The notes beneath the pieces were generated by a model. The model was not told the origin of the DNA. It did no database searches and saw only the letters and a program-made list of their open reading frames with translations. From assembly GCF_003264855.1 (NCBI RefSeq), contig NZ_NFZS01000001.1:186001-250000 (forward strand): a stretch of DNA of 64,000 bases, in the 5' to 3' direction. The stretch is from Dyella jiangningensis (GTDB lineage Bacteria > Pseudomonadota > Gammaproteobacteria > Xanthomonadales > Rhodanobacteraceae). The number at the start of each line of letters is the position of its first letter. Positions within the stretch are counted from its first letter, which is position 1. Of this stretch, positions 1 through 64,000 are shown piece by piece. The translations under genes were made by a program, and so were the position numbers.

Positions 1-1
1 C

Positions 2-2524
2 TGGGCCGACGAGTGGACCCGGTTCATGTACCAGACCGACCTGTCCAACGGCACCAACGTCAACAAGCAGAACATCGTCACCTATACCATCGCGATGTCC
101 GATGGCAGCAATCCTGACTACGTGCAGTTCGTGGGCAGCATGGCATCCAACGGTGGCGGCAAGGCGTTCGTGATCGATATCACCAACCCCGGCGCGCTCG
201 ACCAGCTCGTGGCCGATCTCACGCAGATCTTCAACGAAGTGCAGGCGGTCAACAGCGTGTTCGCCTCGGTCAGCTTGCCGGTCAGCGTGAACGGCCAGGG
301 CAGCTACCTCAACCAGATCTACGTCGGCATGTTCCGCCCCGACGCCAACGGCCTGCCGCGCTGGATGGGCAACCTCAAGCAGTACCAGCTCGGTTTCACG
401 GACAGCACCAATACCAGCGTCCAGATGGAAGACGCCGCCGGCCAGCCGGCCATCAGCAGCGCGGGCACGGGATTCGTTTCGCCCAATGCGACCAGCTTCT
501 GGACGTCCGACACATCGGCTTCCGGCGATGGGCCGTTCCTGTTCGCCAACAACACCATGACCACCAACCCGGTGCCGAACTGGCCGACCGCGGGCTTCTG
601 GAGCGCACCGGCGAGCACCAACGCGCCCGCGCCTGCCTCGGGCGTGGGTGGTGCCTACGACGCGCCTGACGGCGAAATCGTGGAGAAGGGCGGCGTGGGC
701 GAATCGATGCGCATCGATTACCTGGTCGACCAGTCCAAGCGCACGGTCTACACCTGCAGCACCATCAGCAACTGCGCGACGACATTCCCGATGGAGTCGT
801 TCGCCACCTCCAACACCGCGTTGAGCGGCACGGCGCTCGGCAGCACCACGACGACCCCCACCGCCGCCAACCTGATCAACTGGGTGCGCGGCACCGACAA
901 TGCGGGCAATGAGACCGAACCCGGCCCGGGCGGCCTGGTGACCGTGCGTCCGTCCATCCATGGCGATGTGCTGCATTCACGCCCCGCGGTGGTCAACTAC
1001 GGCGGCAGCACCGGTGTGGTCGTGTATTACGGTTCGAACGATGGCATGTTCCACGCCATCAACGGCAACCAGCCTTCGACCAGCGCCACCGCGCCGCAGG
1101 GCATTGGCGGCGTACGGCCTGGTGGCGAGCTGTGGTCTTTCGTGGCACCGGAGTTCTTCGGCAAGTTCCAGCGCCTGTACAACAACAATCCGAAGATCAA
1201 GCTCTATGGCTCCACCGATCCCACGGCGACGCCCAAGGACTACTTCTTCGACGGCACGGCGACGGTCTACCAGGACCTGCGCGTCGCCAACAGCCCCAAG
1301 GTCTATATCTTCCTGTCCGCGCGCCGTGGTGGCCGCTTCGTCTACGCGTTTGACGTGACGGACCCGACGAAGCCGAAATTCGTATGGAAGATCACCAACA
1401 CGGATATCCCGGAGCTGGGCCAGACCTGGTCGCAGCCCAAGGTGGCGCTGGTCAAGGGATACACCAATCCCGTGATCATCATGGGCGGCGGCTATGACCC
1501 CGCCGAGGACAGTGACCCGGCGCCCGCCGCGGATACGCAGGGCCGCGCGATCGTGGTGCTGGATGCGCTCAGCGGCAGTGTCGTGTGGACGGCATCGCCC
1601 ACGTGCCCGACGGGATCGACCACCTGCAAGACCGTGGCCGGCATGACGCGCTCGATCCCGGCGGATATCACGCTGCTCGATCGCAATTCGGACGGCTATA
1701 TCGATCGCCTGTACGCGGCGGATGTGGGCGGCAACATCTGGCGCGTCGACCTGGAGCCCAATGGCGCCACCGCGCCTTCGGGCTGGGCGGTCACCCAGCT
1801 CGCCAGCCTGGGCGGGACGGGCAACAACGCGCGCAAGTTCTTCTATCCGCCGGATGTGACGCCGACCAGTTCGTTCGATGCGGTGACGGCTGCGAGCGGT
1901 GACCGCGAGCACCCGCTGTATTCGTCCTCGACCACCGCGGGCACGGCGTACAACGTGGTGAACCGGTTCTACATGCTCAGGGACACGAATACGGGCACGA
2001 CGGTTGCGAACAACTGGACGCCGATTACCGAAGCGACCCTTACCGACGAAACCGGTGCATCCGCCGGTTCGGTGACGCCTTATTCGATCACCAGCACGAC
2101 CTCGGGCTTCTATGTCACGCTGAACCACTCCGGTGAAAAGGCGGTGAACGCGCCGCTGACGGTGGCGGGCTACACCTACTTCGGTACCAACACACCCGAT
2201 GTGATCGGCGCCGATTCGACCAAGTGCTATCCGAACCTCGGCATCGCGCGTGGCTACGCCATCAACTTCCTCACCGGCGTGGGCTTGAATTCCGATGGCT
2301 TCGTGGTGTTCTCCGGCGGTGGCTTCCCGCCGTCGCCGGTATTCGGCCTGATCTCGATCGGTTCGGGCAGCTCGACGGTGATCACCCCGGTACTGATCGG
2401 TGGCGGCAACCAGACCTCACCTAGCGGCGGCAACAACACCTCGGTACTGGGTGCCCAGAAGATCTCGCCACCCCAGCTGGGCAAGCGCAAGCGCACCTAC
2501 TGGTTCATTGAAGGCGTGAAGTAA
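2..2524 (+). CDS. pilY1: PilY1-like type IV pilus tip adhesin, 3' part of gene
   Basis: The reading frame is open from base 2, so the start lies left of the window; 840 codons are visible. The visible part covers the end of a von Willebrand-type region and the whole C-terminal beta-propeller domain of PilY1/PilC proteins. Repeated motifs such as YYGSNDGMFHAING, VYIFLSARRGGRFVYAFDV and GNIWRVDL are typical of it. The loop DRNSDGYID (bases 1681-1707) matches the DxDxDxxxD-like calcium-binding loop that controls pilus extension and retraction in PilY1. The protein is expected at the pilus tip or cell surface, acting with minor pilins in twitching and adhesion. The downstream gene is not pilus-related. 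Family assignment is firm; the N-terminal domain cannot be judged. Confidence 0.93.
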   Translation, partial: WADEWTRFMYQTDLSNGTNVNKQNIVTYTIAMSDGSNPDYVQFVGSMASNGGGKAFVIDITNPGALDQLVADLTQIFNEVQAVNSVFASVSLPVSVNGQGSYLNQIYVGMFRPDANGLPRWMGNLKQYQLGFTDSTNTSVQMEDAAGQPAISSAGTGFVSPNATSFWTSDTSASGDGPFLFANNTMTTNPVPNWPTAGFWSAPASTNAPAPASGVGGAYDAPDGEIVEKGGVGESMRIDYLVDQSKRTVYTCSTISNCATTFPMESFATSNTALSGTALGSTTTTPTAANLINWVRGTDNAGNETEPGPGGLVTVRPSIHGDVLHSRPAVVNYGGSTGVVVYYGSNDGMFHAINGNQPSTSATAPQGIGGVRPGGELWSFVAPEFFGKFQRLYNNNPKIKLYGSTDPTATPKDYFFDGTATVYQDLRVANSPKVYIFLSARRGGRFVYAFDVTDPTKPKFVWKITNTDIPELGQTWSQPKVALVKGYTNPVIIMGGGYDPAEDSDPAPAADTQGRAIVVLDALSGSVVWTASPTCPTGSTTCKTVAGMTRSIPADITLLDRNSDGYIDRLYAADVGGNIWRVDLEPNGATAPSGWAVTQLASLGGTGNNARKFFYPPDVTPTSSFDAVTAASGDREHPLYSSSTTAGTAYNVVNRFYMLRDTNTGTTVANNWTPITEATLTDETGASAGSVTPYSITSTTSGFYVTLNHSGEKAVNAPLTVAGYTYFGTNTPDVIGADSTKCYPNLGIARGYAINFLTGVGLNSDGFVVFSGGGFPPSPVFGLISIGSGSSTVITPVLIGGGNQTSPSGGNNTSVLGAQKISPPQLGKRKRTYWFIEGVK

Positions 2525-2967
2525 TCAATTCCCTGGACAGGAATGTCCAGGGATGCCTGGCGCCACGCTTCCCGCTGATGGCGCATGGGTCGGCAACCAA
2601 GCAGAGCCCTGCGATGGGATCGGATTCGATCTCCATCGCAGCGGGTAATCCTTGCGAACGGCGATGGGCAAGCCCGGCGCGGCGATGTTCGTGTGCCCAC
2701 GCGTATACCTGCACGGTCGAGCCAGTGGCTTGGTCAGCGCCGCTCCATCATGACGCGGCGCTGTTCAGCCGGGCGCGATTGAAGGACGCCAAGCGCCGAT
2801 GTCAGGCATCCTTGCTTCCTTCAGGATGAGCGGCAGGGAACTTCAGTGGAATGAAACGGTGTGGCAGCACGCGCAGCTGGCCGCATGGAAGGCCAAACGC
2901 GCATTATTAGAGCGGCCCGACCCGCGTGGTGCAATGGTCAGGCTGTCCGCGAAGAGAGGACAACGCC
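2525..2967. other. Gene-free stretch with a second long hairpin
   Basis: No open frame here has a convincing start or coding character. Besides the hairpin next to pilY1 it holds a strong imperfect palindrome at 2609-2641: CTGCGATGG pairs with CCATCGCAG, then GATCG with CGATC and one bulged base, around a GATT loop. The promoter of the small gene at 2968 must lie here, but I cannot point to clear -35/-10 boxes. Confidence 0.5.
2531..2552 (+). terminator. Hairpin after pilY1, possible terminator
   Basis: A perfect 9-bp inverted repeat (CCCTGGACA / TGTCCAGGG) with a GGAA tetraloop starts 7 bases after the pilY1 stop codon. There is no T-run behind it, so it is either a weak or Rho-assisted terminator or a 3'-end stabilising stem. 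Confidence 0.5.
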
Positions 2968-3381
2968 ATGTTTTCCGAACGTCGTATCGAAGCGCTGCCC
3001 GCCGATGTCGATGCCGACGGGGTGAAGATCTACACGATCTCCGCCTCCGGCGCGCCGGTCGATCCGTTGCCCTATCTCGCGCGGCTGCAGGCCATGAAGA
3101 CGGCGCGCGCCGCCCTTTCGTGGCGCGAGACGCCTGCGTTCGCCATCTGCCATGACGGCGCCAGTGCACGCTACCTGACGCTCGGTTGGTGGGGCAATGA
3201 CAACGAGATGTTCGTGGCCGTCGCGGTGATGCAACCCGAGGGATGGGTCGAGGACCTGGGCCGCTACTCGTTCTGCCTGTGGGATATGGAAGTGATGTGG
3301 CATGAGCGCCAGGCGTTCGTGAAGCATATGTACGGCGCGCGCGCGGATCTCGCGGCTTATCGCTCAGACCGGCTTATCTAG
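2968..3381 (+). CDS. Small conserved-looking protein of unknown function (137 aa)
   Basis: I do not recognise this family. The start at MFSERRIEAL is preferred over the upstream in-frame start because GAGAGGA lies 7 bases before it. The protein is acidic, soluble, with no signal peptide or membrane segment. It is rich in Trp and Met in its second half, with motifs such as LTLGWWGNDNEMF and FCLWDMEVMWHERQAF. The codon usage is like that of the neighbours, which supports a real gene. It stands alone between pilY1 and the convergent sigma-factor gene, so context gives no hint of function. Confidence 0.7.
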   Translation: MFSERRIEALPADVDADGVKIYTISASGAPVDPLPYLARLQAMKTARAALSWRETPAFAICHDGASARYLTLGWWGNDNEMFVAVAVMQPEGWVEDLGRYSFCLWDMEVMWHERQAFVKHMYGARADLAAYRSDRLI

Positions 3382-3440
3382 GCCTGGCCGCCGGCATCAT
3401 CTGAGACGAACGGGCAATAGGACGAGCCGGAACCCGCTTC

Positions 3441-4715
3441 CTAATGACCGGACGCCTGCCGGCTTGCGGCGGCGCGCTGCAGCAGCAGATCGCGCTCGCG
3501 CGTGTTGCGTGTGAGCGACGCGGCGCGCTCGAACTCCTCGCTCGCTTCATCATGCCGGCCCAGTTTGCCGAGAAGGTCGCCGCGTGCGCTGGGCAGCAGG
3601 TGGTAGTGGCGCAATAGCGGTTCATCGCGCAGTGCATCGACCATGGCAAGGCCGGCCGCCGGGCCAAATGCCATCGCGTGCGCCACCGCCCGATTGAGCG
3701 ACACCACGGGCGACGGCATGCGTTGCGCCAGCGTGTCGTAGAGCGCGGCGATGTGCGCCCAGTCGGTTTCCTGTGCCGTGCGCGCCCGTGCGTGGCAGGC
3801 AGCGATGGCTGCCTGCAGCGCATACGGGCCATTCGCGCCGCCGAGCGCCTCCACGCGTTGCAGCGCGGCGAGTCCGCGGCGTATCAGCAGCTGATCCCAG
3901 CGCCCGCGATTCTGCTCGCTAAGCAGGATGGGTTCGCCATTCGGCCCGACGCGCGCCGCCATGCGTGAGGCCTGGATTTCCATCAGCGCCACGAGCCCAT
4001 GCACCTCCGGTTCGCCCGGGGCGAGCCCGGCCACCACGCGGCCCAGGCGCAATGCCTCCTCGCACAGGTCGGGGCGCATCCAGGCATCGCCCGCGGTGGC
4101 GGTGTAGCCCTCGTTGAAGATCAGGTAGATCACCTCGAGCACCGATGCGAGCCGTTCCGACAAGGCCTCGCCGCGTGGTGTTTCGAAGGGCACGTTCGCT
4201 TCGCTGAGCGTGCGCTTGGCGCGCACGATGCGTTGGGCGACGGTGGGTTCGGGCACCATGAAGGCGCGCGCGATTTCCGGCGTGGTCAAGCCACCGAGCA
4301 GGCGCAGCGTCAACGCCACGCGTGCCTCGGTGGAGAGCACCGGATGGCAGGCCGTGAAAACCAGGCTCAGCAAATCGTCACCGATCGGATCGTCCAGCAT
4401 GGCGTCCGGGTCCCCCACGGCCTGTTCGAGCTGATCCTCGATTTCGCGGGTGAGTTCGTCTTCCTTGCGACGGTGCAGCGCGTGGCGGCGCATCTGGTCG
4501 ATCGCGCGGTGCTTGGCCGTGGTCATCAGCCAGGCACCGGGATTGCGCGGCACGCCGATGGTCGGCCATTGCTCCAGCGCCGTCACCAGGGCGTCCTGCG
4601 CCAGCTCTTCGGCGAGGCCCACGTCGCGCACGATGCGGGCCAGGCCGGCGATCAGCCGGGGCGATTCCATGCGCCACAGCGCATCGATGGTGCGGTGGAT
4701 GTCGGTGGCCGTCAT
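3441..4715 (-). CDS. ECF sigma factor with long C-terminal extension, ECF42-like
   Basis: This 424-residue protein begins with sigma region 2 (about residues 10-85, AEELAQDALVTALEQWP and NPGAWLMTTAKHRAIDQMRR). Region 4 follows at about 115-170 (EARVALTLRLLGGLTTPEIARAFMVPEPTVAQRI). It ends in an extension of about 240 residues (YLIFNEGYTATAGD onward, TPR-like helices). This is the layout of the ECF42 group, which has no anti-sigma factor and is regularly encoded next to DGPF/YCII-domain proteins. Here a VOC protein and a DGPF protein lie just upstream on the same strand (4771-5635), so the three probably form one unit. The extension is thought to replace the anti-sigma factor in control. The activating signal is not visible from sequence. 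Confidence 0.88.
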   Translation of the reverse strand: MTATDIHRTIDALWRMESPRLIAGLARIVRDVGLAEELAQDALVTALEQWPTIGVPRNPGAWLMTTAKHRAIDQMRRHALHRRKEDELTREIEDQLEQAVGDPDAMLDDPIGDDLLSLVFTACHPVLSTEARVALTLRLLGGLTTPEIARAFMVPEPTVAQRIVRAKRTLSEANVPFETPRGEALSERLASVLEVIYLIFNEGYTATAGDAWMRPDLCEEALRLGRVVAGLAPGEPEVHGLVALMEIQASRMAARVGPNGEPILLSEQNRGRWDQLLIRRGLAALQRVEALGGANGPYALQAAIAACHARARTAQETDWAHIAALYDTLAQRMPSPVVSLNRAVAHAMAFGPAAGLAMVDALRDEPLLRHYHLLPSARGDLLGKLGRHDEASEEFERAASLTRNTRERDLLLQRAAASRQASGH

Positions 4716-4770
4716 GGTCGCCGATCACAACACCGCGCTCCCCGCGACGCAACCCTGCGGTTACGAATGG

Positions 4771-5190
4771 TTAGGTCGGCGGCGACATCACCATCCAGTT
4801 CACGCCGAAGCCGTCGCGCAGCATGCCGAAGCTGGAGGCGAAGAACGTGGCCGACAGCGGCATGGTCGCCTCGCCACCGCCCTGCAGCAGTGCGTCGAAG
4901 GCACGCCTGGCCTCGTCGTCGTCCTTCACATTGAGCACGAGCGAGAAGCCGCGGAAATCCGGCTGGCCGCGGCACTCGCCGTCGGAAAAGTTGACCAGCG
5001 ATTCGCCGATCTTCATCGACGCGTGCATGATCTCCTCGCCATTGGGTTCGTTCGGCCCGCAGCCTTCCGTCGGCTGCGGGCTTTCCTTGAAGCGGACCAG
5101 GTGCTGCACTTGCCCGCCCACGGCCTTGCCGTAGAAGGCGAGGGCTTCCTCGCAGCGCCCGTCGAAGAACAGATAGGGTTGCACTTGCAT
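4771..5190 (-). CDS. VOC/glyoxalase-fold protein, PhnB-like (139 aa)
   Basis: The start MQVQPYLFFDGRCEEAL is chosen because AAGGAG lies 7 bases upstream. The sequence has the paired beta-alpha-beta-beta-beta modules of the vicinal oxygen chelate fold. N-terminal MQVQPYLFFDGRCEEALAFYGKAVGG and C-terminal FGMLRDGFGVNWMVM are hallmarks of the PhnB/3-demethylubiquinone-9 3-methyltransferase-like group. These proteins are usually of unknown substrate and do not act on phosphonates. It lies between the sigma factor (55 bp) and the DGPF gene (16 bp), so it is probably a co-regulated target or accessory of the ECF42-like system. Confidence 0.85.
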   Translation of the reverse strand: MQVQPYLFFDGRCEEALAFYGKAVGGQVQHLVRFKESPQPTEGCGPNEPNGEEIMHASMKIGESLVNFSDGECRGQPDFRGFSLVLNVKDDDEARRAFDALLQGGGEATMPLSATFFASSFGMLRDGFGVNWMVMSPPT

Positions 5191-5206
5191 GAGGATCTCC
5201 TTGTGA

Positions 5207-5635
5207 TCAGTGCTTGTCGGCCATCTGCGCACGCTGGCGCGCTTCCTGCTCGCGCAGCTCAGGCGTGAATTCCTCGCCGAAATCCTCGGCCTCGAACACG
5301 CGGCGGATCTCCACTTCCGACGCGCCGTCCTCGAACGGGTTGGGTGCGCGCTTGAGCCATTCCACGGCTTCTTCCAGGGAGGCGCACTGCAGCAGCCAGA
5401 AGCCGGCGATCAGCTCCTTGGTTTCAGTGAAGGGACCGTCAATGACCGTGCGCTTGTCGCCCTCATAGCGGATGCGTGCGCCGTTCCTGCTCGGGTGAAG
5501 ACCTTCGCCGGCCAGCATCACGCCAGCCCGCACCAGCTCTTCGTTGAAGTTGCCCATCTCGGTCAGCAGCTTTTCGCTCGGCATCTCGCCGGCTTCGGAC
5601 GCGCGGTTGGCGCGCACCATGGCTATGAATCGCAT
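5207..5635 (-). CDS. YCII-related protein with DGPF motif (142 aa)
   Basis: A ferredoxin-like dimeric alpha+beta barrel protein of the YCII family. The signature VIDGPFTETKELIAGFW (around residues 65-82) defines the DGPF proteins associated with ECF42 sigma factors. The N-terminus MRFIAMVRAN is typical. AGGAG lies 6 bases upstream of the ATG. It is the first gene of the three-gene unit with the VOC protein and the sigma factor. The biochemical role is unknown in the family. A REP pair lies just upstream, between this gene and ubiA. Confidence 0.88.
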   Translation of the reverse strand: MRFIAMVRANRASEAGEMPSEKLLTEMGNFNEELVRAGVMLAGEGLHPSRNGARIRYEGDKRTVIDGPFTETKELIAGFWLLQCASLEEAVEWLKRAPNPFEDGASEVEIRRVFEAEDFGEEFTPELREQEARQRAQMADKH

Positions 5636-5732
5636 TGTCGTCGCTCCTGGTGGGGTGGCCGGGCCGCGAAGTGCGGCTCTTATCCAGACGACGAACGATA
5701 CCCGTCGAAATCGACAGGGGGCATGACTCTTT

Positions 5733-5813
5733 TGTAGGAGCGCACCCGGTGCGCGAAAAGCCTACGGAGCGGTGATGCCGTAACGCTCTTCGCGCACTGG
5801 GTGCGCTCCTACA
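5733..5813. repeat. BIME-like pair of inverted GTAG repeats
   Basis: Two copies of a 24-bp unit face each other at 5733-5756 and 5790-5813. Each unit is TGTAG followed by GAGCGCACCCAGTGCGCGA or a one-base variant; GCGCAC and GTGCGC form a stem around CCA/CCG. The GTAG head plus a stem is the layout of REP sequences moved by RAYT transposases in Xanthomonadales. The 33-base spacer contains AAGCCTACGGAGCGGTGAT, which recurs in the pair at 34463-34537. Confidence 0.85.
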
Positions 5814-5828
5814 GGGAGGCCGTGTCCG

Positions 5829-6857
5829 TCAGCGCACCGCCAGCGCCAGCACGATGCCGATCCACAAGGCCATGCCAAGCCAGTTGTTGTTGCGGAAGGC
5901 CCACAGGCAGGCGTCGCGCTCGCGCCCCTGGATGCGCCACATCTGCCAGCCGAACAGGCCGGCGGCGACCAGCAGGCTCAGCCAGTAGGGCCAGCCCAGC
6001 GTGGCGCGCTGGCCCACGAACAGCATGGCCAGCAGGAAGGTGCCCATCAGGATGCCCAGAATCGGCAGGTCGGCATCGCCAAAGAGAATGGCGGTGGACT
6101 TGGCGCCCGCCTTGAGGTCGTCGTCGCGATCCACCATCGCGTACTGGGTGTCGTAGACCACCGACCAGATGATGTTGGCAATGAACAGCAGCCAGCCCAC
6201 GGCCGGTACCGTATTCGATACGGCGGCGAACGCCATCGGGATCGACCAGCCGAACGCGGCACCCAGCACCACTTGTGGCAGGTGCGTGTAGCGCTTGGTG
6301 AACGGGTACAGCGCGGCCAGCGCAGCGCCCGCGAAGGACAGCTCGATGGTGAGCTTGTTGGTGAACACCACCAGGATGAAGGAGAACACCAGCAGGCTGG
6401 CGAACACGATCAGCGCTTCGCGCGGCGTCACGCGCCCGGCGGCGATGGGGCGGCCGGCGGTGCGTGCCACCTGCGGGTCCAGCTTGCGGTCGGCGAAATC
6501 GTTGATGGCGCAACCGGCCGCGCGCATGGAGAACACACCCAGCGTGAAGATCGCCAGCAGCTTCACCGGCGGGAAATCCGCCGCGGCCAGCCACAGCGCC
6601 CACCATGTCGGCCACAGCAGCAGCAGTGCGCCGATCGGGCGATCCATGCGCGTGAGCACCAGGTAGTCGCGCGCCTTGCTGCGATACGCCGGCGGCAATT
6701 TCTGCAGCAGCCAGTCCAGCACGCGCGTGGCGCGGGAGGAGCTGTCCGCGGGCTGTGCGGATCCGCGCGCCGTGCGCGGTGCCACGCCGGGACGCGGCCG
6801 GGGCGTACTGGTGGTCGGCAGGTTGCGCCGCTGGCGCTTGCGTGAAGTCGGAGCCAT
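5829..6857 (-). CDS. ubiA: 4-hydroxybenzoate octaprenyltransferase
   Basis: An integral membrane UbiA-family prenyltransferase that attaches the polyprenyl tail to 4-hydroxybenzoate in ubiquinone synthesis. Both Asp-rich Mg-diphosphate motifs are present: NDFADRKLD in the first loop and [20 protein letters not shown] in the second. About eight hydrophobic segments follow residue 70. The chosen ATG gives 342 residues, some 50 longer than the E. coli enzyme. The excess is an Arg/Pro/Thr-rich N-terminus ([18 protein letters not shown]). A later start nearer the [14 protein letters not shown] core cannot be excluded. It is transcribed divergently from the small VOC gene at 6983. Confidence 0.93.
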
Positions 6858-6982
6858 CCCCGAAGTGTAGCGTGCCCCGCCGGCCCGGGTGGCGTGATGC
6901 GGCGCCGGTTTGCATGGCGTGCGTCGTCGCAACACGGTCATAAAGCTGACTACACTGCAGCCCTACGGATCGGACCGCCGCC

Positions 6983-7339
6983 ATGCCCAAAGCCTTGAGC
7001 CATATCGCCCTGATCGTCGCCCATCCCACGCGCACGGCGCACCTGCTGACCGACGTATTCGAGGACGCGCGCATCCTTCGCGAGGAAGACCCCGCCGACT
7101 CGCACCCGGAAGTGATCCTGGCATTGGCAGGTCTGGAATTCGCCCTGATCCGCGGACAAGGGCCGGCCTCGCGCAATGGCGACCACATCGCGTTTGCGGT
7201 GACCAAGGAAGAGCAGCTGGCGTGCGCGCGCCGCATGGACGAGCTGGCGCTGGATTACCAGATGGCGCGTGGTGACACGGCGCTGTACTTCAGCGACTAC
7301 GACAACCATGTGTTCGAGTTGGAGGTGGTTGAAGACTGA
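6983..7339 (+). CDS. VOC-superfamily protein, FosX/glyoxalase-like (118 aa)
   Basis: A single-subunit vicinal oxygen chelate protein of 118 residues. It starts with SHIALIVAHPTRTAHLL and ends with GDTALYFSDYDNHVFELEVVED. The YFxDYDNHxFEL ending is shared with the FosA/FosX fosfomycin-modifying group. Candidate metal ligands are H7, H63 (GDHIAF) and the Glu of FELEV. Similarity in these short motifs does not prove resistance activity; many such proteins have unknown substrates. It faces the end of the ilv operon, with three REP units in between. Confidence 0.75.
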   Translation: MPKALSHIALIVAHPTRTAHLLTDVFEDARILREEDPADSHPEVILALAGLEFALIRGQGPASRNGDHIAFAVTKEEQLACARRMDELALDYQMARGDTALYFSDYDNHVFELEVVED

Positions 7340-7349
7340 GGTATGGCGA

Positions 7350-7505
7350 TCGCACACTGGGTGCGCTCCTACAAGAGCGGCGCTTCTGCAGGAGCGTACC
7401 CAGTGCGCGATTCAACCCGCCTCATTCCTTCAACAACAACCGATACCGCGGACTGGCCGCCCACGGACAAGCGCGCTTCGTTGTGCGAGCGCACCCTGTG
7501 CGCGA
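7350..7505. repeat. Three REP units plus a decayed copy of the ilvA 3' end
   Basis: GTAG-type units lie at 7350-7373 (reverse), 7387-7410 (forward, GCAG variant) and 7482-7505 (forward, degenerate head TGTGCGAG). After the second unit, bases 7417-7444 closely copy the sequence after the third unit, which is the true 3' end of ilvA. Read on the minus strand, both encode a YRLLL(R/K)E-stop ending. The unit REP plus ilvA tail therefore appears duplicated with a 95-bp offset. Confidence 0.75.
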
Positions 7506-7516
7506 CAGATTTCGCC

Positions 7517-9082
7517 TCACTCCCTCAACAACAACCGATACGCCGGATTCGCACTCTCGTCGCGAAACGGATACCCCAGCGTCTCAAGAAACGCCTGGAA
7601 CAACACCCGCTCATCCTCGGGCACCTGAATACCGACCAGGATGCGCCCATAGTCCGCGCCCTGGTTGCGGTAATGGAACAGGCTGATGTTCCAGTCCGGA
7701 TGCATGTGGCCGAGGAAGCGCGTCAACGCGCCCGGCCGTTCGGGGAACTCGAAGCGATAGAGCAGTTCGTCGCGGGCCAGCGGCGAGCTGCCGCCGACCA
7801 TGTGGCGCAGGTGCAGCTTGGCCAGTTCGTCGTCGGTGAGATCGAGCACGCCGAAGCCGTGCGTGCGGAACGCATCGATCAAGGTATGGCGCTCGTCGCG
7901 ATGCGTGGTCTGCACGCCCACGAAGATGTGCGCCTCGGCGGTGCTGCCGATGCGGTAGTTGAATTCGGTGATGTTGCGCTGGTCCAGCGCCGCACAGAAG
8001 CGGCGGAAGCTGCCTCGCTCCTCGGGGATGGTGACCGCGAACACGGCTTCGCGCTGCTCGCCCACCTCGGCGCGCTCCGCGACGAAACGCAGGCGGTCGA
8101 AATTGAGGTTGGCGCCGGAGACGATGGCGACCATCGGGTGTTCCGACGGTCCGTGTGCGGCCACGTATTGCTTGAGGCCGGCGAGGGCGAGGGCACCGGC
8201 AGGTTCCGGCACGCTGCGCGTGTCGTGGAACACGTCACGGATCGCCGCGCAGATCGCATCGGTGTCCACGCGGATCATGGCGTCCACATGCTGCTGGCAC
8301 AGCTCGAAGGTGAGGTCGCCCACGCGCTTCACCGCCGTGCCATCGGCGAACAGGCCCACCTCGGACAAGGTCACAGGTGCGCCGCGCTCCAGCGATTGCA
8401 CCATCGCGTCGGAATCGCAGGTCTGCACGCCGATCACCTTCACGTCAGGGCGCAGCGCCTTGATGTAGCCGGCCACGCCTGCCAGCAGGCCGCCGCCGCC
8501 GACCGGCACAAACACGGCGTGCAGGGGCCCGGCGTGTTGGCGCAGGATCTCCATGCCGACCGTCGCCTGACCGGCGATGACGGCGGGATCATCGAAGGGG
8601 TGCACGAAGGTGTAGCCCTGCTCGGCCTGCAGCTTCGCGGCCGCGGCCTGCGCATCGCTGTACGAATCGCCGGCCAGCACGACCTCTACCTGCGCGCCAC
8701 CGAACCGGCGCACTGCATCCACTTTCACTTGCGGCGCCGTCACCGGCATGACGATCACCGCGCGAATGCCCAGGCGCGCCGCTGCCAGCGCCACGCCTTG
8801 CGCATGATTGCCGGCGGAGGCCGCGATCACGCCGCGTGCGCGCTGCGTGGTATCGAGCGACGCCATGCGGTTGTATGCGCCGCGCAGCTTGAACGAGAAC
8901 ACGGGCTGCTGGTCCTCGCGCTTGAGCAGCACCTGCTGGCCCAGACGCGCGGAGAGCAGCGGCGCCGCTTCAAGAGCCGTCTCGCGCGCTACATCGTAAA
9001 CGCGCGCACCCACGGTCTGCCGCAGCAACTCGTGCTCGCTTAGGTGGGCCGCTCGTCCGAGCGGTTGCGCGAGTGCATTCAT
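7517..9082 (-). CDS. ilvA: Biosynthetic threonine dehydratase
   Basis: PLP-dependent deamination of threonine to 2-oxobutyrate, the first step towards isoleucine. SFKLRGAYN carries the PLP lysine (K65), and AGNHAQG and the glycine-rich GGGGLL loop bind the cofactor phosphate. The catalytic domain covers about residues 15-325. Two ACT-like regulatory modules follow (about 335-410 and 430-515), the arrangement of the isoleucine-inhibited biosynthetic enzyme. At 521 residues it is of normal length. It is the last gene of the operon; its ATG overlaps the ilvM stop in an ATGA. Placing ilvA here ties it to leucine/valine control through the leader at 20360. Confidence 0.96.
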   Translation of the reverse strand: MNALAQPLGRAAHLSEHELLRQTVGARVYDVARETALEAAPLLSARLGQQVLLKREDQQPVFSFKLRGAYNRMASLDTTQRARGVIAASAGNHAQGVALAAARLGIRAVIVMPVTAPQVKVDAVRRFGGAQVEVVLAGDSYSDAQAAAAKLQAEQGYTFVHPFDDPAVIAGQATVGMEILRQHAGPLHAVFVPVGGGGLLAGVAGYIKALRPDVKVIGVQTCDSDAMVQSLERGAPVTLSEVGLFADGTAVKRVGDLTFELCQQHVDAMIRVDTDAICAAIRDVFHDTRSVPEPAGALALAGLKQYVAAHGPSEHPMVAIVSGANLNFDRLRFVAERAEVGEQREAVFAVTIPEERGSFRRFCAALDQRNITEFNYRIGSTAEAHIFVGVQTTHRDERHTLIDAFRTHGFGVLDLTDDELAKLHLRHMVGGSSPLARDELLYRFEFPERPGALTRFLGHMHPDWNISLFHYRNQGADYGRILVGIQVPEDERVLFQAFLETLGYPFRDESANPAYRLLLRE

Positions 9083-9324
9083 GATGCAGCGGCGGACGGA
9101 TGACTCACTTCGATCACGTCGATCAGCTTGCGCGTCTGCTTGATGATCTGCTCCACCGTGTCGTCAGCGCCATGCATCACCAGGGTGAGCTGGGACACGG
9201 CAGGATCGCGCGTGGCCGCTACCGTGAGCGAATCGATATTGCAGTGGCGCGCGGCAAACAGGCCGGCCACGCGCATCAGCGCGCCGGATTCGTTCTGCAG
9301 CAGGATGGATAACGTGTGTTTCAT
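9079..9324 (-). CDS. ilvM: Acetolactate synthase small (ACT) subunit
   Basis: An 81-residue single ACT-domain protein (MKHTLSILLQNESGALMRVAGLF, then RHCNIDSLTVAATRD). It matches the short IlvM-type regulatory subunit, not the about 160-residue IlvN/IlvH. The ATG at 9324 is preferred to the TTG six bases earlier. It should bind the large subunit encoded upstream and modulate its activity and valine sensitivity. It is separated from ilvG by about 255 bp filled with two palindromic repeats, unusual for subunits of one enzyme, but is translationally coupled to ilvA. Confidence 0.9.
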   Translation of the reverse strand: MKHTLSILLQNESGALMRVAGLFAARHCNIDSLTVAATRDPAVSQLTLVMHGADDTVEQIIKQTRKLIDVIEVSHPSAAAS

Positions 9325-9347
9325 GGCCAAGCCTATGTCGAATGGGT

Positions 9348-9576
9348 CGTCGTTCCGACGCAGGCCGGAATCCAGCGGCGATCACCTCACACCGAGGCCA
9401 CTGGATCCCGGCCCGCGCCGGGATGACGAGCGTTGAGGTTGTCGCGCCACACCCATCAGGCTCTCACCCCAACCTCAAAAAACCTCTCCTAAAGCGTCAT
9501 TCCGGCGCAGGCCGGAATCCAGCGGCGACAGCCCAACGCCGGCGCCATTGGGTCCCGGCCTGCGCCGGGACGACGG
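9348..9576. repeat. Two tandem intergenic palindromic repeats inside the ilv operon
   Basis: Two related elements, 9348-9430 and 9495-9576. Each starts near CGTCATTCCGGCGCAGGC, continues with CGGAATCCAGCGGCGA and ends with the inverse form CCGGCC(T/C)GCGCCGGGA. Each can fold into a long stem, or into two short stems at the ends. A fragment of the same family lies near 43636-43660. They sit between ilvG and ilvM without breaking either gene. Confidence 0.8.
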
Positions 9577-9579
9577 CTG

Positions 9580-11433
9580 TTAAAACATGTCGCTCGTCGA
9601 TTCCTTGGAAACCGCAGGCGCCACGCGCGACGGAATGAAGTCGCCCGTGATCATCTGCGCATACGTCGCGCCCGGACCCACCATCGGGTAGACGCCCGCG
9701 TCCGGATCGATCATCACTTCAAGGAACGCCGGGCCGTCGAAGGCGAGGAACTCGTCGATGGTTTGCGCCAGCTCTTCCTTGCGCTCCAGCCGGCGCGCCC
9801 ACTCGAAGCCATCGGCCTGCGCTGCCTTGATGAAGTCCTTCTTGTGCAGGCTCTTGTCCGAGGAAGCAAAGCGACCGCGGAAGAACAGCTTCTGCCACTG
9901 GCGCACCATGCCGTCGCCGATGTTGTTGAGCACCACCACCTTCACCGGCAGGCCGTAGGTGGTGACGGTCTCCAGCTCGCCCAGGTTCATGCGGATGCTG
10001 GCGTCGCCGTCGATGTCGATCACCACGGCGTCGCGCCGCGCGAACTGCGCGCCGATGGCGGCAGGCAGGCCGAAGCCCATCGTGCCCATCGAGCCGGAGG
10101 TGAGCCAATGGCGCGGCTCGCGGAAGTCGAAATACTGCGCCGCCCACATCTGGTGCTGGCCCACGCCGGTGCTGATGATGGCGCGGCCCTGCGTCTGGCG
10201 GTTGATCGCCTCGATCACCGCCTGCGGCTGGATCAGCTCGCTGTCGCGGTCGTAGTTGAGCGCGTGCGTGGTCTTCAGCGCGGCGATGTGCGCGTGCCAG
10301 TTCGCATAGCGGCCATCGCTGGCGAAATGGAAGCCATGGCGCACGCCGTACTGCTGCAGGCGCGACAGCGTGCGGTCGAGATCGCCCTGGTGATGCCAGT
10401 CGACCGACTTCACCTTGCCGATCTCCGCCGGATCGATGTCGATCTGCGCGACGAAGCGCGCGTTCGGCGCAAACTTGTCGGGCACGCTGGCGACGCGGTC
10501 GTCGAAGCGCGCGCCCAGCGCCAGCAGGAAGTCGCAGTCTTCCACGGCGTAGTTCGCATAGGCGGTGCCATGCATGCCCAGCATGTGCAGGGCCAGTGGC
10601 TCGGTGGTGTCGATCGCGCCCAGCGCCATCAGCGTGGTGGTGACCGGCAGGCCGAACTGCTGCACAAACGCGCGCAGCGTGCCGGATGCCTCGCCTGAGA
10701 TAAGGCCGCCACCGGCATAGATCAGCGGGCGCTTGGCCTTCGCCAGCGCCGCGAAGAATGCTTCGCACTGCGCATCATCCATGCGTGCGCTGTGGATCGC
10801 GTGCTGGCGCGCGCGATAACCGGGGATAGGCAGCGTGCCTTCACCGGCGAAGGCGAGCGGCGTGTTCTGCACGTCTTTGGGAATGTCCACCACCACGGGA
10901 CCGGGACGGCCGCTGCGCGCGATTTCGAATGCGGTGCGCAGCGTGGCTTCCAACCGGGTGGGATCGGTGAGCAGGAACACGTGCTTCGCGCACGGGCTCA
11001 TGATGTTGCTAACGGGGGCTTCCTGGAAGGCGTCGCTGCCCAGCGCGCCGGTCGGCACCTGGCCGCAGATCACCACCATCGGCACGGAGTCGGACATCGC
11101 ATCGCGCACCGGCGTCACCATGTTGGTGGCACCCGGGCCGGAGGTGACGATCGCCACGCCCACCTTGCCCGACGCGCGCGCATAGCCGGCCGCCATGAAG
11201 CCCGCGCCTTGCTCATTGGCGGGCACGATCAGCGGCATCGGTTCACCGCCCATGGGCGAAAGATGCGTGGCGTTGTAACGGAACACCGCGTCGTACACCG
11301 GCAGGATCGCGCCACCTGAATAGCCGAACAGCACGCTGACGCCTTCGTCGGCGAGCACCTGCACCACCACTTCCGCGCCGCTCATGGTCTGGCCGGCGAG
11401 CGGATGGGTGGTGGCCGGGGTGGGCATCTCCAT
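9580..11433 (-). CDS. ilvG: Acetolactate synthase large (catalytic) subunit
   Basis: TPP- and FAD-dependent synthase that makes acetolactate (valine/leucine) and acetohydroxybutyrate (isoleucine). The catalytic glutamate lies in ANEQGAGFMAAGYARASGK. The TPP/Mg motif is DIDGDASIRMNLGELETV ... VVVLNN. The start is set at MEMPTPATTHPL (617 aa); MPTP two codons later is an alternative. The open frame runs further upstream but lacks family similarity there. It follows ilvC after 184 bp that include a GC-rich hairpin, and is followed by repeats and ilvM. Confidence 0.95.
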   Translation of the reverse strand: MEMPTPATTHPLAGQTMSGAEVVVQVLADEGVSVLFGYSGGAILPVYDAVFRYNATHLSPMGGEPMPLIVPANEQGAGFMAAGYARASGKVGVAIVTSGPGATNMVTPVRDAMSDSVPMVVICGQVPTGALGSDAFQEAPVSNIMSPCAKHVFLLTDPTRLEATLRTAFEIARSGRPGPVVVDIPKDVQNTPLAFAGEGTLPIPGYRARQHAIHSARMDDAQCEAFFAALAKAKRPLIYAGGGLISGEASGTLRAFVQQFGLPVTTTLMALGAIDTTEPLALHMLGMHGTAYANYAVEDCDFLLALGARFDDRVASVPDKFAPNARFVAQIDIDPAEIGKVKSVDWHHQGDLDRTLSRLQQYGVRHGFHFASDGRYANWHAHIAALKTTHALNYDRDSELIQPQAVIEAINRQTQGRAIISTGVGQHQMWAAQYFDFREPRHWLTSGSMGTMGFGLPAAIGAQFARRDAVVIDIDGDASIRMNLGELETVTTYGLPVKVVVLNNIGDGMVRQWQKLFFRGRFASSDKSLHKKDFIKAAQADGFEWARRLERKEELAQTIDEFLAFDGPAFLEVMIDPDAGVYPMVGPGATYAQMITGDFIPSRVAPAVSKESTSDMF

Positions 11434-11585
11434 TTGCAATGGCAGGTTCACGGTCGTCGGGTTTCCTTGGGAATGTCGTCTTCGGTGAAGAAGCTCCCCC
11501 ACCTGCGCAAGCCCGACAGGGGTGGCTTGAGCAGGCGGAGGCCGGGCAGGGGAAAACGCTTGCGGGATAAGCGCCCCCGCCCGAG

Positions 11586-11607
11586 CCGTCCGCCTCGCGG
11601 CGGACGG
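11586..11607. other. GC-rich hairpin between ilvC and ilvG
   Basis: CCGTCCGCC and GGCGGACGG form a perfect 9-bp stem with a TCGC loop, 10 bases after the ilvC stop. No T-run follows on either strand, so it is more likely an mRNA processing or stability element, or a partial attenuator, than a full terminator. Confidence 0.55.
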
Positions 11608-11617
11608 ATGCCAAACT

Positions 11618-12634
11618 TCAACCCACTTTCTTGAGCGGCTCGGCGGCCGGCTTCGGCGCGTTCGCCTGCAGCCACGGCATGCGCGCACGCAGCTTCGCGC
11701 CCACCTGTTCCACCGGATGCTCCAGGTCCGCCTGCTTGAACTTCTTGTAGTTCGGCAGGCCGGCGTTGTACTCGGCGATCCAGTTCCTGGCGAAGGTGCC
11801 GTCCTGGATGTCCTTGAGCACGTCCTTCATGCGCGCCTTGGTGCCGGCGTCGATCACGCGCGGACCGCTGACGTAGTCGCCGTACTGCGCGGTTTCGGAG
11901 ACGAACTCCAGCATGCGGCTGATGCCGCCTTCGTAGAACAGGTCCACGATCAGCTTCAGTTCGTGCAGCACTTCGTAATAGGCGATCTCCGGCTGGTAAC
12001 CGGCTTCCACCAGCGTCTCGAAGCCGGCCTGCACCAGCGAGCTGGCGCCGCCGCACAGCACGGCCTGCTCGCCGAACAGATCGGTCTCGGTCTCTTCCTT
12101 GAAGTCGGTCTTGATCAGCAGCGCGCGACCGCCGCCGATGCCGTCGGCATAAGCCTTGGCCTTCGCTTCGGCCTGGCCGCTGACGTCCTGATGGATCGCC
12201 CAGATGCTCGGTACGCCACGGCCGATTTCATACTCGCGACGCACCAGTGCACCCGGGCCCTTCGGCGCGACCAGGATCACGTCGATGTCCTTGCGCGGAT
12301 CGATCTGCTTGAAGTGCACGTTGAAGCCGTGCGCGAACAGCAGCGCGGCACCCGGCTTGATGTTCGGCTCGATGCTTTCGATGTACAGCTTCGGCTGCAC
12401 CATGTCGGGCGTGAGCACGGCGACCAGGTCGGCGTCCTTCACTGCGTCGCCGGGCTCGGCGACGGTGAAGCCTTCGGCGCGGGCCTTCTCCCACGAGGGG
12501 CCGTTCTTGCGCAGGCCAACCACCACGTCGAGACCGGAGTCACGCAGGTTGAGGGCGTGGGCGCGGCCCTGGCTGCCGTAGCCGAGGACGGCGATGCGGG
12601 CCTTGGCCAGCGTGTCGTTGGTGTTGTTGCTCAT
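11618..12634 (-). CDS. ilvC: Ketol-acid reductoisomerase (class I)
   Basis: NADPH-dependent isomeroreductase that converts acetolactate/acetohydroxybutyrate to dihydroxy acids. The Rossmann motif [17 protein letters not shown] and the KARI active-site segments [23 protein letters not shown] and the metal-binding [12 protein letters not shown] are present. The 338-residue length is that of the short class I enzymes. The ATG overlaps the ilvD stop (ATGA), with AGGAG in the end of ilvD. Confidence 0.97.
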
Positions 12635-14358
12635 GCGGTGACTCCTGCGGTCGTGTCTTCGTTGACTTGGTGGGAAACGGAAGAAGCGGATGTACTGCGT
12701 GGTGCGATGGGTTGCGTGGTGGCGCCTTCGGAAGCGGAGCCCACCAGCGAGACGTACTTGGCCAGTGCGCCGCGCGTGACCTTGGGTGCGGGCGGCTGCC
12801 AGCTGGCGCGACGCGGGGCGAGGTCGGCGGTGGTGCTGATCTCGCGCGTGTCGGCGTCGATGCGGATGCGATCGCCTTCGTGCAGCAGTGCAATGGGACC
12901 GCCGCGCGCCGCTTCGGGCGAGATGTGGCCGACCATGTAGCCGTGCGTGGCGCCGGAGAAACGGCCGTCAGTGATCAGTGCGACGTCGTCGCCCAGCCCG
13001 CGGCCGATCAGCGCCGCGGTGACGCCCAGCATTTCGCGCATGCCCGGGCCACCGGCGGGACCTTCGTTGCGGATGACGATGACGTCGCCCTTCTCGATGG
13101 TACCGCCCTGCACGGCGGCGAAGGCCTGCTCTTCGCTTTCGAAGACGCGTGCGCGGCCTTCGAAATGATTCGCGCCCTTGCCGGCGAGCTTGAGGATGCA
13201 GCCTTCCGGCGCGAGGTTGCCGTAGAGGATCGAATAGCCGCCACGGGGCTTCAGCGGCTGCGTGACCGGATGCACTACGTCCTGGGTTTCGGCGCGCGGC
13301 GCGGCGGCGGCTTCGTCGAACAGGCTGCGGCCGGTGACGGTCGGTGCATCGTCCAACATGCCCGCGGCGATCAGTTCCTGCGCCACGCGCGCGCTGCCAC
13401 CGGCGCCGAACATTTCGACCGCGGTGTAGCGGCCACCTGGCAGCAGGTCGGCGATCACCGGCGTGTGCTTGGAGGCGGGTTCGAAATCTTCCAGCGTCCA
13501 GCGCGTGCCTGCTTCGCGTGCGATGGCGAGCAGGTGCAGCACGGCGTTGGTGGAGCCCGCGGTGGCGGCAACCATGCGCGTGGCATTGCGGAACGCGGTT
13601 TCCGTGAGGAACTCGCGCGGCGTGCGGTTTTCCCGCAGGCAATCCATCACCAGTTCGCCGCAGCGACGCGCGGCGGCGGTCTTGGCAGGATGCGTGGCGG
13701 GAATGTCGTTGAAGCCCATCGGCGACAGGCCCAGCGTGGTCAGCACCATCGCCATGGTGTTGGCGGTGAACTGGCCGCCACAGGCGCCGGCGCCGGGGCA
13801 GGCGTCGCGTTCCACGGAGGTCAGCTCGTCGTCGCCGATTTTGCCCGCGCCATGCGCGCCGACCGCTTCGAACACCTGCTGGATGGTGATGGGATGGTTG
13901 TCGTGCGTGCCGTGCGCGATGGTGCCGCCGTACAGCGCGACGCTCGGAATGTCGAGGCGCGCCATCGCCATCGCCGCGGCGGGAATCGTCTTGTCGCAGC
14001 CGCACAGCACCACCATCGCATCGAGGCAGTGGCCGTCGACGGCCAGCTCGATGGAATCGGTGATCACCTCGCGGCTGATCAGCGAGGCGCGCATGCCCGG
14101 CGTGCCCATGGCGATGCCGTCGGTCACCGCGATGGTGTTGAACTCGATCGGCGTACCGCCGGCGGCACGGATGCCTTCGGCGACATGCTCGGCGAGCTCG
14201 CGCAGATTGAGGTTGCACGGGCTCACGTTGGACCACGTGTGCACCACCGCCACCAGCGGCTTGGCGATGGCCGCGTCGTCCAGGCCGGTGGCGCGCAGCA
14301 TGGCGCGCGCGGGGGCGCGGTCGGGGCCGGTCTTGATCAGGTCGCTACGCATGCTCAT
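12631..14358 (-). CDS. ilvD: Dihydroxy-acid dehydratase
   Basis: Fe-S dependent dehydratase for the common third step of valine/isoleucine synthesis. Motifs are [19 protein letters not shown], the cluster cysteines in [11 protein letters not shown] and [19 protein letters not shown], and the C-terminal [15 protein letters not shown]. 575 residues is normal. It overlaps leuB by 4 bp upstream and ilvC by 4 bp downstream, so translational coupling is likely. Confidence 0.97.
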
Positions 14359-15452
14359 CCGCAGGCCCGCCCCCAGCGCAGGAACGCCGCCGCATTGCAG
14401 GCGTGTTCGTCGACGGCGGCGAGCACCGCCTCCAGCACGTCCCTGGTGCCGGCCGTGCCGCCGACATCACGCGTGCGCGGACCGTGTTCGACCACATCGG
14501 CCACGGCCGCTTCGACCGTGCTCGCTTCCTGTTCCAGGCCCAGCGAATGACGCAGCAGCATCGCGGCGGAGAGGATCGCGCCGACCGGATTGGCCACGCC
14601 CTGGCCGGCGATATCCGGCGCGGAACCATGGATCGGTTCGTACAGGCCGCCCTTGCCTTCGCCGAGCGACGCGGACGGCAACAGGCCCAGCGAGCCGGCC
14701 AATGCCGCGGCTTCATCGGTGAGGATGTCGCCGAACAGGTTCTCGGTGACGACCACGTCGTACTTGCCCGGCTGCGTCAGCAGCAGCATCGCCATGGAGT
14801 CGACCAGCTGATGTTCCAGCTTCACGTCCGGGAATTCGGCGGCGATGCGGGTCACCGTGCTGCGCCAGAGGCGCGAGGTTTCCAGCACATTGGCCTTGTC
14901 CACCGAGGTGACATGCTTGCGGCGCTCGCGTGCCAGCTGGAACGCGCGACGCGTCACGCGCTCCACTTCCGCAACCGTGTACTTGCACTCGTCGGTAGCG
15001 GTGTCGATGGTGCGCGTCTTGGCGCCGAAGTACGCGCCGCCGGTGAGTTCGCGCACGAACAGCACGTCGACGTTCTTCAGCTTCTCGTTCTTCAGCGGCG
15101 ACAGCGAAGCCAGCGCCGGATGCACCTGCAGCGGACGCAGGTTGGCGTACACGCCCAGCGCGGCGCGCAGCGCCAGCAGGCCCTGTTCCGGGCGTACCGG
15201 CGCATTGGGATCGGACCACTTCGGCCCACCTACCGCGCCGAGCAGCACGGCATCGGCGGCCTTGCAGGCCTCCAGCGACGCGGCCGGCAGCGGTTCGCCG
15301 GTGGCATCGATGGCGCAGCCGCCGATCTGGTGTTCCTCGAAATGGAAGTGATGGTCGAAATGCGCGGCGACCGCGTCGAGCACCGCGACCGCAGCCGCCG
15401 TGACTTCGGGGCCGACGCCGTCGCCGGGCAGGGTGACGATTTGCGCTCTCAT
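14355..15452 (-). CDS. leuB: 3-isopropylmalate dehydrogenase
   Basis: NAD-dependent oxidative decarboxylation of 3-isopropylmalate in leucine synthesis. [10 protein letters not shown] at the N-terminus, [11 protein letters not shown], and the C-terminal substrate/NAD segments [15 protein letters not shown] and [20 protein letters not shown] are diagnostic. 365 residues. It overlaps leuD upstream and ilvD downstream by 4 bp each. Confidence 0.97.
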
Positions 15453-16099
15453 GCGTTTACTCCAGCGGATGCGGATCGAAGCGTGTCTTGTTGAGGAGTG
15501 CGGCCATGGATGGCCGCTTCTTGACCTTCGCGTTCATGGATGAACGCATCAATCAGGTCACCGTGTTGTTGCAGGTAGCCGAGCTGGTCCACGCCGTTGA
15601 GCAAGCAATGGCGGGCAAACGGTTCGAGCTGGAAGCGGATGTGGCCGCCATCGGGCAGCGCGATGACCTGTTCGCGCACGTCGATGGTCAGCTCGATGCC
15701 GGGGTTGGCGAGCAGCCAGCGGTGCTCGGCCTCGTCCAGTACGATCGCGAGCAGGCCGTTCTTCAGCGCGTTGTTGCGGAAGATGTCCGCGATCTCGCTG
15801 CACAGCACGGCGTGGATGCCGTAATCCAGCAGCGCCCACGGCGCGTGCTCGCGCGAGGAACCACAACCGAAGTTGCGGCCGGCGACGAGGATGGAACAAC
15901 CCTTCGCCTTCGCCTGGTTGAGCGGGAACGCGGGGTTGTCGCTGCCGTCGGCCTGGTAGCGCCAGTCGTTGAAGCACAGCTTGCCCAGGCCCGCGCGCTC
16001 GGTGGTGGTGAGGAAGCGCGCCGGGATGATGCGATCGGTGTCGATGTTCTCGTCCGGCAGGACGGCGGTGCGGGAGTGGAGACGGGTGACGGGGCGCAT
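15449..16099 (-). CDS. leuD: 3-isopropylmalate dehydratase small subunit
   Basis: The swivelling domain of isopropylmalate isomerase, partner of LeuC. NIDTDRIIPARFL, GRNFGCGSSREHAPWAL and SEIADIFRNNALKNGLL are the family signatures. The ATG at 16099 has GGAGG 9 bases upstream and gives 216 residues, a little longer at the C-terminus than E. coli LeuD. It is 187 bp from leuC because a repeat element occupies the gap. Confidence 0.96.
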   Translation of the reverse strand: MRPVTRLHSRTAVLPDENIDTDRIIPARFLTTTERAGLGKLCFNDWRYQADGSDNPAFPLNQAKAKGCSILVAGRNFGCGSSREHAPWALLDYGIHAVLCSEIADIFRNNALKNGLLAIVLDEAEHRWLLANPGIELTIDVREQVIALPDGGHIRFQLEPFARHCLLNGVDQLGYLQQHGDLIDAFIHEREGQEAAIHGRTPQQDTLRSASAGVNA

Positions 16100-16121
16100 T
16101 AAAAGACCTCCGAAGGACAAC

Positions 16122-16270
16122 GTCCCTTCTCCCCTCTGGGGAGAAGGTGCCCCGAAGGGGCGGATGAGGGGCGGGTGCTCGCGGCGACGTTGTACGAAGC
16201 GCGCTCTTGATTGACGGTGAGGCAAGACTGGCCCCTCACCCCAACCCTCTCCCCGGAGGTGAGAGGGAGC
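16122..16270. repeat. Composite palindromic repeat between leuC and leuD
   Basis: Three stems in a row. CCTTCTCCCC/GGGGAGAAGG lies at 16125-16147, GCCCC/GGGGC right after it, and CCCTCTC/GAGAGGG at about 16246-16268; GAGGGGC and GCCCCTC can also pair over distance. The same kind of sequence, with GGGGAGAA, GATGAGGGG-like and GGTGCTCGCG blocks, recurs at 43105-43158. This looks like a non-autonomous intergenic element inserted into the operon. Confidence 0.7.
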
Positions 16271-16286
16271 AGATGGCGTGCGTTGC

Positions 16287-17696
16287 TCATGCCGCCACCT
16301 CCGCCAAGTACTCACGCGGATCGGCAATCCGCCCCGCGACAGCCGATGCCGCGGCGGTGGCAGGACTCGCCAGCACCGTGCGCGCGCCCTTGCCCTGGCG
16401 CCCTTCGAAATTACGGTTGGACGTGCTCACCACCAGCTGACCCGGCTGCGCCAGGTCGCCATTCATGGCGATGCACATCGAGCACCCCGGCACGCGCCAC
16501 TCGGCGCCGGCGGCGGTGAACACGTGATGCAGGCCTTCGTTCTCCGCATCGCGGCGCACCGCTTCGGAACCCGGCACCACCAGCATGCGCACGCCGTCAG
16601 CGACGCGGCGGCCGCGCAGCACGTGGGCGGCTTCGCGCAGGTCAGACAGGCGCGAATTGGTGCAGCTGCCGACGAACACCACGTCCACCGGGATGCCCTG
16701 CATCGGCTTGCCGGCTTCGGCCTTCATGTAGTCGAGTGCGCGCTTCTCCACCGCGTTGCGCGCGGCAGGCACCGGCTTGTCCATGGCGATAGCCATGCCC
16801 GGATGCGTGCCGTAGGTGACCGTCGGGCGCACCTTGCTGGCATCGATATGCACTTCGCGGTCATAGGCGGCGCCGGCATCGGTGCGCAGCGAACGCCACT
16901 GCGCCACGGCGGCGTCCCACGCAGCGCCCTGCGGCACGCGCGGGCGGCCCTTCAACCAGGCGAAGGTGGTGTCGTCCGGTGCGATCAGGCCAGCGCGTGC
17001 GCCCGCTTCGATCGACATGTTGCACACCGTCATGCGTTCTTCCATCGACAGCGCTTCGATGGCATCGCCGCGGTACTCAATGACGTAGCCCGTGCCGCCA
17101 TCCACGCCGATCTCGCCGATGATGTGCAGGATCAGGTCCTTCGCGCCGACGCCGGACGGCAGCTTGCCGTCGACGTGGATGGCCAGCGTCTTCGGCTTGC
17201 GCTGCAGCAGGCACTGCGTCGCCATCACATGGCCGACTTCGGTGGTGCCGATGCCGAATGCCAGCGCGCCGAATGCGCCGTGGGTAGAGGTGTGGCTGTC
17301 GCCGCACACGATGGTCATGCCCGGCTGCGTCGCACCCAGTTCGGGGCCGATCACGTGCACGATGCCGCGGTCGGCGCTATCCCAGCCATGCAGTTCCACG
17401 CCGAACTCGCGGCAATTGGTTTCAAGCTGTGCGACCTGCGCCTTGGCTTCGGCATTGGCATAGGGGCGCTCCCCGTTCGCATCGGCGGGCAGGGTTGGCG
17501 TGGAGTGATCCAGCGTGGCCAGCGTGCGGTCCGGGCGACGCAGCTTCAGGCCGCGCTCGCGCAGTTCGCTGAAAGCCTGCGGCGAGGTCACCTCGTGCAC
17601 CAGATGCAGGTCGATATAGAGGATCGCCGGCGTGTCGGTGGATTCCGGCGCAACGACGTGCGCGTCCCAGATTTTCTCGAAGAGTGTCTTGGCCAT
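16287..17696 (-). CDS. leuC: 3-isopropylmalate dehydratase large subunit
   Basis: The catalytic 4Fe-4S subunit of isopropylmalate isomerase (469 aa). Cluster ligands lie in [13 protein letters not shown] and [41 protein letters not shown] is the classic aconitase-family motif. The ATG at 17696 with AGGAGG upstream is chosen; it overlaps the ilvE stop by one base (TAATG), so the two are coupled. Confidence 0.97.
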
Positions 17697-18634
17697 TACG
17701 CAGCCTCCTGCGCGGCTTCGACCTGCACGGGCGTTAACCAGTCCCATTTATCCGTCGTGGTGCCGTCGAACAGTCCGAAGAACGCCTTCTGCAGCGCGCG
17801 GGTCACGTCGCCAGGACGGCCCGCACCAACCTGCTTGCGATCCACCGAACGCACCGGCGTGATCTCGGCGGCGGTGCCGGTCATGAAGATCTCGTCGGCG
17901 GTGTACAGCGCTTCGCGCGGCAGGTCGCGCTCTTCCACCGCAATGCCGAGCTCGCCGGCCAGCGTCATCACCGACTCGCGCGTGATGCCGGCCAGGATGC
18001 CGGCGCTGGTCGGCGGGGTAAGCAGCTTGCCGTTCTTCACCAGGAACAGGTTTTCGCCGGCGCCTTCGCTCAGCAGGCCGTTATGGCCCAGCGCGATGCC
18101 TTCGGCATAGCCGCCGCGACGCGCTTCGAGCGCGATCAGCTGGCTGCTCAGGTAATTGCCGCCGGCCTTGGCCCAGCTGGGGAAGGTGTTCGGCGCGGGG
18201 CGATGCCACGAGGACACGCACACATCGGCGCCGTGTTCGATCGCGTCACCGAGATACGCACCCCATTCCAGCGCCATGATCGCCACATCCACCGGCGAAT
18301 CGGCCTTGGGCAGCACGCCCAGGCCGCCCGCGCCACGGAACACGATCGGGCGCACGTAGGCCGACCTCATGCGGTTGGCGCGGATCACTTCCTGGCACGC
18401 CGCGTTGATCTCGTCTTCGCTGTAGCCGATCTCGATCTCGTACACGCGGGCCGACTCGAACAGGCGGCGCGTGTGGTCGGCGAGGCGGAAGTAGGCGGGG
18501 CCTTGCGGCGTGGCGTAGACGCGCTCGCCTTCGAAGACCGAGGAGCCGTAGTGCAGGGCGTGAGTGCTGACGTGGACCGTGGCCTCGGTCCAGGGTTTGA
18601 TCTGGCCGTTGTGCCAGAGAAAAGAGGTTGTCAT
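17696..18634 (-). CDS. ilvE: Branched-chain amino acid aminotransferase
   Basis: Class IV PLP aminotransferase that performs the last step for valine, leucine and isoleucine. The PLP lysine is K156 in [33 protein letters not shown] and the C-terminal [14 protein letters not shown] fit branched-chain transaminases and not D-amino acid transaminase. 312 residues. GAGGAG precedes the ATG, 17 bp after leuA. Confidence 0.95.
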
Positions 18635-18651
18635 CTCGGGGCTCCTCGGTA

Positions 18652-20244
<1,593 letters not shown>

Positions 20245-20280
20245 TCGTTTGGCTCCGCTGGCACGCGCCGTTGGGCAACA

Positions 20281-20314
20281 AAAAACCCCGCATCCGTTTC
20301 CGGGTGCGGGGTTT
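20281..20314 (-). terminator. Attenuator terminator of the leu-ilv operon
   Basis: On the minus strand AAACCCCGCACCCGG and the matching CGGATGCGGGGTTT form a stem of about 14 bp followed by a run of six T. It is a canonical intrinsic terminator between the leader peptide and leuA. The end of the leader gene contains GGTGCGGG (20371-20364), an exact complement of CCCGCACC in the 5' arm (20310-20303). The two arms can therefore exclude each other, as expected for an antiterminator/terminator switch. Confidence 0.9.
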
Positions 20315-20359
20315 GTTGGTGGTATCTAGGTTAGTTCTGCTTTACCTGGACACACGCCC

Positions 20360-20497
20360 TCAGCCCGCACCTCCGTTGGTAATGAGGAGTACGAGTACAA
20401 GGGCAAGAAGGAGGTTGTTGCGAAGGCGCAGCGCGCCGTCGATGGTCGGGGGACCAATCGGTTCGGCTATGCGATCGTGGCTGTTGCGCTGCGACAT
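20360..20497 (-). CDS. Branched-chain amino acid operon leader peptide (45 aa)
   Basis: A short gene missed by length cut-offs. The peptide starts MSQRNSHDRIAEP and contains NNLLLALVLVLLITNGG just before the stop. Between the two Asn and the Thr there are seven Leu, two Val and one Ile codons. This is the codon run of an IlvL/LeuL-type attenuator peptide. Starvation for Leu/Val/Ile would stall the ribosome here, leave GGTGCGGG free to pair with the terminator's 5' arm, and let leuA-ilvA be transcribed. Charged tRNAs would let the ribosome reach the stop codon, mask that segment and allow termination. Confidence 0.88.
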   Translation of the reverse strand: MSQRNSHDRIAEPIGPPTIDGALRLRNNLLLALVLVLLITNGGAG

Positions 20498-20504
20498 GCA
20501 ACCG

Positions 20505-20534
20505 ACCCTAATGGGCCGTCCAACGGGTTGTCAA
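20505..20534 (-). promoter_or_regulatory. Promoter of the leu-ilv operon
   Basis: TTGACA (20534-20529) and TAGGGT (20510-20505) are 18 bp apart on the minus strand. The expected start of transcription, 6-8 bases after the -10 box, coincides with the ATG of the leader peptide at 20497. The leader mRNA may therefore be leaderless or nearly so. Confidence 0.7.
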
Positions 20535-20640
20535 CAGTTTCTTTTGAAAATTTTGCGATCGCGTGTCGCGATGCACATTCGGACGTCCAGATGGCTGAAC
20601 GCCTCGCGCGCGTGTTGCATGCGCGCGAGCGGTGCCGCGA

Positions 20641-21267
20641 TCAGCGATGCGCGGCGAGTTGGCCGAGGTAGAGCGAAAGTGCCTGCTGGAGCTGGTTTTG
20701 CGCGGCTTTTCGCAGCGTCGCCGGTTGTTCGTTATCGAGCGCAACGGCTGCCTTCATCAACTGCTGCACCACCATCGCGGCGGGGCGAAGTTCGCCGGCA
20801 GGGATGCCGGGCGCGTGGATCGCGAGGATCTGGCTGAGGTAATCGCGCATGCGCTGGCGAATGGTGCGACCCAGCATGGAGGGCAGGGAGCCGGCGACCT
20901 CCACCAGCGTGACGAAGGCCGGGTGCCGCTTGCGGTAGTCCGCGAAGGCGCTTAGCAGGTGTCCTGCCAGTTCCTCCGTCGTCCAGTCCGGGGTCTGGGC
21001 GAGCAGGCGCTCCATGTGCTCGTTCAGCCCGTTCGCGTGGCCGGTGATCAAGGCCTCGGCCACCGATTCCTTGGTCGGGAAGAACTGATACAGCGAGCCG
21101 ATGGAGGCGCCGGCACGGGCGGCGATCTCCGTCATGGTGGTGGCGTCGTAGCCCTTTTCGACGAAGCAGTCCGAGGCGGCCGCGAGCAGCGCCGCTACCC
21201 GCTCATGGCCCCGGCGGCGGCTGGGCGCGCGGCCGCCCTGGCTTGTGTTTTGTGAGGACATCCTCAT
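20641..21267 (-). CDS. TetR/AcrR-family transcriptional regulator
   Basis: An N-terminal helix-turn-helix (about residues 22-65: RVAALLAAASDCFVEKGYDATTMTEIA, then GASIGSLYQFFPTKE) precedes a variable ligand-binding domain; 208 residues in all. The ATG at 21267 is used; a second in-frame ATG two codons later has better Shine-Dalgarno spacing. It is divergent from the YecD-like gene. Two palindromes at and just outside its start codon suggest autoregulation and control of that gene. The ligand is unknown. Confidence 0.92.
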   Translation of the reverse strand: MRMSSQNTSQGGRAPSRRRGHERVAALLAAASDCFVEKGYDATTMTEIAARAGASIGSLYQFFPTKESVAEALITGHANGLNEHMERLLAQTPDWTTEELAGHLLSAFADYRKRHPAFVTLVEVAGSLPSMLGRTIRQRMRDYLSQILAIHAPGIPAGELRPAAMVVQQLMKAAVALDNEQPATLRKAAQNQLQQALSLYLGQLAAHR

Positions 21268-21295
21268 AAACTCCAATGTGAGGGTAGCCTCACAT
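21251..21295. promoter_or_regulatory. Two palindromic operators between tetR and the YecD-like gene
   Basis: ATGTGAGG-GTAG-CCTCACAT at 21276-21295 is a perfect 8-bp inverted repeat with a 4-base centre. TGTGAGG-ACAT-CCTCATA at 21251-21268 repeats it with one mismatch and covers the tetR start codon. The centres are 26 bp apart. This fits a TetR dimer pair acting on both divergent genes. Confidence 0.78.
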
Positions 21296-21388
21296 AATGG
21301 TCTTCCCCGCAGGCATCGGGGCGCTGCACGAATGCAGCCTATTCTACGCCGATGCCGGCGCAATCCCCGCCATTGCCTGGAGTTATCG

Positions 21389-21958
21389 ATGGAAAAGCTT
21401 GATCCCCGAACCACTGCGCTCGTCCTCATCGACCTGCAGAAAGGTATCGCGGCGTTCGCCGGCGGCCCGCATTCCAGCGCCGAGGTCAACGCCCGCGCCG
21501 GACGCCTCGCCGCCCGCTTCCGCGAGCTGAAGGCGCCCGTGGTGCTGGTGCGGGTGGGCTGGTCGGCCGACGCCGGCGACATGTTGCACCCGCTGACCGA
21601 CGAGGCCCCGCGCAACATGAGCCTGCCCGCCCACTGGTGGGACTACGCCGACGAGCTCAACGTGGCCGAGGGCGACATCCACATCACCAAGCGCCAGTGG
21701 GGCGCCTTCCACGGCACCGAGCTGGAACTGCAGCTGCGCCGCCGTGGCATCACGCAGATCGTGCTGGGCGGCGTATCCACCAACATCGGCGTGGAATCCA
21801 CCGCGCGCAACGCGTTCGAACTGGGTTTCCACCAGGTGCTGGTGGAGGACGCCATGAGCTCGTCCAACGCCGACCATCATCGCTTCGCCGTGGAAAACAT
21901 CTTCCCTCGCCTGGGTCGCGTGCGCTCCACCGACCAGGTGCTGGCCATGCTGGCCTGA
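21389..21958 (+). CDS. yecD: YecD-like isochorismatase-fold protein (189 aa)
   Basis: The sequence follows E. coli YecD closely by memory (TTALVLIDLQKGI, VRVGWSAD, ITKRQWGAFHGTELELQLRRRGI, GGVSTNIGVESTARNAFELGF). The cysteine hydrolase fold is present, with the usual Asp (D15) and Lys (K101). The position of the nucleophilic Cys is Gly (G134 in TNIGVEST), as I recall for YecD itself. Hydrolase activity of the classical kind is therefore doubtful. GGAG precedes the chosen ATG. Control by the divergent TetR protein is likely. Confidence 0.88.
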   Translation: MEKLDPRTTALVLIDLQKGIAAFAGGPHSSAEVNARAGRLAARFRELKAPVVLVRVGWSADAGDMLHPLTDEAPRNMSLPAHWWDYADELNVAEGDIHITKRQWGAFHGTELELQLRRRGITQIVLGGVSTNIGVESTARNAFELGFHQVLVEDAMSSSNADHHRFAVENIFPRLGRVRSTDQVLAMLA

Positions 21959-21975
21959 AACACCGTCGCCTGGTT

Positions 21976-22004
21976 ACCCTCGCCCGACGAATCGGTGCGA
22001 GGGT
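21976..22004 (+). other. Hairpin that covers the ribosome binding site of the esterase gene
   Basis: ACCCTCGC and GCGAGGGT pair, and inside them CCGA and TCGG, giving a stem of about 12 bp around a CGAA loop with one bulge. The 3' arm contains GAGGG, which lies 7-8 bases before the esterase ATG at 22011. Either this is the end of the yecD transcript, or it limits translation of the esterase. Confidence 0.5.
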
Positions 22005-22010
22005 GAAGGC

Positions 22011-22793
22011 ATGAAGCTGAAACACGTTGTGGCGGCCGCGTGGTTGTCGTGCGCAGTGGCATCGTCCGCATGGGCGGCCAATGGCGAATTTTCCGCGCGC
22101 CACGTGCAGGTGAACGGCCGCGACGTGGCCTACCAGGTGTTCGTGCCCAAGCACTGGTCGCCGGACCGCGAATGGCCGGTGGTGTTGTTCCTGCACGGCA
22201 GTGGCGAGCGCGGCAGCGACAACCAGCTGCAGCTCAAGCAGGGCCTGCCGCCGTGGCTGAAGACGCACGGCGAGGATTTTCCGGCCGTGGTGGTCGCGCC
22301 GCAGGCGCCTGATGACACCATCTGGGACGGCGCGCAGGAGCAGGCCGCGCTGGCGGCCATGGAAGACAGCATCAAGGCCTACCACGGCGATCGTTCGCGT
22401 CTCTACGTCACCGGCCTTTCGATGGGCGGCTATGGCGCATGGCAGTTCGCCGTCGATCACCCCGGCCTGTTCGCCGCCGCCGCGGTGATCTGCGGTGCGA
22501 TCCGCGCCCCGAGCGACATGCCCGAACTCGTCGTGCATGGTCCGCCGCAGGACGGCAACCCTTATCAGTGGGTAGCCGAGCGCGTGAAGCCCATGCCCGT
22601 GTGGATCTTCCACGGCGAGGTGGACGACCAGGTCGCGCCGAGCGAGGCGCGCAACATGTATGCGGCGCTGCTGAAGGTGGGCGACGAGGTCCGCTATACG
22701 CAGTTTCCCGGCGTGAACCATGGATCCTGGGTGCCTGCCTACGCCACCGCCGAGTTGTGGCCGTGGATGTTCGGCCACCGCAACGCGCATTGA
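22011..22793 (+). CDS. Secreted alpha/beta-hydrolase (esterase/phospholipase-like)
   Basis: A 260-residue protein with a Sec signal peptide (MKLKHVVAAAWLSCAVASSAWA). The dienelactone hydrolase/PHB-depolymerase-like alpha/beta-hydrolase core follows. FLHGSGERGSDN forms the oxyanion region and GLSMGGYGAW carries the nucleophilic serine. The aspartate is probably in GEVDDQVAP and the histidine in VNHGSW. It resembles small periplasmic carboxylesterase/peptidase-like enzymes often found near carbohydrate loci. The substrate is not evident; it may remove acyl groups from glycans. Confidence 0.85.
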   Translation: MKLKHVVAAAWLSCAVASSAWAANGEFSARHVQVNGRDVAYQVFVPKHWSPDREWPVVLFLHGSGERGSDNQLQLKQGLPPWLKTHGEDFPAVVVAPQAPDDTIWDGAQEQAALAAMEDSIKAYHGDRSRLYVTGLSMGGYGAWQFAVDHPGLFAAAAVICGAIRAPSDMPELVVHGPPQDGNPYQWVAERVKPMPVWIFHGEVDDQVAPSEARNMYAALLKVGDEVRYTQFPGVNHGSWVPAYATAELWPWMFGHRNAH

Positions 22794-22994
22794 CGCGACC
22801 ACGCCGTCAAAAGCACGGCATGGGCACAATCATGGCCGCCACCTAAACCGGTTTTGCTGCGCTGCGTTCACGGCTGTGTAGCGCACGTTATGGCGACGTT
22901 ATGCGGTCCTTGTCGCTTCCGGCGGGTATCGTCCCCGATGGGAATTATTGCGTCGCAACGAAAGATGTCGTTGCGGCTCCTTTACAAGGTTTCA

Positions 22995-23008
22995 TGAAAA
23001 CGTTTACG
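22995..23008. promoter_or_regulatory. LacI-type operator upstream of the beta-glucan regulator
   Basis: TGAAAACGTTTACG differs from the palindrome TGTAAACGTTTACA at two positions. It lies 44 bases before the GTG start of the LacI gene. Matching sites are at 24699-24712 and 33047-33060, so autoregulation by the downstream repressor is the simplest reading. An 8-bp inverted repeat (CGCAACGA/TCGTTGCG) lies just upstream at 22954-22975. Confidence 0.65.
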
Positions 23009-23051
23009 TTGGCGCCGCCGTGACCCCGGGTCACCCTCAAAGCCGGCACCC

Positions 23052-24113
23052 GTGACGACCAGGAAAGCGACCATCAAAGATGTAGCGCGCGAGGCCAAGG
23101 TGTCGGTGGCTTCCGTGTCGCGCGCATTGAACGGGCAGGGCGGCGTCACCGCCGAAACGCTCGAGCGCATCCGCGTTGCCGCCAAGCGCTTGCACTACAT
23201 CCCCGACAACGCCGCGCGCAGCCTGATCACCCGCCGCACGCACACCATCGGCGCGCTGCTGCCGGATCTGTTCGGCGAATTCTTTTCCGAGCTGATCCGC
23301 GGCATCGACCTCGCGGCGCGTTCGCGTGGCCTGCACCTGCTGGTGTCGAGCTCGCACGACGGCGCCGATGAAGCCGCCGCGGCGCTTCGCGCGATGCAAG
23401 GCCGCGTCGACGGCATGCTTATCCTCTCGCCGTGGGTGGACGAAGGCTTCCTCGAAGCGAATCTTCCCGGTGCATTGCCCACGGTGCTGATCAACAGCCC
23501 GATCCATGCCAGCGGTCGCAGCGTGCTCAACATCGACAACCGTGGCGGCGCGTACGCGATGACCGAGCACCTGCTGCGCACCGCCAGGCACAAGGACATC
23601 GCGTTCATCGCCGGTCCCGCCGGCAACTTCGACGCCGAGCAGCGCGCGCTGGGTTATCGCGAGGCGATGAAGAAGCTCGCGCCCAAGGTGCCGCTCAACA
23701 TCGTCGCCGGCAGCTTCACCGAGGAATCGGGTTATCACGCGGGGCGCGAGCTGCTGGCGCAGGACAAGCGTCCATCCGCCGTGTTCGCCGCCAACGACAT
23801 GATGGCGGTGGGTTGCCTCTACGCCTTCAAGGAAGCCGGCCTCAAGGTGCCTGCGGATATCGCGCTGGCCGGCTTCGACGATATTCCCATCGCGCGTTAT
23901 CTCACGCCGCCGTTGAGCACCGTCAGCGTGCACATCGCCGAGCTGGGCCGCAACGCGCTGGAACGACTGGCTGCGCTGATGGATGGGCGGGAACAGTCGG
24001 ATAGCACGGACACGCTCGGTTGCGCGATCGCGGTCCGTGGAACCTGCGGCGCGAGCCGCGACGCGTCAACCACAAAAAATACCTATCAACCTGCACGCCC
24101 ATTCGATCCCTGA
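23052..24113 (+). CDS. LacI-family regulator of the beta-glucan locus
   Basis: 353 residues starting at a GTG. The N-terminal helix-turn-helix and hinge helix (IKDVAREAKVSVASVSRALNG ... NAARSLITRRT) precede a periplasmic-binding-protein-like effector domain (about residues 60-335). The C-terminus has about 20 extra polar residues. It lies 21 bp before a TonB receptor and probably heads the same transcript. The effector is likely a beta-gluco-oligosaccharide, judged from the neighbours only. Confidence 0.93.
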   Translation: MTTRKATIKDVAREAKVSVASVSRALNGQGGVTAETLERIRVAAKRLHYIPDNAARSLITRRTHTIGALLPDLFGEFFSELIRGIDLAARSRGLHLLVSSSHDGADEAAAALRAMQGRVDGMLILSPWVDEGFLEANLPGALPTVLINSPIHASGRSVLNIDNRGGAYAMTEHLLRTARHKDIAFIAGPAGNFDAEQRALGYREAMKKLAPKVPLNIVAGSFTEESGYHAGRELLAQDKRPSAVFAANDMMAVGCLYAFKEAGLKVPADIALAGFDDIPIARYLTPPLSTVSVHIAELGRNALERLAALMDGREQSDSTDTLGCAIAVRGTCGASRDASTTKNTYQPARPFDP

Positions 24114-24134
24114 TCGATTCCTTGGAGGGGAGCC

Positions 24135-27100
24135 ATGAAGTTGCCGCATCACCTGAAGAAGACCCTGTTAGCCAGTCTGATCACCGGCCTGGTGGTCACC
24201 ACGGTTGCCGCGCCTGACGTTGCATGGGCGCAGACGGCCAATGCGACCTTGCGCGGCAAGGGACCGGCCAGCACCGAAGTCACCGCCAAGAACGTCGCCA
24301 CCGGTTCCACCCGCCGCACCACCACGGATGCGCAGGGCAACTACGCGCTGGTCGGCCTGCCGCCGGGCACCTACCAGGTCGATGCCGGCCCGGGCACCGA
24401 GCGCACGGTGACGCTGACCGTCGCCTCTACCGCTTCGCTGGATCTGACCGCCGCGCCGGCCACGACCGCCAATGCTGCCAACGCGCAGAACCTGGGCGGC
24501 GTGTCCGTCTCGGCGACCACGCTGCAGGAAGTGAAGACGCCGGAAGTGGGCGCCACCATTTCGCTGCGCCAGATCGACACCATCCCGCAGGTCTCGCGCA
24601 ACTTCCTCGAGTTCGCGGACACCGTTCCGGGCATGGTGTTCTCGGTCGATTCGGCAGGCCACACGTCCTTGCGTGGCGGTGCTATGAACGATAGCTCTGT
24701 AAACGTTTACATCGATGGCGTGGGCCAGAAGAGCTACGTCAAGGAAGGCGGTGTGAGCGGCCAGAACGCGAGCCAGGGCAACCCGTTCCCGCAGCTGGCG
24801 ATCGGCGAATACAAGGTCATCACGTCGAACTACAAGGCCGAGTACGACCAGCTTTCCAGCGCGGCCGTGACGGCGCAGACCAAGTCGGGCACCAACGAAT
24901 TCCACGGCGAGGCGTATTACCGCTACACCGACGATTCGTTCCGTGCGAAAACGCCGGCCGAGAACGACTCGGGCACCAAGGCCACGTCGAGCGAGAAGGA
25001 ATACGGCTTCGCCGTCGGCGGTCCGATCATCAAGGACCAGATGCACTTCTTCATGGCCTACGAGGCCAAGCGCTTCGATACGCCGGTGACGGTGACGCCG
25101 AGCGCCGACGGTTCGCCGGGCGTGCCCTACCTGCCCAGCAACATCGCTTCGCAGCTCGGGCCGACCAACCTGCCGTTCCAGGAAGACCTGTACTTCGGCA
25201 AGATCGACTGGGAGCCGACCGACCGCGACCGTTTCGAGCTGAGCGCGCAGATCCGCAACGAAACGCAGCTCGATGGCCTGGGCAATGGCTCGCAAACCGC
25301 GCAGTCGGCCGCGTACAACATCAAGAATGACGACAAGCGCTATGCCGCGCGTTGGCAGCACAGCGGCCAGTCGTACTTCAACGAACTGCTGTTCACGTAC
25401 GAAGACGCCAAGAACGCGCCCACCGCCATCAACTATGGCAACGGTTACGTGTACACGTGGCAGCGCCCGACCGACGACCCGGTGATCATCGAGACCGGCG
25501 CCGCCAATCCGCTGGCGACGCAGAACAAGGGCCAGAGGGGTCCCGCGATCCAGGACGATTTCACTTTCAACGACCTGGAATGGAACGGTACCCATGTCGT
25601 GAAGATGGGCGTGAAGTACAAGGCCGTCACGCTGAACGCGGCCGATGCCGCCGACGTGAACCCGCAGTTCTATTACAACGTCACGTCGAACGGCGTCGAT
25701 GCCACGCCGTACAAGGCATTCTTCACCAAGCCGGTGAACGGCCTGGGCCTGACGCCGTCGGTGTCCACCAAGAGCAAGCAGTTCGGCACGTATATCCAGG
25801 ACGACTGGTCGGTGAACGACAAGCTCACCGTGAACCTCGGCGTGCGTTGGGACTACGAGCGCACGCCGTCGTATACCGACTTCGTGACGCCGGCGAACGT
25901 GGTCGCGGCGTTCAATTCGCAGGACACCAATGCCGGTGCGCCGGCGGGCCAGACCTACGCCGAGACGCTCGCCAAGGGCGGCATCAACATCAACGACTAC
26001 ATCAGCAACGGCCATAACCGCAGCGCCTACAAGGGCGAGTGGCAGCCGCGCCTGGGCTTCTCGTATGACTGGTTCGGCGACGAGCAGCACGTGATCCACG
26101 GCGGCGTGGGCCGCGCGTACGATCGCGACCTGTACGACTACCTGCAGCTGGAAACCACCAAGTCGGCGCTGCCGCAGTACACGATCTTCTTCCAGGATCC
26201 GGCCACCGGGCAATGCCATCGCAACAGCACGCCGTGCTATGCGTGGAATCCGAACCTGCTCAACGGCCTGGGCAATCTGCAAAGTTTGATCGGCGCGGCG
26301 TCCAATGCGGGCACCGAGGTCGACATGCTCAACAACAACCTCAAGGCACCGTATTCCGACCAGTACAGCCTGGGCATGTCCAACCAGCTTGGCGACTGGC
26401 ACACCGATGCCACCGTCACGCGCATCCTGAGCTACGACGGCTTCGCCTTCACGCTGGGCAACCGCTATCCGGACGGCAGCTTCTGGCAGAACGGCAGCCA
26501 GCCGTGGGGCAACGGCATTCCGGGCTTCGGCGCGCTGATCCTCGGCAACAACGGCATCCGCACGCGAACCACGCAGCTGCTGCTGTCGGCCGAGAAGCCG
26601 TACGACAAGGCTTCGGGCTGGGGCGCGACGTTCGCCTATACCTATACCAACGCCAAGCAGAATCGCGACATCAACGAGCACTACTCGTTCGATTACGCGA
26701 CCATCCAGGACTATCCGTTCATCACCTCCAATGCCGCGTCCAAGCATCGCTTCGTGGCGACGGGCAACATGGATGGTCCGTGGGGCACGGTGCTGTCGGC
26801 CAAGCTGACGCTGGCCACGCCGCTGCCGTACAACGGCATCTTCTGCGATCCGAGCAACCTGCAGGCGAACGGCAGCATCTGCTCGGCGTACGCGGCGATT
26901 GCGCCGGCGTCGAAGTTCCTCATCGGCGGCAAGATCTGGGGTTATCGCGACATCGACCTGCAGGCCACCAAGGACTTCGATATCGGTCATGGCATGACGC
27001 TGTACGGCCGCTTCGACGTGCTGAACCTGTTCAACTGGAACAACTACTCCGACTACCTGACGCCGGCAGGGACGCGGATGGTGACGTACAACCCGACCGG

Positions 27101-27155
27101 CAACATCACCTTCGTGCCGCGCACGATCAAGTTCGAAGTGGGCCTGAAGTTCTAA
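24135..27155 (+). CDS. TonB-dependent outer-membrane receptor, Oar-like (1006 aa)
   Basis: A signal peptide (residues 1 to about 32, ending VAWA-Q) is followed by a carboxypeptidase-regulatory-like domain (about 35-105, RRTTTDAQGNYALVGLPPGTYQV). Then come a plug domain (about 125-235, SLRQIDTIPQVSRNFLEFADTVPGM and NVYIDGVGQKSYVKEGG) and a large beta-barrel that ends in phenylalanine (FEVGLKF), the outer-membrane assembly signal. GGAGGGG precedes the ATG. It is placed directly after the LacI gene and before a GH144-like enzyme, so uptake of glucan oligosaccharides is inferred. The substrate is not provable from the sequence. Confidence 0.92.
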   Translation: MKLPHHLKKTLLASLITGLVVTTVAAPDVAWAQTANATLRGKGPASTEVTAKNVATGSTRRTTTDAQGNYALVGLPPGTYQVDAGPGTERTVTLTVASTASLDLTAAPATTANAANAQNLGGVSVSATTLQEVKTPEVGATISLRQIDTIPQVSRNFLEFADTVPGMVFSVDSAGHTSLRGGAMNDSSVNVYIDGVGQKSYVKEGGVSGQNASQGNPFPQLAIGEYKVITSNYKAEYDQLSSAAVTAQTKSGTNEFHGEAYYRYTDDSFRAKTPAENDSGTKATSSEKEYGFAVGGPIIKDQMHFFMAYEAKRFDTPVTVTPSADGSPGVPYLPSNIASQLGPTNLPFQEDLYFGKIDWEPTDRDRFELSAQIRNETQLDGLGNGSQTAQSAAYNIKNDDKRYAARWQHSGQSYFNELLFTYEDAKNAPTAINYGNGYVYTWQRPTDDPVIIETGAANPLATQNKGQRGPAIQDDFTFNDLEWNGTHVVKMGVKYKAVTLNAADAADVNPQFYYNVTSNGVDATPYKAFFTKPVNGLGLTPSVSTKSKQFGTYIQDDWSVNDKLTVNLGVRWDYERTPSYTDFVTPANVVAAFNSQDTNAGAPAGQTYAETLAKGGININDYISNGHNRSAYKGEWQPRLGFSYDWFGDEQHVIHGGVGRAYDRDLYDYLQLETTKSALPQYTIFFQDPATGQCHRNSTPCYAWNPNLLNGLGNLQSLIGAASNAGTEVDMLNNNLKAPYSDQYSLGMSNQLGDWHTDATVTRILSYDGFAFTLGNRYPDGSFWQNGSQPWGNGIPGFGALILGNNGIRTRTTQLLLSAEKPYDKASGWGATFAYTYTNAKQNRDINEHYSFDYATIQDYPFITSNAASKHRFVATGNMDGPWGTVLSAKLTLATPLPYNGIFCDPSNLQANGSICSAYAAIAPASKFLIGGKIWGYRDIDLQATKDFDIGHGMTLYGRFDVLNLFNWNNYSDYLTPAGTRMVTYNPTGNITFVPRTIKFEVGLKF
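24699..24712. promoter_or_regulatory. Perfect LacI-type palindrome inside the TonB receptor gene
   Basis: TGTAAACGTTTACA is a perfect 14-bp palindrome, and the best copy of the motif in the window. It encodes part of SVNVYIDG and uses GTA for the first Val, a codon otherwise rare in this gene. It may be an intragenic operator or roadblock for the LacI repressor encoded upstream, or a coincidence of the conserved peptide. Confidence 0.45.
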
Positions 27156-27200
27156 GGCTCGTTCGGTCCGCCTTGCCGCCTCCCCCCGGGTGGCAAGGCT

Positions 27201-27352
27201 TCCCGGTTCCTCCCTCCGATCTGGGAACCGGGACCCCAAGGGGCGGGCTGCCCTCCCATGCCCGTCCCGGCCGGCCTTTCGCTTCGCGCGGGGCCGGTGT
27301 TTCCACCGGAATGGCGGCTGTTTGTGGGCAGTCCGCCATTCCAGCTTTTTTT
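27201..27352 (+). terminator. Terminator region between the TonB receptor and the GH144 gene
   Basis: A first stem is TCCCGGTTCC/GGAACCGGGA at 27201-27233. A second, GGAATGGCGG/CCGCCATTCC at 27308-27342, is followed by seven T at 27346-27352 and is a good intrinsic terminator. Some read-through would still link the hydrolase and ABC genes to the receptor transcript. Confidence 0.8.
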
Positions 27353-27367
27353 CAAGGGTTGACGACG

Positions 27368-28834
27368 ATGCGTGGCAGTTTTTCCCGTTTCTTTCCGATG
27401 GCCGCGGCTGCGCTGCTGGTGATGGCCTCGGCCCCGGGTCCGGTCATCGCGGCTACCGATGCAAAGCCGACGCGCGACTTCAATGCCTTGCCTGCACCGC
27501 AACGCGCGATGGTCGAAGACCTGGAAAAGCGCACGTTCCAATGGTTTTGGGACAGTGCTGATCCGAAAACCGGCCTCGTTCCCGACCACTGGCCTGGCGA
27601 ATCCTTCGCCAGCATCGCCTCGGTGGGCTTTGCACTCACTGCTTATGGCGTGGGCGTGGAGCGCGGCTACATCACGCGCAAGCAGGCGGTCGAGCGCACG
27701 CTGGCGACGCTGCACTTCTTCCATGACGCCAAGCAGGGTGACGACGAGGACGACGTCACCGGCTATCACGGCTTCTTCTATCACTTCCTCGACATGCAGA
27801 CCGGCAAGCGCCACGCGCGCGGCGTCGAGTTGTCGAGCGTGGACACCACGCTGCTGCTCGGCGGCGTGCTGTTCGCGCAGTCGTACTTCGATCGCAATAC
27901 CAAGGACGAAAAGGAAATCCGCCAGCTCGCCGACGCCATCTACCGCCGCGTCGACTGGACCTGGATGCAGCCGCGCTCGCCGCTGATCAGCATGGGCTGG
28001 ACGCCGGGCGGCAAGTTCATACCGGCCGACTGGAAGGGCTACAACGAAGGCATGCTGGTCTACGTGCTGGCGCTGGGTTCGCCCACGCATCCCGTGGCCG
28101 ATGACGCCTGGGCAGCGTGGACCAAGACCTATCCCCAGAACTGGGGCGAATACCAGGGTCGCACCTTCCTCAACTTTGCGCCGCTGTTCGGCCACCAGTA
28201 CAGCCATGCGTGGGTCGATTTCCGCGGTATCCGCGATGCGTGGAGCCGCGAGCACGACACCGATTACGCACAGAACAGCCGCGAAGCGACCTATGCGCAA
28301 CGGGCCTACGCCATCGCCAACCCGAATCACTGGACCGGCTACGGCGAAAACATCTGGGGCCTGACCGCCTGCAACGGCCCAGGTGACGCCGTGGTGAAGC
28401 GCAACGATGGCAGCACGCGCGCGTTCTACGGTTACACCGCGCGCGGCGCCGGCCTCGACTATGTCTCCGACGACGGCACCATCGCGCCGACCGCCGCCGG
28501 AGGCTCGATCGCGTTCGCGCCCGAGATCGTGGTGCCCGCGCTAATGGAGATGAAGTCGCGCTACGGCAGCGCCATCTACGGCCAATACGGCTTCGTCGAT
28601 GCGTTCAATCCCAGCTACGATACCGGCATCGTGCCGAAGGAAGGTCGTGCCGTGCCTGGCATGGGTTGGGCGGACGACAAGCAGATCGGCATCGACCAGG
28701 GCCCCATCGTGCTGATGATCGAGAACTGGCGCAGCGGCTTCGTGTGGAACGTGATGCGCAAGAATCCGTATGTCCGCAAGGGCCTGGAACGTGCCGGGTT
28801 CACCGGTGGATGGCTGGAACAGAAACCACGCTGA
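27368..28834 (+). CDS. Secreted glycoside hydrolase, GH144-like (endo-beta-1,2-glucanase type)
   Basis: 488 residues with a signal peptide (MRGSFSRFFPMAAAALLVMASAPGPVIAA). The body is the glucoamylase-like (alpha/alpha)6-barrel domain seen in GH144. Segments are LEKRTFQWFWDSADPKTGLVPD, SIASVGFALTAYGVGVERGYI, WKGYNEGMLVYVLALGSPTHP and WGLTACNGPG. Known GH144 enzymes release sophoro-oligosaccharides from beta-1,2-glucan. The in-frame sequence upstream of the ATG is a shadow of the TonB receptor gene. An ABC importer follows 3 bp later. Family assignment is good; the exact linkage cut is inferred. Confidence 0.85.
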   Translation: MRGSFSRFFPMAAAALLVMASAPGPVIAATDAKPTRDFNALPAPQRAMVEDLEKRTFQWFWDSADPKTGLVPDHWPGESFASIASVGFALTAYGVGVERGYITRKQAVERTLATLHFFHDAKQGDDEDDVTGYHGFFYHFLDMQTGKRHARGVELSSVDTTLLLGGVLFAQSYFDRNTKDEKEIRQLADAIYRRVDWTWMQPRSPLISMGWTPGGKFIPADWKGYNEGMLVYVLALGSPTHPVADDAWAAWTKTYPQNWGEYQGRTFLNFAPLFGHQYSHAWVDFRGIRDAWSREHDTDYAQNSREATYAQRAYAIANPNHWTGYGENIWGLTACNGPGDAVVKRNDGSTRAFYGYTARGAGLDYVSDDGTIAPTAAGGSIAFAPEIVVPALMEMKSRYGSAIYGQYGFVDAFNPSYDTGIVPKEGRAVPGMGWADDKQIGIDQGPIVLMIENWRSGFVWNVMRKNPYVRKGLERAGFTGGWLEQKPR

Positions 28835-28837
28835 GAC

Positions 28838-30157
28838 ATGTCTTCGACCACGCAACGCCGGGCGAGCCTGATCCTGCATCGCATGCGCGCGATGCTGCTC
28901 GGCGGCGTCGTGATGATCGCAGCCGGTTGCGCCTCGCCTCATGAGGAAGGCGCCACGCTGACGTTCTGGACCATCGGCCGGGAAGGCGAAGCAGTGGTGA
29001 AGCTGCTGCCGGAATTCGAGCGGTAACATCCGGGCATCCACGTGAAGGTGCAGCAACTGCCGATGACGGCTGCGCACCAGAAGTTGCTCACCGCCTTTGC
29101 CGGCAGTTCGACGCCGGACCTCAGCCAGCTCGGCAACACCTGGCTTCCCGAGTTCGCCGCCTTGAACGCGCTGGAGCCGCTGCAGTCGCGCGTGGATCGT
29201 TCGACGGTGGTGAAGCAGGACGACTACTTCGCCAACATCTGGTCCACCAGCGTGATTGACGGTTCCCTGGTCGGCGTACCGTGGTATGTCGATACGCGCC
29301 TGATCTTCTACCGCACCGACCTGCTCAAGGCTGCCGGTTTCAATGCACCGCCGCGTGACTGGAACGAGTGGCGCAAGGCGCTGGCTGCGCTCAGCAAGCC
29401 GCAGGACGGCATCTACGGCATCCTGTTGCCGACCAACGAGTACGAGCAGCTGATGTCGCTGGCACTGCAGCAGCCCGAGCCGATGCTGCGCGACGGCGGG
29501 CGCTACGGCAATTTCCGCAGCGACGGTTTCAAGCGCGCGCTGGCGTTCTACGTGGATACCTTTCGCCTGCACCAGGCACCGCCGATCACCAATGTCGAGG
29601 CCGGCAACCCCTGGGATGAATTCGGCCGCGGCGTGTATGCGTTCTACTTCTCCGGGCCGTGGAACATCGGCGAGTTCCGCAAGCGCCTGCCGGCGAACCA
29701 ACAGGCTGACTGGAGCACGGCACCGCTGCCGGGCCCCGATGGCGCGGGCGTGGGCGCGGCGGGTGGATCGAGCCTGGTGATCTTCCGGCACTCCACGCAC
29801 AAGGACGAAGCCTGGGCGTTGATCGAATACCTTTCGCGCCCCGAGGTGCAGCAGCGCTTCTACGAGCTGCTCGGTGACATGCCGGCGCGGCGCAGCGCAT
29901 GGGATGGCGATGGCCTGCGCAACGATCCCAAGGTGCTGGCGTTCCGCGAACAGCTGGAGCACGTGAAGCCGACGCCGCCGGTGCCCGAGTGGGAGCAGAT
30001 TGCCAACGAGATGCAACTGGTTGCCGCGCAAGCCGTGGCCGGCACGTTGAGCATCGACGAAGCGGCCGCGGAGATGGATCGTCGGGCCGATCGCATCCTC
30101 GAAAAGCGTCGCTGGATCCTCGACCACGAGCGCCGCACCGCCGGAGCCGCGCCGTGA
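28838..30157 (+). pseudogene. Sugar ABC transporter substrate-binding lipoprotein with in-frame stop
   Basis: The frame from 28838 encodes a lipoprotein signal (MLLGGVVMIAAGC, lipobox ending at Cys) and the start of a family 1 solute-binding protein (LTFWTIGREGEAVVKLLPEFER). A TAA at 29024-29026 then interrupts it. The same frame continues without a shift as HPGIHVKVQQLPMTAAHQKLL and runs to 30157 with all usual motifs. A CAA-to-TAA change would explain the stop (FERQHPGIHV). A GTG at 29042 could restart translation, but that product would lack signal and lipobox. The gene is therefore a recent pseudogene, a case of read-through, or a sequencing error. Confidence 0.85.
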
Positions 30158-31032
30158 ACCCGCAGCGTGCCGCCTGGTGGTTCCTGACGCCCGCGATACT
30201 GGTGCTGGGCGTCTTCTTCCTGCTGCCGGTGATCGCGGCGCTGGGACTGAGTCTTACCGACTACGACCTCTACGCGCTGGCCGACATCCGCCATCTGCGC
30301 TTCGTCGCGCTGGGCAACTACTGGGATCTGCTGCACCAGCCCAGGTTCTGGTCGGCGCTGGGTCATACGTTCCACTTCGTGCTCGTCGGCGTTCCGCTGT
30401 CGATCATGGTGTCGCTGGGCGCGGCGCTGCTGCTCCATTCGCCGTTGGCGCGCTGCAAGCCGTTCTTCCGCACGGCGCTGTTCGCGCCGGTGGTGACCAC
30501 GGTGGCGGCGGTGGCGCTGGTGTGGCGTTACATCTTCAACACCAAGTACGGCATGGCGAATTATGTGCTGGGCGCGGTGGGCATCCATCCGGTGGACTGG
30601 CTGGGCGATCCGCACTGGGCGATGCCCACGATCATCCTGTTCGCGGTATGGAAGAACTTCGGCTACAACATGATCATCTTCCTGGCCGGCCTGCAGGCGA
30701 TCCCGGGCGATCTCTACGAAGCGGCGCGCATCGATGGCGCCTCGCCGTTGCAGCAGTTCCGTCACATCACGCTGCCGATGCTGGCGCCGACGCTGCTGAT
30801 GGTGAGCATCCTCACCGTGTCCGGCTATTTCCAGCTGTTCGCCGAGCCTTACGTGATGACCGAGGGCGGCCCGCTGCAGAGCACCACCAGCGTGCTGTAC
30901 CTGATGTACAACGAAGGCTTCAAATGGTGGAACTTCGGCACCGCGTCGGCAGTGGCGTTCCTGCTGTTCGTCATCATGTTCGTCGTCACCGCGTTGATGC
31001 TGCGCGTGGCGCGTCGTGGAACGGCGGCATGA
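30154..31032 (+). CDS. Sugar ABC transporter permease (MalF/UgpA type)
   Basis: 292 residues with six predicted membrane segments. The cytoplasmic EAA loop LYEAARIDGASPLQQFRHITLPML contacts the ATPase. It starts at a GTG that overlaps the stop of the binding-protein gene (GTGA). The C-terminal half (EPYVMTEGGPLQSTTSVLYLMY) is typical of MalF-like proteins for di- and oligosaccharides. Confidence 0.93.
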   Translation: MNPQRAAWWFLTPAILVLGVFFLLPVIAALGLSLTDYDLYALADIRHLRFVALGNYWDLLHQPRFWSALGHTFHFVLVGVPLSIMVSLGAALLLHSPLARCKPFFRTALFAPVVTTVAAVALVWRYIFNTKYGMANYVLGAVGIHPVDWLGDPHWAMPTIILFAVWKNFGYNMIIFLAGLQAIPGDLYEAARIDGASPLQQFRHITLPMLAPTLLMVSILTVSGYFQLFAEPYVMTEGGPLQSTTSVLYLMYNEGFKWWNFGTASAVAFLLFVIMFVVTALMLRVARRGTAA

Positions 31033-31850
31033 ATCCGCGCATTGCCAAGGCCGTCATCAATGGCTTGCTGATCGGCGGCGCCGTGGTTGCGCTGTTTCCG
31101 CTGCTGTGGATGGTGTCGGTGTCATTCATGCGTCCGGGCGAGGCCAGTGCCTTGCCGCCACCGCTGCTTCCCGCGCATGCCGGCTGGCAGAACTACGAAG
31201 AGCTGTTCACCCGCGCCGGCATGGGGCGCTACCTGTTCAACAGTTTCGCCATCTCGACGGCGATCACCGTGCTCTCGCTGGCCTGCAACCTGATGGCGGG
31301 TTACGCCTTCGCCAAGCTGCGCTTCCATGGTCGCGAGCGGCTGTTCCATGGCCTGCTCGGCATGCTGGTGATTCCCGCGCAGGTGGCGATGCTGCCGCTG
31401 TTCCTGATGCTCAAGTACATGGGCCTGGTGAACAGCTACGCCGCCGTGATCGTGCCGGCGATGGCCACGGCCTTCGGCATTTTTCTGGTGCGCCAGTATG
31501 CGCGCAGCATTCCGGATGAGTTGATGGAGGCCGCGCGCATCGATGGCGCGGGCGAGCTGCGCATCTTCGCCCAGATCGTGCTGCCGTTGCTCAAGCCCAT
31601 CATGGTGACGCTGGCGATCTACACCTTTCTCACTGCGTGGAACGACTTCATGTGGCCGCTGATCGCGCTCACCGGCCAGGAGCATTACACCTTGCCGATC
31701 GGTCTCGCCTCGCTGGCGCGCGAGCACGCGCAGGACAGCGAGCTGATGATGGCGGGCTCGGTGGTGACGGTGGTCCCTGTGCTGGCGCTGTTCCTCGCCA
31801 TGCAGCGCTACTACATCGAAGGCCTGCTGCTTGGCAGCGTGAAAGGCTGA
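31029..31850 (+). CDS. Sugar ABC transporter permease (MalG/UgpE type)
   Basis: 273 residues with six membrane segments and the EAA loop LMEAARIDGAGELRIFAQIVLPLL. The ATG overlaps the previous stop by 4 bp, so the two permeases are coupled. The C-terminus YIEGLLLGSVKG is the usual ending of this family. Its stop is only 5 bp from the stop of the convergent ATPase gene. Confidence 0.93.
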   Translation: MNPRIAKAVINGLLIGGAVVALFPLLWMVSVSFMRPGEASALPPPLLPAHAGWQNYEELFTRAGMGRYLFNSFAISTAITVLSLACNLMAGYAFAKLRFHGRERLFHGLLGMLVIPAQVAMLPLFLMLKYMGLVNSYAAVIVPAMATAFGIFLVRQYARSIPDELMEAARIDGAGELRIFAQIVLPLLKPIMVTLAIYTFLTAWNDFMWPLIALTGQEHYTLPIGLASLAREHAQDSELMMAGSVVTVVPVLALFLAMQRYYIEGLLLGSVKG

Positions 31851-31855
31851 CCTTC

Positions 31856-32947
31856 TCAGACGATACGGGTGCCGCCACTCGGCTCGAACACATGCAGACG
31901 ATCGTGAGCCAACGCGAAATGCATGACGGTGCCGGCCTCGGGCAGGGCGCCGGGCGCCACGCGCGACACCAGCGACTGGCTGCCGTGGCGCAGGTTGAGG
32001 AAGATCTCGTTGCCGACCGGCTCGGGTACTTCGAGCACGGCACTCAGGGCCGCGTGATCGGCGTCGGCGAGTCGCAGATCCTCGGGGCGCACGCCGAACA
32101 CGATCTCGCGATCGATCCACGGCAACAGCTCGTGGCTCTGCGCCGGCAGTTCGCCCAGCGGCACCGTGCCATCCGGCGTCTCCAGCGACCAGCCGCTTCC
32201 GTGGCGCAACGTGCCACGCAGCAGGTTCATCGCAGGCGAGCCGAGGAAGCCGGCGACGAACAGATTCGCGGGTTTCTCGTACAGGCGCATCGGCGTGTCG
32301 ATCTGCTGGATCTGGCCGCCGTTGAGCACCACGATGCGCTGGCCCAGCGTCATCGCTTCCACCTGGTCGTGCGTCACGTAGACCGTGGTGGTGCCGAGCT
32401 GCCGGTGCAGCCGTGCGATCTCCACGCGCATCGACAGACGCAGCTTCGCATCGAGATTGGACAGCGGCTCATCGAGCAGGAACACCTTGGGTTCGCGCAC
32501 CAGCGCACGTCCGAGCGCCACGCGCTGGCGTTGTCCGCCGGAAAGCGCGGCAGGCAGCGCGTCGAGGCGATGCTCCAGTTCCAGCAGCTTCGCCGCATCG
32601 CGCACGCGCACATCGATCTCGGCCTTGGGCTTGCCGCGCAGGCGCAGGCCGAACGCCATGTTCTGCGCCACCGTCATGTGCGGATACAGCGCGTAGTTCT
32701 GGAACACCATGGCGATGTCGCGATCCTTCGGCGGCACCTCGTTGACCACGCGCCCGCCGACGCTCAGCGTGCCCGAGGAAATCGATTCCAGGCCGGCGAT
32801 CATGCGCAGCAGCGTGGTCTTTCCGCAGCCGGAAGGCCCCACCAGCACCAGCAGTTCGCCGTCAGCGATCTCGAACGTCGCCTCGTCGACGCCGACATGT
32901 CCATTGGGATAGACCTTGCGCAACCGATCCAGAGTCACCGTTGCCAT
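31856..32947 (-). CDS. Sugar ABC transporter ATPase (MalK/UgpC/MsiK type)
   Basis: 363 residues. Walker A GPSGCGKTT, Q-loop VFQNYALYPHMTVAQNM, signature LSGGQRQRVALGRAL, Walker B VFLLDEPLSNLD and H-loop VTHD are all intact. A C-terminal TOBE/OB regulatory domain follows (about residues 240-363, VFGVRPEDLRLAD). It is encoded convergently to its presumed permeases and divergently from the GH1 gene. The operator at 33047 may affect both. The start MATVTLDRLRKVYPNG is set by homology. Confidence 0.94.
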   Translation of the reverse strand: MATVTLDRLRKVYPNGHVGVDEATFEIADGELLVLVGPSGCGKTTLLRMIAGLESISSGTLSVGGRVVNEVPPKDRDIAMVFQNYALYPHMTVAQNMAFGLRLRGKPKAEIDVRVRDAAKLLELEHRLDALPAALSGGQRQRVALGRALVREPKVFLLDEPLSNLDAKLRLSMRVEIARLHRQLGTTTVYVTHDQVEAMTLGQRIVVLNGGQIQQIDTPMRLYEKPANLFVAGFLGSPAMNLLRGTLRHGSGWSLETPDGTVPLGELPAQSHELLPWIDREIVFGVRPEDLRLADADHAALSAVLEVPEPVGNEIFLNLRHGSQSLVSRVAPGALPEAGTVMHFALAHDRLHVFEPSGGTRIV

Positions 32948-33046
32948 CGACGTTGCGTCACTCCCCTGTCCGGACCGCGGGCGGCCACTGCATGTATAGG
33001 CGAAAAGACCCGTGCACATTCGGGTCGCGCTCCGTTATTCTCGCCA

Positions 33047-33060
33047 TGTAAACGTTTTCA
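33047..33060. promoter_or_regulatory. LacI-type operator before the GH1 beta-glucosidase gene
   Basis: TGTAAACGTTTTCA matches TGTAAACGTTTACA at 13 of 14 positions. It lies 36 bases before the GH1 start codon, in the region shared with the divergent ATPase gene. This links the GH1/ATPase genes to the LacI regulator at 23052. Confidence 0.72.
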
Positions 33061-33096
33061 TCAAGCCGCACTGCGGCATAAGGAATTGCCTCCACC

Positions 33097-34449
33097 ATGA
33101 CGCACAGCTATCGCTTCCCGGCCGGTTTCCATTGGGGCGCCGCCACCTCGGCTTACCAGATCGAGGGGTCGCCCCTGGCCGACGGCGCGGGCCCGAGCAT
33201 CTGGGAGCGTTTCGCGCATACGCCGGGCATGATGGCCAACGGTGACACCGGCGACATCGCATGCGACCACTATCGTCGCTACAAGGACGATGTGCAGCTG
33301 ATGCGTGCGCTCGGCCTGCAGGGCTATCGTTTCAGTATTGCGTGGGCGCGCGTGTTGCCGGACGGCACCGGGCGCATCAACCAGAAGGGTTTGGACTTTT
33401 ATTCGCGCCTGGTCGACGAGCTGCTGCAGAATGGCATCGAGCCGAACGTCACGCTGTTCCACTGGGATTTGCCCGCGGCGCTGGATGATCGCGGCGGCTG
33501 GTTGAATCGCGACATCGCCCACTGGTTCGCCGAGTACGCCAGCGTCGTGTACAAGGCGCTGGACGATCGCGTGAAGCGCTGGTCCACGCTCAACGAGCCG
33601 TGGGTGGTGACCGATGGCGGCTACCTGCATGGCGCGCTCGCGCCGGGTCATCGCAGCCTGTACGAAGCACCGATCGCCGCGCACAACCTGATGCGCGCCA
33701 GCGGCGCCGGCATCCAGGCGTATCGCGCCATCGGCAAGCACGAGATCGGCGTGGTGTTCAACATCGAGCCGAAGTATCCGGCGTCCGACAGCGCGGAAGA
33801 CCTTGCCGCGACGCGTCGCGCGCAGGCGTACATGAATGAGCAGTTCGCCGATCCGGCGCTGCTGGGCAGCTATCCACCGGAGTTGAAGGAAGTGTTCGGC
33901 GCGGCCTGGCCGGATTTCCCCGAGGACGACTTCAAGCTCACGCGCCAGCCCGTCGATTTCGTGGGCATCAACTACTACACGCGCGCGGTGGTGAAGAACG
34001 ATCCCAACCACTACCCGTTGCGCGCGGCGCCGGTGCGCCAGCCCAACAGGACCTATACAGAAACCGGCTGGGAAGTGTACGAGCAGGGTCTCACCGACAC
34101 GCTCACCTGGTTCAAGCAGCGCTACGGCGACATCCCGCTGTACATCACCGAGAACGGCTCGGCCTTCTACGATCCGCCGGTGGCGGAAGGTGACGTGCTG
34201 GACGATCCGCTGCGCACCGGCTATCTGCGCAAGCATCTCAAGGCGATCCATCGCGCGATCGAGGCGGGCGTGAACCTCAAGGGGTACTACGCGTGGTCGC
34301 TGATGGACAACCTGGAGTGGTCGCTCGGCTTCTCAAAGCGCTTTGGCTTGTACCACGTGGATTTCGCGACGCAGAAGCGCACGCCCAAGGCCACGGCGAA
34401 GTTCTACGCCAAGGTCATCGAGACGAATGGGGCGGCGCTGGACGAGTGA
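33097..34449 (+). CDS. GH1 beta-glucosidase
   Basis: 450 residues, no signal peptide, so cytoplasmic. The acid/base is E167 in STLNEPW and the nucleophile E352 in YITENGS. FHWGAATSAYQIEG and WSLMDNLEWSLGFSKRFGL are GH1 signatures. It would split gluco-disaccharides or oligosaccharides brought in by the ABC system to glucose. Control by the LacI regulator is supported by the operator upstream. Confidence 0.96.
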   Translation: MTHSYRFPAGFHWGAATSAYQIEGSPLADGAGPSIWERFAHTPGMMANGDTGDIACDHYRRYKDDVQLMRALGLQGYRFSIAWARVLPDGTGRINQKGLDFYSRLVDELLQNGIEPNVTLFHWDLPAALDDRGGWLNRDIAHWFAEYASVVYKALDDRVKRWSTLNEPWVVTDGGYLHGALAPGHRSLYEAPIAAHNLMRASGAGIQAYRAIGKHEIGVVFNIEPKYPASDSAEDLAATRRAQAYMNEQFADPALLGSYPPELKEVFGAAWPDFPEDDFKLTRQPVDFVGINYYTRAVVKNDPNHYPLRAAPVRQPNRTYTETGWEVYEQGLTDTLTWFKQRYGDIPLYITENGSAFYDPPVAEGDVLDDPLRTGYLRKHLKAIHRAIEAGVNLKGYYAWSLMDNLEWSLGFSKRFGLYHVDFATQKRTPKATAKFYAKVIETNGAALDE

Positions 34450-34462
34450 TCGGCGCTGCCTT

Positions 34463-34537
34463 TGTAGGAGCGCACCCAGTGCGCGATAAGCCTACGGAGC
34501 GGTGATGCCGTGATCGCGCACTGGGTGCGCTCCTACA
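34463..34537. repeat. BIME-like pair of GTAG repeats between the GH1 gene and thrC
   Basis: Units at 34463-34486 (forward) and 34514-34537 (reverse) enclose a spacer with AAGCCTACGGAGCGGTGAT. That spacer block is identical to the one in the pair at 5733-5813, 28.7 kb away. The element lies between convergent gene ends. Confidence 0.88.
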
Positions 34538-34543
34538 AGAGCT

Positions 34544-35875
34544 TTAGCTCGGCACGGTCTGCTCCCGCTCCACCCGCCGCACCAGCCAATCCTTCAGCGC
34601 CGCATCGCTCGCCATCAGCGGTTCCGCGTGCGCCGGACGCCGCAACATCGCCGCGAGCGCCGGCGGCACCTCCACCGCTTGCCCGATCAATGGCTCGACC
34701 ACGCTGTCGAACTTCGCCGGATGCGCCGTCGCCACCACGGCCCACGGCAGGCCGGTGGAACCCATGGTGTCGAGCAGGTGCACGGCGGTGGCGGTATGCG
34801 GGCAGAACAGCTCGTGGTGATCGCGTGCGTGCTGCACGATGGTCTCGCGAATGGCGTCGTCGTCCACGCTGCTGGCGTGAAGCTGCACGCGCAGCTCGTA
34901 ATCGTGCGGGAAGGTCCAGCGCAGGCGTTCGAAGTTGCTCGGTGCACCCACGTCCATCGCGTTGGCCAACGTCGGTATCGCGGGTCGCGGCGTATAGGCA
35001 TCGCCATCGAAATAATCGGGCAATGTCGCGTTTGCGTTGCATGCCAGATGGATCTCGCCCACTGGCAAGCCCATCTCGCGTACCCATACGCAAGCGAGCG
35101 CATTGCCGAGGTTGCCGGTCGGTACGATGAAATTGAGCGGCGAGCGCTGCCGTTGCCACCAGTCGAGCGAGGCGTGCGCGTAGTAGCTCATCTGCGGCAG
35201 CAAGCGGCCGAGGCTGATGCTGTTGGCGGAGGACATCGGCACGCGCGCCTGCAAATCTGCATCGGCGAGCGAGGCTTTCACCATGCGTTGGCAATCGTCG
35301 AAGCTGCCGGCGACGCGCAAGGCGTGGACGTTGTCGCCGAAGCAACCCAGCTGGTGTGCCTGCCTCGGCGAGACGCGACCGTCCGGGTAAAGGATCACGA
35401 CGCGCACGCCAGGCTGCCGATGGAATGCGGCGGCCACGGCTGCGCCCGTATCGCCCGAGGTCGCGACGAGGATGGTCAGCGGCGCGTCGCCGTCGCGGCG
35501 CAGGCGACGGAAACAGGCGGCGAGGAAGCGTGCACCGATGTCCTTGAACGCAGCGCTGGGTCCGTGGAACAGCTCGAGCACCGAAGCGGCCTGCGCGTAC
35601 GCGAGCGGACGCAGGGGCACCGGGAAATCGAAGGCTTCGCGGCAGATGGCCGGGAGCTCGGCAGCGAGCGCGGTACCGCGGAAGAACGGCGCGAGCAGCG
35701 TCACCGCCGTGTCCGCCAGCGAACCGTGCGGATCAAACGAGGCCACGTCCAGCGGCGGCAACACCTCGGGCACATACAGGCCGCCGTCTGGCGCCAGCCC
35801 CGCGGCGATGACTTCGTCGATGCGCGCGGCATGGCGCGCGCTGCGGGTACTGCGGTAATGCAGCGGCTCGCTCAT
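34544..35875 (-). CDS. thrC: Threonine synthase
   Basis: PLP enzyme that converts O-phosphohomoserine to threonine. The PLP lysine is K111 in [16 protein letters not shown]. The segments [17 protein letters not shown] and [13 protein letters not shown] bind cofactor and substrate phosphate. 443 residues, like the longer E. coli-type enzymes. It overlaps the thrB stop by 4 bp and is the last gene of the operon. Confidence 0.96.
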
Positions 35876-36846
35876 GCCGTTTCCTCATCCAGCAGGGTCG
35901 CGGCTGGCCCGTTGATGGGTGATACCAGCCGGTCACTGGCGATGCCATCTTCGGCAAAGGCCGCAGCCATCGCTTCGGCAGCGCGTTCGGCATCCCCGCG
36001 ATTCTCGTACCAGCCGAACATGCTGGGCCCACCGCCGGAAATGCTCGCGCCGAGTGCGTGGTGGTCGAGCGCTGCCTGCTTCACGCGGGAGAACCCCGGT
36101 ACCAGCGGTGCGCGTCGCGGTTCCACCAGTACGTCCTTCAGGCCTTCGCGCACCAGGCTGGCGTCGCCGCGATGGCAACCGGTGAGCACGAGCGCCAAGT
36201 TTCCGTGCTGTGCGACGACGTCGCCCAAGGCAAAGCCGCTGGCGAGGACGGCGCGCGATTCGCGTGTTTCCAGCACCACGTGCGGATGCACCAGCGCGCA
36301 ATACCAGGCATTGGGCACCGGCAGTCGCAGCAGGCGATCACGGGTGGCGAGCACCAGGCCGCCGAGCAACATGGGGCCAAGATTGTCGCCGTGCCGGCTA
36401 CCGCTGGCGACGACCTCGCCGTCCAGGGCAAAGCCATACAGCGCTTCGCGTGGCAGTGGTCGCTCCAGCAGCGCGTTGGCGGCGACCAGGGCCGCGACGC
36501 ACGAGGCCGCCGACCCGCCCATGCCCGAACCCAGCGCAATGCCCTTGTGCAGCTCCACCTCGAAACCGTGCTGCAGGCCGAGCGCGCGCCGCAGCGAGAG
36601 CAGCGCGGCACCCGCGGTGTTGCGGGCAGGGTCGAGCGGGAGATCGGTGACCAATCCATGCACGGCCGCGATACGGACGGTGGGTTCGTCGATGCGGCGC
36701 ACGACCGCGCGGTCGCCGGCACCGGCCACGCTGTGACCGAGGATGTCGAAGCCGACGGCGACGTTGCCCACACTCGCGTAGGCCATGGCATGGGCGCTCA
36801 ATGCACGTTGCGACGCGGGCATGGGATCAGCCAGTTGCGCATTCAT
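35872..36846 (-). CDS. thrB: Homoserine kinase
   Basis: GHMP-family kinase (324 aa) that makes O-phosphohomoserine. The ATP loop [19 protein letters not shown] (about residues 103-121) is intact, as are the N-terminal [15 protein letters not shown] and the C-terminal [13 protein letters not shown]. Its ATG shares one base with the preceding stop codon (TGATG). Confidence 0.96.
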
Positions 36847-37994
36847 CAGCGCACCTCCAGGGATTCGGCAATGCGCAGAAGATCGGCGAAAATGCCCGCC
36901 GCTGTCACCTCCGGACCGGCGCCGGGGCCCTGCACCAGCATCGGATTATCGCGGTAACGGTGTGTGGTGAACTGAACGATGTTGTCGGTCAGGCGTGAAT
37001 GCGCGAACGGATGCGAGGCCGGCAGCATGGCCAGGCGCACGCTGGCGTGGCCCTTCGCGTCCAGGCTGGCCACGTGGCGCAGCACGCTGCCCTGGGTCTG
37101 CGCGGAGGCCACTTCGCGGGCCATCGCGCGATCGAGCAGGTGCAGGTTTTCCAACGCTTCCTCCGGGGACATGGCGGCCAGTTCCGGCGGCACCAGGCTT
37201 TGCACCTGCACGTCTTCCAGCGACAGCGCCCAGCCCGCCTCGCGGGCGAGGATCACCAGCTTGCGCGCCACGTCGAGTCCCGAGAGGTCATCGCGCGGGT
37301 CCGGTTCGGTATAGCCCAGCGCGTGCGCCTCGCGCACCAGCGCGGAGAAGGGACGACTGCCGTTGTGGCGATGGCACAGCCAGGCCAGCGTGCCCGAGAA
37401 CATGCCTTCCACCGCGAGCAACTCGTCGCCGGTGTCGAGCAGGTCGCGCAGCGTCTGCACCACCGGCAACCCGGCGCACACCGTGGCCTCGTAGCGGAAG
37501 CGCGCGCCGCTGACGCAGGCGGCCCGGATCGCCTGCAGGCGCGGGAACGAACCACTGCCGGCCAGCTTGTTCGGCGTCACCACGTGGATGCCCTGCGCAA
37601 GCCACTCGGCATAACGCGAAGCCACCGCTTCGCTGGCGCTGCAGTCGATCAGCAGGGCGTGGCGGCCATCGTCGCCGCGGACATGGGCAGCGAACTCATC
37701 CAGGTTGCTGGGGCGCCAGGTCTGCGCCCCGCCGTAGCGTCCGTTGAGCTCCGGATCGTCGGCATCGAGCCACATGCGGCGGCTGGCGGCCACGCCGCAC
37801 AGCTTGAGCTCCAGGCCTGCCCGCGCGAGGCGCGGCTGCGCAGTACGCAGCTGGTCGAGCAGGGCGCTGCCGACACGGCCGGGGCCGACCAGGCCCACGG
37901 CGAGCACGCGCTGGCGTGCGGTGACCATCGGCAGCGCTGCGGCATGCGGCGGAAGCGATGGCTGTTCGAGCGATGACGATACGGCAAGATTCAC
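36846..37994 (-). CDS. hom: Homoserine dehydrogenase, monofunctional
   Basis: NAD(P)-dependent reduction of aspartate semialdehyde to homoserine. The sequence aligns by eye with the C-terminal half of E. coli Thr[67 protein letters not shown] and [12 protein letters not shown]. No aspartokinase domain precedes it. The GTG at 37994 is chosen because GGAGG lies 5 bases upstream. The ATG four codons earlier contains part of that same GGAGG and has no site of its own. Product 382 residues. First structural gene of the thr operon. Confidence 0.92.
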
Positions 37995-38047
37995 GGTGGC
38001 CTCCATTCGGGGCCCGTGCTCGCTGGCGGTATCGGAGTGGTGCAGTC

Positions 38048-38074
38048 CGGCCCGCCTCATCGAGGGCGGGGCCG
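38048..38074 (-). other. Hairpin between the thr leader peptide and hom
   Basis: CGGCCCCGCCCTC and GAGGCGGGCCG form a GC-rich stem with one or two bulged C around a GAT loop. It starts 15 bases after the leader stop codon, where the attenuator should be. No T-run follows, so the mechanism may be Rho-assisted or differ from classical intrinsic termination. Confidence 0.55.
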
Positions 38075-38089
38075 TTTGCGTTAGGGAAC

Positions 38090-38182
38090 TTACTCGCGCA
38101 CGGATACCCACCCCGACCTGGTGGTAATAGTGGTCGTGGTGGTGGTCGTGACGATGGCGGTGACGCCGCTGCACAGCGGCAT
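38090..38182 (-). CDS. thrL: Threonine operon leader peptide (30 aa)
   Basis: The peptide begins MPLCSGVTAIV, continues TTTTTTTITT and ends RSGWVSVRE. It has ten Thr and two Ile codons in 30, matching the Thr/Ile-rich ThrL attenuator peptide of enterobacteria in composition and place. Ribosome stalling at these codons during Thr or Ile shortage should favour expression of hom-thrB-thrC. Its coding sequence is easily overlooked because the hom frame runs through it in another phase. Confidence 0.88.
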   Translation of the reverse strand: MPLCSGVTAIVTTTTTTTITTRSGWVSVRE

Positions 38183-38246
38183 GCCGCCGGTGAAAACCGG
38201 GCGGAAGGACATGCAGGCTGGCGACATAAGCGGCGACATGGGCCCG

Positions 38247-38276
38247 ACCTTAGGCCGATTGCTGCAATGCAGTCAA
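38247..38276 (-). promoter_or_regulatory. Promoter of the thr operon
   Basis: TTGACT (38276-38271) and TAAGGT (38252-38247) are separated by 18 bp on the minus strand. This is the same spacing and box type as the leu-ilv promoter. Transcription would start near 38240, about 58 bases before the leader ATG. Confidence 0.6.
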
Positions 38277-38333
38277 CAGGTTCGTTTGAAACCTTTGGCG
38301 GATGGACGGCCAAATGGTGCGGAAACCTGCATC

Positions 38334-38455
38334 TGTAGGAGCGCACCCAGTGCGCGACCGCGGCGATGGGTTGTACCCCGGTTTGCGACTTTTACGAATG
38401 AAACCGGCTGCTTCACCGCCTTGCAGGCTTTTCGCGCACTGGGTGCGCTCCTACA
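38334..38455. repeat. BIME-like pair of GTAG repeats upstream of the thr promoter
   Basis: Units at 38334-38357 (forward) and 38432-38455 (reverse) flank a 74-base spacer. The pair at 43174-43295 has the same total length of 122 bp, and its spacer shares GTACC, CG and TTGC at equivalent places, so the two belong to one sub-family. Confidence 0.85.
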
Positions 38456-38506
38456 AACATCGTGCAAAGAAAGGGGCGCGGCGGTCGTGCCACCGCGCCT
38501 GTAACG

Positions 38507-40495
38507 TCAATGCGACAGGTCGATGGCATAGGTGGCCGTGCCGTCACCGTTGTCCTTGAGCTGGCGGATATGCTTCAAACCCGCCTCGCGCGCGACGTCC
38601 TGCTTGCCGGCGGCGCCCTTGAACACCACCTCGCCGCGGGTCTTCAGAGGCGCGAAGTGCCACGAGGCAGCGGGCAGCGTCTTCGCGTCGATGGTCTGCT
38701 CACGCTGCAGCCACCTGGCGAGGATTTCGCGGGCGCCATCGGGCGCGGCCAGCACGATGTTCTTGCCGTCCAGGCCGGGGAAATTGCCGCCGCCGCTGGC
38801 GCGGTAGTTGTTGGTGGCGACGACGAACTGCTGCTGCGGCGACACCGCCTTGCCCTTGTAGGTGAGCCGGGTGATGCGCTCGCCTGCCGGCTTGGACACG
38901 TCGATCACATAGGCCAGATCGCCCTGGATCTGGTCGAAGTTGTAGCCGGGCATGCGCGTGTTGATCAGCTCCTGCTCGCCTTCCTTCGCCGGGTCGATCT
39001 GGTTGAAGCGCTCGGCCGACTTTTCCAGCCACGCCTTGAGGCCGGCGCCATCGACCTGCACGACCGAAAGCGTGTTGGGATAGAAGTAGAGGTCGGCTGC
39101 GCTGCGCAGGGTGAGCGGACCGGACTCGACATCGGTGTAGTCATCCGGACCGCCGAAGCCGGTGCGGAACGCGGCCGCGGACGACAGTACCGGCAGCTTG
39201 GCCAGTTCCGGATGCAGCTTCGGCAGTTCGCTCTGCACGTAGTCGCGCATCGCGGCGTTGATGGGTGCCAGCGCCGTCATGTTGCCTTCGTCGGCGAAGT
39301 AGCTGCTCATGTGCACCTTCGTGCTACCGATGGGCGTGTTCACGTACTGCACGGCCGCTTCGTGCGCCTGCTGCACCAAGGGCGCAATCGCTGGGTCGGC
39401 CGGCACGCATTCGTTCTTCTTCGGACAGATCGGGCGCACTTCGCTGTGCGTCTGGCTTGCATCGATCACCCAGCGGCCATCCTTGCGCTGCAGTGCGAGA
39501 TCGATGACGCCCAGGTCCTTGCCGAAGAAGCCGCCCATCACGGCCGGCTTGCCGCGCACGAAGCCGCGGTCGGCGTCGACGTCCTTCATGCCCTTGTAGT
39601 GCGGGCCAGGGAACTCGGTGTGCGAGTGGCCCATCAGCACCACGTCGACGCCCGGAATGCCGGCGACGTACCAGCCGCCGTTTTCCATGTCCGGCGTGTA
39701 CGGCGCGGTGTTGAGGCCGCCGTGCAGCACGGCGACGACGAGGTCGGGATGCTGCGCCTGCAGTTCCGGCAGGTACTTCTGGGTGGCCTCGACCACGCCA
39801 GTGACGGTCACCTTGCCGGCCAGGTTCTGTTTGTCCCATTCCAGGATCGGCGGCGGGGTGAGGCCGATGATGCCGACCTTCAACGGCACCTTGCGCTGGC
39901 TGCCGTCCGGCGCGGTGACGGTGATGTCCTTCTGCACCACCGTCCACGGCTTGAAGATCGGTGCGCCGTCGCGGGCGCTGAACACGTTGGAAAGCACCAA
40001 CGGGAAATGCGGACCGACGCAGCGCTCGCTGCGGCCGCCGTCCACGTTCATCGGCGTGCCGGTGACCTGCGAAAGAAAGCCCAGGCCGTAGTTGAACTCG
40101 TGGTTGCCGGCGGTGCCGCCGTCGTAGCCCATGGCGTCCATGGCGCGGTAGATGCCCAGCTCCTCGTTGCAGCCCACCGGCTTCACCTGGGCCTGGTAGT
40201 CGGCCAGCACGCTGCCCTGGATGGTGTCGCCGCTGTCGAACAGGAAGCTGTTCGGGTGCCGCGCGCGGGCGCGGCGGATCAGGGTGGCGGTGCGCTCGTA
40301 GCCCACCGTGGCGTCTTCGCGCTGCTTGTAATAGTCGTAGCTCAGCACGTTGGAATGGACGTCGGTGGTCTCCAGGATCGCGACCTGGGCATGGCTGCCA
40401 TCCGGCAGTCCAGCGGCCGGCTTGGGCGAGTGGCTGGCGCAGCCGGCCAGGGCAGCGGCGCAGAGCAAGGCGATGGGGCGCAAGCGGAGGGGCAT
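38507..40495 (-). CDS. cpdB: 2',3'-cyclic-nucleotide 2'-phosphodiesterase/3'-nucleotidase
   Basis: 662 residues with a lipoprotein signal (LRPIALLCAAALAGC), unlike the soluble periplasmic E. coli CpdB. The N-terminal metallophosphatase domain carries ILETTDVHSN, SGDTIQGSVLADY, GNHEFNYGL and VLMGHSHTEFPG. The C-terminal 5'-nucleotidase domain carries LRSAADLYFYPNTLSVVQVDGAGLKAWLE, FNQIDP and VATNNYRASGGGNFPG. It salvages nucleotides in the periplasm. It is divergent from the sulfatase-like gene at 40681. Confidence 0.94.
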   Translation of the reverse strand: MPLRLRPIALLCAAALAGCASHSPKPAAGLPDGSHAQVAILETTDVHSNVLSYDYYKQREDATVGYERTATLIRRARARHPNSFLFDSGDTIQGSVLADYQAQVKPVGCNEELGIYRAMDAMGYDGGTAGNHEFNYGLGFLSQVTGTPMNVDGGRSERCVGPHFPLVLSNVFSARDGAPIFKPWTVVQKDITVTAPDGSQRKVPLKVGIIGLTPPPILEWDKQNLAGKVTVTGVVEATQKYLPELQAQHPDLVVAVLHGGLNTAPYTPDMENGGWYVAGIPGVDVVLMGHSHTEFPGPHYKGMKDVDADRGFVRGKPAVMGGFFGKDLGVIDLALQRKDGRWVIDASQTHSEVRPICPKKNECVPADPAIAPLVQQAHEAAVQYVNTPIGSTKVHMSSYFADEGNMTALAPINAAMRDYVQSELPKLHPELAKLPVLSSAAAFRTGFGGPDDYTDVESGPLTLRSAADLYFYPNTLSVVQVDGAGLKAWLEKSAERFNQIDPAKEGEQELINTRMPGYNFDQIQGDLAYVIDVSKPAGERITRLTYKGKAVSPQQQFVVATNNYRASGGGNFPGLDGKNIVLAAPDGAREILARWLQREQTIDAKTLPAASWHFAPLKTRGEVVFKGAAGKQDVAREAGLKHIRQLKDNGDGTATYAIDLSH

Positions 40496-40680
40496 GAGGG
40501 GACCTGTTCCTGTCGGGGACTGCGCAAGCTAGCAGATCGACCTCGCGTCCGTATGGCGAAACCGCCGCTGAACCGCTTTGCATCGCCATTTGGCCGTTGC
40601 CTGCCATTGTGCATGTGACGGTTTGGAGACCGTAGAATTGCGGCCGAATGACAGCCAGGCCAAACAGGGGGCCGCAACCT

Positions 40681-42405
40681 ATGCCGCAATCATCGCTACG
40701 CTTCCTGCGAAGAAGTGGGCCCTGGCTGTTTGCTGCCTGCTTCTTCGTGTTCTGCATCAGCATGACGGCGCTGCGCGAACCGGCCCTGTTGCAGCAGGCC
40801 TTCGTGATCGCCCTGATGGTGTGCGCCTTCGGCGTCCTGCTGTTCGCCTTCGCGCGACCGGCCACGGCGCTGGTGGTGAGCGGCGGCCTTTTCCTCGCGC
40901 TCAATTTCCTCTCGGTGCTCAAGCTGCGCTACCTGGATTCGCCGCTGATGCCGGCGGACTTCATCTACTACGCCCGCAGCAGCCTGCTGGAGACCCTGGG
41001 TCACTATCCGCATCTGTGGATGCTGACGCTGGCCGTCGGCGTGCTGACGCCGCTCGCGTTGTGGGCCGTATGGCGTTTCGATCGCCGCATGCTTTCGCAC
41101 ATGACCCGGCGCCGCGCCTGGGCGACGCGCGTGGGTGGCGTGGCGCTGTGGGCGGTGGCGTTCTGGGTATGCCTGCTGCCGAACGGCCCGTTCGCCGAAG
41201 TGCATGCGAAGAATGTGTGGGAGAAGCTCTCCGACGACGCGCAGATCACGAACTTCTTCGTCAACTTCAGCGATTCGGACGTCCAGATGCCTGAGATGGC
41301 GGACGACGCCGTCGCCGAGCAGGACTGGAGCGCGACCGCATCGGGCTTTCCGGCCGCCACGCCGCGCACGCCGGAAAACTATCCGGACATCGTGCAGGTG
41401 CTGGAAGAAAGCACCTTCAATCCGTCCAACTTCACCCAGTGCAACATTCCCGAGTGCCGCGTGGGCCTGTTCAAGGCCGATGCGCGCACCCGCGCCACCG
41501 GCCCGCTGCGCGTGCACACCTTCGGCGGTGGCACCTGGGTAAGCGAGTTCGCCACGCTCACCGGCATGCCGCAGGACATCTTCGGGCCGGGTGGCATGTA
41601 TGCGCCGTACGTGCTCGCGCCGCATGTGCAGGACAGCCTGCCGCGCCAGCTGCAGCGCCTGGGTTACCTCACGGTGGCGATCTACCCGACCAACGGCGCC
41701 TTCCTCAACGGCCGCAATGCGTACACGGCGTACGGCTTCGACCAGTTCTACGACGCCGGACAGCTCGGCCTGGAGGAGTGGGAAGAAACCGACACGCAGA
41801 TGTTCACCGCGGCCAAGCGCGTCTACGACAAGGTGAAGAAGCCGGGGCAGCCGGTGTTCGTGATGATCCTCACGCTGGCCCAGCACGGCCCGCACGACAC
41901 CGATCCGATTTCGTCATTGCCCGCACCGTTCAACAAGGGCTTACTGAAGGGCCTGCCGACGCGCGAATCGGTGAACTTCAACACCTACCTGTCGAACCTG
42001 CACAACTCCGACGTGGCGATGCGCGGGCTGGAGCATGACTTCCTCGATCGCGCCCAGCCGACGGTGATCGTGCATTTCGGCGACCACCAGCCGTCCTTCA
42101 GCGGCCTGATCCGCGAGATGCCGCGCACCTGGCCGGAAGGCCTCGCGCAGTACAAGGACTACCTCACGTACTACATGATCAAGAGCAACTTCCAGGGCGC
42201 CTCACTACCGCGCTATCCACTGCTCGACATCGCCATGCTGCCGAGCATGGTGCTGCAGGCGGCCGATCTGCCGACCGATCCCTATTTCTCGGCGGCGATC
42301 GCGTTGCGGACGAAGTGCAATGGTCTGTACACCGATTGTGCGCAGCCGGGGTTGGTGAAGTCGTATCACGCGTGGGTGTTTGATCGGTTGCATGTTTATC
42401 AGTGA
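40681..42405 (+). CDS. Membrane-anchored LTA-synthase/OpgB-like sulfatase-fold enzyme
   Basis: About five N-terminal membrane helices (residues 10-175) are followed by a periplasmic sulfatase-type domain. Metal/nucleophile motifs are IVQVLEESTF, FGGGTWVSEFATLTGMP (the Thr is in the place of the LtaS nucleophile) and IVHFGDHQPSF. The family transfers phosphoglycerol or phosphoethanolamine to glycans or lipids. In a Gram-negative this could be a periplasmic glucan or LPS modification. The start at 40681 (574 aa) has AGGGGG upstream. An ATG at 40648 would be leaderless relative to the TAGAAT box at about 40633. Confidence 0.8.
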   Translation: MPQSSLRFLRRSGPWLFAACFFVFCISMTALREPALLQQAFVIALMVCAFGVLLFAFARPATALVVSGGLFLALNFLSVLKLRYLDSPLMPADFIYYARSSLLETLGHYPHLWMLTLAVGVLTPLALWAVWRFDRRMLSHMTRRRAWATRVGGVALWAVAFWVCLLPNGPFAEVHAKNVWEKLSDDAQITNFFVNFSDSDVQMPEMADDAVAEQDWSATASGFPAATPRTPENYPDIVQVLEESTFNPSNFTQCNIPECRVGLFKADARTRATGPLRVHTFGGGTWVSEFATLTGMPQDIFGPGGMYAPYVLAPHVQDSLPRQLQRLGYLTVAIYPTNGAFLNGRNAYTAYGFDQFYDAGQLGLEEWEETDTQMFTAAKRVYDKVKKPGQPVFVMILTLAQHGPHDTDPISSLPAPFNKGLLKGLPTRESVNFNTYLSNLHNSDVAMRGLEHDFLDRAQPTVIVHFGDHQPSFSGLIREMPRTWPEGLAQYKDYLTYYMIKSNFQGASLPRYPLLDIAMLPSMVLQAADLPTDPYFSAAIALRTKCNGLYTDCAQPGLVKSYHAWVFDRLHVYQ

Positions 42406-42527
42406 GGGCGCGTGGCGCTGGTGAGTGGGAGGTTGTACTCGGCTGGCGTGGCGATGATTCATTCTCGTGTCCTCGCGCGCGTGACTTGCGCGCACCGCGA
42501 TCGAACGCAGCACCGCTCTTCCTTCCT

Positions 42528-42551
42528 TGTGGGAGCGCACCCTGTGCGCGA
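42528..42551 (+). repeat. Single REP unit, GTGG variant
   Basis: TGTGGGAGCGCACCCTGTGC followed by GCGA keeps the REP stem but has GTGG in place of GTAG at the head. Confidence 0.7.
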
Positions 42552-42692
42552 CAGTCTTTCGCGATGCGCTGCACGGTTTTCGTTGTTGCTAGAGAGCGTT
42601 TGGCCTTCGGTTGCTGTGCTGCCGCTAGGTTGCCGCTTACGACCGAAGGGAGTCCCTGTGGGACGCAGCGGGCGTTTCGATCGTCTGCCGAC

Positions 42693-42909
42693 GACGCGAA
42701 GCTAGTCCCTGTGGGACGACGCGAAGCTAGTCCCGTGGGACGCTCGAGTCACTTTTCTTTTGCTGGCCCACGCACGCGCTCTTGGCGTGCGAACGGCGAA
42801 GCCGGCTCGCACGCGGGGAGGCGCCATGGATGGCGCCGGCTTTGAGGAGCGAGGAAGGGCGTAGGGCGGAACGCCCGGAGTCAAAGTCCCACGGGATTAG
42901 CTTCGCGTC
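42693..42909. repeat. Tandem 25-bp repeat with an inverted copy
   Basis: Two head-to-tail units lie at 42693-42717 and 42718-42741. Each starts GACGCGAAGCTAGTCCC and ends GTGGGAC, and each contains a GTCCC/GGGAC stem. An inverted copy at 42886-42909 matches the second unit at 23 of 24 bases. TTTTCTTT-type segments at 42751-42760 and 42910-42933 are also in inverted relation. Confidence 0.75.
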
Positions 42910-43104
42910 AAAAGTAACCCAAAGAAAATGGCCTTTTAGAGCCAAGGCTCTTAGTACGTGGGATAGAAGCGTCGGAGGGCCGGGGACAGCCTTGGTCCGC
43001 TCGTTACTACCTCGAACGAAGCGGCTACACCGCAACGCGCCGTAGCGAAGAGGGCTTAAAGCAGCTTCGCTGGCCGGCGCGGGAATCTAGGAGTTGTCGC
43101 ACCC

Positions 43105-43158
43105 AATCCCCTCTCCCCTCCGGGGAGAAAGCTGGGGTGAGGGGCAGGTGCTCGCGAA
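43105..43158. repeat. Copy of the leuC-leuD type intergenic repeat
   Basis: CTCTCCCCTCCGGGGAGA, GTGAGGGG and GGTGCTCGCG recur here in the same order and spacing as in 16122-16190. Confidence 0.65.
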
Positions 43159-43173
43159 CACCTTGCTTACCTC

Positions 43174-43295
43174 TGTAGGAGCGCACCCAGTGCGCGACCG
43201 CAGTGTTACGACGTACCTCGTCTTGCACCATCGCGACAATCGCGAATAGAGGCAACCATGCCAGTGCGCGGTCGCGCACTGGGTGCGCTCCTACA
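43174..43295. repeat. BIME-like pair of GTAG repeats in the island
   Basis: Forward unit 43174-43197 and reverse unit 43272-43295 flank a 74-base spacer. Its architecture matches that of 38334-38455. Confidence 0.85.
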
Positions 43296-43520
43296 ACGGG
43301 GCCGCAGGCTTCGCGAAGCGATGTGCCGCGAAGCGGCACGAGCCTTCGCTGAATCCCCTGTGTGGCGGTGAGGGGCGGACGATCAGGCCCCGTAGGGGTG
43401 CCCGACAGGGATGTCGGGCACTTTTCGTCCGGGCAGGAGCGCGGTCGAAAAGCCCGGCCGGCCCTCACGGACTGGCTGGGCGCAGCCCAGACAGCGTCAC
43501 GCGGGGATGGCCTCTCTTTT

Positions 43521-43556
43521 GGTCACTTTTCTCTGGCCAGACAGAGAAAAGTGACC
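43521..43556. repeat. Perfect 15-bp stem-loop
   Basis: GGTCACTTTTCTCTG at 43521-43535 and CAGAGAAAAGTGACC at 43542-43556 are exact inverse complements around a GCCAGA loop. It resembles the ends of small palindromic elements more than a terminator. Confidence 0.7.
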
Positions 43557-43686
43557 CGGCCTCCGGCAGGAGGGCGGAAGCCCGCCGCAGGCGAGCCCCG
43601 TCGCCATAACACGACAAACAAAAACCGAGGCTCTGGGGCCCGGCCTACGCCGGGGCGACGAACGTAAAGACCGAGGCGAAAGGCCA

Positions 43687-43710
43687 TCGCGCACTGGGTG
43701 CGCTCCTACA
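43687..43710 (-). repeat. Single REP unit at the end of the nag operon
   Basis: A reverse-oriented GTAG unit 19 bp downstream of the nagA stop codon, in the place of a transcript 3' end. No other terminator is visible there. Confidence 0.8.
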
Positions 43711-43729
43711 GGTGCGGGGCGCGCCAGCC

Positions 43730-44884
43730 CTACGCGGCGTAGCGCACGCCCGCAATCCACGTTTCACTCACCACCAGTCCCTCACCCAGCACGGCAAAAT
43801 CCGCCCGCTGCCCCGCCACGAGACGACCATGTGTGCGGTCCAGCCCCAGCCAAGCGGCAGGATAAGCACTCGCCATGCGCGATGCTTCCGCCAGCGGCAA
43901 ACCCACCATGTTGACGAGGTTGCGCACGCCGGTCGCCATGTCCAGGGCGGAGCCGGCGAGCACGCCGGTGTCGCTCTGGCAGATGCCGTCGCGGGCGATG
44001 ATGGTCTGGCCGTTGAGGATGTACTCGGGGCTGTCCGCGCCCACCGGCGGCATCGCGTCGGTGACCAGCACGCTCTTGCCGCGCGCTTTGGCGGCGATGG
44101 CGACGCGCAGTGCGGCCGGGTGCACGTGATGGCCGTCGACGATGAGTCCGCACCAGCTGTATGGATCGTCCAGCGCCGCGCCAACCACGCCGGGTTCGCG
44201 GCTGCCGAGCGGCGTCATCGCGTTGTAGAGATGGGTGAAGCCGCACACGCCCGCATCGAGCGCGGCGCGCGTGGTGTCGTAGCTGGCGGCTGTATGGCCC
44301 GCCACGACGAGCACGCCGGCTTCGCTGAGCTGGCGGATGGTGTCGAGCGGCACTTCTTCCACCGCGAGCGTGAGCATCACTACGCCGCGACGGTTGCGCG
44401 TGATGGCGGCGATGTCTTCCGCGTCCGGCAGACGGAACAGGCTGGCGTCGTGGATGCCCTTGCGCGCGGTGGCGAGGAAGGGGCCTTCCAGATGAATGCC
44501 GAGCACGCCCGGCACGCCTTGCTCGATGGCAGCGTCGACGGCATCCAGCGCCTTGCGCATGACGTCGGCGGTATCGGTGATCAGCGTGGGCAGGAAGCCG
44601 GTGGTGCCGAACTTGCGGTGCGCGGCGCCCATGGTGGCGAGCGCGTCGACGGTGGGCTCGGCGTTGAACAGCACGCCGCCGCCGCCGTTCACCTGCACGT
44701 CGATGAAGCCCGGCAGCAGCAACTGGCCTTTGAGGTCGTGGCGCTGCGCGGCCGTCACGCGCGCGTCGTCGGCGCGCACAATGGCTTCGATGCGATCGCC
44801 GCGCACCAGCACGGCCAGGCCATCCTGCGGGCCGTGGTCGGTAAGCACGCGGGCGTTGACGAGGGCGGTGACTTGGGCGCTCAT
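43730..44884 (-). CDS. nagA: N-acetylglucosamine-6-phosphate deacetylase
   Basis: Amidohydrolase that removes acetate from GlcNAc-6-phosphate. Metal and substrate motifs are GFIDVQVNGGGG, HLEGPFL, VVAGHTAASYD, FTHLYNAMTPL, IVDGHHVHP and the catalytic Asp in VLVTDAMPPVG. 384 residues. The ATG shares one base with the stop of the preceding gene (TGATG). Last gene of nagP-nagQ-nagB-nagA. Confidence 0.96.
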   Translation of the reverse strand: MSAQVTALVNARVLTDHGPQDGLAVLVRGDRIEAIVRADDARVTAAQRHDLKGQLLLPGFIDVQVNGGGGVLFNAEPTVDALATMGAAHRKFGTTGFLPTLITDTADVMRKALDAVDAAIEQGVPGVLGIHLEGPFLATARKGIHDASLFRLPDAEDIAAITRNRRGVVMLTLAVEEVPLDTIRQLSEAGVLVVAGHTAASYDTTRAALDAGVCGFTHLYNAMTPLGSREPGVVGAALDDPYSWCGLIVDGHHVHPAALRVAIAAKARGKSVLVTDAMPPVGADSPEYILNGQTIIARDGICQSDTGVLAGSALDMATGVRNLVNMVGLPLAEASRMASAYPAAWLGLDRTHGRLVAGQRADFAVLGEGLVVSETWIAGVRYAA

Positions 44885-45918
44885 CACATCGTCTCCGTCA
44901 CCTTGCGCAGATGCGGCGGCACGTCGGGGTCGTAGCCGCGCGCGAGTGCCAGCGCACTGGCGGCGCGATAGAAGCTTTGCACGGCGAGCAGCGGCGTCAC
45001 GATGGGCGAGATGCCTTCGGGCAGCGGCAGTTTGTCGGGATCGTGGTTGCCGGGCGCGGCGACGAACACGCGCGCACCGCGTGCGCGGAACTCGCGCGCC
45101 ACGGCCATGGTGTTGTCGAGCGTGCCGTCGTCCTGGGCGAAGAACAGCACGGGGAAGCCTTCACCCACCAGCGCCATCGGGCCATGCTTCACTTCCGCCG
45201 CACTGAAGGCCTCGGCATGCAGGCCGCAGGTTTCCTTGAGCTTGAGCGCTGCTTCCAGCGCTGCGCCGAAGCCGAAGCCACGACCCACGACGAACAGGTT
45301 GTGCGTATCGCGCAGGCCTTCGACCATCGCGTTCCAGTTGCAGTCCCAACCCTGGCGCAGGTCACCGGGCAGGCGTGCCACCGCGGTGTGCAGGTCGTCG
45401 TCGTTGCACCAGTGCGCGGTCATCTGCAGGATCGCCGCCAGTGTGGCGAGATAGCTCTTGGTCGCGGCGACGCTCAGTTCCGGGCCTGCACGCAGCGGCA
45501 CGAAAGTGTCCGCCATCTTGGCCAGCGGCGAGTCTTCCACGTTCACCAGCGCCACCACGTGTGCGCCTGCATCCTTCGCGGCCTGCGCGCTGCGCAGCAG
45601 GTCGGGGCTCTTGCCCGATTGCGAGATGGCGACGAACAGCGCGCCGTCCATGTGCAGGTCGGCGTCGTAGATGGAGGAGATGGACGGAGAAGCCGACGCG
45701 GTGATCAGGCCGAGCCGCGTCTCGAACACATACTTGGCGTACGCTGCAGCGTGATCGGAACTGCCGCGTGCACAGGTGACGATGAAGCGTGGCGGGTTGG
45801 CGCGGAGACGTTCGCCGAGAGTGGCGAGGATCGGTGCATTCTCGCGCAACTGGCGCTCGACCACGGCGGCCGTTTCGTGCGCCTCGCGGTACATCAGGGT
45901 GGAGCTGGCTTCCTTCAT
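44884..45918 (-). CDS. nagB-II: Glucosamine-6-phosphate deaminase, SIS-domain type (NagB-II)
   Basis: Two SIS domains (CARGSSDHAAAYAKYVFE ... ISQSGKSPDLLRSAQAA, and VVGRGFGFGAALEAALKLKE ... EVKHGPMALVGEGFPVL). There is no glutaminase domain, so this is the alternative deaminase that converts GlcN-6-P to fructose-6-P and ammonia. It is not a GlmS synthase. The ATG at 45918 (344 aa) is chosen with GAGAAG upstream; a GTG at 45951 is possible. Confidence 0.93.
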   Translation of the reverse strand: MKEASSTLMYREAHETAAVVERQLRENAPILATLGERLRANPPRFIVTCARGSSDHAAAYAKYVFETRLGLITASASPSISSIYDADLHMDGALFVAISQSGKSPDLLRSAQAAKDAGAHVVALVNVEDSPLAKMADTFVPLRAGPELSVAATKSYLATLAAILQMTAHWCNDDDLHTAVARLPGDLRQGWDCNWNAMVEGLRDTHNLFVVGRGFGFGAALEAALKLKETCGLHAEAFSAAEVKHGPMALVGEGFPVLFFAQDDGTLDNTMAVAREFRARGARVFVAAPGNHDPDKLPLPEGISPIVTPLLAVQSFYRAASALALARGYDPDVPPHLRKVTETM

Positions 45919-45960
45919 CGTCTTCTCAATGGCATGCGTGTGGGCGCACACCGCAGGGCA

Positions 45961-47046
45961 TCAGCCCTTGCGTGGCGGGGTGGTTTGCGGTGGCGCGGTG
46001 GAGCCGCGCACGACCAGTTCGGGAACGAAACATTCGGCATGCGGCATCTCCACCGAAGCGCCGGCCTTGCGCTGCAGTTCGGCCATCAACTGCAGGGCTG
46101 CATGGCGACCGATGTCGCTGGTGGACTGGCGCGCGGTGGTGAGCGCGGGCCACGCCTGCTTGGAGAACGGGCTGTCCTCGAAGCCGGCGATGGAAAGATT
46201 CCACGGCACATCCAGCCCGCTGGAGCGCGCCGCGGCGAGCACGCCGGCGGCGATTTCGTCATTGCTGCCGAAGATCGCGGTCGGCGGATCCTTCAGCGCA
46301 AGCAGCTTGCGCGCGCCGCGGAAACCGTCATCGAATGCATAGCGGCCGGGCAGCACCAGCTTCTTGTCGAGCGGAATGCCGTAGTCCTTCAGCGCATCGG
46401 CATAGCCCTGGTAGCGCTCCGGGCTCGACCGATGGTGCGGTTCGCCCCACAGGAAGCCGACGCGCTTGTGGCCCATCTGGATCAGGTGTTCGGTGATGGC
46501 ATACGCCGCGCTGCGGTCGTCCACGTACACGCAGGGCGCGCCATCATGGGGATCTTCGCGCGAGGAAATGATGCGCACGAAACTGATGTCGTTCGCGCTG
46601 AGCTTGGCGATCAGCTCCGGCTCCTCGGACATCGGCGGCGCCAGGACCAGGCCGGCAAGGCGGTTGCGTTCGACCAGCGAGCACAGCTCGTTGGCGAGGC
46701 CGGGCGAGGTCGAATCACAGGGATGAATCAGCAGTCCATAGCCACGTTCGCGACAGGCCGACAGCACGCCATCCTGCATGCTGATGACGTAGTGCGCGTT
46801 CGGGTTGTCGTACACCAGGCCGATGGCGTAGGCGTGCGTGCTGCGCAGGCCGCGCGCGGAAGGATTGGGCTGGTAGCCCAAGGCTTCGATCGCGCGTTCG
46901 ACCTTCTCGCGCGTATCGGCGCGCACCGAGGTCTCGCGGTTGATCACGCGCGAGACGGTCTTGAGCGAAACGCCCGAACGCTTGGCGACGTCCTTGATGG
47001 TGGGGTTGCGCAACGTGGAAACTCCGGCAGAACGGGGAACGGGCAT
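45961..47046 (-). CDS. nagQ: LacI-family regulator of GlcNAc use (NagQ/NagR-like)
   Basis: 361 residues. Helix-turn-helix IKDVAKRSGVSLKTVSRVINRE and hinge NPSARGLRSTHAYAIGLV are followed by the sugar-binding domain. It is located between nagP and nagB, as in other Xanthomonadales GlcNAc loci. The likely binding site is TGACAACGTTGTCA, found before nagP and glk. The symbol follows position and family; NagR would be an equally acceptable name. Confidence 0.87.
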   Translation of the reverse strand: MPVPRSAGVSTLRNPTIKDVAKRSGVSLKTVSRVINRETSVRADTREKVERAIEALGYQPNPSARGLRSTHAYAIGLVYDNPNAHYVISMQDGVLSACRERGYGLLIHPCDSTSPGLANELCSLVERNRLAGLVLAPPMSEEPELIAKLSANDISFVRIISSREDPHDGAPCVYVDDRSAAYAITEHLIQMGHKRVGFLWGEPHHRSSPERYQGYADALKDYGIPLDKKLVLPGRYAFDDGFRGARKLLALKDPPTAIFGSNDEIAAGVLAAARSSGLDVPWNLSIAGFEDSPFSKQAWPALTTARQSTSDIGRHAALQLMAELQRKAGASVEMPHAECFVPELVVRGSTAPPQTTPPRKG

Positions 47047-47083
47047 CGTAGCCCAGCGAGGCGGGCGCCATGCCCGCCCTGGC

Positions 47084-48370
47084 TCAGGGCGCGTGCTGGC
47101 CGACGCGATGGCCCTTGGCGCCGTAGTAAAGGATGTAGAGGTAACAAGGCACCATCAGCGCCATGAATACCAGCTGGAAGTTGAAGTGCTGTTTCAGGTG
47201 CACGAACAACTGAGGCACCAGCGCGCCACCCACGATGGCCATGATCAGCAATGCCGAACCGCGTTCGGTGAGGCGACCCAGGCCGTGGATGGCCAGTGGG
47301 AAGATCGCCGGCCACATCATCGCGTTGGCGAAGCCCAGCGCGGCGACGAAGCCCACCGACACGCCACCGGTGGTGAAGTAGGCGCCGAGCGTGAACAGCA
47401 CGCCGAGCACCGCCGATACGGCCAGGTAGCTCTGCTGCGAAATGAAGCGCGGGATCAGCACCAGGCCCGCGAGATAACCGCCGAGCATCGCGATCAGCGT
47501 GTAGGAGGTGAAGTGCTTGGTTTCCTCCAGCGGCAGGCCGAAGCCCTGGCCGTAGGTGCCAATGGCATCACCCGCCATCACTTCCACGCCCACGTAGAGG
47601 AACAGGCACAGCACGCCCAGCCACAGGTGCGGGAAGCTGAAGATGCCGCCCTTGCCGTGGCCGATATCCGACTCCGCATTGGCGCCCGCCGGCTTGATTT
47701 CCGGCAGCGGCGAGCGGACCACCCAGATCGCCAGCAGCACCAGCAGCGCGGCCATCACCATGTAGGGCATATGGATCTTGGCGGCGAACGTATTGAGCAA
47801 GGCCTCGCGCGCCGCATCGGTCGGTGCGGCCTTGACCTGCGCGTCGAAGCTGTCGATGCCGCTGAGCACCAGCGCGCCGAACACGAACGGCGCGAGCGCG
47901 CCGGCCACCTTGTTGCAGATGCCCATGAAGGCGATGCGCTGCGCGGCGCTGTCGATCGGGCCAAGGATGCTGATGTACGGATTGGACGCGGTCTGCAGCA
48001 GCGCGAGGCCCGCGCCGATCACGAACAGGCCGACCAGCGCGGGATAGAAGATGCGCATGCTGACGAACTGGCCGAACAGCACGGCGCCGATGGCCATCAC
48101 GAACAGCCCCAGGCCCATGCCCTTCTTCATGCCCGTGCGGCGCAACACGCTCGACGACGGAATGGCGAGGAAGAAGTAGGAAAAATAGAAGACCAGCGGC
48201 ACCAGGAAGGCGGACACGTCATCCACGTTGAAGGCGAGCTTCACGAAGGTGATCAGCGGGCCGTTGAGCCAGGTGACGAAGCCGAAGATGAAGAACAGCA
48301 CGCCGATGATCAGCATCGGCACGACGCTGGACGATCGCGTCTGTCCGGCGGCAAGCGTTGTGGACGACAT
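47084..48370 (-). CDS. nagP: GlcNAc transporter, FucP-like MFS permease
   Basis: 428 residues, about twelve membrane helices, in the sugar:proton symporter family of FucP. Characteristic are FFIFGFVTWLNGPLITFVKLAF, QTASNPYISILGP, FLYVGVEVMAGDAIGTYGQ and ALGFANAMMWPAIFPLAIHGLG. In this group NagP imports free GlcNAc, which then needs a kinase (see glk at 54160). GGGGAG precedes the ATG. First gene of the nag operon. Confidence 0.92.
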   Translation of the reverse strand: MSSTTLAAGQTRSSSVVPMLIIGVLFFIFGFVTWLNGPLITFVKLAFNVDDVSAFLVPLVFYFSYFFLAIPSSSVLRRTGMKKGMGLGLFVMAIGAVLFGQFVSMRIFYPALVGLFVIGAGLALLQTASNPYISILGPIDSAAQRIAFMGICNKVAGALAPFVFGALVLSGIDSFDAQVKAAPTDAAREALLNTFAAKIHMPYMVMAALLVLLAIWVVRSPLPEIKPAGANAESDIGHGKGGIFSFPHLWLGVLCLFLYVGVEVMAGDAIGTYGQGFGLPLEETKHFTSYTLIAMLGGYLAGLVLIPRFISQQSYLAVSAVLGVLFTLGAYFTTGGVSVGFVAALGFANAMMWPAIFPLAIHGLGRLTERGSALLIMAIVGGALVPQLFVHLKQHFNFQLVFMALMVPCYLYILYYGAKGHRVGQHAP

Positions 48371-48439
48371 GGATGGTGAACTCCCCGCGGATGGCCTCAT
48401 GACTGGCGGGCGCTAGCGGCCCGGCTCCCCCAGTGGCTC

Positions 48440-48468
48440 TTTATCGAGCTAACTAACAACGTTGTCAA
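48440..48468 (-). promoter_or_regulatory. nagP promoter overlapped by a LacI-type operator
   Basis: TTGACA (48468-48463) and GATAAA (48445-48440) with a 17-bp spacer form a good promoter. The palindrome TAACAACGTTGTCA (48454-48467) covers the -35 box, so a repressor bound there would block RNA polymerase. It differs from TGACAACGTTGTCA at one position. Confidence 0.75.
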
Positions 48469-48681
48469 ATATTGACGCGTGCGAGTCATGGAGCGGTCAT
48501 GGCCGTGGCGGACGGACGTCGGGCGGGCTGGGCGGTTTCCACACGGCGGGGTATGGTCTGCAGCACCGCCAGATTGCTTAAAAAAGCATTCATAACAAGG
48601 TGTTGCAGCGCACAAGCGAGGTGTCTGGCGGCCTGCTTCGCACCTTGGCCAAGCTATTGTTTTGGCCCGGGAAAACTGCGA

Positions 48682-48695
48682 TGACAACGTTATCA
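48682..48695. promoter_or_regulatory. Second NagQ-type operator, 228 bp from the first
   Basis: TGACAACGTTATCA matches the perfect site at 54072 at 13 of 14 positions. It lies about 310 bp upstream of nagP and about 110 bp downstream of the pcp stop. It may serve looping with the nagP site, or be left over from a former gene order. Confidence 0.6.
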
Positions 48696-48806
48696 TAAAA
48701 GTCCGCCCGAGGGCGACCACGGCGCCGACTAGCCCATTCCAGGCCCGCCACCCTATCCAGCATGCGCGCCTCGGGCGCCGGAGGGAAGCCGCCTGTACGC
48801 TCCAGC

Positions 48807-49457
48807 TCAGTCCAGTGCGCCGGCGCCCAGCTTCTCGTCCGTCGCACGGGTTGCCGCGGCTTCCAGTGCCACGGCCAGTCCGCGCACCACGTCCTCGGCC
48901 GCCATGCTCGGTGCACCGGCAAGACGCGCCGCCTGGGCGGGCAGGTAGGGGATATGCATGAATCCGGCCCGGGCTCCCGGCGCCAGCGTTGCCAAGTGCA
49001 GCATGAGGTAGGCGACGTGGTTGCACACGTAGGTGCCGGCTGTGTTGGACACTTCGGCTGGCAAGCCTGCCGCCTGCAGGGCCGCGAGCATGGCCTTGAT
49101 CGGCAGCGTGCTGAAGTAGGCAGAGGGCCCGCCGGGCATCACCGGCTCGTCGATCGGCTGGGCGCCCTCGTTGTCCGGCAGCCGCGCGTCCTGCACGTTG
49201 ATCGCCACGCGCTCGATCGACAGACGGCTGCGTCCGCCCGCCTGCCCGACGCCGAGCAGGATGGCGGGTTGGATCTCGCGTACCGCTGATTCCAGCTCAT
49301 GCCGGGATGCCGCAAACACGGTAGGTAGCAGTCGTGCCACCACGCGGTGACCGCCGATCTCGCGATCGTGCAACACGCGCACGGCCTCCCACGAGGGATT
49401 GATCGTCTCGTCGCCAAACGGGGTAAAGCCGGTCAACAGGATGCGGGGCTTACTCAT
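48807..49457 (-). CDS. pcp: Pyroglutamyl-peptidase I
   Basis: Cysteine peptidase (216 aa) that releases N-terminal 5-oxoproline from peptides. GFTPFGDETINPSWEAV is the N-terminal signature. The catalytic triad is E82 (SIERVAIN), C145 (NTAGTYVCNHVAY) and H168 (GFMHIPYLP). It is the last gene of an operon whose other members take up and hydrolyse 5-oxoproline, so its product directly feeds that pathway. Confidence 0.95.
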   Translation of the reverse strand: MSKPRILLTGFTPFGDETINPSWEAVRVLHDREIGGHRVVARLLPTVFAASRHELESAVREIQPAILLGVGQAGGRSRLSIERVAINVQDARLPDNEGAQPIDEPVMPGGPSAYFSTLPIKAMLAALQAAGLPAEVSNTAGTYVCNHVAYLMLHLATLAPGARAGFMHIPYLPAQAARLAGAPSMAAEDVVRGLAVALEAAATRATDEKLGAGALD

Positions 49458-49467
49458 CGATGGAGTC

Positions 49468-50436
49468 TCAGCGGAACACCAGCAGCCACATCATGATGAA
49501 GGTGGCGACGAAGATCATCACCGCGCTCCAGAACTGCGCGCGGATCACGCCATAGGGGCTGCGCAGCTCCAGCAGCGCGGCGGGTACCAGGTTGTAGTCG
49601 GCGGCCATCGGCGTCAGCAGCGTGCCGCAGTAGCCGCACAGCATGCCCATGGCGCCGAGAATGGTCGGGTGTGCGCCGTACTGCTGGATCAGCAGCGGCA
49701 GGCCGATACCCGCCATCATCACCGGGAACGCGGCGAACGCGTTGCCCATGATCACCGTGAACAGCACCATGCCCAGCGCGAACACCAGCAGGCAGGCGAA
49801 CGCGCTGCCTTCCGGCAGGATGGCGTTGGCAAGCGCGGCAATGGCCGCGCCCACGCCACTCTGGGTGAACACTTCACCGAGCGCGGCGAGCAGCAAGGGC
49901 AACAACGCGGCCCACCCGATCGCATCCAGCAGGCGCCGGCCCTCGGAGAGCCCCTGATGCAAGGGTGCGCGCGCCACGTAGGCGGCGGCGAACAACGCGA
50001 TGACGCAGGCGAGCGCCAATCCCGTCAAGGTCATTTGCGGCGTGGCAAACAAGGCGTGGCCAGCCACGGACAGATGGGCGCCGACCAAGGCCACGATCAG
50101 CGTCACCAGCGGAATCAGCAGCGCCGGCATGAACAGCTTGTGGCCGAGGCGGAGCGCCGAGGCCAGCCGCTGTTCCGCGCTGACGGTGTCCACGTGGGCG
50201 TGCCGGCGCAGTCGCGGTGCGAGCAAGGCGAGAGCGATCACCATCGCGCCGGCAATCTGGGCCGGCAGTGGATTTCCCGCCTTCTGCTGCGCCAGCACGC
50301 CATCGCCACCGGCGAACAACAAGCCCAGCAACAGCCAGAACGCCGCGCGACTGCCCTGTCCCTCGCGCAGGTTGCGCCACGCCACATAGAGGAGGAAAGC
50401 GGCGATGAGCCAGTAGGCGTACTCGATGCGCAGCAT
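49468..50436 (-). CDS. DUF979 family membrane protein, putative 5-oxoproline permease part
   Basis: 322 residues with about nine to ten hydrophobic segments (for example YAYWLIAAFLLYVAWRNL, CLLVFALGMVLFTVIMGNAFAAFPV and MIFVATFIMMWLLVF). The conserved MGNAFAAFPVMMAGIGLPLL and GAMGMLCGYCGTLLTPMAADYNLVPAALLEL mark DUF979. DUF969 and DUF979 pairs are known to cluster with pxpABC, and a transport role for 5-oxoproline is a reasoned guess, not proven. It starts 2 bp after DUF969 and ends 10 bp before pcp. Confidence 0.85.
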   Translation of the reverse strand: MLRIEYAYWLIAAFLLYVAWRNLREGQGSRAAFWLLLGLLFAGGDGVLAQQKAGNPLPAQIAGAMVIALALLAPRLRRHAHVDTVSAEQRLASALRLGHKLFMPALLIPLVTLIVALVGAHLSVAGHALFATPQMTLTGLALACVIALFAAAYVARAPLHQGLSEGRRLLDAIGWAALLPLLLAALGEVFTQSGVGAAIAALANAILPEGSAFACLLVFALGMVLFTVIMGNAFAAFPVMMAGIGLPLLIQQYGAHPTILGAMGMLCGYCGTLLTPMAADYNLVPAALLELRSPYGVIRAQFWSAVMIFVATFIMMWLLVFR

Positions 50437-50438
50437 GC

Positions 50439-51134
50439 TCAACCGCCCTGCTCGCCGCGCCACTGCAGCGCGCGTCGTTGCAGGCGGCGCTGATAAAGCC
50501 AGATGCGCACCGACTGGATGATGAAGGCGACGATGGCGGTGGGCAGCGCCCACAGCGCGATCGCGAGCGGCGTGAGTTCGATGCCGTGCTGCGCGTAGAA
50601 ACCCTGGATCAGCAGCACGGCGCCCAGCGCGATGAAGACATCCTCGCCGAAGAAGCGGCCCACGTTGTCGGTGGCGGCGGCCACCGCGCGCAGTTCATCG
50701 CGATCGTCGTCGCTCAATGCCGGCAGGATCTTCTCCGCCGCGGCTTCGCTCATGGGCGCCAGCAGCGGACGCACGGTCTGTGCGTGGCCTGCCACGCCCA
50801 TCAGGCCGAGCATCGCCAGCACCTCGCGCACCAGCAGATAGCCGATCAGCAGGCGTGCCAGCGTCATGCTGCGCAATCGTGCCATCCATTGCTGGGCGTG
50901 TTCCCGCAGGCCCGCGCGCTCGAGCAAGCCGATGGCGGGCAGGGTCAGCACGAACATCAACAGCATGCGCGAAGAAACGAAGCTCTTGCCCAGCAATGCA
51001 AGCAGGTCGGGTACATGCAGCCCGGCGAGCAGGCCGCTGACCAGGGCCGCACACACCACCACCGGCACCGCGTTGAAGCGCAGGGCGAAGCCGATCACGA
51101 TCACCGCGACGCCCAGCAGCGGCCAGTAATTCAT
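50439..51134 (-). CDS. DUF969 family membrane protein, partner of DUF979
   Basis: 231 residues with about six membrane segments. MNYWPLLGVAVIVIGFALRFN, the conserved LTLPAIGLLERAGLREHAQQW, GLMGVAGHAQTVRPLLAPMSEAAAE and NVGRFFGEDVFIALGAVLLIQGFY identify DUF969. The sequence EHAQQW near a broken helix recalls ion-coupled transporters. Its ATG overlaps the pxpA stop (ATGA). It probably forms a two-component permease with DUF979. Confidence 0.85.
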   Translation of the reverse strand: MNYWPLLGVAVIVIGFALRFNAVPVVVCAALVSGLLAGLHVPDLLALLGKSFVSSRMLLMFVLTLPAIGLLERAGLREHAQQWMARLRSMTLARLLIGYLLVREVLAMLGLMGVAGHAQTVRPLLAPMSEAAAEKILPALSDDDRDELRAVAAATDNVGRFFGEDVFIALGAVLLIQGFYAQHGIELTPLAIALWALPTAIVAFIIQSVRIWLYQRRLQRRALQWRGEQGG

Positions 51135-51913
51135 GCGCGCTGGCCCGGGGCATGGATGCCGATGTCCGCGGCCTCCAGCGAGGCGCGCAGCTGGCGGGCG
51201 AAGGCCACCGCATGCGCGCCATCGCCGTGGACGCACAGCGTATCGGCCTGCAGTTCCACGATGTCGCCGTCCACTGCGCGCACGCGGCCTTCGCGTACCA
51301 TCGCCATGGCCTGCGCAATGGCTTCGTCGCTTTCGGTGATGACCGCATCGGCTTCTCGGCGAGGTTGCAGCGAGCCGTCGGATCGATAGCGCCGATCGGC
51401 GAAGGCTTCCGCCGCCACCGGCAATCCCGCCTCGCGACCCGCATCGACCAGTGCGGAATTCGCCAGCCCGAACAGGCAAAGCGTGGGATCGAAATCGCGT
51501 ATCGCCTGCGCAATGCCATCGGCGAGCCGGCGATCGCGCGCGGCCATGTTGTACAGCGCGCCGTGGGGTTTCACGTGATGAAGGCGCGTGCCCGCCGCCT
51601 GTGCGAAGCCGTGCAATGCGCCAACTTGATAGAGCGTGATCGCGTAAGCCTCGGCCGGCGTGACGGGAATCTCGCGTCGCCCGAAGCCCTGCAGATCGGG
51701 CAGCGATACATGGGCGCCGATGGCGACGCCGTGCTCGATGGCCAGCGCGACCGTGCGGCGCATGATGTCCGGGTCGCCCGCATGAAAGCCGCAGGCGATG
51801 TTCGCCGAACTCACCACCGCGAGCAGGGCGGCATCGTCGCCCATGCGCCAGGCGCCGAAGGACTCGCCCAGGTCGCTGTTGATGTCGATGGTCTTGCGGA
51901 TGGCGGCGCTCAT
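51131..51913 (-). CDS. pxpA: 5-oxoprolinase subunit A (LamB/YcsF family)
   Basis: 260 residues. TIDINSDLGESFGAWRMGDD, ANIACGFHAGDPDIM, GAHVSLPDLQGFGRRE and HVKPHGALYNMA are family signatures. With PxpB and PxpC it forms the ATP-dependent prokaryotic 5-oxoprolinase that opens pyroglutamate to glutamate. Both ends overlap neighbours by 4 bp. Confidence 0.95.
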   Translation of the reverse strand: MSAAIRKTIDINSDLGESFGAWRMGDDAALLAVVSSANIACGFHAGDPDIMRRTVALAIEHGVAIGAHVSLPDLQGFGRREIPVTPAEAYAITLYQVGALHGFAQAAGTRLHHVKPHGALYNMAARDRRLADGIAQAIRDFDPTLCLFGLANSALVDAGREAGLPVAAEAFADRRYRSDGSLQPRREADAVITESDEAIAQAMAMVREGRVRAVDGDIVELQADTLCVHGDGAHAVAFARQLRASLEAADIGIHAPGQRA

Positions 51914-52893
51914 GCGGATTCCAGGCGTTCTTCGATGCGATACAGCAGGCGTTGCAGGCGTTCCTGGCGACGCGCCAGTCGCTGCAGCGACTCATCCAGC
52001 GTGGTCTCCCGGAAGCATACGGCATCGCCGGGGCGTCGCTGCGCGAGGCGCGGAAGATCCACCGCCGCGAGCTGGCCGATGCGCGGGTAGCCACCCGTGA
52101 CCGGCGCCTCCGCCTGCAGCACGATCGGCTGTCCTGACGGCGGCAACTGCATGGTGCCCGGCAAGGTGGCTTCGGAGATCAGTTCCACCGGTTGGCGCAA
52201 GCTGAGCCTATGGCCGTCCAGGCGGCTGGCGGTGCGATTGCTGTCCTTGCTGACGGCGAACGACGCATCGAACAGCACGCGCTGCGATGCCTCGTCGAGT
52301 TGCGCGTAGTGGTGGCCGCGCAACAGGGCCAGTGGGCTCGCCACGTCATCGAACCAGGGACGGGGATCGAGCCCCCAGGACAGCACGTGCGGCGTATGCG
52401 TGGTGCGCTGCGACGCTCGTGCCTTTTGCTCGCCGATCGCCAGCACGTCGCCGGTCCGCAGCATTCGCCCGTCGAGCGGGCCGATACGGGCATGCATGTC
52501 GGTGCTGCGACTGCCGAGTACGGCGCTTGCGCTAAAACCGCCATGCACGGCCAGATAGCCGCGACAGCCGCGACGCATGCCACCCAGCTGCAGCACGCTG
52601 CCGGCAGGCAGCACGCAGCGGGTCCAGCCGGGCAGGGCGTGTGCATCGGCACGCGCATCCACATGCGCGCCGGTGAGCGCGATGACGGCCGGTTGCGAAA
52701 ATCGCAGGGTCGGTCCAGTCAGCGTGAACTCGAGAACGGCTTCGTCACCGACGTTGCCGACCAAGGCGTTGGCCAGTCGCCATGCAGGCCCATCCATCAC
52801 GCCCGCGCGCCCCACGCCGAGCGCTGCATAGCCGCGCCGGCCGCCATCCTGGAGGCTGGTCAGCAGTCCCGGTTTGAGGACGGTCGCGGTCAT
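51910..52893 (-). CDS. pxpC: 5-oxoprolinase subunit C (KipA-like carboxyltransferase fold)
   Basis: 327 residues. [36 protein letters not shown] and the late [37 protein letters not shown] define the biotin-dependent carboxyltransferase-like KipA/PxpC family. Overlaps pxpB and pxpA by 4 bp each. An alternative label is the antagonist of KipI, but the operon favours oxoprolinase. Confidence 0.94.
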
Positions 52894-53651
52894 GCGTTGC
52901 CGCCAACCGTCTTGGCGAGCCGTTCGTACTCACGCGCATCGATGGCGCGAAAGCGCACGCGGTCTCCGGGCTGCAGCAGCGAGGGTGGTGTGGATGCCAG
53001 GTCAAACAAGGTGAGCGGCGTACGGCCAATGAGTTGCCAGCCGCCCGGCAACGCCTGCGGATAGATGCCCGTTTGCATGCCGCCGATGGCGACGCTGCCC
53101 ACGGCGACGTTGAGTCGTGGATCAGCGCGACGCGGCATGGCAAGCGTCGGATCGAGGCCGAGCAAATAAGGAAAGCCGGGCGCGAAGCCGAGCATCGCGA
53201 CGCGATAGTCGGCTGCCGTGTGGCGCGCGATGACCTCTGCTTCAGAGAGGCCGGCATGCGCCGCGACATCGTGCAGATCGGGGCCGTGGTCGCCGCCGTA
53301 AAGCACGGGGACCGTCACCACGCGCGCTTCATCCACGACCACGGCGGGGTCCTGGAGCGACGAAAGCACGGCATCGTGCAGGCGCTGGTCGGGCGCCGCC
53401 GTGCCGATATCGATCCACTGCAGCGGATCGAAGCGCAGCAACAGGCTCGCATAGGCGGGCACGCACTCGATGCCGGGCAGTGTCGCCTGGAGACGTCGCG
53501 CGGCAGCGTGCACGCGGGCGTTCAAGGCGGCATCGATCGTGTCGCCGAAACGCAGCAGCCATGCCTCTTCGGACAGCGCTTCGATGAAGGGGGCGCCGTT
53601 CAATGCCACGGCGATGGCTTCTGCCGTGGGCAAGGCATCGGCACCGGGCAT
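52890..53651 (-). CDS. pxpB: 5-oxoprolinase subunit B (KipI-like)
   Basis: 253 residues from the ATG at 53651. The N-terminal part contains [25 protein letters not shown]. The cyclophilin-like part contains [57 protein letters not shown] and [14 protein letters not shown], as in KipI/PxpB. First gene of the pyroglutamate operon. Its frame is open further upstream but without family similarity. Confidence 0.93.
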
Positions 53652-53699
53652 CGGCTGGTTTCTCGCATGCGAAACAGGCGTCCATCGGAAAGCCGCCAC

Positions 53700-53740
53700 T
53701 GTAGGAGCGAGGCCATGGCGGGAAAAGCCCGTGTCGCGAC
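53700..53740 (+). repeat. Diverged GTAG-headed repeat
   Basis: It begins TGTAGGAGCG like the other units. The stem sequence then differs (AGGCCATGGCGGG ... GTGTCGCGAC), so it belongs to a second GTAG sub-family. Confidence 0.55.
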
Positions 53741-54071
53741 GAAAGCATTCGCGCGGCGGAGGGCAGCGTGCGATGACCGTGCGACAGTCGCGTCTAGCAA
53801 CGTTGTCAATTTCAGGGTCTGCCGGATCCAAAAATGTCCTGTCGAGTCATCCTTCGTGACCTTCGGCAGGGTCCCAAATGACCGCTATGCCCACGGCTCG
53901 CCGAACGATCCATGGCGCGGCGCGGGACCGCCCGCGCGCCATCCATGACTATCAGTAATCCATTGGATTAAAAGGAAATGATGGCGGACTTGGCCGGGGC
54001 TCATAACCCTATGGTTATGGGGCTTGTTGCGCGGCAGCACGCCGTCTTGCCGGCTAAACGCGCGGGGTTGT

Positions 54072-54085
54072 TGACAACGTTGTCA
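54072..54085. promoter_or_regulatory. Perfect NagQ-type operator before glk
   Basis: TGACAACGTTGTCA is a perfect 14-bp palindrome that overlaps a TTGACA -35 box at 54071-54076, 75 bases before the glk start. A weak CAGACT follows 17 bp later as a possible -10 box. It is the best copy of the motif also found at 48454, 48682 and 53795. Confidence 0.75.
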
Positions 54086-54159
54086 GTCGTTACCAGACTC
54101 CGGCCAAAATCGGGTCGCGTTTCACAACTACGTGACGAAGGGATGACGAGGGGATCGCA

Positions 54160-55197
54160 GTGGGCGAAGGGGTAAGCCGCAGCACGGGCGGGTTTTCGGC
54201 GGAAGGCATGTTTCTGGCGGCCGACGTCGGAGGTACGCATGCGCGCATCGGCCTGGTCAGCCAGGAGCCCGACGGTATCCGCCCGGTCACGGTGCTGCAG
54301 TACCACCGCTATGCCTGCGCCGACTGGCCGAGCCTCACCGCGGTGCTGAAGGACTTCGTCAGCCAGCTCGATCGCAGCGTGCACGTGGATGCCTGCGCGG
54401 TCGCCAGCGCCGGCTACGTGCTCGGCGACGCCATCGTCAACGACAATCTTCCGTGGCCGGTGTCCATCCGCGATATCCGCGACAGCCTCGGCATCAACCA
54501 GCTGGCGGTCATCAACGACTTCGAAGCGGTGGCGTATGCCACGCAGTTCCTCAGCCATGCCGACACCACGCCGGTGATCGAAACCGAGGTGCCGCACGTG
54601 GCGGGCCCGGTGCTGGTGATGGGTCCGGGCACGGGGTTGGGTTCGGCGGTGCTGCTGCCGGGCAAGCCGCACGCCACCGTGCTGCCCACCGAAGCCGGAC
54701 AGATCGCGCTGGCGCCGGGCAACGAGCGCGAGATCGAAATCCTGCGTTACCTCTCGCGCGAACGTGCCCACGTGTCGTTCGAGCACGCCTTGTCGGGCCC
54801 CGGCCTGATCAACCTGTATCGCGCGCTGTGCGTGCTGCGCGACCAGGCGCCGTTGCTTTCCCTACCCAGCCAGGTAACGCAGGCCGCGCTCGCGCGCAGC
54901 GACGCCGCGGCGGTGGAAGCCCTGGAAGTGTTCTGCAGCCTGCTGGGCAGTTTCGTGGGCGATCTGGCGCTGCTCTACGGCGCGCGCGGCGGCGTGTTCC
55001 TCGCCGGCGGCATCCTGCCGCAAATCCGCGACGTGCTGCTGGTCAGCGGTTTTCGCGAGCGTTTTTTCAACAAGGGCGTGATGCGCCCTTTCCTGCAGCA
55101 AGTTCCCGTACGACTGATGGAACACGGCCAGCTGGGCGTGATCGGCGCGGCCGGCATGTACCTGGACGGCCAGCACGACCGGGGGAGAACGCAGTAA
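54160..55197 (+). CDS. glk: Glucokinase-family sugar kinase, probable GlcNAc kinase
   Basis: 345 residues from a GTG with GAGGGG upstream. The phosphate loop is ADVGGTHARIGL, the catalytic Asp lies in AVINDFEAVAYATQ, and GPGTGLGSAVLLPG and PTEAGQIALAPGNEREIEIL complete the E. coli-type glucokinase signature. NagP-type uptake brings in unphosphorylated GlcNAc, the nag operon has no other kinase, and this gene has the NagQ-type operator. Phosphorylation of GlcNAc, or of GlcNAc and glucose, is therefore inferred. Confidence 0.9.
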   Translation: MGEGVSRSTGGFSAEGMFLAADVGGTHARIGLVSQEPDGIRPVTVLQYHRYACADWPSLTAVLKDFVSQLDRSVHVDACAVASAGYVLGDAIVNDNLPWPVSIRDIRDSLGINQLAVINDFEAVAYATQFLSHADTTPVIETEVPHVAGPVLVMGPGTGLGSAVLLPGKPHATVLPTEAGQIALAPGNEREIEILRYLSRERAHVSFEHALSGPGLINLYRALCVLRDQAPLLSLPSQVTQAALARSDAAAVEALEVFCSLLGSFVGDLALLYGARGGVFLAGGILPQIRDVLLVSGFRERFFNKGVMRPFLQQVPVRLMEHGQLGVIGAAGMYLDGQHDRGRTQ

Positions 55198-55301
55198 CCG
55201 CTTCACCGTTGCATTGAACCGGGCGCAAGCCCAGACAGCCACGCCGCAGCCGGACGACCCACATACATCCGCTGCAGATACGCCTTCGAGGGGAGGAAAC
55301 C

Positions 55302-58067
55302 ATGTCAAACCGCAAGACTCTGCTAGCAGCAAGCATCATCGCCGGCTTGTGTCTGTCCGGCTCCGTGTACGCTGCCGATACCACCCCGGCGCAGCCGGGC
55401 CCGGCCGCTTCCGGCCAGGACAACGCCCAGACCACGGCTGACAAGAACAAGGCCAAGGAACTGGGTACCGTCACCGTCGTCGGTATCCGCGATTCGGAAG
55501 CCGAGTCGCTGAACCTCAAGAAGGCAGCCGACTCGCACGTCGAAGTGATCACCGCCGAAGACATCGGCAAGCTGCCGGCCAAGAACGTGGCCGACACGCT
55601 GCAGCGCCTGCCCGGCATCAACATCAGCTCGTCGAGCGCCAGTGAAGGCGGCTTCGACGAAAACGACCGCGTCAGCCTGCGCGGCACCAACCCGAGCATG
55701 ACCCAGACCCTGGTCAACGGTCACACCGTCGGCACCGGCGACTGGTTCGTGCTGAGCCAGGTGCAGACCGTGGGCCGCAGCGTGAGCTACACCCTGCTGC
55801 CGGCGGAAGTCGTCAGCGAAGTGGTCGTGCACAAGTCTTCCGAAGCCAAGCTGCAGGAAGGCGGCAGTGCCGGTACGGTCGACATCATCACCCGCAAGCC
55901 GCTGGAATTCGCGCAGCCGTTCACTGCGCAGGCAGCTGTCGGTGGCGTCTATTCCGACCTGCCGGGCGACACCAAGCCGCAGTTCAACGGCTTGGTCAAC
56001 TGGAAGAGCGACGACAACACCATCGGCGTGATGGCGCAGGCGTTCTACGAGAAGCGCAGCCTGCAGCGTGACGGCCAGGAAATCGTGGGCGGCTACAACC
56101 AGATCGCAGCCGACAGCGCCATTGCGACGGCCCATCCGGACCTCGCGGGCAAGTACTACCCGAACCTGATCGGCCAGACCCTGTTCACCCAGACCCGTAC
56201 CCGCAAGGGCGGCACGGTGGACATCGAGTGGAAGCCGCTCGACAACCTGACCTTGAACCTCAACAGCTTCTACTCGAAGCTCGAGGCCGACAACTTCAAC
56301 CGCAACTACATGTTGTGGGCCAGCCAGTTCGTACCGAGCGGCGCGGGCCTGCAGTCGTACACGGTGAAGGGCAATGTGCTCACCAATGCCTCGTTCGCAC
56401 CGCAGGCGGGCAGCACCACGCCGTATGGCGTGTACGACCAGATCTCCCGTCCGGGCGCTTCGTCGTCGTCGGCATACACCACGTTGGACGCCGAATGGCG
56501 CGCCACCGATCACCTGACCTTTACCGGCCAGATCGGCACCACCCAGGGCAAGGGCAACAGCGACCACCAGGACGTGAGCGAACTCGGCTTTGGCGCCGGC
56601 GCTGGCGCCAGCTGGGATATGCGTGGCACCGGCAAGCCGACCAACTGGGCCATCGGCGGTGACAACACCTCGCCGTCGGGCATCATCCCTTCGGCCGGCT
56701 GGATCTTTGGCGACCAGGACATCCACGTCAAGGACAAGGAAGACTTCTACCAGTTCGATGGCGAGTGGGCGCTGGACAGCTCGCCGATCAACCTCAGCAC
56801 GCTCGATTTCGGCGTGCGTTATTCCGACCACACCCGCGAGAACAAGACCGATATCGGCCAGGGCCCGACGGGCGACTGGCAGAACCCGGCCAACTACCCG
56901 ACCAGCTGGTCCAACTACCCGAGCGGCTTCAACAGCGACCTCGGCGTGACGGCCCCGGGCCCGGCCTGGTACTACAGCCCGGGTGCATTGGCCGCGTTTG
57001 ATGCCAAGTACGCCAACCGCGATCCGGTGGCGCGCTTCAACTGGCAGAACATCTACAAGGTCAACGAGAAGGACACGGCTGCCTACGTGCAGGCGAACTT
57101 CGCCGGCGACCGCTGGACCGCCAACGTGGGTCTTCGCTACGTCTATACGAAGGAAGACATCAACTACAACTCCAGCGCGGTATCGTCGTACACCTCGGCG
57201 GGCCCGATCACCGGTTCGGCCTTCGGTGACTACTACGTCAACACGTACAACCACGGCTACGACAAGTTCCTGCCGAGCGCGAACTTCAAGTTCAACATCA
57301 CGGACGACGTGATCGCCCGCTTCGCCGCGTCGCAGACCATGACCCGTCCGGACTACTCGGCACTGGCCGGTTCGTACTCGCTGGATGACCTGACCCATAC
57401 CGGCAGCGGCGGCAACCCGCAGCTGAAGCCGCTCATCTCGACCAACTTCGATGCCGGCCTGGAGTGGTACTTCGCTCCGCGCGGCCTCGTGTCGGCCGGC
57501 GTGTACAACATGCAGCTGAGCGACTACATCAACTTCGGTACCCAGAACATCCAGTTCAAGGACCAGCAGGCCAGCAACACCGCCGGTCACGATGTGTTCT
57601 CGACGTACCAGGTCAGCGTGCCGACCAACGTCAACGGTCACGTCAAGGGCGTCGAACTGAACTACATCCAGCCGATCGGTGACTACTTCGGCGTGCAGAC
57701 GAACTACACCTACGCCAGCGGTTCGGCGGAGGATGGCAAGCCGCTGCAGGGCACCTCGAAGAACACGTTCAACGTCTCCGGTTACTTCGAAAACCAGATG
57801 TTCAACGCCCGCATCAGCTACACCTACCGCTCGTCGTTCTACGCCGGTGTGAGCCGTACCGACACGTACTACCAGGCCGGCATCGGCAACCTGGCGGCAT
57901 CGTTCGGCTACAACATCAACTCGTGGATGTCGCTGACGCTGGATGCGATGAACCTCAACAACCCGAAGCTCAAGTACTACACGGTCAATCCGAACTACGG
58001 CAAGCAGCCGTATGCGTTCTACGTGAACGGCCGCCAGTACTACCTGAACCTTCGTTTCAAGATCTGA
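55302..58067 (+). CDS. TonB-dependent receptor, probable chito-oligosaccharide uptake
   Basis: 921 residues with a signal peptide (cleavage after VYA), a TonB-box-like stretch (LGTVTVVGIRDS), and a plug domain (about 70-190, AEDIGKLPAKNVADTLQRLPGI and RVSLRGTNPSMTQTLVNGHTVG). A 22-strand-type barrel follows and ends in LNLRFKI. The plug wording is that of the large Xanthomonadales/Caulobacter sugar receptors. GGGAGG precedes the ATG. Its place between the kinase and GH9/GH20 enzymes suggests chitin or chitosan oligosaccharides as substrate. Confidence 0.92.
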   Translation: MSNRKTLLAASIIAGLCLSGSVYAADTTPAQPGPAASGQDNAQTTADKNKAKELGTVTVVGIRDSEAESLNLKKAADSHVEVITAEDIGKLPAKNVADTLQRLPGINISSSSASEGGFDENDRVSLRGTNPSMTQTLVNGHTVGTGDWFVLSQVQTVGRSVSYTLLPAEVVSEVVVHKSSEAKLQEGGSAGTVDIITRKPLEFAQPFTAQAAVGGVYSDLPGDTKPQFNGLVNWKSDDNTIGVMAQAFYEKRSLQRDGQEIVGGYNQIAADSAIATAHPDLAGKYYPNLIGQTLFTQTRTRKGGTVDIEWKPLDNLTLNLNSFYSKLEADNFNRNYMLWASQFVPSGAGLQSYTVKGNVLTNASFAPQAGSTTPYGVYDQISRPGASSSSAYTTLDAEWRATDHLTFTGQIGTTQGKGNSDHQDVSELGFGAGAGASWDMRGTGKPTNWAIGGDNTSPSGIIPSAGWIFGDQDIHVKDKEDFYQFDGEWALDSSPINLSTLDFGVRYSDHTRENKTDIGQGPTGDWQNPANYPTSWSNYPSGFNSDLGVTAPGPAWYYSPGALAAFDAKYANRDPVARFNWQNIYKVNEKDTAAYVQANFAGDRWTANVGLRYVYTKEDINYNSSAVSSYTSAGPITGSAFGDYYVNTYNHGYDKFLPSANFKFNITDDVIARFAASQTMTRPDYSALAGSYSLDDLTHTGSGGNPQLKPLISTNFDAGLEWYFAPRGLVSAGVYNMQLSDYINFGTQNIQFKDQQASNTAGHDVFSTYQVSVPTNVNGHVKGVELNYIQPIGDYFGVQTNYTYASGSAEDGKPLQGTSKNTFNVSGYFENQMFNARISYTYRSSFYAGVSRTDTYYQAGIGNLAASFGYNINSWMSLTLDAMNLNNPKLKYYTVNPNYGKQPYAFYVNGRQYYLNLRFKI

Positions 58068-58089
58068 TTTGAGGCTACCTCCCCGCCAA

Positions 58090-58120
58090 CGGGCCCGGCA
58101 CTTTGCCGGGCCCGATTTTT
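58090..58120 (+). terminator. Intrinsic terminator after the TonB receptor
   Basis: CGGGCCCGGCA and TGCCGGGCCCG form a perfect 11-bp stem with a CTT loop, followed by ATTTTTC. It separates the receptor from the GH9 gene or sets a lower level for the downstream genes. Confidence 0.92.
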
Positions 58121-58167
58121 CATCGGGGATCGGCAATACCGTTTCGCAAGGTCGAGGGGTCGATGGC

Positions 58168-60003
58168 ATGAAGCAATGTCGCCGTCTCGCGATCGCACTG
58201 CTGGCGTTCCTCGCGAACGCCGCCAGTGCATCCGGGCAGAAGGTGCTGGTCGACCAGGTCGGCTATGACACGCACGCCGCCAAGCAGGCGGTCGTGCAGG
58301 GCCTGCCGGACGCGTCGAAACAAGTCTTCCGCGTCGTGGACGCCGATACCGGCAAGATTGCATGGCAGGGCGAAACGACGCCGGCCGTGCAGGTCGCGCG
58401 ATGGAGTGACGATCGCTATGCGCTCGCCGACTTCAGCAGCCTGAACACGCCGGGCCACTACTACGTCGAATCGCAGTCAGGCGACCGCCGGGTGCGGTCA
58501 TCGACGTTCGATGTGCAGGACAACGTGCTGGAGCGCCACACGCTCTCCAACGTCATCTATTACTTCAAGGGCCAGCGGGCCAGCGGGCTGATGGATCAGG
58601 CGGATCGCCATCTGCCGCATCCCGACGGCCAGCCAGGCATGCTCGATCTGCGTGGCGGCTGGTACGACGCCACCGGCGACTACGGCATCCACCTGTCGCA
58701 CCAGAACCTCACCCGCTACTTCAATACCCAGCAGTTGCCGCTGGCGGCGTGGAGCCTGTTGCGCAGCTGGCAACAGTTGCAGGCGCGACAGGACAAGAAC
58801 TTCCACGAGTACGAGCGTCGCCTGCTCGACGAAGGACTGTTCGGCGCGGATTTCCTCGTGCGCGACAAGCGCCCGGACGGTTCGTTCTACCAGTCGATCG
58901 ACGCGCCAGGTCCCGGCAAGCTGCCGCAGGATCGCCGCATCGGCGATCCAAACTGGCGCACGCAGATCAAGCTCAAGCCCGGCGATCGCACCGAACAGGT
59001 GGACGAACCAGCGCGTGGGCCGCATGCGTACGAAGCCAGCTTCCGTGCCGGCGGCGGCATGGCGATCGCCGCGCTCGCGCTGGCCGCGAGCACGGGCGTG
59101 GATGGCGACTTCACCTCGCAGGATTACCTGCGTGCGGCGGCATCGGCCTATCGCTTCCTCGACGCACACAACGACGAACTGGCCAATGATGGCAAGGACA
59201 ACATCGTCGACGACTATGGCGCGTTGCTGGCGGCCGTGGAGCTCTATCGCGCCACGCACGATGCGTCATGGCGCAAGCTTGCCGACGGCCGTGCCGCGCG
59301 GCTGATGGCCCGGCTGATCAGCCATGACGGCCACCGCGACTACTGGCGCGCCGACGATGGCATGCGTCCGTTCTTCCATCCTTCCGATGCCGGCATGCCG
59401 GTGATCGCACTGGTCGAGTACGCCTCCGTCGCGGATGCGGCGAACCAGGCGAAGGCGCGAGACGTCGTGCGCCGGTCGCTGCAGGCCGAACTGGCGACGA
59501 CGAATGCCGTGGCCAATCCCTTCGGTTACGCGCGCCAGCTTGTGCGTGGTGGGGACGGCAAGGTGCGCACTGCATTCTTCTTCCCGCACGACACCGAGGC
59601 TGCGCCATGGTGGCAGGGCGAGAACGCACGCATTGCGTCGCTTGCCACCGCCGCGCGCCTGGCCGCTCCGTTGTACGCGGGCGACGCAGGGTTCCAGGGC
59701 GAACTGCAGGCCTACGCGTGGAACCAGTTGCACTGGATCCTCGGCCGCAACCCATACGACAGCAGCATGCTGATGGGTAGCGGTCACGGCAATGCACCGT
59801 ATATGTTCTTCGACTCCTACGCTTATACCAATGCGCCGGGAGCGATCATCAATGGCATCACTTCGGGACTGGACGACGAGGAAGGCATCGCCTTCGACCT
59901 CGGCTACGCCCAGACCGGCAAGGACGACGACTGGCGATGGACCGAGCAGTGGCTGCCGCATGACGCGTGGTATCTGTTCGCCATCAGCCTTCCCCACGAT
60001 TGA
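58168..60003 (+). CDS. Secreted GH9 hydrolase, probable exo-glucosaminidase/chitobiase type
   Basis: 611 residues with a signal peptide (to about residue 23). An N-terminal Ig-like CelD_N domain (VLVDQVGYDTHAAKQAVV, about 25-110) precedes the GH9 (alpha/alpha)6 barrel. GGWYDATGDYG corresponds to the GH9 nucleophile region; WILGRNPYDSSMLMGSGHGN and the acidic C-terminal DDEEGIAFDLGYAQ also fit. GH9 enzymes in chitin loci of Vibrio-type bacteria act on glucosamine oligomers. The operon with GH20 favours that over cellulose, but a cellulase is not excluded. Confidence 0.85.
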   Translation: MKQCRRLAIALLAFLANAASASGQKVLVDQVGYDTHAAKQAVVQGLPDASKQVFRVVDADTGKIAWQGETTPAVQVARWSDDRYALADFSSLNTPGHYYVESQSGDRRVRSSTFDVQDNVLERHTLSNVIYYFKGQRASGLMDQADRHLPHPDGQPGMLDLRGGWYDATGDYGIHLSHQNLTRYFNTQQLPLAAWSLLRSWQQLQARQDKNFHEYERRLLDEGLFGADFLVRDKRPDGSFYQSIDAPGPGKLPQDRRIGDPNWRTQIKLKPGDRTEQVDEPARGPHAYEASFRAGGGMAIAALALAASTGVDGDFTSQDYLRAAASAYRFLDAHNDELANDGKDNIVDDYGALLAAVELYRATHDASWRKLADGRAARLMARLISHDGHRDYWRADDGMRPFFHPSDAGMPVIALVEYASVADAANQAKARDVVRRSLQAELATTNAVANPFGYARQLVRGGDGKVRTAFFFPHDTEAAPWWQGENARIASLATAARLAAPLYAGDAGFQGELQAYAWNQLHWILGRNPYDSSMLMGSGHGNAPYMFFDSYAYTNAPGAIINGITSGLDDEEGIAFDLGYAQTGKDDDWRWTEQWLPHDAWYLFAISLPHD

Positions 60004-60024
60004 CGCAACGACGCGAGACGACCG

Positions 60025-62325
60025 ATGAGCCCGACCCGCACCACCCTTTGCCTCGCCCTGGCCAGCCTCGCGACGTTCGCCCATGGCGCCAGTGCAAGGA
60101 TCGACGTGATCCCGATGCCGGCGCAGGTCACCGAATCCGGCGAGGGCTTCGCGGTGGGTGCGCAAACCCCCATCGTGGTGGATGCGGGCGATGCGCAGGC
60201 CAGGCATTCGGCCGAGGTCCTCGCTTCGCTGATGGCGCGCACGCGGCATCTTGATCTCAAGGTGCAGCAGGCACCCGCCACGGGTGCGGCCATCGTCCTG
60301 AAGCGCGATGCCGCGGCGCCGGTGGCTGACGTGGAAGGCTACGCGCTGGACGTCACGACCAAGGGCATGGTCGTCACGGCGCGCGATGAGGCAGGGCTGT
60401 TCTACGGCGCGATGACCGCGTGGCAGTTGATGACGCCCGCGCAGGGCGAGGGCGACGTACGCGTGCCCGCGGTGCATATCCGCGATGAGCCCCGCTTCCG
60501 CTGGCGCGGCTTCATGCTCGATTCCGCGCGCCACTTCTGGACGACGGATGAAGTGCGCACCGTCATCGACCAGATGGCGCAGCACAAGCTCAACGTGCTG
60601 CATTGGCACCTCACCGATGACCAGGGTTGGCGCATCGAGATCAAGAAGTATCCGGAGCTGACCCGCATCGGCGCGTGGCGCACGCCGCCGGGCGCCGGCC
60701 AGAATGGCGAACCGCAGCGCTATGGCGGCTTCTATACGCAGGACGAGATCCGCGCCATCGTCGCCTACGCGGCGGATCGCCATATCACGGTGGTGCCCGA
60801 GATCGACATGCCCGGCCACGCACAGGCGGCGGTGGCGTCGTATCCGGAGCTGGGCGTCACCGGCAAGCGTCCGCCGGTGTCGGTGGACTGGGGCGTCAAT
60901 CCTTATCTCTACAACGTCGACGACCACACCATCCGTTTCCTTGAGGACGTGCTGGACGAAGTGATGGCGTTGTTCCCGTCGACCTACATCCACGTCGGTG
61001 GCGACGAAGCCGTCAAGGACCAGTGGCAGGCGTCGGCCGCGGTGCAGGCCCGTATGCGCGAACTCAAGCTCAAGGACGAGAACGCGATGCAGAGCTGGTT
61101 CATCGAGCAGATGGGCCAGTACCTCGCCGCGCACGGCCGCCGCCTGGTCGGCTGGGACGAAGTGCTCGAAGGCGGCGTGCCGCCCAGCGCGACGGTGATG
61201 TCGTGGCGTGGCACGCAGGGCGCCATCAGCGCGGCGAAGCTGGGACATGACGTGGTGCTGTCGCCTGCGCCACAGCTCTACCTCGACCACTTGCAGAGCG
61301 ACCGCGAGGACGAAACGACGGGACGCATGCCGCCGATGACGCTGGAAAGCTATTACGGCTTCGAAGCGGTGCCGAAGGAACTGGACGCCTCGCAGGCAAA
61401 GCACGTGCTCGGCATGCAGGCCAACCTGTGGACGGAACACATGCCGACGATGCGTCATGTCGAGCACGCGATGTTCCCACGCATGGATGCGCTGGCGGAG
61501 GCGGCATGGTCGCCGGTGGCGGTGCGCGACTGGCATGGCTTCCTCGGCCGCCTGCCGGCGCAGCTCGCACGCTACCGCGCGCAGGACATCGGTTATGCCG
61601 ACAGCGCGTTCGCGGCAAACATCGAGGTGGATCGCAATGCGGCCATCGCCCGTGGCGAGGCCAACGTGACGTTGTCCAACCAGGCGGGTTACGGTGCTCT
61701 CCACTACACGACCGACGGCACCACACCTGCCGCGGCTTCGCCCGTCTACGCCAAGCCGTTCATGGTGACGTTGCCGGCTACCGTCAAAGCCGTCGCGCTT
61801 GCGGCGGATGGCGCGCCGCTGGCAGAAGCACGCCAGCGCGCGCTCGATCTTCCGTCGCTGCGTACTCGCGGCACGGCGGAAATGGTCAACTGCCCGGGCA
61901 GCGACTTCGGCCTTCGCGTACAGCCCACGCCCGACGCTACCAGCATGAAGCCGAGCTACGTCATCAACGTGTTCGACAACTGCCGCATGTATCCGGCGGC
62001 GAAGCTCGATGGCATCGCCGGCATCCGCGTGGATGCCGCACGCCTGCCGCGCAATTACGCGTTGGCCCACGATGCGAAGCTGGTCGTGGCGCACAAGGGC
62101 GGCACGCCGCAAGGCGAACTGGTCGTGCGCATGGACAGCTGCAAGGGCAAGACGCTGGCGACGCTGCCGTTGCCTGCAGGTGGTACCGACCGCTTCACGC
62201 TGAAGGGTGCCCTGGCCACCCAGGCCGGCGTGCATGACCTGTGCCTGGTGTTCACTTCGCCGGTCACCGGGCCGCTCTATGGCATCGGTTCGGCCACCCT
62301 CGTGCCAGCCGGCACCGCTCCGTGA
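60025..62325 (+). CDS. GH20 beta-N-acetylhexosaminidase
   Basis: 766 residues with a signal peptide (MSPTRTTLCLALASLATFAHGASA). Domain order is the GH20b domain (about 25-145), the TIM barrel with WRGFMLDSARHFW and the catalytic pair D327-E328 in HVGGDEAVKDQW, then a C-terminal extension. The extension contains an Ig-like chitobiase segment (LHYTTDGTTPAAASPVY) and a further beta domain. It would release GlcNAc from chito-oligosaccharides in the periplasm. It starts 21 bp after the GH9 gene. Confidence 0.95.
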   Translation: MSPTRTTLCLALASLATFAHGASARIDVIPMPAQVTESGEGFAVGAQTPIVVDAGDAQARHSAEVLASLMARTRHLDLKVQQAPATGAAIVLKRDAAAPVADVEGYALDVTTKGMVVTARDEAGLFYGAMTAWQLMTPAQGEGDVRVPAVHIRDEPRFRWRGFMLDSARHFWTTDEVRTVIDQMAQHKLNVLHWHLTDDQGWRIEIKKYPELTRIGAWRTPPGAGQNGEPQRYGGFYTQDEIRAIVAYAADRHITVVPEIDMPGHAQAAVASYPELGVTGKRPPVSVDWGVNPYLYNVDDHTIRFLEDVLDEVMALFPSTYIHVGGDEAVKDQWQASAAVQARMRELKLKDENAMQSWFIEQMGQYLAAHGRRLVGWDEVLEGGVPPSATVMSWRGTQGAISAAKLGHDVVLSPAPQLYLDHLQSDREDETTGRMPPMTLESYYGFEAVPKELDASQAKHVLGMQANLWTEHMPTMRHVEHAMFPRMDALAEAAWSPVAVRDWHGFLGRLPAQLARYRAQDIGYADSAFAANIEVDRNAAIARGEANVTLSNQAGYGALHYTTDGTTPAAASPVYAKPFMVTLPATVKAVALAADGAPLAEARQRALDLPSLRTRGTAEMVNCPGSDFGLRVQPTPDATSMKPSYVINVFDNCRMYPAAKLDGIAGIRVDAARLPRNYALAHDAKLVVAHKGGTPQGELVVRMDSCKGKTLATLPLPAGGTDRFTLKGALATQAGVHDLCLVFTSPVTGPLYGIGSATLVPAGTAP

Positions 62326-63392
62326 ACCTGCCTCGCCGATTGGGCTCGGTCGATGCCCTGCGCGGCTGCACGGTCGCGCTGATGCTGCTGGTGAACGATG
62401 CGGGCGACTGGGAACATACCTACTGGCCGCTGGAACATGCGTCGTGGAACGGCTGCACGCCGACCGACTTCGTGTTTCCGTTTTTCCTTTTCGTGGTGGG
62501 CGTATCCATCGCGCTGGCGATCGGCCCGCGTGTGGAGCGCGGCGAGGACAAGGGCGCGCTCACGCGCACGGCGATGAAGCGCGCTTTGCGCATCGTGCTG
62601 CTGGGCCTGGCCATCAACCTGCTCGCCTGGTTGCTTCTGCCTGGGGCGCATCTGCGCTTTCCCGGTGTGCTGCAGCGCATCGGCGTCTGCTTCGCCGGCG
62701 CGGCGCTGTTCGCGATCTACACCCAGGCACGCGTGCAATGGGTCGCGATCGCGGCGATCCTGGCGGGTTATTGGGGCCTGCTGCTGGCGGGCGGCACGAT
62801 GGAGCCGTACCTCAACATCGTGAGCCGCACGGACTTCGCGATCTTCGGACGCTTCGTCTACCTCATCGATCCGGTGACAGGGCGCGGGCACGATCCGGAA
62901 GGCCTGCTCAGCTGCCTTCCTTCGCTGGCGACCAGCCTGCTCGGATTGCGCGCCGGGCAATGGCTTCGCCACGACCGCATGAAGCCGCTGCTCGTGACGG
63001 GCCTGGTCGCATTGGCGCTGGGCTATGCGTGGTCGCTGGTGTTCCCGCTCAACAAGAATCTCTGGACATCGTCGTTCGTGTTGTGGACCGGCGGCTGGGC
63101 GATGCTCGCGCTGGTGCTGTTCCACGTTGCGATCGACCGTCGCGGCTGGCCAGCCGTCGGGCGCCGCTTTGGCGTGAATGCGGTGGCGGCCTATGCAGGT
63201 TCCGAACTGATGCAGATCCTGTTGCCGGCGCTGGGCATCCAGGGGCCGCTCTACCAGCACGCCTTCGCCGGCTGGATCACGCCGCTCGCCGGCCCCTACG
63301 CCGCTTCGCTGGCATTCGCCGTGGCGTTCGTCGCCGTGTGGTGGCTGATCGTCTATGCGATGGATCGGCGGCGCTGGTACATCAAGCTTTGA
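62322..63392 (+). CDS. nagX: NagX-like membrane acyltransferase (HGSNAT/DUF5009 family)
   Basis: 356 residues starting at a GTG that overlaps the GH20 stop (GTGA). About ten membrane helices. LGSVDALRGCTVALMLLVNDAGDW and the early PTDFVFPFFLFVVGVSIAL are the signature of the heparan-alpha-glucosaminide N-acetyltransferase family. A conserved LEHASWNGCTPTDFVFP segment follows the first helix. NagX proteins accompany GlcNAc genes and may acetylate glucosamine at the inner membrane. The symbol follows that usage; the activity is inferred. Confidence 0.85.
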   Translation: MNLPRRLGSVDALRGCTVALMLLVNDAGDWEHTYWPLEHASWNGCTPTDFVFPFFLFVVGVSIALAIGPRVERGEDKGALTRTAMKRALRIVLLGLAINLLAWLLLPGAHLRFPGVLQRIGVCFAGAALFAIYTQARVQWVAIAAILAGYWGLLLAGGTMEPYLNIVSRTDFAIFGRFVYLIDPVTGRGHDPEGLLSCLPSLATSLLGLRAGQWLRHDRMKPLLVTGLVALALGYAWSLVFPLNKNLWTSSFVLWTGGWAMLALVLFHVAIDRRGWPAVGRRFGVNAVAAYAGSELMQILLPALGIQGPLYQHAFAGWITPLAGPYAASLAFAVAFVAVWWLIVYAMDRRRWYIKL

Positions 63393-63524
63393 ACCGTCGA
63401 TGAAATCGCCGCGCGGCCGCGGGCCGTCGTGCCGCCGCGCGATCATGCCTGGATGAAGGGCGCCTTGGCGGTATGTGGCGTCATCCGCGCCGGGCAGCAC
63501 GGATGACACCGATATCCCGATGCG

Positions 63525-64000
63525 CTACTTGGAAATCAGCAGCAACAGCGATTGACCGCATTGCCCATAGGTGGTGCCCGCACCACCGATCAAGCTCTCG
63601 TTGCCCGGCGTCACGAAGGTATTGGCACCATCGTTCCAGTTGCACGTATCGGTCACGCGATACCACTGCGTGCCGCTGGGTGGAGCGGGCAAAGTAAAGG
63701 TCACGCTGCCGGACCAGCCGTTGTAGGCGACGTAGATGGAGTTGGCGTCGCCCAGTGATGGTCCGTTGATCGTGTACGCGATCGCGTAGTTGGACGTGTT
63801 GTTCCAGTAGCTGCTGGTGGCGACGGCGCCGTTCGGCTGGTACCACACGACCTGGCTGGACGAATACCAGGTGGACGGCCGCAGTGCCGGATGCGCACGG
63901 CGGAAGGCGATCAGCCGTTGCGCGAAGTTGTAGAAGTTGGACTGGTCGGTGGTCCAGCTGTTGGTGAGCCAGTTGGCGGTGGAGTCGAGGTTGTAGGCGT
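63525..64000 (-). CDS. Isoamylase / glycogen-debranching GH13 enzyme, 3' part
   Basis: The frame is open to the window edge; about 158 C-terminal codons are visible. YNLDSTANWLTNSWTTDQSN and FYNFAQRLIAFRRAHPALRPS are the end of the GH13 catalytic region. The rest (IYVAYNGWSGSVTFTLPAPPS ... WYRVTDTCNWNDGANTF) is the C-terminal beta domain of secreted isoamylases of the Pseudomonas type. It is convergent with nagX. The catalytic residues lie outside the window. Confidence 0.85.
   Translation of the reverse strand, partial: AYNLDSTANWLTNSWTTDQSNFYNFAQRLIAFRRAHPALRPSTWYSSSQVVWYQPNGAVATSSYWNNTSNYAIAYTINGPSLGDANSIYVAYNGWSGSVTFTLPAPPSGTQWYRVTDTCNWNDGANTFVTPGNESLIGGAGTTYGQCGQSLLLLISK

Follow-up and report, generated by a model that had tools for sequence, protein, structure and literature searches.

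A probable leaderless ribosome-mediated attenuator sensing leucine, valine and isoleucine upstream of the merged leu-ilv genes of Dyella jiangningensis

The analysis of a 64,000-nucleotide stretch of Dyella jiangningensis DNA (hereafter the window) reveals, on the minus strand upstream of leuA, an element that is very probably a ribosome-mediated transcription attenuator sensing the charging of Leu, Val and Ile tRNAs, with a leader that appears to be translated as a leaderless mRNA. This leaderless layout is the most unusual trait of an otherwise ordinary and widespread mechanism. Ribosome-mediated attenuation had been proposed for this site in an earlier note, and that reading is supported here by the elements themselves, by their conservation in relatives, and by covariation of the alternative pairing between genera.

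The leader is located between leuA, whose start lies at 20244, and a gene called TetR-like by eye, and all of its elements are on the minus strand. The leader peptide ORF (MSQRNSHDRIAEPIGPPTIDGALRLRNNLLLALVLVLLITNGGAG; 45 codons plus TGA, 20360..20497, with the ATG at 20497) ends in NNLLLALVLVLLITNGGAG and carries, as the earlier note had claimed, seven Leu, two Val and one Ile codons near its end. These fall in codons 29-39 (20381..20413), which encode LLLALVLVLLI as CTC CTT CTT GCC CTT GTA CTC GTA CTC CTC ATT, so that 10 of the 11 are Leu, Val or Ile codons. The strong intrinsic terminator claimed before leuA is likewise present (a 3:4 hairpin and T run, 20280..20313, -21.9 kcal/mol followed by six T) and starts 46 nt past the leader stop, and the 8-base segment said to complement its 5' arm could be confirmed: segment 2, GGTGCGGG (20364..20371), directly 5' of the stop codon, is the exact complement of segment 3, CCCGCACC (20303..20310). 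Two further features had gone unnoticed, namely the capacity of the control codons to pair with segment 2 and the presence of promoter-like boxes adjoining the start codon. Segment 1, GCCCTTGTACTCGTACTCC (20386..20404), lies within the control codons and folds with GGAGGTGCGGGCTGAGGGC (20356..20374), which includes segment 2, into a 1:2 hairpin of -22.1 kcal/mol, and segment 2 has two possible partners, the control codons or the 5' arm of the terminator. The boxes are a -35-like TTGACA (20529..20534), whose first base is the point at which the earlier note had closed its feature, and a -10-like TAGGGT (20505..20510), separated from the -35 box by 18 nt and from the start codon by 7 nt, in a layout that looks alike by eye in relatives.

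These elements point to the following regulatory cycle. RNA polymerase would begin on the A of the leader AUG or beside it, and the leader would be translated as a leaderless mRNA. With Leu, Val and Ile plentiful, the ribosome at the stop codon would cover segment 2, segments 3 and 4 would pair, and transcription would stop before leuA. When any of the three amino acids is short, the ribosome would stall in codons 29-39 and break the 1:2 hairpin, and the freed segment 2 would pair with segment 3 before segment 4 is made, allowing the polymerase to read through into the operon. Without translation, both 1:2 and 3:4 would form and transcription would stop.

The dense control run and the stable fold were each compared with chance. 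When ATG-started ORFs of 12-80 codons were examined, a dense L/I/V run (at least eight such residues in ten near the C-terminus) was found in one of 408 window ORFs, the leader ORF. Across 80 loci (1.29 Mb, 8484 ORFs), which were fetched via leuA and are enriched for true leaders, the same test returned 34 ORFs, 26 of which have a terminator by a strict definition and are leader-like by eye, two of them (L045 and L056) being from genomes further away. None of 200 shuffles folded as well as the 241-base region (z -5.2), and among 44 aligned sequences 7 of the 9 modelled stem pairs of the terminator are invariant. Such strong structure and conserved nucleotides would also suit a ligand-binding riboswitch, a T-box or a protein-binding leader with no translated ORF, a reading that we regard as extremely improbable given that a drifting middle part of the peptide contrasts with a conserved frame, Leu/Val/Ile run and agreement of that run with the operon, that the run ends where the stall window ends, and that an Rfam scan of the window returned zero families at threshold. 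Thr_leader RF00506 gave a weak match (23.4 bits, E 0.033; gathering score 55), and Leu_leader RF00512 scored 15.5 bits (gathering score 50). NCBIfam and Pfam gave zero matches for the leader peptides of the window and three relatives. The earlier description of the leader as new holds with respect to the Rfam, NCBIfam and Pfam libraries searched, and does not extend to the principle, which is already known.

Conservation of the attenuator was investigated with a covariance model built from the 3' part of the leader and containing no 2:3 pairs. At E 0.01 it matched in 164 of 197 genomes of the window's family, a figure that counts model matches, the individually read leaders being those of the leuA-first loci. 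It also matched in 138 of 200 genomes sampled from the order, at least 34 of which belong to the family (32 of these with a match). Class-wide, 35 of 274 genomes matched at E 0.001, three of them in the order (the window's own, G197 and G208) and the other 32 weakly. Of these weak matches, 16 places were fetched: L297 (before ilvC), L300, L303 and L304 resemble other attenuators by eye, and the remainder are mostly like plain terminators. Outside the family, 84 of 100 places among the matches listed precede leuA, ilvC, ilvD, ilvE or ilvG (blastx against the window proteins), eight precede asnB and eight precede neither, so the leader tends to precede whichever gene leads the operon. The 100 places are the listed outside-family matches minus ten (reverse-strand, partial and others, with G302 at E 2.1e-11 and G267:C6 left out by oversight).

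The leader was read individually in 51 leuA-first loci with 44 distinct cores, comprising the window, 21 named loci and 29 further genomes, with some species represented twice and one contig (L020) binned as Polyangiaceae. Seventeen of the 21 named loci share the order leuA-ilvE-leuC-leuD-leuB-ilvD-ilvC-ilvG, with ilvG often clipped by the locus end and the ilvG of L018 and L019 only 42% identical; L014 and L015 follow the same order as far as the contig end, L017 is without leuD and ilvD matches, and L021 is without an ilvC match. Four Lysobacter loci have ilvD first and the leu genes last, and eight stretches of other genera have leu genes without ilv genes. A search of the Lysobacter loci directly upstream of leuA did not find the leader; it was found elsewhere in Lysobacter L022, L028 and L064, where ilvD is first among the searched genes. 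Across relatives the peptide hardly varies in its C-terminal run and its G(G)AG end, and its M(S/T)QR..H N-terminus, which recurs in the three Lysobacter leaders, is well kept. The check set beforehand for the relatives showed that the peptide and the alternative pairing are kept through the family and also in other families of the order. As a separate observation, the Polyangiaceae-binned contig has both the leader and the merged gene order, reflecting either a binning error or a transfer.

Within the family, none of the 22 modelled pairs in the alignment showed two-sided change, and because these pairs are nearly invariant there, the comparison was moved to between genera, where segments 2 and 3 were found to covary. 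Among 107 distinct leaders, segment 2 pairs with its own segment 3 at -16.4 kcal/mol versus -14.7 kcal/mol in permuted pairings (0/5000 as good), and among 43 genus-by-gene representatives at -15.7 versus -13.8 kcal/mol (0/20000 as good), in a permutation test that leaves some relatedness among the leaders. Since the search model holds no 2:3 pairs, this covariation was not selected by the model. The pair types include GGTGCGGG/CCCGCACC, GGTAGCGGG/CCCGCTACC, GGGAGCGGG/CCCGCTCCC, GGCGCGGGG/CCCCGCGCC and GAGTGCGGG/CCCGCACTT, among others. For single leaders the signal is uneven: only 9 of the 43 representatives have their best partner in their own segment 3, all 42 other segments 3 pair better than the own one in two of them, and for seven the shuffled segments do at least as well in 23 or more of 100 trials. 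Among the leaders listed, L237, L260, L263, L270, L274 and L275 have four contiguous pairs or fewer. Taken across genera, these sequences indicate that an antiterminator pairing that would exclude the terminator has been kept in evolution.

The geometry of stalling was simulated by folding the RNA free 3' of the ribosome, with the A site placed at each codon and 12 nt covered. Over codons 25-46 of the window, all eight 2:3 pairs form at codons 29-39 and none at 25-28; beyond the run there are five pairs at codon 40, three at 41 and none at 42-46, and the fully permissive block ends with the single Ile of the run. Upon retesting with five 3' ends and three footprints, the 3' edge fell at codon 38-40 in 15 of 15 settings. 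The 5' edge is fragile, as it depends on the RNA cut point and rests on 0.6-1.9 kcal/mol; some of codons 4-13 were also permissive, and shortening the 3' end made most upstream codons partly or fully permissive. An exact stall window at codons 29-39 was accordingly discarded, its 5' edge having failed the retest and the first test having covered codons 25-46 only. Among 123 distinct leaders, the permissive window closes 0-4 codons past the last branched-chain codon in 121 with the 12-nt footprint, in 122 with a 10-nt footprint and in 113 with a 14-nt footprint, a measure limited to +4 (12 of 123 at that limit) and compared with no null model. Under a looser test of permissiveness, 1507 of 3593 permissive codons are branched-chain codons versus 317 of 2120 other codons, and this test marks many upstream codons permissive too. 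At its 3' edge, the modelled window is consistent with a stall at the control codons freeing segment 2 and a ribosome at the stop covering it. When the full-length RNA is folded, the terminator has the lowest energy wherever the ribosome is stalled between codons 25 and 46, so antitermination would have to be won by timing, which is the general view for attenuator switches.

If leuA were preceded by a constitutive terminator or a small RNA gene and the peptide were an independent small protein, with no attenuation, both the covarying antiterminator and the fit of the run to the stall window would lack a role, and we consider this reading very improbable. What speaks for it is the M(S/T)QR..H N-terminus, kept beyond the need for a spacer also in L022, L028 and L064, together with the precedent of a trans-acting leader peptide, peTrpL of S. 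meliloti, reported in PMC7298713. The attenuator peptide may have a role in trans in addition to attenuation. It can also be observed that the first seven leader codons (often ATG NNN CA. CGC) are more conserved than a spacer requires, perhaps as a leaderless initiation signal or for a function of the peptide.

The content of the control run tends to follow the genes downstream. Of 74 leaders preceding ilv or mixed operons, 62 have at least two Val in the run, versus three of eight preceding leu-only operons (P 0.008), in a test designed after the sequences were seen. The leu-only group is without L164 and L278, for which no start was found, and seven of its eight members were checked as ilv-free in the fetched stretch, L248 excepted and L289 over only 3.4 kb. 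In the window, the gene set is merged and Leu, Val and Ile all occur in the run. Most control codons are rare synonyms. Across 13 window genes, CTG makes up 65% and CTY 26% of Leu codons, GTA 2% of Val codons and ATT 7% of Ile codons; the control runs of 127 leaders use CTY for 552 of 647 Leu, GTA for 191 of 283 Val and ATT for 121 of 130 Ile. The same holds outside the family, where control runs have 73% CTY, 55% GTA and 92% ATT versus 16%, 3% and 18%, respectively, when 80 genes downstream of these leaders are counted. Some of these rare-codon choices are constrained by the pairing of segment 1, and tRNA-specific sensing may be another reason for them.

The start of the leader was examined by picking, for each leader, an in-frame start (ATG preferred) with TTGAC 30-42 nt upstream. 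TTGAC lies 35-39 nt upstream of the in-frame start in 133 of 135 leaders (82 of 84 outside and 51 of 51 inside the leuA-first set), with 107 at 36 or 37 nt, and the choice among several in-frame starts slightly favours this result. The start of L166, a distant TTG counted among the 133, is probably spurious. The chance occurrence of this layout is estimated at well under 10% per leader. With the spacing usual for sigma-70 promoters, the position of TTGAC would place the transcription start on the ATG or beside it, and the leader would be a leaderless mRNA. The reading frame and the position of the start are kept among the leaders, which hints indirectly at translation. We consider it unlikely that the element is a classical attenuator with an ordinary 5' region and ribosome-binding site, whose boxes have been misread and whose transcription comes from further upstream. 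TAGGGT is weak as a -10 box and a consensus promoter scanner reported no promoter in 7000-21700, as such an arrangement would have it, yet TTGAC falls at 35-39 nt in nearly all leaders when 30-42 nt was allowed, and no Shine-Dalgarno-like sequence is kept before the ATG, as judged by eye across relatives. What a leader with an ordinary 5' region looks like is illustrated by L303, outside the order, with AGGAG before its ATG. A search of the literature found no start-site data for the leader RNA.

The putative leaderless attenuator precedes ten genes on the minus strand: leuA (2-isopropylmalate synthase, 18652..20244), ilvE (branched-chain transaminase, 17696..18634), leuC (16287..17696), leuD (15449..16092, called from its ORF and its place in the gene order), leuB (14355..15452), ilvD (12631..14358), ilvC (11618..12634), the acetolactate synthase large subunit (called ilvG here, 9580..11532), a short acetolactate synthase small subunit of about 81 aa (9079..9330) and ilvA (threonine ammonia-lyase, 7517..9082). 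Nine of the ten, all except leuD, were scanned, and each is a pathway enzyme with an NCBIfam match above the cut-off; the best match of ilvG begins at residue 50, and the gene probably starts at a coordinate below 11532. The order and spacing of the genes lead us to infer that all ten, from leuA to ilvA, would form one transcript under the attenuator. A scan for internal terminators on the minus strand (7000-21700) reported none, and as it also missed the attenuator terminator this says little.

Several side observations concern these genes. Palindromic repeat-like sequences lie inside the operon at 16093-16286 (the leuC/leuD gap) and 9330-9579 (upstream of the small subunit gene). In L006-L009 and L013, only 7-10 bases separate the leuC match from that of leuD. 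Among the g11 genomes, probably Luteibacter (e.g. G186, G133, G196 and G010; also L030), most have a LeuA match over only about residues 7-430 of 530, without the part that holds the leucine-binding domain in known LeuA; three g11 genomes have a TGA within the LeuA match, and the LeuA of G062 is full length. The leader model still matches G010, G133, G186 and G196.

The eight leader-model matches before asnB have Asn-rich leaders, and for one of these (L173, leader 558-715) the downstream protein was identified as asparagine synthase B by NCBIfam. A model built from the eight asnB leaders matched 68 of 299 order genomes at E 0.001, with all places below E 1e-8 in family f2. All 30 loci returned (L313-L342, e.g. 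L315 from 1501) precede asnB by blastx, seven of the 30 being genomes used to build the model. These leaders contain 4-9 Asn as parsed (L314 was parsed in a longer frame), promoter-like boxes directly before the ATG (TTGCGC or similar, not TTGACA), the segment pair GATGCGGG/CCCGCATC, and a terminator before asnB. Eight of them (seven distinct peptides) were folded, and the 3' edge of the permissive window follows the last Asn codon by one or two codons; only this edge is informative, since the upstream codons are permissive throughout. The asnB leader presents as a candidate asparagine attenuator in family f2, and a search of the literature found no Asn attenuator. Taken together, it is likely that the order has a common leaderless attenuation platform, in which a promoter starting transcription on the leader AUG, a spacer at the N-terminus and a GCGGG/CCCGC switch are combined with control codons that can be exchanged: Leu/Val/Ile before the lead gene of ilv/leu operons, Asn before asnB.

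These findings provide a likely regulator for nearly the whole branched-chain pathway where the scanned libraries gave none, and over 120 distinct leaders that form a natural series, their codon content tending to follow operon content. Should the leaderless start prove general, the timing of attenuation without a ribosome-binding site and the reason for rare synonymous codons at control positions would both become testable. Searches of the literature found no description of this leader, and the part of PMC2965389, on attenuators, that was available makes no mention of it. Predictions for Xanthomonas or Xylella may already be contained in the 2004 work by Vitreschak and others, which reportedly compared attenuators across proteobacteria.

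Among known systems, the E. coli ilvGMEDA, ilvBN and leuABCD attenuators have Leu/Val/Ile-rich leader peptides, an intrinsic terminator and alternative pairing. Whereas leu and ilv are separate operons with separate leaders in E. coli, one leader precedes a merged gene set in the window. The E. coli thrL leader (L284, 190-310) ends in ...GGTGCGGGCTGA and has the terminator arm CCCGCACC, both the same as in the window, but its control codons are Thr and Ile and a 5' region precedes its start. The trpL attenuator of S. meliloti is leaderless like that of the window, the 5' end of its attenuated RNA being the ATG of the leader ORF according to PMC7298713, but it carries Trp codons and belongs to another bacterial class. 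For C. glutamicum ilvBNC, a title cited in PMC10272879 reports leader peptide formation without a ribosome binding site; this attenuator (the ilvB-II motif) has a branched-chain leader peptide, as in the window, and differs in coming from an actinobacterium and in serving ilvBNC only. Both the attenuation principle and the leaderless start have precedents.
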